A stretch of 64,000 nt of DNA, taken from Norana najaformis. Its lineage: Eukaryota > Annelida > Clitellata > Crassiclitellata > Hormogastridae. The position numbers and the translations under genes were made by a program. Where the stretch lies: the NCBI GenBank assembly GCA_964023275.1, contig OZ029917.1, forward strand, positions 33,012,505-33,076,504. Reading direction: 5' to 3'. Shown here piece by piece: positions 1 through 64,000 of the stretch; the stretch's first letter is position 1, and the number at the start of each line of letters is the position of its first letter. A model generated the notes under the pieces. The model made no database searches. It saw only the letters and a program-made list of their open reading frames with translations, and had not been told where the DNA came from.

Positions 1-498
1 CGACTGTCTTCCCTTCAATCAGTACTAAATTCTGCGGCCAGGTTAATACCACGTCTTCCTCGTTTCTCTCATATCTCTGATTACATCATTCAGCAACTTC
101 ATTGACTCCCTATCCAATCTCGTATTCAGTTTAAACTATTATCACTGGTAATAAGAGCTCGCATGGGCCAGGCTCCAAAATATCTTTGTGATCTTATTCG
201 GCCTCCACACTCTAGTACCTCATCCTGCCCTTTATGTTCTTTAGATCGTTTGGATCTATTTGTTTCTTGTGTTAAGTCCTCTCTTGCTCAGCAGAGGGCT
301 TTTGCTGTTGTTGGCCCATCTCTGTGGAATGAACTTCGGCTATCACTTCGTGCTAGGGTCACTGTTGTTAATAGAGCTCAGTCAGCTCGTTGTTTAAAGA
401 CGTTCTTATTTCCCAGGGGCTCTCACGCTGGAAGCGCCTCTGAGTAGTTTGTTCTGTAAGAAGCGCTATATAAGTTATCAAATACAATACAATACAAT
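1..498 (+). mobile_element. LINE 3' end (reverse transcriptase C-terminal tail, L2/CR1-like)
   Basis: The frame translates into the tail typical of L2/CR1-group LINE ORF2: an N-S-A-A-R-L-I motif, then a block around H-W-L-P-I-Q-S-R-I-Q-F-K-L, then A-P-K-Y-L-C-D-L-I, P-S-L-W-N-E-L and a final L-K-T-F-L-F. A stop interrupts the first part, so the copy is dead and truncated at the window edge. It ends in a GCGCTATATAA motif followed by an ATACA microsatellite tail, the usual end of a 3'-end-dependent LINE. It probably lies in an upstream intron of the AGFG gene. The clade name is inference from remembered family motifs. Confidence 0.75.
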
Positions 499-645
499 GA
501 CGTTCGCACTCAACTAAATGTTATTTGCTAATTTTTTTGTTTAACATAAACAAAACCATTTCAAATAACTTTGTTTTTTTCCACGTAAACTAGCTACAGT
601 TTCCAACTCCATCTCTATGATTTTTTCAACTGCTTTTTAAACAAA

Positions 646-840
646 TTCATGGCAGATTATGTAGCAACAGATTGAGTAAATATCAAAACTTTATTAAACA
701 TTTACTTTAATTCATGGCAGGTTATATAGCAACAGATTGAGTAAATGTCAAAACGTTGTTAAACATTTACTTTGATTCATGGCAGACTATATAGCAACTG
801 ATTGGGTAAATATCAAAACTTTATTAAACATTTACTTTAA
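646..840. repeat. Three tandem copies of a 65-bp unit
   Basis: Units begin at 646, 711 and 776, each opening with TTCATGGCAG and closing with AACATTTACTTT plus two or three bases. Copies differ at about 5 to 8 positions. Further degenerate pieces (TTTACTCAGTTTGTTGCTATATT) follow to about 1080. It lies in the presumed intron before the first visible AGFG exon. Confidence 0.85.
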
Positions 841-1460
841 GCATCAAAGTGAGTAAACATTAATAAATTAAGACTCAAAGCATTAAAAGCTTGGTTGTTC
901 AACAGTTAAATTTCAACAATTCAATAAAGTAAATGTCTAATAAAATTGGGATGTTTGCTATATTAACATCAGTGCATTAAAAGTTTTTCTAGAAAACTGT
1001 TTACTCAGTTTGTTGCTATATTAAAAGTCTTTTCTAAAAATTGTTTGTATTTCCACCCCCAAACATCAAAGCACTAAAATGTCTGTACAGATAGAAATTG
1101 TTTACATTTTGCGGACATTTGGGGGAAGTATCCAGGTTTTTTTATCGTATTGAAATCCAGGGGGATGACTGGGGGAAAAGTTTGGGGGGAAATGTCAAGG
1201 AGGATTTGTCCGGATCCCGTATTTGAATATTTAAATGGAGCCATTTAAAACCTCAGCTCGAAAAATGTGTGATTTAAAATAAGGTAAAAATGTTTCTTGA
1301 GCTGTTCTGGTTGTATCGTTTGGATTTTCAGTAGAAGACTTTTCCAGAAGGCCAGTCCAATGTACTAGTGTAATAATTGATTTTTTGGTAGAACGATTGA
1401 TTGATTGATTGATTACAGGTTGAATGGATGAATTGATTAATTCATTGATTTGCCATTTAG

Positions 1461-4400
1461 TTTTGCAAGAAGGTCTGGCTTGGCATTCATGATGGTCGTT
1501 CATTGGCGGACTCTGACTTGCGAGATGAGAACAAGATGCGCGATCTAATGAGTCAGAAGTACGAGAAAAAACGCTGGTATGTTCATCCAACAGATGAATT
1601 CTACGAGGAGGCAAGGAAACAGAACACCTGCTCATCTCAAAAGCAGACTGGTGTCAAACCAATCTCAAACCTTGTTGGTCACAACCTTCCTGCATTAAAT
1701 GTCACCACTAACCAGGTATTTACTTAACCTGTTATATAATTAAACAGCCACTTGCTTAACCTGGTATTTATTTGAGCAGATATTTACAAAAACCAGATCA
1801 TTGAAAGAATATTACAGCTAGCTGTCTTAATAATTATATACCTCTGCCAGGCTGTAGAGCTGGAAAGCACCTTTGAATAGTTATTCCTGACAGAGGTTCT
1901 ATATGAATTTTTCAATACAACACAGTAGCATACAATACTAACCTCTGACTAAGTGCTAACTAAAATAAGTTGATTAAATACAAATTGAAAGCCTTTCCGT
2001 TCTCTAAGAAGTCAACAGGCTGATGCAATTTGACCTGTCATATGAAGTTTAGTTGTGCATATATTAGCAGATTTGAACAGCTGTCCTGCTGCTAATCATA
2101 GGTCTACCACCATTTATAAGGTTCTGGTGGTGATTCAGATGGCTGACCTTTGAATAGGCTTTCTGATGCTATATCAACAGAACTATGTCATACGTCATCT
2201 GTTTACGTATGTTTTGAAGCTGAATAAATATAATTCAGTGTTCTGTAGCAATGAGTGTTGTTTTCTTGCTGATTAGCCACCAAAAATCGGTGCTGCACCT
2301 GCGTCAGTGGCGACCCAGTCCATTCAGCGACCGTCACACGGAAGCGTCTATCCTTCCGCAGGTGCCCTGCAGTCTGCCGTTCCGTCTGCTCCTCAGTCAC
2401 CAACTGCAAACACCAACTCACATCCTCCACAGAAGTCCGCCTCTCTCAACATTCTTGCCGACATTGGTGGTGATCCATTTGCTGGGACAGCTGTGGCAGA
2501 CCAACAGTCAAGTATGAAGCATGCCTTCTTATTTTTTAATCTGATTCTTTCGTTTGACCTTTACTAGATTTTGTATGAATGATTTAGTCAATCCATTTAG
2601 CGTTAGTTATTTAATGTTACTGGTTTAATGTAATGTGCGCATGTTGGCGGCCATATTGGTTGTTGGCTGTCTTTATTTCATTTTGACAGATTACATTGAG
2701 ACATGAAAGTTGCCTGATTATTCTGGCTGGCTACACTTTTACTGTTGCCAAACCTTCGTGTTGGAATTATTTTTCTTATTCAACATGGCTTTACTGCGTT
2801 TTGGAAGGTTTTTGTTGCATGATACCATGACCTTCTGTGACCGGAATGGTCAACCTACACAGTGGTTCAGGATTCCAGCTGAAAAGTCAAGCCTCAAACC
2901 TTGGAAATCTTGGATTCGGCAGAGGAAAGTTGAAGAGGGTCTGAAGCGACACTGACCATCGACCACAGAATGGCTCAGCTACCTACTGGCCAGCAGCAAC
3001 GAATGCCTGTCCAGCACATATCCGGCAGTTTGAGTGATTTCCAGATGCCATGCCGTGTTCCATTCAGGAGGGACTGCTGGGCAGTGAGACAACCATAGGC
3101 CATAGGTGACAGGTCAAACTACCCATTGTCGTTCCTCATCCTCAATGCTACATGCTTCAGAAACTCTGAACCACTGTCGTCTTTCAACTCTAGTTCGGAA
3201 TCTGTTAATAGGGCTCTGTGTGTGTGTATGTGTGTGTGTGCAGGAGCTTGCCAATGGTGACTCTTCTAGTTATCTGAGCAAATGTTTGCTAATGGATGAA
3301 TGTTCTGTTCTTAATGACATCGGACACAGTGGTGTAGTGGTATGGTCTTTGCCTTGCAACTGGAGGGTTGTGGGTTTGAATCTGCCTCAATCCACTCCGT
3401 AGTGACCTTGGACAAGTTGCTCACCCACAATTGTCTGTGAGGAAGGCAGTGGGAAACCACTTCACTCATATCATCCCCGGGTGGTATAGAGCCAATGGAC
3501 CTGCCTTCGGGCAGAGAACTCGTCATCATCAGTAACATTTAACATTGTTAAGGCTAGCTCAGAGAGCGCTTCTGATTAGTTTCTCTTGAAGCAGCACTAT
3601 ACAAATGTCTGATTATAATTACAATTAGTTTACTGTAACCGATTAACTGTACTTCTAACTAGATTACATTACCAATGATTGTGTTTTCTTTGAGTAAATG
3701 TTTCAAAGGTGTGATGGTTGTGCTCATAAGGTGGACCCTGTTTTCAAAGGCATGGTTCTGGGATTGCTATCCAGTTCATTCGCTTCATATTTCTCAGTGT
3801 AACGAAATATTCAACCATTGCTTGGCTGGACATGAACTGAAATTGGAATTGCAAATATCTGTATTGCCTGTTGAGGGGAAATTCCTCCAAGGTGCCCCCA
3901 TTCTCATATTGGCATGTGATTGTTAGTGGCTGAAGTAATCTCATCTAATCATAGAACTCCTGCTGCACTGTTATAATACGTGCTTCATAGGTTGGCCATT
4001 TCTGTCAGTTCTGAGGGTCATTGGATTCATCCCTAAGAAATGCCATTGCATTCACTGTGCAGCAACCCAACTACTGAATGATCAGAAGAGTTAACTGACA
4101 ACACAGACGAAAATAAGAATGAAACAAACTGAACTGCTGAAAACTGTTCTCCTTCACCAGGGCTGGGCTAGGAGTGTCTCTGGGCATACAACTTTAAGTG
4201 GCGCTATATAAATGCTCTGAATGAATGATGAATGAATGTAAGATATTAAAATGGTTTTAGATGCTGGAGGTTTTGCTGATTTCTCTGCCTTCTCCAGCCA
4301 GCCAGCTGCAACACAGAGATCGCCAGGTAAGGAGGAGTTCACTGGATCAAAGTGGGGATCATGCAAAAACCTGCGTTTTGAAAAGAAAAATGTTAGGTTT

Positions 4401-4956
4401 TGTTATTTTCACCAGATTTAAAGAGAACTGTGATGGCACAGAGGATAATCAACTCTGATTCCAGTGCTGCAATACAGCATGATCCACTTGAGCAATGCAG
4501 TATTATTGGTATTAATAATTACAATTTATTTTAAAGCCAAAAATCATAAAACAGAAATTAGATTTTTGTTTCTCATTTCTACTTTTAAAAAACCTAATTC
4601 TAGTAGTCCTACTTCTTGCACTCGTGGTCAAAGGCATTATGATGCAGAAGTCCCGGTAAGAAGTTCATTGGGTTAAAAGTCATTCTAGTGCAGAGGTCAC
4701 TGAGTAGGGAGTTCATAAGGCTTAAAGTCATTCTGTTTTTAGGCAGAACAGGTAAGGTTACTGTTAATTTATTCAGTTTCAAATTTAATTAAGCTTAGCC
4801 CTTAGCAGACTACAGAATAAGATCACTTTACCTTATTCTTAAATTGATAGTACATTGTCTTTGGTCGAGGAGAGAAATAATTTAACAACTATTGTATTTG
4901 TAAGTACTATATGTATATGTGTTTATTTGTATAATTATGTATGTATATATAATATA

Positions 4957-5051
<95 letters not shown>

Positions 5052-8025
5052 GTGTGTGTGTGTATCTAAAAAATTAATGTAGGACCTTTTAAGTACCTAA
5101 AAAGCAGCAACTTTTAAGTCACTGCATATGCTAGCCCTATGGTGTTAGGAACAAGAAGTACATAAGTAAGATGACTAGGAATTCACTGGTAGGCAACCTT
5201 TAAAAAGAATTTGCATGGTTTTCAACTATTTGTATATTCAAGAGATGTTACATGTCTTATGGTCAAGTGCAAACTTACTGTACATTCTAGATATTCTACT
5301 TGGCAGGCTGTAGACTAAATTTCTAAAATTCATTTCCCATATCTATCTGCTCTCTTGAAACTTGCTGTTGGTCAGATCTTTACCCAGAACTGCCTTATCT
5401 CTGCCAGGTTTTCCCTATTAGGCGCTTTAGTCTATAAACACGATACAACTAAAATTTGATAAAGCCTCCTTTAGATTCCCTGAGAGGTGCATGGCTAACA
5501 GTGAACTGACTCTTGTCAGTTGGCTGAGATTGGTTTTGTTGTGTCATCAGTTGCTATGTGAAATCTTCTGTAAATGCTACAGAAGTTGTGGAATTAGTAC
5601 AGTTAGCTTAGGAACAGGGAAAAGCATTTCCCATGCCTTGCTTTCATGGAGATGGATGATGTTAAAAGAATATGGCCACTCAACCACATTCTGGTTCTTC
5701 CAGATTTCCTACAGCCGCATCCACATTCAACCCCGCCCACTTGGCCAAACTCCACAGGACCAGGTGCAGTGCCACTGCAGCCAATTCATTCTGGCACCAA
5801 GGCAACCGTCACCTTGGCAGCATCGACGACGACAGCAGTCCCTGCCGCGGCAGACAAATACTCGGCACTGGCAGAACTGGAGAGCGTCTTCAGCGCCATG
5901 TCTGGGCCATCGTCCGTCAACTGGGATGGGTCATCAATTGGGGGAATGAGGGGCGGAGGAGTGTTTGGTGCTCCACAGGTTCGGCAGCAGGGCATGTCAT
6001 CTGGATATGCGTTCAGTGGCCCGAGTCATGCGAATGTTCCCCCTCCATCTTACGCAAGCCTTGGAACAACATCTGGTAAGTTGCTACATGGGTGATGCTT
6101 CTTTGTACCCATGTTTCTGTACAGTTATGTGTTGGATTTATGCTTCTGTAATTGAACAGGCTTTTTGAGGAACTAAAAGCCACTGAGGCACTATTGAGGC
6201 ACTATGCATTATATCTGATTCCTGCCAAGAGGCATTGCTTACATTAGTTGATACTTACAGCTGGAATGTTATTTAGGTTTAGTTTGCTGTTATTTTTAAA
6301 AAACCAAGTGCAACAAACTGTAAATTTGTCATAATTTTGTAAGTAAATGTGTATTGATGTATGTCAGTGTGTACATATTTCAACCTTTTGTACATTAATA
6401 TATGTTGAATGTAATATAATGGGGAAACTTTTATAGTAGTGCTGAGATATTGTATCGTTTATTTACGTATTCAGGTTCTACTGCTTGTTTGTGTTGTGGT
6501 TTTCCTTATGTATTTTCATTACTATTACTACACTAGCTTTCATATTAGATCTAGTTATAGTTTTCATTTATATTTTGTTATTGCTATTGCCTGAGCTTTA
6601 GTTATAGTTATCGTTAAATGAAACCTTAAGTTTTCATTAACATTATGTTATTGCTATCATTAATGGAAACTTCACTAGTACGACATCATATACACAGCTG
6701 TTATTGGAGTAATTAATGTCTTTTCAGTACATATTCTAATTGTATTAATCACAGTTATACATAGTGACTCTTCGAAGGGACACTCCTCCGAATGAACTGT
6801 GAAAATGTGTTATGGTAACAGCTTGTAAGGTCAGATCATAACAGCGAGGGTGTAGTTACCTTCGTTAAGGGTAAGTTTTAGGCTGCATATGTTTGTGTGT
6901 GATTCATGTGACACAATGTCACATTCATTGAAAACTTGCCTTGTGAAGTGTGTGTAGTTTTGGGGGTTAGCTGGAGCAGTAACAGTGTGTTCAGGTCCAT
7001 GCCACTGATGTAAGTGGAAGAAATTATTTAACATATGATGTCTGAATAAGGTTTGGGTATTAAACTGAAACTGATGTGTTGCAGTTGCTAATCCATTTGG
7101 CATGAGTGGCTCAATGCCGTCTCAGACTTTGGCACCAGCCACTGCCGTTAACCCTTTCATGTCCAGCGCTAGTGTCGTCGGGGCCGGCTACAGTCAGCCA
7201 ATAGCTTCGGGATTCGGCCAGTACCAGCTGCCACCAACCAGCGTCCCTGCAAGCACAAGCAGCGTTGGAGCAATGCCAGGAGGATTTGCCCCATTCAGCT
7301 ACATGGCGCCGTCTGGGGGTGTTCAGAATGGGGGTTTGAGTGGTGGGACAATGTGGGGAACAGTGCCTCCACCACAGCGGAGTCAAGTGCCTCAGCAGAC
7401 GCCTGGGTGGGGTCAACCAGCACAAGCCAATCCATTTGGGGTAAGTTTAATAATAATGGCTTCACAATTTCATTTGCTCATTGTTTACCGTTGTGCAGTT
7501 GTTTTTATAACTATGTTTGTGTAATTCCTGTACATCTCAAGTGTTCTAATGGTTGCACTTGTAATTTACTGCATTGTAATTGTAACTTGAGATTAATATT
7601 TATGATTAAATAATTGTTCTTGAAGTGAAGCTATAATTTTAATAGCAATTTCATGTAGTACCTCTTCAAGGGAACTACACAGAGATGCTTCCGAAATGAA
7701 ATCACAAACCTATGATCAAACAAAATGGTTATCAGTGCTGAAAAGAGGCAAACAGTGACCAGGAGGCTATTCCAAAAACATGGACTGACCACACTGTAGT
7801 TTTTTAACTGCTTATGATTGCTTATTTTTGTCTAAGTAGTTTTTTCATAAATAATACAGCTGTTTAGATGCTCTTATTTTGGCAGGGTATAATTGTTTTA
7901 AGTGTGTATTTGTTTAAACATTTTCTTCGGGGTAACTGTTTGAAATTATAGTTATGTGATTGTTTTGCTTTTGTCAGGGTATGGCTCCACCGCGGTCGAG
8001 TAACGTAACTAATCCATTCCTGTAA
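1461..8025 (+). CDS. AGFG1: ArfGAP domain and FG/NPF-repeat protein, AGFG1-like (5' part missing)
   Basis: Six exons: 1461-1715, 2277-2511, 4261-4326, 5704-6075, 7085-7440 and 7978-8025 (TAA 8023-8025). All borders are AG/GT and the phases agree. The first visible exon holds the C-terminal part of the ArfGAP zinc-finger domain (CKKVWLGIHDGRS, then QKYEKKRWYV), which matches AGFG1/HRB closely. The rest is low-complexity: ADIGGDPFAG, GGFADFSAF, ADKYSALAELESVF and repeated NPF/NPFG motifs, ending TNPFL. In the family, AGFG proteins act in nucleocytoplasmic and endosomal trafficking and bind EH-domain proteins such as EPS15 through NPF motifs. Exons for the zinc-finger Cys residues and the start codon must lie upstream of the window. 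AGFG1 versus AGFG2 cannot be decided; the vertebrate split may postdate this lineage. Confidence 0.93.
1845..1957 (+). mobile_element. LINE 3'-end fragment
   Basis: Aligns with 415-498: a GCTGGAAAGCACCTTTGAATAG block, then a TTCTATATGAAT motif and an ATACAA-like tail. It is a short 5'-truncated copy of the LINE at the window start, in AGFG intron 1716-2276. Confidence 0.6.
3322..3627 (+). mobile_element. tRNA-derived SINE
   Basis: The head carries RNA polymerase III promoter elements: a box A-like TGGTGTAGTGG at about 3330-3340 and a box B GGTTTGAATCT at 3373-3383. The body includes GACCTTGGACAAGTTGC. The last ~60 bp (GAGCGCTTCTGATTAG through CACTATACAAAT to an ATTATAATTACAATT tail) resemble the 3' end of the LINE at 1-498, suggesting mobilisation by that LINE. 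It lies in AGFG intron 2512-4260. Confidence 0.8.
4135..4245 (+). mobile_element. LINE/SINE 3'-end fragment with GAAT tail
   Basis: Contains GTGGCGCTATATAAATGCT followed by a GAATGAAT-type tail, matching the shared 3'-end motif seen at 457-498 and 3588-3627. It ends 15 bp before the acceptor of the AGFG exon at 4261. Confidence 0.55.
4955..5067. repeat. (TG)n(TA)n(TG)n microsatellite
   Basis: About 15 bp of TG, about 75 bp of uninterrupted TA, then TG again, in AGFG intron 4327-5703. The rest of that intron shows no recognisable feature. Confidence 0.95.
7650..7780 (+). repeat. Dispersed repeat (family E), old copy
   Basis: Shares a TAGTACCTCTTCAAG...GATGCTTCC...AAATGGTTA pattern with 16965-17060 and more weakly with 6755-6835. 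It lies in AGFG intron 7441-7977. Too decayed to classify; the GCGC/TATAG-rich start resembles the LINE/SINE ends in this window. Confidence 0.4.
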
Positions 8026-8840
8026 ATAATTCATGTGCAACTTGCCATCAAAGACTTAAACTGAAAATTCTTGGAAGCTATCTGTCACCATCTCAAGTCG
8101 TTGACTGCTGTCTTAGTATCTGGGCAATCACTACATATCTGCACTTCATGGGATGGGCCTTTCTCTTGGCCGCATGCTGTAACGTTACTTCCCATTAATG
8201 TTCATGTACATTAATATTCATGTGCATTAATATTCATGATTAATTTTCTTTCTGTGGGCATACTGTTCATTGTGTTACTTTCATTGTGGTAATCGCTTAG
8301 CATGGTCTGCTTTGTATCACGATTGCAGCAGGGCAGTTGTGCTTTAGGAAAACTTGTTCATTCAAACTGTTCTTCAATCAGGTGGTTCAGGTTTAGTGCA
8401 AAGTGCAGAGCTGTACTGTATTGCTAACCTTACACTTGGAAAAGTAAGGTTTGTTGATTGTGGACATCAGATGTAACTAGAACACTCTGCTCTTATGTCA
8501 GTTCATCAAAAGTTGAGTGATTACCAGTAAAGTACCTGCTGCTGTAGAGGATGGCCATGAGAAATGTGTGATAATGAAGCATTTGATTCTAAGATGTTGT
8601 GAGCCACATTGTCTGCTTTAACCACATGGAACTTTTATGGCTGTAGCTTGTGTTCTGTACCAGCAACTTACTGGAATGTTGAAGATAGTGCTAGAGAGCA
8701 CTGCAGTGTCCCAAACAGCAGTAAAGTTTCATTGCAAAACAAAGTCATCTGATTTGGAAATTTAGGGCTGAGTTACTAACTGCACAGTAAGTTTTTTATA
8801 TAACACCATGATCAATAAAATGAAATTGGGGATAATTTAT
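8026..8840 (+). other. Probable AGFG 3' untranslated region
   Basis: Follows the AGFG stop directly and has no open frame of note. The first AATAAA on this strand is at 8814-8819, so cleavage near 8835 is expected. At 8193-8245 a short ATTAATRTTCATG word is repeated three times. Confidence 0.55.
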
Positions 8841-10786
8841 TATTGTGCCATAGTGTTTGATCTAGGAATTGGGGAACTGACTTACTTGTTTGGACTGTCA
8901 CATTTGAAATCCTTAGTTTAGGTTCTCTTCTTTTTGCTAAAATACCCAACAACATCTTAATCTAAATTTGGGATGATTCCTGTAATGCAAAGTAGCACCT
9001 AGTATCACAATTCTGATACAAACTTTTGCCTGTCCAGTGATATTCAACTGTGCATAAAACATCTAACCAGCGGTGTATCAGACTCACTTGAAAAGGCTGT
9101 TCAAGTATAAGCGTTACAGGTTGTAGACTGTGTAGCAGAGGAACAAACGAGCCATTGAGAGAATGTGCTGTAGCACGTACATGTGGTTTGCTTATGCATG
9201 CAGCTCAGCATATATATTGAGATACATATGTTGCATTGACATGCAAAATAAGCCTGGTGCTAAACAATATTTGTCTAAGTTTTGTGGTGTTGTGTTGACA
9301 AACTGGTGAACATTTCTGTTTATAGTCTCTTTCGATTGTATTACTAATTGGCACTTGTGATTTCGTTTAGCACTAGTGGACAGTTCCTGCATTTGTCCTG
9401 CGAGTTGTTTCATTGAGTACGCCAATCATTGTGGCACACGTTCAGACGCGGGTTTGGTAAATATTTGTGACTGCAAATCTTTTCTAGTTTGTTACTGGAG
9501 TTTGAAAGCACATCATGCTGTCATTGACAGTTTGGTTTCAGAATTATGTCGAATGCCTGGCCTCAAATCCACTGGCCAAGTGACTCTCGAGTGTCTTAAC
9601 AGTAAAAAGTTTGGAAGTTTACTCAAGTTCAAAACACAGCTCATATATTTGTAAATAAGGATAGGAGCGATAAATGTAATTTTTATTCAGTGGTTTCTTC
9701 AAATTCCTAGCACCTTTTTAGAGTCGAGCATCCACAATGATACATTCCAGCCAGATCAGTTTCATTTTGGCAATGAGTTCTTTACCCTTGGCTTCTGTAT
9801 TCCTGTTCAATGATAATACAAATGTATTTGCTGCCTTCAACAACCGTATATAGCTATCTGTATTTCTACTGTGCCATATATTCCTAGAGTCCTGGGCCAA
9901 ACAGGGATCCTTGCTGTCTTTAGGGCCAAACATTAGCAAGAATAATAATATGATAACCATCAGCATAACTAATAATAATAACTTTATTCTATGAGGTTAT
10001 ATTTTCATTGTTGTATTGCTGCATCCGTCTTTCTGTCGATTGTGCCATTCCGCTTTGCTGTATTGCTTTCTTCTTGTGATTTTTTCTGTGGCATGATTAC
10101 CTCTTTATTATAATGCGTATCAGAATTGGATAAGTTCATAACCGGCTGCATTTGGGAATTACTATGTAAGGGTGGTCTTTGCAGAGCTACATATCTAGGG
10201 ATATTTACTGAAAGGTTGGGTATATATGCATACTTACACTGACTTACTGTTGTATTTACTTGTGTAAGAAACGTTTTATACCCGTTGTTGCTGATGGACT
10301 TATTGGATGATTGAGTCCGGCATTAACAAGATAGTTTCTGATTGAAAGAACAGGGAAAATTTTTCTTATTGTTTGGAAGCCAATCAAAGGACCTTGCAGC
10401 AATGAAGGCTTGATGGATAAGTAAACCTTTTCACACGTGTACTTGCTACGCCTGGTAAAAATCTGAGCAGATTTTTGGTGGTCACCAGAGAAACCAGTAA
10501 CAAATGCAGAAAAAATAGTTTGGTAGTCATAATCTGTGAATGAATGATTGTACATGTAGCCCAATAGAGAATTCTATATACAAATCTGTATTTATGCATA
10601 TATAAACATATAAGTATGTAAACATATACATGTACTTGTTTATGTACACATGTATTGTGCAGTTACTGAGCTTATCATCTGAGGTAAATAACTGCTTTTG
10701 CCTCACTAGGCTTGATTAAAGGTTAATTTATGTAAATGTATTTTTAATAATCATCTCTAAAATTACTTTCTACAATAGTTTTGTGT

Positions 10787-10942
10787 GATCAGTTATCAAT
10801 GGAGAAAATAAAGCAAGGTCAGTGTCAAACGGCTTTAACAGCTACTAGATGTTATTAAAGAATGGATCAGTTATCAAGGGAGAAAACAAGGCAAGGTCAT
10901 TGTCAAGCAGCTTTAACAACGATTAGATGTCATTAAACAATG
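10787..10942. repeat. Two tandem copies of a 78-bp unit
   Basis: Both copies start GATCAGTTATCAA (10787 and 10865), share GCAAGGTCA, GGCTTTAACA/AGCTTTAACA and TTAGATGT/CTAGATGT blocks, and end ATTAAA-AATG. Identity is roughly 85-90 percent by eye. Confidence 0.85.
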
Positions 10943-11254
10943 GATAATATTATTATGTAATCAGTTTATCAATTATCAGTTGGCACTTTAGCCAATAACT
11001 CTGTTATTTTGCTGTAAAATTCTTTAGATTAGAATGCAAGTGTAACGAAAACTCCACGGTCTGTATTCCGTATTGTATTAGCAAACCAGTAGTGAAAATA
11101 TAATGTACACAGTATTTTTATACATACACCAAAACCTCCTTTAAACATGTTATCTTATAACACGAATTCTGATATGCCCAGTAACATGATCAAGGTAGTG
11201 GATCCCAAATTTAATTTGCTTTATGACATGACCTCATTATTAGCAATCTAAATA

Positions 11255-11525
11255 ACATGGTACTTGATATCTGCATCTTGTTCAAGTCCATGGGCTCATC
11301 GCCCATTGATGTCGATCGCATGGTTAACTGTAGATTTCCACTGTCCTCTGTCCTGTGCCAGTAGACTCGGCCTGTGCACATCCGTCCTGCACCAGTCCCT
11401 GGCATCATCGAGCCATTCTTTGTTTGGTCTACCTCTGATCCTTCCTGACAACCATCATTCTAAACACAACTTTTTTGACCATCCTGGTGTTATCCATTCT
11501 GCAGATGTGTCCAAAGAGATTCAGT
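11255..11525 (-). mobile_element. LINE ORF2 C-terminal remnant
   Basis: Reverse-strand frames give K-L-N-L-F-G-H-I-C-R-M-D, then K-E-W-L-D-D-A-R-D-W-C-R-T-D-V-H and L-A-Q-D-R-G-Q-W-K-S-T-V-N-H-A-I-D. This order (F-G-H, W-L-D-D, D-R-x-x-W) is the C-terminal tail found in many LINE polyproteins. Several frame changes are needed, so it is an old dead copy. Confidence 0.65.
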
Positions 11526-14149
11526 TTCCATTACTCAAGTAACAATACTTGATATAGCTAACAATAATAATGGCAGCATTATAACAAGTTTGTGATGTAC
11601 GTGTGTGTATTTATATATAGTATTATAATTGCTATATATATGAATTTCTATGTATATATGCATTTTTAAATAGCTCAGTGCTTGAAGATTAACAAAGTAA
11701 ATGTTCAGGCACTGGTACATTACATATTGGGATAATGAGGCCAGACTGCATGGAATGTTGTTGACTAATTTGAAACTTTGAATGTTGTTTGGCACTGTTT
11801 TTAATTCTTCTGCCTTCTTGTTTTGTAGGAAACTTCTTACTTCTGTGATTTCTAGGAAACTAAAGTAGTTTGGCTTGCTCTCCTCTCTGTCTTGAGATCC
11901 TTAGACTTTAAGGTTACATGGATTTGGCAATGTCGAGAGAAAGTTTGAGGCTGGTTGACTGTATATATGTAAATGGTCCAGTTGTTTTTTATTACAAAGG
12001 TGAATTATAAGGAAATGCGAGGTGAGGCAAAGCAATAAAAACCCTGTCCTAGGGAATGCAAAATGAAGAAATTGATAAACATCAATAAATAGGCTGCCTG
12101 TAGGGTATGTATGTATGTGGACATTTAAAGGAGAACCTCCACATGCACTGTGTGGCTTGGTTATGAATTTATTTTGTGCTAACTGTGCTAATAAAGTTTG
12201 AAACTTATAAATACCAAAAACTGTAAACAGAAATATAAATATCAACAATAACACAAACAGAAACTATTAAAGTCCTTGGTAAGTGCTGTAGCTGCTTGAT
12301 TCCTCCTTACTAGGGTCTTCTGAAAGGCATTGGATCAGTTGACATTGGTGACCCAGTCAAAGATCCTAGGATCTGGGAGAACTTTCTCCAGCATTTGATC
12401 GTAGGTTTTCTGATCTGCTATTATAGGGTATGCACTTAAGCTGAAAGATTTCATTGTCCTCAGCCCATGTCTGAATGGGGGTTATTCTTGACGGGTAAAT
12501 GATAAATGCATACCTCTGCCCTTATCCAACAGTGTGTAATCTAAACGTCCTCCTGCATTCTAGCTCTCAAAGTGACTTCCAAATATTTTGAGCATCCTTG
12601 GATATTTAAAGCATCCTTGGATAGCTGTTCTGCATTACATTACAAGTAGCCAGTTAACTTCAGAAAGTATTAACTTAGATACTGTATTAATAATAATATA
12701 AGGAAAATAAGGAAATGATGTAGTTTAATTTAATGAAAAGATGGCAATCAGGGCTTTTAAAAGTAGCAAAGCCGGATTAGACCGAGTGTCTGATAATAGA
12801 GCATCCAGTGGCTTGCAGACAGCTAGTCACTGGTTGGAAACTTCTTAGTTCTGTGAATTATGTAAAATAACGCCGACTTACTGGCTTAAGTTAACCATTT
12901 AATGCATTATCAGTCACTTCATGCAGTTTACCTTTGATCCAGTTTGTGGGAAGATTGTTCCATGGAAAAGTGAACAGATGGAGCTTGGACTTCAGTAAAT
13001 GAAATTTAGTATTAGCATTTTTTGTTTCTGTGTCATAAAAATAAATTTTACCTTTTACAGACAAACTATTTTATTGTCATAATATTAATAAATAAGTGTT
13101 TAAGACTGAGGTGAAATGAATTTGTGTGTTCATACTGGTTCTGGTCAATAAGATTTGTATTAAACCAGATCTTACCATAATGAAGGAAATATCAGCAGGT
13201 GTCACCTTTCCCACCAAGACGGCAGACCAGTATAAACAGGTTTAGAACGGCCTCCCTGATATTGTGCAATCGCGAATTTTTCCAAAAACTTGCTAACTCA
13301 TCACAACATAAGACGTGCGAGTGCCTGTGTGATAAAATGTCAACAATAATTACTACTGTCAGCCCGCCTGCGTGTAATCACACCAACTCCACCACACGTC
13401 TCGCACAGAAGCCCTAAGCATGAGATCAGTGCATGCAAAAACAAATCCAAAACCTGACTCATGGAAATTTCCTATGCAAATATGCACTCAAAACTTGCTG
13501 CCTAAGATGCACATTATCACATTCACATATACATTTAGAGCTATTACTGTCAAGAGATAACCAGCATCACCAGCTGTTAAGAACTGCTCAATTCACATAA
13601 GTCTTAGTGAATGCAATCCATAGGAGCTTAATGACACCATCTCTTGAAATTTATTAAGTTCATACCTTCAGGCAAACAAAGGCCACCACAACACTAATTT
13701 TAGTAAATCAGTTTTTCAATTAATTATTGATATTCTTATCATCCTACACCATGAAAACTAGATGCCAGAATGCTTACCATGATTACTGGCATTCACCGTA
13801 CTAATAACAATGACAATTTAAGTAGTACCATATCATGGTTGAGGCTGAAAAGGGCATTGTACACGAGTTAAAAATCCAGGAGTCGTGATATTTTACAAAG
13901 ATGGGCCTTGAGCTGTGACTTCACTGCTTCCAGAAATGGTGCACTCTTCACATGGTCACGAAGACCGTTTTGTGCCTTGGACCCACTAACAGAGCAACCA
14001 ACTGCACTGGTGGATCCAGGAGTTGAAAAGGAAGGGAGGCAGTTTTACCATGGTCGAGTTGTTGTATGTGTATGGTAGAAATTTCTGATAAACTGTTTTA
14101 GTCCTTACCTGCATTCAACATTTCTTGTCTCCAAATTTTCTAATAAACT

Positions 14150-14545
14150 TTTAAATAAATTGGGGTTATAGATTATAAAACACCGAACTCTGGCCAAACA
14201 CAATACTTAAAATCAGTCCTTATCCCCAGATTATTCAACCAGGTGACCTGATTATCTTTCTCTGGTCGTACCTAAAACTAGAACTGTCCTTGGTGAACAA
14301 ACTTTTTCTGTTGCAGACCTAAATTTAGGAACTCTTTCCCTGTAAGTGTTTGTTCTGTTAAATCGCTCATGTCGTTTTGTTCTCAGCTTAAGACTCAAAT
14401 TTTTCGAATTGCTTATCTACCAAAGGCTGCCTCTGAATAATAGTGGACTGACCTTCTGGATACTGATCTGATTGCGGTTTTGGCTCTAGTGCACCATCGG
14501 TTGATGCCTTGTGCATTAGACAGTCACGACAAGATACTAATTACA
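14150..14545 (+). mobile_element. LINE family A, 3' fragment
   Basis: Frames recall the tail of the copy at 63150-63695 (H-Y-L-K-S-V-L-I-P, P-x-x-W/L-N-S-L-P-like, T-x-L-F-x-x-x-C-L-S). It ends with the family A signature TTGATGCCTTGTGCATTAGA. It contains multiple stops and lies downstream of AGA. Confidence 0.7.
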
Positions 14546-15066
14546 ATTACAATTTTCTCCAGGCAGTTTTTCCCATTGGCATAACTTCTCATGCTCTCTG
14601 CCCTTCATTTCTCAACTTTTCCTGTCCTTTGTCCCATTTCTGCACACATTTCATTTTGACAGCATTTCATTTCTGTTGGCAACACTCCTCAAAAACCAGT
14701 TTGGGGACCAACTCAGTAGTGTGGCCCCTAACCTTCAAGGGGGGCATGGCTGAATTCCCCCATGGATCTGCCCTTGGCTATGTGCTACCACTGCAGCCAG
14801 AACCAATCTAACCTGATTTCTAGAAAGACCACACTAAATGTCGTGCTGTAAGCCACATTACCCAAAACTTTGTCTAAGTACAATATACCCACACTAGATT
14901 CTGGTATTAGCAGACATATAATTGGCTAATTCCATTTCATGACTGCCCCTCAAGGGTGGCTTAAGGGAATGTTCTTCGATTAAATGTATTACGATAACGA
15001 ATGACAAGTCTTCTGGCAAGAGCTTAGTAACAGCAACCACTGTCAGTAACCATAGCTACAAAGCCA

Positions 15067-18000
15067 CTATAGAATAATGGACTGAGAACAGAGAATGGTG
15101 GGATTTTCCTGTCCTTCATTCCAAACACAGTAGGGAAATCCAGGAGTCTTAGCACAGCTGACGCTTTTCAAAGCTGATGCTGCGCCATAGCTGCCCTGAA
15201 AATTCAAAATAAAATGCTGGCCATCAGTTCAGTTTCATCGACATTTCAACACAGACTCAAACCATAATACAGAACTTACACGTGATTTCTAAGTCTTTTG
15301 GAACTGCCAACAGTCATTTGAGTTTGGTAAATATCAGGCAGTGTTTGTTAAGTAAAGCCACGAAATTTCCAAGCTTCATCCCTATAAATTACATTATAGA
15401 AGGTTTACATGGTAATTTTTATACCAATACTATTACTGACATTAAACATAGACTTATCCAGTACTGAGTTCTTCAAAATATTAACTTCATCATAACCACT
15501 TAGAGTTCCTTGCATTTTATTTCTTCCAGTTTTCTCTGGTAATCACTTCTGTCCATTCTTTCCCCTCTGATTCTGTTTGGTCCTTTTCTTCTTTGTCACC
15601 CATCTCACTTTCTTCTAATCTCTTCTTTTCCCAGTGTTTTTTCTCTTCAGAGCCTCTCTTACGATAAATCTGGTTTTCCATCTCCAAACTGTGAAGAATG
15701 TTTACACCAAAAATATAATTATTGTAATTGATTTTAGCACATTACACGCCCATTTTCAGGACTTGTTGCACTGTCTGGGCTATAAAGACTTAGTTTTTGT
15801 TGTAAATTTAATATAAAACTTGTACAGCCACATCTGTAATTTAGAAGCATCCCAGTGCATTCTGAAAGTGGCTGTACCACTAAGCAAGATGTTTGGACAT
15901 TCACAAAACTGTACAGCAATTCATTCCATGCGACCCTAAGCAAATTCTCAGAGAGTCAGCCCAGGGTTGAAGGATCTTTGAGCAAAAATGCAAATAGCAA
16001 TCCAGAAATCAAGCAACCTTTTACTGTAGGTTGAACAATCAACTGTCAATTTCAAATGGCAAACCACGATTCGAATCGTGTACAAAGTTCTTTCAGTGTA
16101 ATCCTTACCTGCATGTTCATTGCTATGATCCCAATTTCAAATGTGTTGCTGGCGCCAACTCTTGTACAGATTTCCTGAACCACCTGTTGACATGCATCAG
16201 CTGGTGCTGCTCCCTGTTTCATCAGCTGCACTACATGGAAACTTGGGCAGAACTTCATGATCTCATCTCCATCTCCTGTGGCACATGCGGCACCAGCTAA
16301 GCTGTCTGAAAAGTTAAATTAATATGTTAACAGAAGGTACAGTTAGCACTAGTTTCTGTAGATTTATAATGTATTTGCCTTCCAGGCGTCCACCTCAATT
16401 GTCAGGTTCAAATTTTGGTGCATCATGTCAAATTTACCATTTGTTGCCAAGCCAAGTAACCATAAATGAAAGGTTGTCCAACTGTTGCATGCTGTGCTTC
16501 AGTTAAAAGACACTTCAAACCCAAGATCACACACTCTGAAGATAAGTTTTAAGAGGCCAATTAATAAACAATTACTTTACCTTACCTTAATTTGACTTAC
16601 CTGATCTTTCCTTTTCATACATGTATCTTACCATTCCTCTAATGACCATTAACCTCCAAAGCACGCTCCTGTGGTTCAGTGATTTTTTGGTGTAAGAACA
16701 AATGTAACAACAGCAATTCACCAACCAGCAACCACACCTGTTGGGTTAAATGCCTCAAACTTAAAAAAACTGTCAGGATCACACAAGCATTGGAACCATG
16801 GACAGAGTGCTGAAAGGCTGACACATTAACAATCACCAGAAGCAAGAAAATGTCCAAGATTCAAACAAATCAGAAGAGGAATGAAACAGCAAACACGACT
16901 TTAAGAGAGAAGTTATAGTAATGGCTCATTTTTTATGCAGATCACAATCATAATCATAAATGAATGTGCACATTTATATAGCACCTCTTCAAGAAAACTT
17001 CAAGATGCTCCTGACCTGAAGTAACAAGACCATGATTGAATGGAATGGTTACATCAACTGCGCTCCTCAAACTGCAGTGTTTGGATCACAGATATCAGTT
17101 AAGAAAATGAATGCAGTATGCTGTATGTTCTGACCTGCATACAACCCGCAGCCTGGCAAAGGACTGTCGCCAACGCGTCCTGGAAACTTGTGCGGCATTC
17201 CACTGGTCGAGACACCTAGGCCAGTGACAGAAATCAGTAATGACTAAATGCAGTTCAATGTTCTCTAATCACAAATTTTTACAGCCTTCCTTGAAGGAAA
17301 TTTCTCTGCTGTGCTACCGACCTGACAAGACCAAGTCACTCTGAAAAAAGAAAGTCTTTAAAAGAATGACAGACTTTGGGCAGTGAAGCACATCCTGAGC
17401 ATAGACAACTACAAAGCCTACCCAGGTTGTTAATAACTAACAACCTTGACAGGCTGTCTAGCTGTCTGTTGTTCAGTCAGTGGATTGGTGTGTCAAACAG
17501 ACATCTGTTGACAAACAAATTTTGAAAACAACATGACAGTAATGAGAAAGAAAGATGATACAGACTACAAGGATATCAAAACATAACAAAAAACAATTTT
17601 CAAACAACATCAGTGATTACAAAAGGTAAATGATAATTTAATGATAACAATGTTGACGGTTAACAACGATACTGACAGAAATTATTTCAAATGATGTTCG
17701 GGAGAAAGTGATGATAAAGGATCTGCTTAAAAAGTAGTCTTCTGGTTGCAAGGTTCGTAAAAGTTTACATACCATACGGCAACATGCATGACTATATGGA
17801 ACTCTTTCATCTGATCTAGGTTCATTCTGTATGTTAGCTATTTTAAATTAACTTCCACATGTTCATTGCTAAAATGGCACTCTAAAAACTCTATGAACAC
17901 TCCGTAGGAATTTAGGTCCAAGAAAATATGAAAAAATTTCTGAAACTGAACTCTCACACACACCAGCTGCAATGTTTTGGAATTGATCAAGTGGGCTATT

Positions 18001-21000
18001 CCGTGTGAAATCAACCAATTTCCTAACATTTTCCCACCTTCAACCTTAGATTTGGCTGAAAATTTCTCCATGTACCTGTCCACCATTTTGAGGCACAAAT
18101 ACAAAATTTTATTATGATATGTCAAAATTTGGTTTAGATATACCATCTTAAAGTGAGGTGGGGTAGGCGAAAATTGGTATCCGATTTCGCGAAATGTTCT
18201 TTGAGGCCATGTTCAACATAAAATAACTCCAGAAGTAGAGGGGGTAGAGGCATGAGGTTTTCACTGTTGTATTCAGAAAGTGACTGGTGACCTAATGAGC
18301 CTATTACAATGATTGTGCCTTGAGTAGAGACTTTAGAGGACAGCTGTCAATATGCCATCTCAGAAATCGCAAACTGTATTTTCTTCAGTTTGCCTCACCA
18401 ATATGACGAAAAGCAGCTGCAAATTTTTTTTAATCTTTTCATATTCTGATTTAGCAAGTAATGGGCTCCTACTGGATGTATTTTACTTTGATGTTTATTT
18501 ACAAATGAAATCATACTGACATGCTAAACTTGGTCAAACTGATGAACGGGGGTCAACTTCACCAGCTGATATTGGGAAACTGACAACTGGGATCTACCTG
18601 AACTTCATATTTCTGAAAAGTGCATGCATTGACCTTTCTGGTGATACAAATTTGATTTTGGTGCTCAGAAGCAATCAGGAGCAATGCTTTGTTGAATATA
18701 GCTCTATTTTCGATGTCGCGACTAACCAGAATCCATGTCTAGTTTTGGCTGTTAATTATGTGATTATTCATTTTTCACTGTTATGTGTACCTCTATAAAA
18801 CTTGCTATTTGTTTAGATTTGAATATGTATTGAAATCAAAGTCTGCAATCAAATTAACTAGCACATGCTATTTTCTAATATTATTCATTAACCTGCTTAA
18901 GATGTTTTGTGTCTAGGTCATGATTTAATATAAATTTCTCTCTATTCTATTAATTTTTATTGTGAAGAAATCATATTTTCCCCCAATGCCTTTAAGCCTT
19001 TATGCTAATTAGCCTCTAACATGCTAATTTGCCTCTAACATGCTAATTAGCCTCTAAGCCTCTAAAGCCTCTAACATGCTAATTAGCCTCTAATGCCTCT
19101 AGCATCTCTAAGCCTTCTAGGCCCTTATTCGAATTAGCCTCTGACATGCTAATTAGCCTCTAATGCGTTTAAGCCTTTATGCTAATTAGTCTCTAACATG
19201 CTAATTAGCCTCTAATGTCTCTAAGCCTCTAATGCCTTTATGCTAATTAGCCTCCAAAATGCTAATTAGCCTCTAATGTTTCTAAGCCTCTAAGGATGCC
19301 TATAAAAGAGCATTAGCGTCGGCAGAGCCGTCCATCGAGTTTGAGGTCGAACTACCATCAGCAGAGCAGTTCGTCAGCAGTAGTCGCAGTGTTCGAGTTC
19401 GACTCCGAAGTTTTCATTTAGCTAGTTAGTCGGCCGCGTTGAGTTGAGTACTCGAAATAGTTTAGTGGTTTAGTTGAGTAGTAGGTAAGTCACTGGCATA
19501 ACTGTACTTCAGTTGTTATAACTGCAGTTTTAAGTTGCAAACAATAAACGATAGAAACGTGAAGACTTTGTTGCTCAGCCTCCCGATAGACCATGGGAGC
19601 CTTGCCCTGTGGACCAACCCCAGAAGAGCACAGGTTAGGTCATTCTGGTGTATGTTCGGACCAGCCACCCTCAGGAAACACATCCAGGGTTTTGTCCGTT
19701 ACATTATCTGTGGTTTTTAAAACTGGACATGTGATTAGTCAGCAATTTTGAAGAGATTGTTAAGTAGATGATAATTTGTTTATCACTATCTTGGTCAGGA
19801 TGTTAAAATTTAGTTTTTATTTTATGATTTACTGGGATTATTTTGGGCAGAACATGTGATCTGTACTTGAGGCATTTTGAACAGATGTTAAGAGTTGTTG
19901 AATAGATGATAATTTGTTTTAACACTTCCAGTTAGTTTTAAATAATAACTCATCGTGCAGTATAGAACTGCAGCACTTGTGGTCTGTTTTTACATTTATT
20001 TAAAAAATACAGTCTTCAATGTCTGATATGAAAACAAGTACATGATCCAGTCTGGAATTTCGGTGATATTTTGATCCTATGTTTTCAGTTTTTAGTTACA
20101 TGACTCACTGCAGACAATTTCAGTAGTCATGGACAGCTGCAGCATTGGAAGACACTGTAACCAAACCCAGGAATGTCATAAAACCACTTACACCACAAAA
20201 ATTGGACTTAAGAGATTATCTGATTTGGCCGATGATGAAAGGCATATCTTTCTGCAAAGAATTTGTTTGGATAATCCAGTTCCTGAAATGACTGTCTGTC
20301 ATCATCACGAGCAGATATAGCAAGTTTTATAGAGGTACACATAACAGTGAAAAATGAATAATCACATAATTAACAGCCAAAACTAGACATGGATTCTGGT
20401 TAGTCGCGACATCGAAAATAGAGCTATATTCAACAAAGCATTGCTCCTGATTGCTTCTGAGCACCAAAATCAAATTTGTATCACCAGAAAGGTCAATGCA
20501 TGCACTTTTCAGAAATATGAAGTTCAGGTAGATCCCAGTTGTCAGTTTCCCAATATCAGCTGGTGAAGTTGACCCCCGTTCATCAGTTTGACCAAGTTTA
20601 GCATGTCAGTATGATTTCATTTGTAAATAAACATCAAAGTAAAATACATCCAGTAGGAGCCCATTACTTGCTAAATCAGAATATGAAAAGATTAAAAAAA
20701 ATTTGCAGCTGCTTTTCGTCATATTGGTGAGGCAAACTGAAGAAAATACAGTTTGCGATTTCTGAGATGGCATATTGACAGCTGTCCTCTAAAGTCTCTA
20801 CTCAAGGCACAGTCATTGTAATAGGCTCATTAGGTCACCAGTCACTTTCTGAATACAACAGTGAAAACCTCATGCCTCTACCCCCTGTACTTCTGGAGTT
20901 ATTTTATGTTGAACATGGCCTCAGAGAACATTTCGCGAAATCGGATACCAATTTTCGCCTACCCCACCTCACTTTAAGATGGTATATCTAAACCACCAGC

Positions 21001-23759
21001 TGCAATGTTTTGGAATTGATCAAGTGTGATCAATCCAATTGTATCATGAGGGTGATCGCTGCCTCTCAAGTCGTCCGAGGTTCTGTCACTGCAAAGCAAT
21101 AGACCTGATTAAAATTGATCGTAAACACAGCTACGTTGGAAATGTCATCAATAGCAACACATCATAATCGTCAATGGCTGTATCCTACTTTTTGCCAGCA
21201 AATAGAATGACATCAGCGTTTTTATGAACAAACTGTATTAGATGACATGGGGAAATTTGAACAAATGTACAACTCGAGTACACATTCATGGACATGCAAA
21301 TGTAGCATACTTTTGCCTCAGACATGCCTAGACATGTTCAGGCAAGCTGAAATGTATACCGGTAGGTTTCAGTGAGATATGTGTACACATGTTCTTTCTG
21401 AATAATAGATTCATGTTAGGTCTCTGAAGTGATGACATATAGAGTTGAAAATTATAATTGGAGAAACTGCATGAATTTATGTGATAAAAGAAGAAAAGAA
21501 GAAATTCAGTACAAATCAAAAGAAAAGCAAGCTGAGATTTTATTTAGAAATAGGCCATGTTATTTCATACGAGATGTTATAACTAGTGCTTAAGGCAGAA
21601 CATTAGTCTCGGAGATAGGGAAGACTGGCTCTGAACTCTGGGGTCACATTAATAACTGAAACAAATTCAACAATGATTAGAATGACGACTCTTGGGTAGA
21701 ATCTGTTTCTACCTTCCCAAATGCTGAGAAGCCTCCTGTCCAGGTCTCAGCAGGTTCTCCATAGGCTCCAGAATAAATCCCTGCTCAATCGCAAACTTCT
21801 GTGCTCCAGCACCAACAAGAAAACTGTGTTTTGATTTCTTCAACACTTGTGATGCAACTTTTATAGGAGTAGCAATTCTGTAATAGACAGTCTAAATAAT
21901 GGATAAAGTTATTTCATATGGTACAACAACAATAATGATAAACATGATAATGATGATGATGATAATAATAATAATATAGTGTGCATAGAGTCAGGCATAA
22001 TAATAACCACAGTAATAATAGTAGTACTGGTAGTAGTAACAATAATAGCAATAACATCCAACATTTCCAGTGTCTTTCAATTGCAATTCACTGTTTCAAT
22101 ACCATTTTCTCCCAGAGAAATTTTGCTCAGACAGAACTCGACGAGATGAAACCATTCCAGATATGTTTTTATTCTCTCCAGAAATTTGTTGGGAACCTCA
22201 GGGATCATCGCTACCTCGCCATTTAAATAATAATAATCAAGGCCCTCATCATCTATCTACTGCTAACCTAATTTTTCATTTCTTATGGGTCACTTCTTCC
22301 TGAAATCTAAATATTTATGTAGCAGCTTTCAAGGACCTCTCAAAGGCACTAAATAAATGCAACAGTCATAATCAAATAAATGCTACATGATGTAAAGTTA
22401 AAGCAACAATAAAAACTTATAACATAAAATAGTAGCAGTAATAATAGTAATAATAATAACAATTATATCACAGATATTTCCTTCACCCTTCAAGGGCTGC
22501 CACAGCTCCAAAAGCGAGATCCTTCCCATCCATGATGGCCGCATCACACTGAAGATGGCCTGACAAATTGGGGATTCCACCACGACCAACAATATAGCAA
22601 CCAGTTTCAATGTCATCTTCTATAGCTGAAATTCATTTTAATATCAGTTAGACTAATTATTATTATCATTACTAAAACTAAAGGAACCTTTTCTCACATA
22701 ATACTGTACTGGATATGGCCCTGAATGGTAGCATTATAAATCTAATCTAATGACTTCTCTAGCGCCATTATCATAATGTCCAAGGCATCAGTCGATGGTC
22801 ACTTTAAGTCAAAATCGCAATCCAAAGTCATAATCTGTTGGAGAACCCAGGTCAAATTCTGAGAGAAACAAAGTAGGCTACAGCTGGTAAGCAAGTTGGA
22901 ACAGATGAGTTTTAAGTTTAGACCTGCATGGCCTAAATAGGGTTCATCAAATCTGGACATCAACAGATACGTAACTTCCTGTCATATGCACTGTGATTTT
23001 ACTTTAAATAAGTTCACAGATTATACAGTTTGATCTACAATAGCTTCTCTTTGTATATCATTATTGCACTTGATGAATGTCCATGTTATATCTCCCCTCT
23101 CTTTTCCACAAGCGCTTGAAGACCTTCTTACTTCCAAGTGCTTCTGGGCTGTCAGGAGTTTATCTCAAAGTGGCGCTTTATAAATTTTTGATTACATTAC
23201 ATTATATACCAAAGGGCAATTTTTCTGCAAACAAAGGCCTGAACTGTTTGCTGCTGCTGCCATTACATCAAATATAACAATCTGGGCCAACGTGCTGTTT
23301 CCCGGTTTTTGGCGAACTTCACCAATTTCACTTCGAAGTCTTATTAAATATTTCTGCATCGCTCTGGGACCTCCTGCCATATTATTACGGTGTCCAACCG
23401 TAAACTGCAATAGCCTACGCGTGTCAGCGGCAGAAGACTTTTTCCCTAACCAAAAGCATTAAATAGCCGCGAACAAACTGTTGTTCTTACAGGTTTCAAC
23501 GTAGGGGCTAAATACTGGCAGTATATACATGGCACTACTAACTTAAAATATGGGTTTTTTCAATAGTCGATAATGAAATGAAATCTTAAGTGCTTGTTAC
23601 AAGCATTAGTTCGGGTCAGTTTTATTTTTGAAACATGAAAGAATTACATGCAATTGCACACTCTGCAGCTTCTAACGCATCTTCAGATTTAAGAAGCTTT
23701 TCTTTCGCGATACGAACCGCAGGAAAACTAAACGACCACGTCCCTATGGACGCCGCCAT
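15067..23759 (-). CDS. AGA: Glycosylasparaginase (N4-(beta-N-acetylglucosaminyl)-L-asparaginase) family protein
   Basis: Seven minus-strand exons with consistent phases: 23648-23759 (ATG 23757-23759), 22487-22625, 21713-21877, 20997-21088, 17135-17215, 16109-16305 and 15067-15195 (TAG 15067-15069), giving 304 aa. Landmarks: N-terminal [36 protein letters not shown]-type block; [13 protein letters not shown] with the predicted autocleavage/nucleophile Thr at residue 155; [25 protein letters not shown]-terminal GSYGAAS. In this Ntn-hydrolase family the precursor cleaves before that Thr and hydrolyses the GlcNAc-Asn bond of glycoproteins. It is shorter than human AGA (346 aa), and the modelled start lacks a signal peptide, so lysosomal targeting is not shown. 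Intron 17216-20996 is enlarged by a long-inverted-repeat insertion at the donor. It could be an AGA-like paralogue rather than the true orthologue. Confidence 0.9.
16965..17060 (+). repeat. Dispersed repeat (family E) copy
   Basis: Matches 7650-7730 in order: TATAGCACCTCTTCAAG, GATGCT, then ACCATGATTGAATGGAATGGTTA. It lies in the AGA intron between 16305 and 17135. Confidence 0.4.
17961..17993. repeat. 33-bp direct repeat, left copy (matches 20994-21026)
   Basis: Identical to 20994-21026, which is the last 30 bp of the AGA exon 20997-21088 plus its GTG donor start, read on the minus strand. It looks like a target-site duplication. In this copy the duplicated exon end is followed by a donor GTGTGTGTGAG, which reads like the original AGA intron start. 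Confidence 0.85.
18131..18808 (+). repeat. Inverted arm 1 of the AGA-intron element
   Basis: Starts GGTTTAGATATACC and ends CTCTATAAAACTTGCTAT. It is the reverse complement of 20317-20994 over its full length; mismatches were noticed near 18203, 18239 and 18313 only. Confidence 0.93.
18985..19296 (+). repeat. Degenerate tandem array of ATGCTAATTAGCCTCTAA words
   Basis: About ten copies of an 18-20 bp unit with GCTAATTAGCCTCTAA core, interspersed with GCCTCTAA(T/G) fillers, in the core of the long-inverted-repeat element. It stops 5 bp before the TATA box at 19301. The repeated TAATTA core is a homeodomain-type site, so an upstream activating array is conceivable (inference). Confidence 0.8.
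19301..19308 (+). promoter_or_regulatory. TATA box inside the inserted element
   Basis: TATAAAAG directly after the tandem array. The following ~170 bp are more GC-rich and lack an ORF. A GTAAGT donor occurs near 19484 (TAGTAGGTAAGT), which would end a leader exon. Confidence 0.5.
20129..20320 (+). CDS. Small Cys/His-rich ORF in the inserted element
   Basis: Sixty-three residues preceded by an acceptor-like TTTCAG at about 20117-20122, six bases before the ATG. Cysteines and histidines are grouped at both ends (C-S-I-G-R-H-C ... Q-E-C-H and a terminal V-C-H-H-H-E-Q), a possible zinc-binding pattern. The frame stops at the inner edge of arm 2 (20317), so it may be the captured 5' end of a longer gene cut off by the arm. 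I do not recognise the family. Together with the upstream TATA box and donor it could form a two-exon transcript running opposite to AGA. Confidence 0.4.
   Translation: MDSCSIGRHCNQTQECHKTTYTTKIGLKRLSDLADDERHIFLQRICLDNPVPEMTVCHHHEQI
20317..20994 (-). repeat. Inverted arm 2 of the AGA-intron element
   Basis: Reverse complement of 18131-18808. Its outer end lies 2 bp from the AGA exon 20997-21088, so the present splice donor reads GTGGTTTAGA, in which only GTG comes from the gene. Confidence 0.93.
23095..23205 (+). mobile_element. LINE 3'-end fragment
   Basis: Frame [11 protein letters not shown] followed by GTGGCGCTTTATAAATTTTT and an ATTACATTACATT tail matches the tail of the LINE at 1-498. 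It lies in AGA intron 22626-23647. Confidence 0.65.
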
Positions 23760-23874
23760 CACTACATAGAAGTGCTGCAAGGCTACAGTTTAAGTTAGTA
23801 AGTAAATGTACTTTTTATGACTGAATCACTATGACGCTACATGTTACACCACAGACTCGGTCCCAGGTTATAAT

Positions 23875-24545
23875 CCAAAACAGACAGGCAGAAAACCACA
23901 CGGCAACTGGGGATAATGCTTAGAATTGGAGCGGCGAGAGATAAAGGGTACAGAAGGAAACAGGATAGTTTGTGTAAAAGTTTTCAGTTTTATGTGAAAG
24001 ACAGGGCAGAAGTTGCAAGAGCCGAAGTGTTGGTGAGTTCGTAAGATGGATCAGGTAATTGTAATTCTGGCGAGTTTATTCCAGAGGTGTGGAGCCGCTC
24101 TGGCTGTGAAGCGATTTCCAAATTTTAAGGATGAGGTGACGGGAAGAGGGCGTGGCTTCAACTTGCTGACATAATTATATGAAAAAAATTTTTAATTACC
24201 TTTATAAATCTCATCAGAAAATTCCTAAACTTATTTTCGCAGCGAATTTGCAGCTAATCGCAATCGTAATCTCGAGATTTCTACAGGACCCAAGGAAAGC
24301 TAAGTCGCGGAAGCCAGCTTACACAGACCCTCAGCCAAAACAAAATCGATAGGCAACAGGGATCGGTTCCAGGTCATGGAACCGAACCATTTTGCCTGCA
24401 GGAAGAGTCAGATGGTTACGGTGGATGGTGCTTGGAAATGAAGCGAGAAGAGAGATAAGGGAAAGAGGAAAAATTAGTTTTCAGTTTTGAGTGAAAGACA
24501 GCGCAGAAATTGCAAGAGGCGAAGTGTTCATAAGTTCATATGATG
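23875..24545 (-). mobile_element. Two LINE family B 3' fragments
   Basis: The better copy (about 24240-24545) has the family B 3' end in reverse complement: ATTACGATT-type tail at 24255, then the block with AAAACAAAATCGATAGGCAA. A more decayed copy (about 23875-24180) shares the GAGAGATAA...TTTTCAGTTTT...GAAAGACAG segment with it. Both lie upstream of the AGA start. Confidence 0.7.
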
Positions 24546-24910
24546 GATCATCAGATAATTGCTAGCGGTAAATGAAAAAGTGATGACAAAGGTGTTCATT
24601 TCATTTGTTATATGTACTTGTTTTATGCTACCATTGTTTGGTGTAATAAAAGACTGATATATAATCGGCGAATGTTGTGCTCTACGTTGCCTAATTGCTG
24701 AAGTCAGCCCCACATCCTGTACATTAGGCTCCAACCATGGGCTTAAACCAGTTTCTATTTGCGCGGTTTTTATCATGGGTTGCGTGGTGTTCGAGTGGCT
24801 AATTCGCCCACTTTCACCTCGAATATAATATTACATAGTATCAAAGAACGTCAATCAATGCCTAACAGTGAAAACTGCAATTCTGTGCTAGCGACGTCAA
24901 CGGTCTGATG

Positions 24911-24951
24911 CACGGCCATCTAAATAGGAGGTTCCTATTTAGAGGGCCGTG
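24911..24951. repeat. 41-bp near-perfect hairpin
   Basis: CACGGCC-TCTAAATAGGA pairs with TCCTATTTAGA-GGCCGTG, with one mismatch and about a 2-base loop. Both sides also carry TCTGAT and GCGACGTC words in direct orientation. Confidence 0.85.
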
Positions 24952-25039
24952 TCTGATTCCCTGCGACGTCGTTAAACTGTGGGAACACAATACTGTATTG
25001 TGGAGGCCTTTAGCTTTATCGGGTCTAAATATCAACGTT

Positions 25040-25290
25040 CCTTCTTACTGAAAACACTTCTTTTCCAGAAATCTTATCCCGATTCTTCCTCTTCCCCTTA
25101 TCTCTCTTCTCGCTTCAATTTCAAACAGCATCCACCGTAGCCGTCCGACTGCCTGACTCCTGGATCTTGACCCTTTTGCCTATCGATTTTGTTTTGACTG
25201 AGCGCCTGTGAATAAGCTGGTTCCCGCGACTTAGCTTTCGTTCAGCGCTGTAGAAATCTTGAGATTACGATTACGATTACAAGGCGACTC
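25040..25290 (+). mobile_element. LINE family B 3' fragment
   Basis: Contains CCTATCGATTTTGTTTTGAC, GAGCGCCTGTGAATAAGC, GCTTTCGTTCAGCGCTGTAG and a GATTACGATTACGATTAC tail. It is in opposite orientation to the copies at 23875-24545, making an inverted pair across the hairpin. Confidence 0.75.
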
Positions 25291-25314
25291 CCTGCGTGAG
25301 GAAGCTGGTTCGCA

Positions 25315-25480
25315 TACCAATCGTGGCTAAATTAAAGAGATTTATATATCGAGCTAGCGCTGCACCCATTCAGAACGGGCAGCGATGGTGAAGGATTTAA
25401 CCCGATAAATTCATTAGAAAAAGAGCAGGGTCGAAGACATACGGTCGATCTAGAAATCGTGTACATTTACATGTGCGACA
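25315..25480 (+). repeat. Dispersed repeat family C, copy 1
   Basis: Shares about 150 bp with 32165-32360 in the same orientation: AGAGATTT...CGNGCTAG, AACGGGCAGCGNTGGTGAA, CCCGATAAATTCATT and GAGCAGGGTCGA. No pol III boxes or coding frame are evident. Confidence 0.7.
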
Positions 25481-26650
25481 CACTTTAATGCATCGCAGCC
25501 GATCAAATTATTGTACCACTTTCCAGCATAACAATGCAAACAAATGCAGTTATCGCACGAACTTTACATTTACATGCATTTCTAATTGACCCGCGGCTCA
25601 GTTTTCCAACCAAGATTTAGGACAGCGTCCTTCATAGTAGGCCAAAAACTCAGCTATTTGTGGTAAACATCTAGTCACGGAGGCTAGCGCAGCACGTGAC
25701 TGAAAGCGGCACTGCTATTGGCCATCTGTTTCCAGGCGCCAACTACGCATAAACCATCCACCCCACCACCTCTCTTCCAATCCAAAATTGTTCCGGATGC
25801 TATCTACACGCATTACTTAACCACTGGAACGATATGAGTTCAAAGCGCTTTTTCATTTCTTGCCTTACGTCATTACAACCGTTTGGCCGTATCGTTCAGC
25901 CGTTTTAGTCACCAAGGCTCAAATTTGGATTTCATGTGTGCTGAATGGAGGGTTAGAAGGGCCGCCTTATCATCCTCTTCGATTTTCACATTTACAATTT
26001 ATCAAATCATTATACATCCAACCTTACACGAGTGGAGTACCAGAACTGGCTCGAAGCCACAGGCGCAAGTCATGTAACAAGGCTAATGCGAGCGCCCCTC
26101 TGAAAGACAATTTGCCCATGCTTTGGACACAATATACATGACCTAAAGTTATTTCGCTGGGCCTTCACATGCAAGGCATACAAGGCTGCCATAAAAATTC
26201 ATTGGAGGCCAGCATTACAAGAAAGTCACTGGCAAAGGGCAGGAATCCGAGGTCAAGCAATTTAAATTCTTATACCTTTCTTTTATAAAAATACAAATAA
26301 ACAAATTCCACAATTACACTGCCACATTTACTTTGTGCAAGACCATCTTCAAAACACAATTTAAAAAATACAAAAATTGCCTGCATTAAAATCACTTTAG
26401 TTCCGACTTTGCTGCCAAAACTCAATCTTAATTTACACACAAACCTTGGGTCAGATTCTGAGCAAATGATCTGCCCTGTACTGTACAAGTCTTTTTTGCA
26501 AAATGCTCAATTAGCCTTTGTGTAGAAGTTTTGCAAACTTTCCAAATCACTAGTTATCCAAACTAGTCAGTTCTCACTCAAGATTAACGTTTTTAGCAAC
26601 AGTTCAAAATTTTCAGGTAAGCCGAAAGATTCAAGATTTTAAAATGAAGT

Positions 26651-28193
26651 TTATTTCTTTCCTGCTGCCTTTTTTGGCTTTGCTGCCTTTGTTACTGCCT
26701 TGGGCTTCTTTGCTTTGGAGGGTGTTGCTGCCTTGGGTTTCTTTTCTTTAGCTGCCACTGGTTTTGGCTTTCTGGTTGGCTTTGGCTTGGCTGCTTTGGT
26801 AGTTTTCGCTGGAGACTTTGGTTTCTTGGCCTTGGGTTTCTTTGGCTTGGCTGCTTCGCTTGCCTTCTTGGGCTTCTTTGCTTTCTTTGGCGTTGGTGCT
26901 TTAACCTTCTTGACGACAGCCTTTGGTTTCTTTGTAGCTTTTGTCTCTTTTGGATGTTCCTTTTCTGTGCCGAGTTTGAAACTTCCGGAAGCTCCAACGC
27001 CCTTCGACTGCTTCAGTGTGCCATTCTTGACTCCAGCGCGAAGTGCCAACTTCAGATGAGCATTGATCACCTTCTCATCCTGGCCAAGATTGTAGTGCTT
27101 GATGACGTACTTGAGAAGCGCCTGACGAGAAGAACCTCCACGCTCCTACAACACATGAAAAGCCACCATGCTTTAAACATGAGACAAATCCATGCAGGTT
27201 AATTTCGGTGGGATAACTGTATCCTTTTTATTTGGAGAGGGATACCACACCCTTCAACATTTCAAGCAGGTACAAAAAAACAACACCTGTAAAGCCTGCA
27301 AATCAGCAGTCCATCTACGAAGACATTCAAGCAGCTGTATTATTCAAACGACATTCTGATCTGTCATTGAAACAATATGCTAACACATTATGGAGCACAA
27401 CTATTTACATCCTACTAGAAGCACTAAGATTTAAAAAGTTGAATTTGCAAAATCAACTTCTTTAAATCATTAACAGCACATGTCAAAAGGGATTGCAATG
27501 AAGCTCAAATTTTTTTGTCTCACAAAACAAATTTTCAAGTAAAAAAATTGCAGAGAGTTACAGAAGTCTGAAAGTCTGCTGCAGCCAATATGCAATTCAT
27601 AAATCAGTTTAAACCCCCAAAACACATTGTAAATGAATTTATAATAAACACTGTCACTAGATACTTATGTAAATTTCAACAGACATTTACAGTGTGCCTC
27701 TTACTAAGAAACTGTAACTTTAACATACACTGCACCTAGAAGTGTGGAATAATGTCAGCTCTACGGACAGAAACTTTTGACCACATGAAGCATGAATGAC
27801 GCACACAACCAGTTCATAAACTAAACATGCGAAAACACATCAGCATGCTAATTCTGCTTCAAAACACCAATTTTTCATGGCCCTCCACAGTTACCCTACC
27901 AGCACGTTTTAACTCCCCTAGATCTAAATAAACGTCGTATTGACATCAAAAGTGAACAAACCCCTCAAATCTTAACTCCCCCTAAGTTCTAAATCAATTT
28001 TTCACTTTAGACTTGTCGAACTTACTTTGAGAGCTGTCAAGGCGTCCCGAATCATCGCCGCATACTTCGGGTGGTCGGCTGCCTTCTTCGGCTTCGCAGC
28101 CGCCGTCTTCTTTTTGGCCGACTTTGCAGGGGTTGTGGCCGCTGAAGCCGCGGCGCTCGTCGCTCCCCCTGTAGCTGCTGCTGCATCAGACAT
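26651..28193 (-). CDS. Linker histone H1 (intron-containing)
   Basis: Two exons: 28026-28193 (ATG 28191-28193) and 26651-27145 (TAA 26651-26653), joined by a GTAAGT/TGTAG intron, for 220 aa. Residues ~1-40 are an Ala/Lys/Thr-rich tail. The winged-helix globular domain follows (HPKYAAMIRDALTALKERGG, SSRQALLKYVIKHY, ALRAGVKNGTLKQSKGVGAS, GSFKLG), then a ~100-residue Lys/Ala/Pro tail with many KKPKA repeats. H1 binds linker DNA at the nucleosome dyad. An intron in the globular domain, no visible histone stem-loop after the stop, and an AATAAA overlapping the stop codon fit a polyadenylated replacement-type or orphon H1 rather than a cluster copy. The coding part of the minus-strand frames is GC-richer than its surroundings. 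Confidence 0.95.
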
Positions 28194-28290
28194 TTTCACC
28201 AACTTCTAACTTTTTCCACCAAAAATTTACGATTAAATTCTTAATTCACCCGCTAAGCAACGTAGAATGTTCGCCCACAGGAGCGACGTC

Positions 28291-28298
28291 CTTTTATA
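28291..28298 (-). promoter_or_regulatory. TATA box of the H1 gene
   Basis: TATAAAAG on the minus strand, about 98 bp before the H1 start codon. Confidence 0.75.
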
Positions 28299-28378
28299 AG
28301 GTAGCGCGCGGACCTAGTTGAGGTCTCCTTTCACGATTTTCATTTCAAGACACTTTCGCCTTTCGCTCGGTATAACCG

Positions 28379-28385
28379 TGTGTTT
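28379..28385 (-). promoter_or_regulatory. H1 box (AAACACA)
   Basis: AAACACA on the minus strand about 80 bp upstream of the TATA box. This heptamer is the conserved upstream element of metazoan H1 promoters at about this distance. Confidence 0.6.
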
Positions 28386-28399
28386 CCAGAGTCAAACTT

Positions 28400-29113
28400 A
28401 AGCCCAGTTTTCCAACAAATTCAGGGTTATGGCTAAAGGCAATTGTTACTGCATTAATCCCAGTAGTCTTGGCTTTATAAAAAACCGACTCTTGCCCGTC
28501 GTGATTAGTCAGACGATTTGTATGAGATGATCAAACACAAGGATGTCTATTCGCAGCTCAGAGGACGCCTTCACTTCGTTGTAGATTTTAGCAAATTCTG
28601 AGCATACTTTTACAAACTTTTATAGAAGGATATTGGCCTAATCTCTCCTTTACGCGATGATAGTATTTAAAAGTCGTTAGACTTAGAAGTGTTTTTACAG
28701 AGGCTCTACAAATCGAACTACACAAACACAAAAATGCTTCTTTCGCCATATTGACTGTACATCCTAGCTTGAATACAACGTGTCAAATATTCGTTCAAAT
28801 TGCAAAATTTGCGCAAAAACCGATCTTTGTTGATTCTTCTAAGAATCTACTCAACCTTCTGATTATCTTTGTGAACGTGTTACAATCGGAGAAGCCACAA
28901 AAAGTGCAATTTCAGGGTGGCGTACGTATCAATTATTGGACGCCTCCACAGTATACTAGAATAGGCTTTGGCTTGCAGCATGGACTATTTTCAACCAAAA
29001 GTCGTACAATTTTATGATTTTTCTTCAGATTTTCAAATTCGTCGTGTTACTATCTTAACTTAATACTGCTTGCAGATTACCAATTCCAGAATGATAAGAG
29101 ACAGTCAATCAAA
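28400..29113. other. H1 upstream region, no gene recognised
   Basis: Unique AT-rich sequence. A plus-strand GCTTTATAAAAAACC at 28470-28484 resembles a TATA box but no reading frame of quality follows. Confidence 0.4.
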
Positions 29114-29735
29114 TCAACGAATAACTTCGTACAACGCATAGGCTACACAAAGCCTGGCCCAGATGTTTTCGCCTGGATTCAGATGGCGTGAAGTCAATGC
29201 CAAGGCGAGGTGGAACCAAGGTCGTATCATGGCAGGGACATGGAAGAACCATACATAGGGGTCGTATCGAGAGTCCTGAAGGATGTGGTAAACATTCGGA
29301 GGATTAGGCGCCGCCTGAGGGATCCCAGCACCAGATAAATTTCCGAGTGTCATAAGACCCTATTTTAAAACTAATTTACTTACTGGTGGGGTTTCAGGAT
29401 TTCTTCTAGGAATGAATGGAGCAGTTCTAATTAGTAATTCGACCCAATAATTTCTTTCACCGATAAAAGCTGAGAAAACTAATAGCCTGCTGCACGCAAC
29501 GCATAGGCCTTCAGAAGAGATGATGGGTGCCAGCATGGCATTGTATTCTGCGTATAATACTTCGGCATCATTACGGTCTTCTAGAATAACATAATATAGG
29601 ACTAATTCCGAAGACATTGTAGCAGACATGTCCGGGTCCTTTGGCACTCCGGTCATGGCCCCCCGCCCAATCTGTGATTTGCCTTGGGCTTGGCCCCCAA
29701 GCCCCGAACTTAACTCTTTCACGACCATGAAATCG
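29114..29735 (-). CDS. Unrecognised open frame, possible gene fragment
   Basis: About 200 non-repetitive codons on the minus strand, from near 29735 to a stop at 29114-29116, lie in one frame in two open parts (29114-29353 and above 29360). The protein is rich in ordinary hydrophobic segments (L-V-L-Y-Y-V-I-L-E, Y-V-W-F-F-H-V-P-A-M-I-R-P-W-F) and looks more protein-like than the ATC-repeat frame upstream. The two parts meet at a stop preceded by GTAAGT and ending in TAG; as an intron this would be only 24 nt, which is implausibly short. I know no matching family. It may be a degraded gene, a transposon piece or chance. Confidence 0.3.
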
Positions 29736-30060
29736 TAGTCGTCGTCATCATCATTATCATCATCATCATCATTATCATCATCAGCAGCAGCACCACCACC
29801 ACCACCTCTACCACCTCCACCGCTAACATCATTACCACCGATACCATCATTACCACCATCATTATCATCAACACCATCAATCATGTCATAATCATTAGTC
29901 ATCATCACCAGTATCATCATCGTCATCATCGGCGTCGTCGTCGTCACCATCATCATCATCATCACCATCATCGGCGTCGTCGTCATCATCATCATCATCA
30001 TCGGCGTCGTCGTCGTCACCATCATCATCATCATCGGCGTCGTCGTCTTCGTCACCATCT
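29736..30060. repeat. (CAT)n/(CGTCGT)n trinucleotide array
   Basis: Interrupted CAT, CGT and CAC triplets over ~325 bp. The Asp/Met/Thr-rich frames here are products of the repeat. Confidence 0.95.
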
Positions 30061-30074
30061 GCTTCTCTGATTCA

Positions 30075-30372
30075 TCGGACTGACTTTCTGGATACTGACC
30101 TGACTGCAACTTGATTTTAATCGTAATCGTAATCTCGAGATTTCTACAGCGCTCAATGAAAGCAAAGTCGCGGGAACCAGCTTATTCACAGGCGCTCAGT
30201 CAAAACAAAATCGATAGGCAAAAGGGTCAAGATCCAGGAGTTAGGCACTCAGACAGTCGGCCGGCTACGGTGGATGCTGTTTGAAATTGAAATTGAAATT
30301 GAAATTTTAGTGCGCCATCCGTTGATGTCTTGTGCACAGCCGGCGCTATAGAAGTTTCTATTACAATTACAT
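30075..30372 (+). mobile_element. LINE family A 3' end, split by an insertion
   Basis: 30075-30113 (GGACTGACTTTCTGGATACT...) and 30300-30372 (GCGCCATCCGTTGATG...TTGTGCA...GCGCTATAGAAGTT) are adjoining parts of the family A 3' end, separated by the family B copy. Confidence 0.7.
30114..30299 (-). mobile_element. LINE family B 3' fragment nested in family A
   Basis: Reverse complement of the 25040-25290 end: ATCGTAATCGTAATCTCGAG, then CTACAGCGCTCAATGAAAGC and AAAACAAAATCGATAGGCAA. A short A/T-rich word (ATTTT) is repeated at both sides and may be the target duplication. GAAATT repeats sit at the right edge. Confidence 0.75.
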
Positions 30373-30512
30373 CATCACCATCATACTTGTCGTCGTTCTC
30401 GTGATCATCGTCACCTTCATCACCTTCGCCGTCATCATCATCATCATCATCATCATCACCTCTTCGTCATCGTGGTTATCATCGTCCTCATCTCCCTCAT
30501 CTTCGTCGTCAT
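30373..30512. repeat. (ATC)n-rich array
   Basis: ATC/ATT/GTC triplets following the family A LINE tail, probably grown from that tail. Confidence 0.85.
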
Positions 30513-30612
30513 CAGGACCAGACGATGTGATCCTTCAAGTGCGTAGGTGAACAATCTGTCTATAAGAATTGTTTCCCATTTCGCCTTCTCATTGTCCAGC
30601 ATTCGAGTGGTA

Positions 30613-31670
30613 AAGAAAGACTATAACTTAGGCCCGTACTGAGCCCATACAGAAAGGCTAAAACTTAGGCCTATACTGAGCCCATACAGAAAGGCTATAA
30701 CTTAGGCCTATACTGAGTCCATACAGAAAGACTATAAATTAGGCCCGTACTGAGTTCATACAGATAGACTATAACTTAGGCCTGTACTGAGTCCATACAG
30801 AAAGACTATAACTTAGGCCTGTACTGAGTCCATACAGAAAGACTATAAATTAGGCCTATACTGAGTCCATACAGAAAGACTATAAATTAGGCCCGTACTG
30901 AGTCCATACAGAAAGACTATAACTTAGGCCTATACTGAGTCCATACAGAAAGACTATAAATTAGGCCTGTACTGAGTCCATACAGAAAGACTATAACTTA
31001 GGCCTATACTGAGTCCATACAGAAAGACTATAACTTAGGCCCGTACTGAGTCCATACAGAAAGACTATAACTTAGGCCAATACTGAGTCCATACAGAAAG
31101 GCTATAACTTAGGCCCGTACTGAGTCCATACAGAAAGACTATAACTTAGACCTGTACTGAGTCCATACAGAAAGACTATAAATTAGGCCCGTACTGAGTC
31201 CATACAGAAAGACTATAACTTAGGCCCGTACTGAGTCCATACAGAAAGACTATAACTTAGGCCTGTACTGAGTCCATACAGAAAGACTATAACTTAGGCC
31301 TGTACTGAGTCCATACAGAAAGACTATAACTTAGGCCCGTACTGAGTCCATACAGAAAGACTATAACTTAGGCCTATACTGAGTCCATACAGAAAGACTA
31401 TAAATTAGGCCCGTACTGAGTCCATACAGAAAGACTATAACTTAGGCCTATACTGAGTCCATACAGAAATACTATAACTTAGGCCTGTACTGAGTCCATA
31501 CAGAAAGACTATAACTTAGACCTGTACTGAGTCCATACAGAAAGACTATAAATTAGGCCCGTACTGAGTCCATACAGAAAGACTATAACTTAGGCCTGTA
31601 CTGAGTCCATACAGAAAGACTATAACTTAGGCCTGTACTGAATCCATACAGAAAGACTATAACTTATGCC
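30613..31670. repeat. 37-bp minisatellite, about 28.5 copies
   Basis: Unit core ACTATAACTTAGGCC and TACTGAGTCCATACAGAAAG. Copies vary mainly at two places: AACTT or AAATT, and CCCG, CCTG or CCTA before TACTGAG. The array decays at both edges (CCC for TCC at the left; TGCCTTTGTTGAA at the right). Fixed length with no indels is striking. Confidence 0.97.
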
Positions 31671-33314
31671 TTTGTTGAACGAATATAACGTATTTTGTCA
31701 TGTAGCTACATAGAGCGACGAAGCAATGTTAGCGATTATGTTTTCACGCATATAGTTCTGAGCGTTTAAATGGTGACTTAACAAAGCCGTATTGTTAACA
31801 GTTTGGAATTGTAACAATAATTCAAAGCATTATGGACTAAAGCTATTAAACGCTATTGGTAAATAAACAGAAATATAAATATGCAAAGAATTTATTTTTA
31901 ACCATTTTATGCTTACTTGCCTTCTCGGCGCGTTTCTCGCAAATTAACTTTACCGACTTTGTGACGGTTTTCTCAGTCACGGTCACATAAGTGCTACATT
32001 TTTGCTACTAGTTTACAAAATGCTCATACACTAAATTCGAGCGCTGTATTGACTTTGGTATTTGTAATCGGCCTTCTAATTATAAGTAGATCTAAGAGTT
32101 GTTTGGCGCACTATATATCGACCTGTAGCTGAGCTGATTCCCATCATTTCTCGAATGCGGCACAGAAACCTAATTAAGCGATTTATTTAAGAGATTTGAA
32201 TCTCGGGCTAGTACGGTCCGTGCACGGGAACCTTAAATGTTGTGGCGCCCATTGAAACGGGCAGCGCTGGTGAAAGATCTCACCCGATAAATTCATTGAA
32301 AAATGAGCAGGGTCGAGGCCATACGATTGCTATAGGAAACCATGTAGGCCTACATTTACATTTAATTTACATTTATTTGACTGCAAAGTGGCCTATCCTG
32401 TTTCTATTGTAGCCACAGAATCTTTTAGCTGTCAGAAATAAAATCTTACATTATCTCAATCACGGTCGTTGGAATCACTATTAATAGTATATGATAACAG
32501 CATATCGTAATCATAATCGTCGTCATCATATTCATTATATTATAACTAATTATTATGTTGTAACGCGTCCTTTGAGTAAGACATTGTTTTATTAAGGCGC
32601 ATCATAAATATAAGTTGTATTGTATTGTATTATAATGGTCGCAATTTCTATACACTCCAAAGTGTCGAACTTTTTCAGATCCTGATCGGTTGCGGGTGCC
32701 TTGCTACTCTAATAGGTACAGTAGGCCTAAGTTAATCATTTGATGATAATAAAATTATATTGATATGATGATTTCACTTAGACCTACAGTGATGATAATG
32801 ATGATGAAGATATTAACACTTAATTTTCTTATACTCCAATTTGCTTCAACACTGAGTAGTGACTGACTAGGCCTATGAATAGTCAGAGCTAAGTGAACAG
32901 CGCAGTTTCTTTATTGAAAAAACCTAAGCTTTTCAAAAACAACAGTTTTGTTATGTTTATGTTTTTGCCAGTTGTGAGCAGTGGACTTTGGTAGCAATAA
33001 GAGCTAAACTAATAAGTTAATTAGGTTAAAATAGCCTAATATGTTGCATGTTTTTATTATTCAGAACTGGTTAACTGAACAGTTGTTTTTTCATTCTTTG
33101 TAACAGGATGGATGGCATTGACTTCCATATCATTATTTAACTAAAATGTTACATATTTTATGAAACAGGTATAGCCTATGTGTAGAGCTATTGATTCCAA
33201 TCTCAAAAGTGCACAGTCTAGATGGAATGGATGGATGGATGGATGGATGGACCATCTGCTGCTGCTGCTGCTGCACGCTGATGCTGCTGCTGCTGACGAG
33301 GTGTTGGTGGTTGC
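31671..33314. other. Region downstream of TTC38, no gene recognised
   Basis: Holds the second family C repeat, a short word shared with 46506-46533 and an (ATGG)n/(CTG)n tract at 33229-33300. The part next to 33315 is presumably TTC38 3'UTR. Confidence 0.5.
32165..32360 (+). repeat. Dispersed repeat family C, copy 2
   Basis: Second copy of the repeat at 25315-25480, about 75-80 percent identical by eye over the shared blocks. It carries a GAGATTTGAATCTC palindrome and ends in ACATTTACATTTA-type sequence. Confidence 0.7.
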
Positions 33315-45695
<12,381 letters not shown>

Positions 45696-46559
45696 TGCTT
45701 ATGACCGGCTGGTTGTTCTACGATGAGCGTCTCGACGTCTCTGACCAGTTCTTAGCCAAATATGTCTATGGTTTCAGTGGGGTTTCCTTTAAATAGAACC
45801 AGTCGTTACACGCAGAGCAAGAGCTACTTCGTCTTGGCCTCATAAAAACCCGCTTATAGCTCAGGCGCAGATTAACTGTTAAATTTATTGTCTATAGATC
45901 GATAACGCACCACTTGAATGCATACGTTTTTTATGTATGCATGCATGTGTTTCTATATAATTACGATGTTCCAGTGCATTATTTGAGTAGTGTGGTGAAT
46001 TGGAGCAATTGTTCTTCTGATTGAGAATAACCTTCGTAGCCTATGTAAAGTGATGCAGCATAAGAGTACACCTGAGGTAATGCGGCCTTTGAGCTCTCGC
46101 ACTGTTATTCAAGGCCACCAGTGGTGAATACAATGTTTCTCCTGACCTAACTCGTAGCCTGTGTTTTATTGGTTGAGCCAAGAATCTTCTTCGCCGTCTT
46201 CGTGGTGGTCTTCGTCTTCAGTCGTCGTCTACGTTCTTGCTTCTGACCCCGCAGTCAAATCGAATTGCAATCGAACAATGATCGTACGTTCGATCGCACA
46301 AACATCTAGATTACACTATCATAACTATTGATGCTGCTGCTGTTAATATCACTTGTCTGGTTATATAGCCTACAAATTGTAGCATCTAGGCCTATTAGTA
46401 TTATATTGTCTAATATAATTCAAAACATTTATCGTATCAGTTGTTGGTTTCTAGTGGTTTACACATTTAATACACTTATGTTGTCTATTGTAGGCCTAAT
46501 TAAAACACGGTCGTTGGAATCACTATTAATAGTTGTCTATAGTGCAACACCATTGGTGC

Positions 46560-47140
46560 ATCGTAATTGTAATCGTAAACTCGAGATTTCTACAGCGTCC
46601 AAAGAAAGCTACCAGCTTAATCACCAGGGAACCAGCTTATTCACATGTGCTCAGTCAAAGCAAATTTGATAGGCAGTTTCGGTCCGAGGTTAAGATTCAA
46701 GAGTCAGTTAGGCAGACAGTCAGACGGATACGTCGATTAGGGGCCTATGTTTAAAACCGGAGGGGCGAGAAAGAGATAAGGGGAACCGTAATTGCAATTG
46801 TAATTATCGAGAATTTCTAAAGCGCTAATTTAAGCTAAATGCAGGCCACCAGCTTTTTCACGAGCGCTGCGTCATGTCAGAGGAGTAGTCCAACGATGCC
46901 ACGGGAAGAACGAAGTCCGGACCCAAGAAGACCAGAGAGAAGGGAACGCAGGAGATGTTACGGCGGGTTGTGCTTAGGTTGAGAGAAATGGAAGGCGGCG
47001 GATTGGATGGATCAGTTTATGATTTCTTAAAAAGGTGAGACCAGTTTTGAATGGAATGCCCGAGATTTGAGAAGAGGAGTGAGGTGATGGCGTTTATGTC
47101 AGTTGTATGAGTTCTGTGAAATATAACTGAGATGCTGAAA
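46560..47140 (-). mobile_element. Two LINE family B 3' fragments in tandem
   Basis: The first starts with a TCGTAATTGTAATCGTAAAC tail at 46560 and includes TTTGATAGGCAG. A second, more decayed tail (GTAATTGCAATTGTAATTATCGAG) begins near 46788 and runs to about 47140. Both point to the minus strand, upstream of TTC38. Confidence 0.65.
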
Positions 47141-47429
47141 GCCACTTTGGCCTACCCCTCGCATTATCTCATTCATATGCCAATCAATTCACGTACTGTC
47201 TACAAATAGTAAATGTCAGACTGGTATAACCCACAGCCTTCTGCGTAGTAACTATTCTGTAGTCTGCGCTTGTACAGCCTAGTGTGCCGATGCCAGAGTG
47301 GCCGAACCCTCAACGCTCCATTTGTTGCATTAGTTTCCTGACATGTTAAGCTGTAATACATCAATTTACCCAGACATTTCAGTCTGAAACTGTCAAGGAA
47401 TACCTCCCTTTCTTTGCAATAGACTCGCC

Positions 47430-47580
47430 GGCACGAACTCTGTTACTTTGCAAACTCCGCCATCGCTTTTAGTTTGGTTGTGCCATTCCGAAGCCTCGAT
47501 AAAGGAGGAGGAGGACGCTGATCATCTTTGTTATGACACAGCATCGTTCAACAGAACCTACAGCAGCTTCATTTATCACT
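47430..47580 (+). repeat. Dispersed repeat family D, copy 1
   Basis: Shares the block TTATGACACAGCATCGTTCA-ACAGAACCTACAG and the preceding GGAGGA region with 58878-58985. Class unknown. Confidence 0.5.
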
Positions 47581-50492
47581 CAGTGATCTTTAGAGATACC
47601 AAAGATAGCGATCTCCATCGGTATCGACGATACCGGTCTTGCGTACTCAGTGACCTTTAGCGATGTCGATTACGCTGGTCGCCTATGAGTCATCGCACGC
47701 ATGGCCTTAGAGACAGAACGCTATATAAGGAGTGCTGTCCAACCAGAGCAGCGTTAACGTCGCCACTGAAGCCTCGATAAAGGAGGTGGGATATGATACA
47801 ATATTGTCTGGTGCTGACAGATATTATTCTAGCACTCCACGCACCTTGAATATAGTTATTAAGCTCTGAACTTATCATAGTTTTTGTTCTTCGCGGTATT
47901 TTGAATACAATAAGTTGTTATATGGCTAAATTAAGAAATGATATGGTGGTATAAAAGAGGTATTTAGGCCTACTTCAGTGCACTGCATGACCTGTTTATA
48001 GTGCACTACGTGACCTGTCTACTTTCTACCAAAGACACGCCGGTATACCAATCTACAGACTACAGATAAACCGACGACTCGTCCTTGACAACCGTCGATA
48101 TCGGCTCCTAGCAACCGGTTCCGAATTTACCTACATACAGAGCGAAGCGACACAAAAAGGGGACACCAAGTGACTCAAAACTACTCGAAGTGAAGCTAAG
48201 TGACTCGAAGCGACTAGTCGTGATTCGAAGCGAGGTTTTCGAAGTAAAGCTAGTCGAAGCGAATCGACTCGTAGCTTTGCTATGAATGCGTTTCGAGTTA
48301 CCTCGATTACCTCGCTTGGCTCCGCTTTGCCACGATTCACTTGAGTCAGGGTGGCCTATGTGAGCCGGGGCATCGTTGTCTCTGTAATTGTCTGACAGCA
48401 TGACACACGCTACGCTGAACATTCCGTTGACGTTTTGTCTGAGAAAAAGGCCAGGGCTGAGAAGTTGAAGTACATGTACACTCAAGTGATCGGCCGGAGC
48501 GACAATGCAGGACACTCTGCGTGCAGTCTCTGAACTGAGATTATTATTATTATTATTATAAAAAGGTTATAAAGCCCGTTAATATAACAAATTACACTAG
48601 AAATGTGCTAAGTACTCCGCAAATGCACTACATCTCTGAGAATTCTGATAAGTACAAATGGTGGAGCCTTAATTAATGAATAGGCACCTAAACATTCATT
48701 AGTAACCACAAGGACACAGTAATGGTTTCAACAGGAATAAATTTTGAATCCATTGGTGAAAAGCGACATACAGTAGTAACTTTCAGCCACCAAATTTTCA
48801 TCAAAATCTTCACGTCAGAAAACAGTGATTAGTTACATATCATTTAAACAGGGGTTTATCCAACACAACTGAATTAGTATTCTGATAAAAACCTCGAAGT
48901 AACTGTTCCCAGATTACAATCAGTGTGGTTTTGTGATCTAGAATGTATGAGAAATTCTATGAACTCTAAGACAAAAGTATCTACAAAAAACCCTCAATCA
49001 CTTTCACATGAACTATGTCCACAAAACTAAAATAGTTAAATAAAATATTAAATAATTATTGGCACAATTAAATACATTAAAAACTATTAAAGATTAGTTT
49101 CTAATTAGGACATCTGTAATAGTTTTAATCAGGACTTTTACAGATTTAAAAAATTAAAACAAGAGTAACATAATCGAACATTCCCCAGAATTTTCTAACC
49201 CTGGCTAAGTTATTAAATAAAGTTAATCAGTCAGGAAACATATGATCCTGCAGTAAGAAGTGACCAACACATTCACAAAATGCAGCAGGTTAAGCAATTC
49301 AGTCAATTACATCCTATTCATATGGCATGTTAATGTCATGTAATACACTAAACGATTTATAAAGCACCTCTTTGAACAGAACTGTTCAGAAGTTTACTGT
49401 CATGAGTTCTGAATAAGAACTGTAAGTAGACGGTATTTTGGAAAGGTCCTTAAAAGACGCTATAAAAACATCTAGTTGCATCACATTACATTTTGCAAAT
49501 CTAAGATAGCATAGCGTAGCGAAATAAAATGAACATAGTTCAATCAGAATTGCAACATGGGTCCATCTATTTTCTTAGCAAAATTCCACCTCAAATCGTA
49601 TAATTCCAAGGGCTATAGACACACTGCATTTACTGCATTTTCAGAAAAACGTTGAAGCTCTATAAACCATCTTCCGTCACTAGGCAAAGCTAAATAAATA
49701 TATGGGATTCATTTGAACATTTGACATTTTCATGAGGTATCCTGAATACAATGACAGAGAAAACTTGTGCTGTTATGGTTGTGACCTGTACGTTGTTAAA
49801 AAACTTGAGTCACGCTTCAGGTTAACCACTCACAAACACATTTTCAACACATTTTGTTAAAAGCTCTGCCAATTATGAAAATAAAATAAAGCACCAAAAT
49901 AATGACTTGAAAGTTTGTTCAAAGTCTTGCAGTATAATCTAAAATTTCCATGATTGCTACTTCAAAGTGCTATTTACCCAGGCTTCATAAAAGAACAGTT
50001 TCCAGCTCATGACAGTCTGCCAATATACCACAGACAAAATAAAAGGCATATACCAAAAGGAAGAAGATTTTACTCAAATACAGCACCTTCCTTGATTTCT
50101 TTCAACTTGAAGCCAAAAATTTTAAGCATTACACTTAATAACCACTATCAAAAATTAACCACTTTCCACTGAAGCCATAAAACTGACAGAAACTCATTTA
50201 AAATTAACTTAGTCATAATTAGCTTACACTATATTGTTTTCAGAAATATGCATAATTAAACGGTAAAAACTTCACCATACACGGAAACTACAGTGAAAAG
50301 CCAATAAATTGTTTTGAAAGTGCATATGAGCAAACAAGCATTTTCTTCCACAATACATGTCTGATATCTAGAAAGACAGGTTACAATAAAATACGGTATA
50401 TGCAATAAGTGAGAATAAAAAGTTCAGAATTAAATGAAAAGTGACATTTTCTGTTTAGCACAACAATTAAAAATAAGGTTTGCTAACGCCAA
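47581..50492. other. Spacer between TTC38 and the acid phosphatase gene
   Basis: Holds a degenerate CGAAGCGA-rich patch (48150-48330), a short (TTA)n at 48541-48560 and long AT-rich unique sequence. The part just below 50493 is presumably the phosphatase 3'UTR. No gene was recognised. Confidence 0.5.
48150..48330. repeat. Degenerate (ACTCGAAGCG)-type minisatellite
   Basis: Roughly ten imperfect CGAAGYGA/CGAAG words at irregular 9-22 bp spacing in otherwise AT-rich DNA. Confidence 0.5.
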
Positions 50493-53400
50493 TTAAGAGG
50501 TCTCGTCGTCCTTGTCGTTCAGACCGTTGTATGACATGTACCCTTTACGCCGCCCCTGTGTTCGTAGCACTATAAAGACCAGGATCGTTACGAGCAGGAG
50601 CGACACAAGTATGATGCCAACTCCGAGAAGTAGCATAGTATCTGCAAGTACAAATACAACACAATTGTGCTTTTGTGGCAAATTCATCAATTAGCACAAT
50701 ATAAGATGTAACTGATAAATAATAACAATAAGTTCAATACTACAGTATGATCAACAATGACACGAACGTCACACAGTGTCCTGGTCTGACTATTCATGCG
50801 ATAGTCAATGTGCTGGGACCTCGAGCATTTCCATAATGCACAGGTTGGATGCCTGCCAAGATATAGCCAGGCTATATGAATATTAAAAATTTAATAAATT
50901 AAAAATAAGTATATACAGACAGCAAGTGTAAGGCCTTTGCACTATAGATAGGATACTGGTAACTATAATAAAGTTAAGCAACAATTGCACCTGTTTAGTA
51001 TTTAAATGGATGACAATCTGTGGAATACCAGGCCATGTTGGCTAACTCAGACCTTCATCCTTTCAGAGGTTTCATGGTTGTACCACGCCTAGGATTTCGG
51101 GGTCAGCCAATGGACGCATGACGTGTTAACAAAGGTCTTAATTACTTGCTTACTTGGTAAATGAGCATCACAGCATGTTGGAGGTTTAAAATGGTGTCCT
51201 ATTGTTTAAATTGCCATGGTCGACTTTGTGCTTCAGCCAAAAGATCTTTCAAATTCTGGAACCACGCTTCTTTGAAGTTTTTTGAGGTGTGCAAATAAGT
51301 GTATAACCTCTACCCATTTGTCTTTTATGGTGAGGTTGAATGACAATGCCCCGGTGGGTGATTTTTGAATTCAGACTACACTGCTAATGTAAGTGCCTAT
51401 AAAAAGTCAGTGGTTTACTGTTTACCAGTAGTTGGCATTGACTTGGTTTGGCATTCCGAATACCAGTCAACTGGAATGTTGTCATTTGTTATGCGGATAA
51501 AGTCTTCCAACAAACAACTGTCATTGCATCCTAAAAGCACAAAACAAACTAAATTCAGTCCAACTAAAGACTGGTTAATCTTTTTAACAGCGGTCCCCTT
51601 TTTTCAGCATCTTGTACTTTCTCTGCCATTTCCACCAGTGGTTGAACACCATTTATTTGACTATCATGGTCATGAGTCATGAGATCGGGAGCACCTCTGA
51701 AAATTTTTCTTGAAAAGGTAATTTACAATTGCGCCACCAATTATTTTCTTATGATTACAGCAACATTTAATGATGTAATGAATGATGCTAATTATTAAAA
51801 CAAGGTATCACATCGTGTAACATGACACATGTACATAACAATTATGCAAGTACTACTATTACACATGGAATACTGATACTGGCATATTGTAACACATCAA
51901 ATACTACTGATACACGATACCATGGCAAGTACCAGCAATTGAATAATATAAGGTACACTGATGTGTAATATGGAGAAATACATAATAATGCAGCAAGAGA
52001 AATGAAATTGTAAAACATTGTAAAGTAATGAATTACTAATACGTATTAACAAGTACTAATACACAATAATTTATTGAATCATAATATAACTTGGCTCAGT
52101 TGTGTTTATAGCATCATTAGGAAAGGTAGATTAATCGCTTATTAATTACATTTCTCTTTTTTCAGAGCCACGATCCCAAAGGAGGATCTCTCAACTGGAG
52201 CACAAACGTAACAACTGAAATCCAACAATCAGGCAACTTTTCCTTATAGGTGACAACATGGCCTGACAAAGAACTTGTATTTGTCCAGCAGCGGTGAAAG
52301 GCAAATGAACGGGCAATCTGCCACCCCTACACGCAGGATACCGATACCAACATAGCAATCTCAACGAATTTGACATTTCAGATGAAAGATGTATAAATTT
52401 CGAACTTGTTTATGTGAACTGAAATACGGCAAACAATATGAAAATCTGTCACTTGCATCCAGTAGTTCAGCCCAGGATCGCTTTACTATTTAAGACTATA
52501 TTGCAATATGGACATGTTTGACATGCTTTTCGTGGAGATGTAATAATTCGCCTTGCTCTTCTTCTACATTACATTCCATGAGGTTATTATTTCTGTTACG
52601 AAGAATCAAGGAAATAATCACCTGGGATTTGGAGAGTATAAGCATCATGAGTTGAGTCATTCTTGTACAGAAGACGTATCACAGATTTTCCCTCTATTTG
52701 GTGGAGCTCCAAGAGAGCAGCTGTTGCATATGGAGGCGCAATTCCGTTGAACACTCTAACCGCACTTAGAAATGCGGACACTGTGCTATCATGCTTCAAA
52801 ACAAACACAATATTTGAGATGCATGTCTACTGTGGCATTGGCAGAAATCAGGCTGGCCTTTTGTCGCTGATTCGGCGATTCAAAACCAGGTTTGTCATAT
52901 AAAATTGGAGATTCACTTAAAGACCATGCTACATGGAATGTAAGGTTGTGCAGTTGTGAAATGTATGGCCGTCTTGCTTGAAGAACCAGACAAATCCAGA
53001 AGACTTAAAGACTGCATTAAATATTTAATTAATAATGCTAATTATATGCAACAACGTCCTTTACCTGTTATCTTATCCATTCATTTCTTGTTTAACTAGT
53101 TATTTAATTCATCTAGATTAGATAAACTAACTCCTATGTGAGAATTTACTGAAAAGGCCTAAAAACTAACTGGCTAACCAAGAAATCCAATGGTCTCAAT
53201 TGTTTCTTGTATGAATATGTAAGAAATTAGTTGATATCGTTTCTCTAATTCTTGCTTATTCACAAAAATACCGTGCAAAATTTTAGTGCAAGATTTAGCT
53301 TAAATGCTGCATAAAAAATTCCAAAACAAAGATGCTGTTTCAAATTATACGTTAAAACCTAATATAAGGTTCATCACTGTACCAGATAAGTGCAAACACA

Positions 53401-56400
53401 TTCCATAGTGCATAATAATGCAAAGTTTTTAGGCTATGAGTCAAAATTATTCGTTGGACATACTGTGGAAAACTTTATACACTAAATATAGGACTTCAAT
53501 ACTGTAATCAGCATGCAACCCACAAAACATGGAACAATGTAGAGCCAGGGGATAGATGTCGAATGTTGGCCAAAGATAGATGAACATGTAATGCTACAGT
53601 CAGCAACGTTGAAACTTACTGCTGAGTAGATGTGGCACTTGAGTTCAGTTTGCTTTGACATTCGTGATTTCATGTTTTCAATCATTTCTTTGAGCACTGG
53701 ACCTAAACAGTAACAGATGCTGAATGATTGCACGACCAGAGTAGCCATTCCAGAATTTTAGAATGCTTTTTTGATCAAATCGTCATTACATTTTCAGAGC
53801 TTACAATAAGTCAATACAGTGTCCATAAAAGAAAAATCTTAAATTAAACTTTTCACACAAAAAAGACAAAACTCTTAACTGTTTGAATGACATTGTACTG
53901 AAATTGATACTCCAAATATTTTATGTTACTGAACATGCCATAAACATGTCATAAAACAAAATTAAAACTCTAACGTCCAGAAATTTGTGTAAAATAGGCC
54001 TAAACATTTCTTAACAACAATGTTCAGAACTTTGTACTCAATAAACTTTTCTTAGAAAAACATTTATACTATTACGAATGAAAAGAAGGTTGAAATTTCT
54101 TTGTAAAAATATGTTGAGTGTTTTTACTGATTGATGTCTATTATGTGAGCTGGAAGTTACCCCCTCTCAGACGACTCTCTCCAGGACGGTTGAACTGAAT
54201 TTCAAACTGCAAGGAGTTGATTTCTGTCAACTTATCAAATATAGTCTTGCCTTTCCACGTCAAGTTCACCCAAGATGGCTCCGTAAGCCCATGTGTTCTC
54301 TAAAAACAAACAATGAAAATTCTGCACCCCTATCCACTGCTATTAACACCAGCACCATCCTCGTCTTTCTCATCCTCCTCCTCCTCCTCATCATCATCAC
54401 CACCATCATCATCAAAACTTTATGAGTCTGTGACTGTTCACAGGCAAAGCAATTACTGCACATATAAAGAAAACTAAGTGAAAAACGAACAGCTCGAGAA
54501 CACATCCGACCGAAGCCACACACGGCGTGCAATATTTGGGCAAATTACAATGCACAGCATTCAGATAGACAGATATTCTTTGCAAGCAGAAGCAAACTAC
54601 ATCAGAAACTTATTCTAGTAATGTCCTTGGACACCATATCACATCAAGAATTTATCTCGTTATAAAGTTGAGTTATAATGAGGTCATTTTCTAGACTAAA
54701 TCTGGCATCCATGCCAGCAAATGAATTACATCAGAATTTGTTATTAATGAACCATATTATTATATGGCACATAACATCTATTAAAGCCTTATACATGGGT
54801 TTAAGGTTCTCGGTCCTCCATGATGGCCAGTCATGGTGATGACAGGCTCTGAACACACGGCTTAGGCACCAGTTTCATTTGATCTTCTGCACTGGTTAAT
54901 TTTTTATGTCCTCTACACAACCAATCTTGTCCAGATAATAAACTGAGTCAGCTGGTTTGAGTGACCACCAAAGATGTTAATTCCCTTATTAACACCTTTG
55001 GTGCCTACTATGCTCTGCTGGCCATTTGCAGGTGCATCAGATATCAACCATGCAACTTTGTAATCAGATTGATATAATGCTTCTTCAACAGAGATTTATC
55101 TGAAGTGCTCATGACAAGACAAAACAATACCACAATCAAATTAAATGGTCCTTAAACGCTTATGCAATAAAGGCAAAGTAAAATCAAAAGGATCAAGTCA
55201 TAGGTTGCTGGGCAACTTATCCCAGAAAGCTGGACCTATGACAGCGAAGCTATTCGGCTTAAGCATGTATCATAATAACCCACTGAATTTCTACTGATCT
55301 GCATCTCAGCTCAGCCTACAATTTCAATTTGCCATAATTTGCACATCTTCAAATCAATTAGATAGCCATGCATACGTCATTTGCGAAAGGTGCTTAAAAG
55401 GCACTATATATAATATTACATCAAGCCCTGGTGTGCACATAAATCAGGGAACTAAGAGTACGCTGGTTGGCAAAACAAGGCAAGGAGCTCACCGCACAGA
55501 AAATGGGATCATATACATCCCATATCACATTTATGCTTTCATTTTTCGTGCCTGTTTTGTTGGCCACCAGTTGGTAAAACTCCTGCAGACAGAAACCAAA
55601 ATAAAAATTAACCCATATCTCCACAACAGTCTCCAGACAATATTTTCTCTCCTGAGTTATAAAATGTGCCTCAGTTGATAACCCATACACCAATAAGTAA
55701 AAACCAATGTTTCCTCGCTGTTATGTGCCTATGCACTACTTTTTAAAACAGCAAACAAAAACAATTTCCGCCTGCACATAAAATATTTTGCCAATTTTCA
55801 TATTAATTCAAAGTTAAATTTAGGTCAATTTTACAGCTGCTGGCACATTTAGCCTACCATGTTAAGAAGGCCAAAACAAGGTCTCACTGCCCCATGTTGC
55901 AAACCATATGACATGGCAGTCTACGATGTGAGTGTCCAACAAGACATACAAACCTATCCATTTGGCCCACATGATAAACTGGGTTAATGAGCCGAACATC
56001 AGTTCCCACGATTGCGTGCAGGCTGTGAGCCTTATGAAAGGGGCTTTGTGAACTCTAACCCCTCGCCTGCACATGACTGATACTTTGTGCAGAGAGGTGT
56101 AAGGCTGACTGCTGCCTGCACTCGAATCACATATGCACGAGTATTTAAAACAACAGCTGACAGAAAACAACTGCCTCGTGCACAAGTATCATTTGAATAT
56201 CAAATCATCTATATCATGTTGCAATAACTGTCTTAAACACCAATCTTGAGAAGTTAGCTGACTTATGTAAAAATTATCCTAAAAAGCTGTTTGACTACTG
56301 TCAAATGATATCAGTTAGTAAAAGTATATAAAAGGATATCAGTTAGTGAAAGTAAAGGTAAAACTTGTGAAACTGGCCTCACAGTGCCTTGGCGAATGTG

Positions 56401-59400
56401 TACACTGAAGTTTTCAAGAAATATAAAGATACTGACACATCTGGTATACTCCGATTCCTTGGGCTAGTCTAACTGGTGGATATGACTTCAGATTTCCAGA
56501 AGATAAGTTGCTAGAATGAAAGGTTTTTGAGTTATGTTCGTTGGGAGATGCGAAATGCTATTATGCTGGACAAGCCGAGATTGTCAGATTAGCAGTAATG
56601 TATTTTAAGCTACTAAATAAAACTGATGACAAATATGAGAAGCAAGTGTGTAAACAGTATTGTGACTTTGTTTTATGATCAAGAAATTTAAGACAGGAAT
56701 GATCAAGACATTTGAAAATGTAGGGTCATATACATCCTGGACAATGAGGAACTAAGCGAGTTAACATGGCTTGTAGAAATGGCACCTTCCAGGCACCTAG
56801 GCGTGGAGTATAAGCACAGCTTAGACCTGATGCTTACAATCAACGCAAAAATGTGTGACCGGTTTTAGGCTGGCCACGTGGACTGCCTAAGTGTCAAGAC
56901 CCTTTTAATTCTGCTAAAAAATCAGCATAGATCATAAGTGCACTAACTGGCATAACGACAAACAAGCAATATTCTGATACAAGTTTAACTTTGCTTAGTC
57001 TTTTTCTTTCTATACAAAGATGTGCAATCTTCTGTAAACCAGAGCACAGTACCAAATGTAACTGTCAATGCTGCAAGCCAGTTCACACACGGCAAAAAAT
57101 AAAGGGGACATTGCATAAAACACAACTAAAAATATTGTCACATCACACACACCTAACCCACAAATACCTAGGTAAGTTACCTCACCTAAACACTTATAAA
57201 CTTACCTATATATTTTATCCTTGTCTATTAAATCAAATAAGTTTTGACAATTACTTAGACTTCAACTGCTTGGCATACCTTTGATCAACAACTATAGTCC
57301 TTAAATTAGCACAGTCGAAAAGTGTTAAAGGATCTTTACATTACGCATAAGACATGGAAACAGAAATCATGTGACAGTTTGTTAACACATTCACAGTGAA
57401 TTCACTTTCATCATATCATGCTGGTGAAATTGCCTTACAATAACAAAAATGATATCAATGGGTTGAATGAGTCTAGTGAAAATATATAATTATGCAAAGT
57501 ATGCTGGGTTTCTGATCCCAGACATCACATGGGATGCAAAAGTTCTTGGGTCACCTTGCTATATTACAATTCATTGCTACAAAATTAATTATCAGGATAA
57601 CAAGAGAACTCCTCCGATGGGTTAAGTCTATTATCAAAAAGAAATTTCCAATTCTGTCACATCCACCATGATTCGTAATTTCAGAGATGAAGGATTGTGA
57701 AACGCTACTATATGATCACCACGTCACCCAAAAAATCACGAAGTCGAATTAAAAAGAAAGAGGAACTAAATGCTTTTTGGATTAATCCAAGTCATACCTT
57801 GTTCTCTTCTTCTTCCTTCTTAACTTCATCACTGTTGAGCGCTGCTTCATAGTATTCATCATACATGGGACATGGAACATCTGTGTCAAGCAACTGCCAA
57901 TAAACAAGAGTGACATGTCAGTCACATTTGCTCTATATAGAGTCATATAACACTAAGAAAGTTAACAAAACTCAGGTAAAGTAAAGTAAGGCATATGAGG
58001 TTGGATAACTAGTTCTCAGCCAGCCAATTCCAAGTACTGATAAAATAGACTGCAACAAAATCTGACTTTCACAGTAAAATTTCATTAGTGTTCTTCAGGC
58101 CAACACCACAGCATATTTTCACTTGTTCAACGTGTCTTGATTACTGCAATTCATTCCTTGCAGACCTGTTCTGCTTGTGCCAATAAATGTACTCAATTCT
58201 TCCACCCATGTCGTGGGCAACAAGCTGAAATATATCCACATATCAAATATTTAAACAACTCTGATAAAATTAGTCTTAAGTTGGATTTTCCATGTTTGAA
58301 ATTTTTATTTGATGAAATAAGAGAATTCAAATCTTCTTTAAAATTATGTATCACTCTCATAAGTATCCCAGAGCTTTGGAGACCTCGTCAAAACCTCTGA
58401 ATCAGTGGAAGTTTAACGATCACAACACTCACCACTAGACCACTATACCAGATGTCATTACATAGAAAACTACTCACGTAATCGACGTCTGTCGGAACAG
58501 TGTGAACTGGAATTGGTTGCCATAGCAAATCTTTGTTCCAGATCTGGCCACCAGATGGTGGATAAAGTCCAGCCAGGTTTGAATATGCACTCATCAGTGT
58601 TCGGTCATAGTCTGTACTTCGTAACTTTATCTGTCAAAATACAAATATTAGTAATATAATGGAATTTGCCAGAAATTTACACAGTGTCCCCTTCAACAAA
58701 AATCCTCATCTTTGCTGCTGGACTGATAACTTAGCCTGACGGCGCTTTATGAGGCAATGAATAAAAGAACAGACAACGTTGAAATTGAAATTCCACTTCC
58801 AAACTGGTAGTTAACAACTGTGCCAGAAGGTCTTGTAAAACAGCATAGCTGCATTCAGTCCTCTACGAAAGGTGACAATGGCATGCCGCACGCCGCCGTG
58901 TTTGGGTGGTGCCAGTCACAACCTGGATTAGGGAGGAGGGTTACACTAATCAACTTTCTTATGACCCAGCATCATTAAACAGAAACTACAGTCACTCTGC
59001 ACTCAAAGAGAGTTTACAAGTGAATATGCAACTACTGAATGATGTCCAATGTTCTGGATATGAAGGTATCTTTGTCTAAACTGATATTCCAATGTATAGA
59101 AATTCCACTGTATTTAATTAATTGATTTTGAGCATAAATTTTTCCTAAGTTCAAAGTACTAAGCTAATCTAAACTTCTACAGCAGCATCATAATGATAGT
59201 GAGAAATTAGTAAATAATTAGTAACTTCTAAGGCGTAGGTGTCTAATGCACAAGGCATCGACCACAAAAGCCAAGCCACAACAAAGTTAGTATCCAGGAT
59301 GTCAGTCCAATAAGACAGAGAGGCAAAACTCGCACAATATTATGCATTATGTCAGTTGATGGTGCACGGATGTGAGAGTTGGACTTTGAGGAAGGAGGAA

Positions 59401-62028
59401 GAGAGGAGGATAGAAGCATTCGAGATGAAATGTCTAAGAATGATCATGCAAATATCGTGGATGGAAATGCGGTCAAATGAATGGGTACTGGAAGCGGCTG
59501 GAGTAGAGAGGAATCTTTTGAAGACAGTAAGGAAAAGGAAATTGATCTATTTTGGCCACATCATGAGGAAGGAGGGAACATGCATCGAGAAGGAGATAAT
59601 ACAGGGCACAATACCGGGAGGACGGAAAAGAGGAAGACCGAGAATAAACTGGTTGGGCAACATCAGGGCATGGACTGGGCTAACAATGGAGGAGATGCTC
59701 AGGCTGGTGGAAGACAGAGGACACTGGAGGAACATTGTGCATGATGCGGCCGAATCTCGGAACGAGGAATGGTGCACCATCACATGTCAGTCATCGCAAA
59801 ATGTGCTATATTTTAAGACCTTAACTGTGTAGCAATTTCACTCCATTCCAATAACTTGTGTTATTAAGTATTTTTTATATAACTAAAACAGTGATTTAAT
59901 TAAGAACGGCACCTTTAGGAATAATAATTTGGCATTATAGTCATAAAATGTAAAAATGTTTACAGAGGCATGTTGACAATTTCCTATTTCAACTAAAACA
60001 ATAATAATGAAGTTCATGATGCAAGCAGTCGCCATAAAACCTAATGACATCACTTAAAATTAAAATCGAGGAGAACATCTTCGGAAGAAACGACGCTTTA
60101 AGGAGAAGTTGAAAGAATTTCTTGACTGTGGTAGATGATTGATCTAAATCAGCTCAACGGATTAGTTATCATCTAAACTCCGCCACAGAGTTCAACAGAT
60201 GTAGCTACATTGTGATACAAAAGAGGCAGATGTTTGAAGTAATTATCATGATTATCGGCATTACTGGCAAATGTCTCATATTCTGCAGGGCCTAAACTTT
60301 TTACACTTTATACTGATATCTTCCAAAATAAGATATAGAATGAAATTAATAATTTCTTCAGAAAACTTACCTCGTGGCAATTGTAGGAGGTATTGAGAAG
60401 CCTGTATGGTTGACCTTCAATGTAGCGTTTTCTCAAGTATTTGCCGAGTTCAAAATGCTGAACCATGCCTTCCTACAACCAATATGCAAAGTCCATATAA
60501 CAACAAACACCTTCTCTTTATGCCACAGAAGCACAGGATTTGTCAAATACGAAGAACTGGTGAATGCTAATGAGCTGATAGCTTTCTCATCTACGTTTGA
60601 TTCTTGGTGTCTTGGATGGAATTAACAATTTGTCGTCAGGTTCCTAAATGAAACCTCACCTATTTCAGGTTAACTAGCCTTTAAAGAAGGGTTATCATAT
60701 TACTGGTATGCTTTATCATTTTGTATATCTTTCAGCCATAATATAAAAACCTTAAGACCAAACCAGAAAGAGTCATTGTTGAAAAAGGCATGTAACAAAT
60801 AAGCGATTGCCTCATCATGTAGAAATAAAAAAGAGCAGAAGCAAAAACCTGATAGACACTGGACAACCTACCTGAGTCAGCTGACCAAATCCCTGAGGCC
60901 ATGCAGATTCTGGAAGAGGGTTGGTTGGGAAATTCTGAACAGGGCTACGATCACCATGTCTATAAAGCTAAAAGTAAAAAAAAAACAATACTCAATCTGA
61001 ACAAATTTCAAAACCCTGTTCAAAACTTAATCTGAAATTGATCTAGAATAACGGCAAAATCTCATTTAAGGTCTATTCTGTTAATTCTGCATACATATAA
61101 GCAACATGGCTGCCCTCAACTGCAAGAGAAAATAGAGCATTTCAGGCCCATCAGAATTTATCCAATAAGAAATAAGTAAGAAAGCGTTAATAGTTAAGTA
61201 ATCGTTTGCTACAACATGTGCATTGCCATTAAAAATAGTTTAACTATAACTTAATTTTTTTGTCTGAAAAACTTATAAAATGGCTTTTTTGCATTTTGTT
61301 TTATGCATGATCACAACTTTGTAGATCCGAGCAACACTGAAGCATACATACATAAAATGTAGATGCATACTAAACACAAACTGAAAAGACACTTATGTAC
61401 AACTTGCAATTTGTTTCTCTTGTATATGAAGGAGTTTACATGAAGCAGAGCACTTTGTAGTGAAAACACTTTCATAAACTTTTGCAATTGCAAGAAATAA
61501 AGTATTCTCAATAAACTTTTGTGTTACTCCCTTACTTAATTATTTTGTAATTAGATACATTTCAGTAATTTTGCAATTTAGGATGGTAATAATGTTCATA
61601 CATATGTGGTATTAACAGACCTCAGAGATTTTGCCTTAGTAACATTTGAAATTTATTATTTCAACCAAAGCCAGTTCCTTAAATAAACCCCTTATTTACA
61701 TTGCTTGGATCACACGATATCTGTTTCTCAGCAACTGCGCATTGTGAAGACAAATACTTTTTGGCTAGGCTAGCCTCATGTAATTCTGTTTTCCTTGTCT
61801 ACCAGGGATGTCTCGCTGAAAGCTGGCTTGATAATTAAATATCTTACTTACAATTTGGTCGGAACCAGCATTGTAAGACCATTTAATCCAAAGTACAATA
61901 TAATATCGTCTAGAAGCGTAACTTACTATCTGAACCATCAGAAGGGTGTCCTTGTCCTGTTGTGCGAGGCATCCGAAGACCAAAAGCAACGAAGAAATAA
62001 CGTAAGTTACGATGGATGACATCGCCAT
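50493..62028 (-). CDS. ACP2: Histidine acid phosphatase, lysosomal/prostatic type
   Basis: Eleven minus-strand exons with consistent phases: 61927-62028 (ATG 62026-62028), 60872-60967, 60371-60472, 58478-58630, 57798-57893, 55493-55582, 54161-54299, 53620-53702, 52622-52793, 51426-51530 and 50493-50641 (TAA). The product is 428 aa; human ACP2 is 423. A signal peptide (residues ~1-22) precedes [15 protein letters not shown], whose His38 is the expected phosphohistidine nucleophile. [23 protein letters not shown] and His288-Asp289 (SAHDST), the acid/base motif, follow. A CNDSC...VDWYSEC Cys-rich end, a transmembrane helix (~382-405) and a cytosolic tail with YNGL (417-420) complete a type I protein. 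Several N-glycosylation sequons occur (N93, N191, N225). Family members hydrolyse phosphomonoesters in lysosomes. The symbol is by similarity; it may be co-orthologous to ACP2, ACP3 and ACP4. Confidence 0.94.
58878..58985 (+). repeat. Dispersed repeat family D, copy 2
   Basis: Matches 47430-47580: GGAGGAGGGTTACACTAATCAAC, CTTATGACCCAGCATCATTA and ACAGAAACTACAG. It lies in an intron of the acid phosphatase gene. Confidence 0.5.
59205..59335 (-). mobile_element. LINE family A 3' fragment
   Basis: Reverse complement of the family A tip (AATTAGTAACTTCTAAGGCG...GCACAAGGCATCGACC...CCAGGATGTCAGTCC). It joins the RTE fragment at 59340 head to head. Confidence 0.7.
59340..59830 (+). mobile_element. 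RTE-like LINE ORF2 C-terminus
   Basis: An open frame of 158 codons, 59356-59832, matches the RTE-clade C-terminal region: [20 protein letters not shown], then [30 protein letters not shown] and [14 protein letters not shown]. The frame is intact, so this copy is younger than other LINE pieces here, but it is heavily 5'-truncated. It lies in acid phosphatase intron 58631-60370, antisense to the gene. Confidence 0.85.
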
Positions 62029-62139
62029 ATCAGTGGGACAAAAGGCGAAGCAATCAAATACAGAGAGAAAAATACATGGGAACTGGCTACGATAAAACTA
62101 GTTACACGGAATCGAAGTCATTTGACTAGTTCTCCACCG

Positions 62140-62150
62140 GCCGCCATAAT
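62140..62150 (-). promoter_or_regulatory. Possible YY1-type motif upstream of the acid phosphatase gene
   Basis: Minus strand ATTATGGCGGC, close to the AANATGGCGGC motif often found near metazoan start sites, about 112 bp before the start codon. No TATA box was seen. Confidence 0.3.
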
Positions 62151-62334
62151 TGGTTAATTGATGTTTATTTAGGGCACGTTCTTTAACTATACGGGTAAAC
62201 TCGGAGCACCCCGAGCGCAGTACTTAAGTACGCAGAGCCTGTTTGTGTGAGTAACATCCCAAGGTCGCTGCATAGAGCTTATACCGCGTTTTTCCGAATC
62301 CAACTCTAGTACGAGGATGTCCAGTATAAGGATC

Positions 62335-62412
62335 ATGGTTAGGATTAGTGTTAGGGTTAGGGTTAAGGTTAGTGTTAGTGTTAGGGTTAGTCTGTGGGTT
62401 AGGATAGATACA
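62335..62412 (+). repeat. Interstitial telomere-like (TTAGGG)n tract
   Basis: About twelve GTTAGG/GTTAGT/TTAGGG hexamers with substitutions, roughly 310 bp upstream of the acid phosphatase start codon. Confidence 0.85.
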
Positions 62413-63149
62413 GTAGGAATGGGAAATACGCCGCTAAACCTATTCCTAACTCTTACGTTTACCACTGACATCCTCCTACAAGCGTGGGAAAAGCAAAGAC
62501 GCGCTTATACCAACAGACAATGCTGTTGTGGTTGCTGGGGGTGGAGGAAAATCTAAATGGACATAAAGCGAAAAGTATTACGGTGAGGTAGTGTGTTTAC
62601 TGTGGGCAATAGTCTGAACCATTTGGAGGGAATTCCTTTTCCCGTACAAATTGCCCCAAGACAGACTACTTTTGACGGTGTTAAAGTGAGGGCAACAAAG
62701 TGATAAATAGCGAGAAGTAATTGTAATTAGGAACTTACATCGCACCGCTTCAAGTTGAAAGTTGACACCATGTTCACAGTTCCTAGACCGAGTTTCATTG
62801 TTATTGTTTACTCTTGTCAATGCTGCTTACTTTGTACTGCTTTACACAAATGAACTCGGATCTTCGGTCGAAAAGGGAGACGTACGTTTAATGTAGAAAG
62901 GCACGGCACCGCTAAGCCCAATGTTGTCGAATGTTGCCTAATGTTGGTTGCGGTCTGTGCATACATTGCGGAGCGGGGTCGACTTCAGACCAGTGGATGA
63001 GAAGCTAGTGTTGCTTTAGGTGGCAATGAACGACTGCTGAACGTCAGCTCTTGTAGGCCAATCATGTAGGAAAGCTGCTCAGCTGCAGCGACAGCCCATT
63101 CATATGTATGCGTGTATCCAAGCAACAGTCTGCAGTCTATTCAAATAAG
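62413..63149. other. No gene recognised
   Basis: Unique sequence upstream of the acid phosphatase gene with only short chance frames. Confidence 0.4.
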
Positions 63150-63695
63150 TAAAACATGCAGAGACTCCAAAGATTTCAGAACTCCTTGACTAGAGCCATA
63201 ACAAATACTTCAAAATATGAGCATATAACCCATGTGCTTATATCTTTGCATTGGCTTCCTCTTCAGCAAAGGATCTTTTTCAAATAAAGACTTACAGTTT
63301 ATAAATCATTTACCTACGGCCAACCACATTACTTAAAATCAGTCCTTATTCCCCAGACTTGCGATTATTCTGCAAGGTCATCTGATTGTCTTTCTCTAAT
63401 CATACCTAGGGCTACAACTGTTCAGGGTAAACGAGCATTTTCGGTTGCTGGACCAAAATTCTGGAACTCCCTCCCTGTGTCTGTTCGTTCTGCTCAGTCG
63501 CTTCTGTCATTTCGTTCTCAACTTAAAACTTACCTTTTTTCAAATTGCTTATCCACCATAGGCTGCCTCTCTGTCGTGCGGACTGACCTTCTGGATACTG
63601 ACCTGATTGCGGCTTGGTTTTGGTGTACCACCGGTTGATGCCTTGTGCATAAGACACTGGCGCATCAGAAGTTGCTAATTATTATTATTTATAAT
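63150..63695 (+). mobile_element. LINE family A 3' end, best copy
   Basis: Frames encode F-Q-N-S-L-T-R-A-I-T, then H-V-L-I-S-L-H-W-L-P-L-Q-Q-R, P-H-Y-L-K-S-V-L-I-P, F-S-V-A-G-P-K-F-W-N-S-L-P and L-L-S-F-R-S-Q-L-K-T-Y-L-F, the conserved L2/CR1-type tail. The 3' end reads GTTGATGCCTTGTGCATAAG, ACACTGGCGCATCAGAAGTT and an (ATT)n tail. One stop lies in the coding part. It defines family A for the shorter copies elsewhere. Confidence 0.85.
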
Positions 63696-64000
63696 TATTA
63701 TATATAGCGCATTTTGTGGACATTCTAAAGACGCTTCAACAAAACTAGATAAATGTTCAAAATGTGCGTCTTTAGATAAACCGAGAATGCTTCTTGAGCT
63801 GTATGGGGAGAAAAAATTCAAATTTTCACAGAAAGATTGTTCTAGAACGACGGTCAATAGGCCTACATGAGAAAACACGGTGTGTCTTAGGTATGGTACG
63901 TCAGCGCGGCATTTTCAGATCTTCGCGTGTCAAAGAACACAGAGTTCGTCGACCTGGCTGACTCGAGACAGGAATACGAAGATTTCTGATGTATTTCGTG

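Follow-up and report, generated by a model that had tools for sequence, protein, structure and literature searches.

How does a long-inverted-repeat element of 3.0 kb come to lie at a splice donor with a 33-bp copy of the exon end on its far side? An earlier reading made from the letters alone (the sequence-only reading) had noted that a 33-bp duplication with arms of about 680 bp fits no DNA transposon class that it could name. The window, the whole stretch of DNA analysed, comprises 64,000 nt of Norana najaformis (assembly GCA_964023275.1, contig OZ029917.1, 33,012,505 to 33,076,504, forward strand), and all coordinates refer to it unless a locus is named. The family survey was performed on the assembly of 608 Mb in 17 contigs which contains the window. 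Elsewhere in the window, a tandem array of a 37-bp unit (about 28.6 copies) occupies positions 30614-31671, a linker histone H1 reading frame lies on the minus strand at 26651-27145, a 54-aa piece of it matching Pfam PF00538, and two reading frames (40021-40455 and 59314-59832) resemble, by eye, reverse-transcriptase-type fragments of non-LTR retrotransposons.

The interrupted gene is, judged from its sequence, glycosylasparaginase (AGA): four of its five exon pieces matched Pfam PF01112 in a profile comparison, and solved glycosylasparaginases match the joined exon pieces. A search of the assembly with a 107-aa query found no other close AGA copy, the best other matches being 48-54% identical. 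The intron between the two AGA exons listed in Table 1 is 3,781 bp long; subtraction of 3,033 bp leaves 748 bp (the limits of exon 17135-17215 being hand-counted), in agreement with the value of about 750 bp which had been proposed for the intron without the element and one repeat.

Table 1. Features of the element and of the interrupted AGA gene.
Feature	Position	Strand	Basis or remark
Next AGA exon, acceptor CCTAG	17135..17215	-	limits counted by hand
Far copy of duplicated exon end	17961..17993	-	certain target 17963-17992, both edges ambiguous
Complete left terminal inverted repeat, 816 bp, starting GGGCTATTCC	17993..18808	+	sister-copy comparison
Left spacer	18809..18960	+	found in sister copies too
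LTR-like block, 743 bp	18961..19703	+	TG..CA and TATA box read by eye; TTAT on both sides
Right spacer	19704..20316	+	3' part holds a frame continuing in a longer relative
Right terminal inverted repeat, outer 128 bp missing	20317..20995	-	comparison with full copies
Exon-side copy of duplication	20994..21026	-	exact repeat
AGA exon with HDTIG motif	20997..21088	-	donor now GTGGTT

On the minus strand, exon 20997-21088 is followed by GTGGTTTAGA and the far copy of the exon end by GTGTGTGTGAG. Read on the gene strand, the exon end CTG continues with GTGGTT, and GTGTGT is kept at the far copy. Scored with a generic donor matrix, GTGGTT received 0.13 as against 3.64 for GTGTGT, which agrees with the earlier claim that the exon-side donor was altered while the far copy keeps another donor. 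The T and the third base, G, of GTGGTT fall in a CA microhomology and are compatible with target or element. The exon GT is retained where target and element both have TG on the gene strand, and the resulting donor scores lower. The window copy, which affects the only close copy of AGA detected, is an example of how such an insertion can leave a splice GT intact where there is microhomology.

The direct repeat (17961-17993 and 20994-21026) is exact over 33 bp; 30 Markov-1 random sequences of equal length gave longest exact direct repeats of 15-19 bp. The bases 20994-20995 (CA) and 17993 (G) match element and target alike. Because these edge bases fit both, the certain target part of the duplication is 30 bp (17963-17992 and 20996-21025). 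The inverted arms (18130-18808 and 20317-20995) are 679 nt long with 3 mismatches. The left repeat is separated from the left arm by 136 bp and the right side is without a gap; the outer 137 bp of the left inverted repeat (17993-18129) has no right-hand partner in the window copy.

The sequence-only reading had placed an exact 33-bp repeat around the element, and the element itself at the AGA donor with the exon end duplicated; the first was recovered by sequence comparison and the second, over 30-33 bp, by exon mapping and the repeat together. That the whole arrangement is an assembly artefact or a chance repeat is the least credible of all explanations considered, and practically negligible: 3 of 679 positions are mismatched between the arms, the 33 bp lie far above the repeats of random sequences and the same pattern occurs at six other loci, described below.

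In a first family search, with 17961-18200 as query, 40 of 100 candidates gave scored matches, and most of these matches start within a few bases of 17993, the expected start of the element. Twenty matching stretches were retrieved, corresponding to 19 sister copies. Their flanks differ from those of the window copy, showing that the 33 bp are foreign to the element. A full sister copy measures about 3.13 kb and consists of an 816-bp left arm, a spacer, the LTR-like block, a second spacer and an 807-bp right arm. The window element is a shortened, 3.0-kb member of this family and is truncated on the right, since its missing outer part is present at the right of full copies. The arms of about 680 bp described earlier were therefore correctly measured, at 679 nt, but they are the retained part of inverted repeats of about 810 bp. 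The family has defined termini, typically GGGCTATTCC ... GGAATGGCCC, with single-base variants in L033 and L050.

A search of the assembly with an internal 30-mer found 23 copies, and both ends were readable in 22; L054, a diverged relative, was left out of the end analysis of this set. Fifteen of the readable copies are intact and carry 4-bp duplications, and the remaining seven lack part of one end and carry duplications of more than 4 bp. When a 4.6-kb relative is added to the 15 short copies, exact 4-bp target duplications are found in all 16 aligned copies with both ends intact (gtat, tatt twice, atat, aatg, agtt, agag, aata, tata twice, ttac, atta, ataa, aaag, atgt and tttt). Among smaller relatives an exact 4-bp fit was seen in three (aatt, and aaaa and tact by eye), and in L061 the fit was 3 of 4. 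One miniature member of about 307 bp (L042, 9177-9458), with an aatt duplication, lies close to the truncated copy L043 on the same contig.

Since members with both ends intact carry exact 4-bp duplications, 33 bp is not the rule of the family: the suspicion raised by the length was sound, although 33 bp is not the characteristic duplication of the element. For the same reason an element class with naturally long or variable target duplications, for which the window repeat speaks if taken alone, is contradicted by the 16 of 16 copies with exactly 4 bp, and we give it hardly any credence. The best explanation is that the element is a non-autonomous terminal-inverted-repeat DNA transposon which normally makes a 4-bp target duplication.

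The LTR-like block (18961-19703) was found in 19 of 19 sister copies. A later solo-LTR insertion was rejected on this ground, and the block is therefore a constituent that was amplified along with the family; it seems to stem from an old LTR insertion which a DNA transposon carried with it as it multiplied.

The longer relative (4,631 bp; L053 and L055, G000:C3:24009300-24017950) has the family ends and a TTTT duplication. It is common with the short element over the left 2.3 kb and then holds long reading-frame pieces (putative transposase), including pieces of 303 and 333 aa with strings such as LDFAENY and YFSDGAASQYKN and at least one stop inside; the frame in the right spacer of the window element continues into them. 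In place of the reading-frame region the short element has its own left end repeated in inverted orientation, a structure that could have originated by interrupted gap repair. Neither the 323-aa nor the 80-aa reading-frame piece of the longer relative matched a Pfam family at E 1, and five putative transposase-motif strings had no match in literature text.

A TTAA target rule holds for both piggyBac and Kolobok, according to the available part of PMC9587614. Both were excluded here, as none of the 16 duplications is TTAA. Sola DNA transposons make 4-bp duplications not restricted to TTAA; the likeness is one of duplication length, and Sola membership is a tentative lead. Foldback and other long-inverted-repeat elements, for example Tm1, share the long inverted repeats; the family described here has 4-bp duplications when both ends are intact. 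Viral contigs contained no match for two exact patterns of the element, and the 10 pattern matches in prokaryote contigs showed only short similarity to it and were taken as chance. A terminus string was also searched in literature text; it occurs in 66 papers, and the 20 listed among them look unrelated by title.

In the seven truncated copies of the 30-mer set (right end damaged in five, left end in two), the duplication lengthens with the number of bases lost: 6 bp lost and 5 bp duplicated in L039, 15 and 7 in L051, 25 and 7 in L052, 68 and 10 in L038 (with a low-complexity flank), 128 and 30 in the window copy, 229 and 41 in L043, and 248 and 48 in L031, where the duplication has 4 mismatches. 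For this post hoc trend (n=7) the Spearman coefficient was 0.99 (2/5040 permutations) or 1.0 (1/5040), depending on how overlapping bases are assigned. A linear fit to the same 7 copies, likewise post hoc, gave r 0.98-0.99, an intercept of 3.0-3.8 bp and a slope of 0.18; an earlier fit with hand-typed numbers had given Spearman 0.96 (7/5040 permutations), an intercept of 4.06 and a slope of 0.157.

All seven damaged joints show microhomology of 1-5 bp each. Its sum, 14, compares with a simulated mean of 2.6 and was reached in none of 20,000 simulations. At the opposite end each of the seven copies has the exact family terminus, and the duplication directly adjoins it.

Two further truncated copies, both from outside the 30-mer set, have no duplication above shuffled controls: L059, with a right loss of about 96 bp, and L064, with a right loss of about 226 bp. 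The relation between loss and duplication thus holds in 7 of 9 truncated copies read on both sides. For ten more loci the reading covered a single side, the left of L056, L057, L058, L060 and L063 and the right of L066-L070. Exact right-end matches at about 2.9-3.3 kb were found for L056, L060 and L063, which may be intact; stretches of 101 and 111 bases at the predicted left ends of L067 and L068 contain no recognisable element sequence. Five exact right ends, at C3:40562637, C4:20440397, C7:13661586, C10:29368162 and C14:6305477, lack a matching left end in their vicinity; the reading covered their right sides. L039 may have begun with a 4-bp duplication and lost 5 bp afterwards. The element of L031 is less than 1% different from the window copy, and yet there are 4 mismatches in its 48-bp duplication; error-prone copying of the target is a possible source of them.

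These observations are probably explained (we put the probability at roughly 0.7) by insertions in which transposase joined one end in the normal way; the other end would have been shortened by resection and attached through host end joining, with copying of the target meanwhile lengthening the duplication. The window copy itself has an intact left end, a lost right end, a long duplication and microhomology. In its case the transposase would have joined only the left end to the target. The right end would have stayed free and lost 128 bp, presumably by resection, and the nicked target would meanwhile have been copied leftwards, perhaps by strand displacement, over about 26 bp more than the usual 4. 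Sealing of the shortened right end at CA by microhomology-mediated end joining would then give the duplication of 30-33 bp; the gap may have been closed by a polymerase-theta-like end-joining activity. A longer delay would allow both more loss and a longer duplication, the two possibly following a common clock.

The main rival holds that both ends were joined with a 4-bp duplication and that one gapped joint broke later. On one side of the break the element would have been resected; on the other, the host DNA would have been lengthened with the empty site of the sister or homologous chromosome as template, and the two would then have been joined at a microhomology. The products predicted are the same, namely a perfect terminus on one side, microhomology, and duplications that grow with the loss, but a second template and a second accident are required in 7 of the 22 readable copies, and we regard this course as unlikely.

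Insertion of element transcripts by a LINE-type reverse transcriptase, as proposed for retro-DNAs, could also produce long duplications and end truncation, and primate retro-DNAs do have longer duplications and apparent truncation (available part of PMC11195612). It is disfavoured, and far less probable than the broken joint, by losses at either end (two left, five right) and by the duplication adjoining the exact terminus, with no tail between, in 7 of 7 truncated insertions. The exact terminus is a stronger argument than the missing tail, because most retro-DNAs are also without a potential poly(A) tail; the part of PMC11195612 available to us gives one in 176 of 748 primate retro-DNAs.

Joining at one end by transposase, with host repair of the other, is thus the reading we retain. 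It is conceivable, and put forward tentatively, that about one third of insertions (7 of the 22 readable) finish by such a one-end route, with the duplication recording the delay until the second end was captured. On this equally tentative reading, the duplication would measure about 4 bp to begin with and grow by a constant 0.18 bp for every base missing from the free end.

The length of the target duplication serves in transposon classification, and it can be misleading when it is long and stands next to a truncated end. Should the grading of duplication with loss be real, ordinary genome sequences hold a fossil record of half-failed transposition and microhomology repair; should the one-end route be, this genome would offer a natural ruler for the kinetics with which failed concerted transposition is repaired. 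To our knowledge, such half-failed joining has been described chiefly for retroviruses whose integration was made to fail on one side. Limited literature searches found no report of a graded form of loss and duplication for a DNA transposon.

In single-ended piggyBac transposition, studied in cell assays, one inverted repeat likewise takes part normally; the other end remains attached to the donor, and the available part of the report (PMC3952818) describes no graded duplication. Primate retro-DNAs resemble the truncated copies in their DNA-transposon sequence, long target duplications and apparent truncation, but they are described in the accessible part of PMC11195612 as lacking terminal inverted repeats and are attributed there to LINE-1 machinery, whereas the exact terminus is kept in 7 of 7 copies here.

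The closest likeness is to aberrant integrations of HIV and avian retroviruses, for which the part of PMC5041404 available to us reports one end joined normally, frequent truncation of the other, and host duplications most commonly enlarged when the enzyme inserts one end only. The normal joint at one end, the truncation at the other, the enlarged duplication and the joining by host enzymes are alike, and a pattern apparently of this kind occurs in 7 copies including that of the window, L059 and L064 being without duplication. The retroviral cases, as given in the same source, were induced by drug, mutation or vector (an avian vector with a bad end; HIV with weakened integrase or with strand-transfer inhibitors), and their duplications can reach hundreds or thousands of bp, whereas those found here extend to 48-53 bp and are graded with the loss. 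The copies described here belong to a natural DNA transposon, in contrast to retroviral integrations made to fail.
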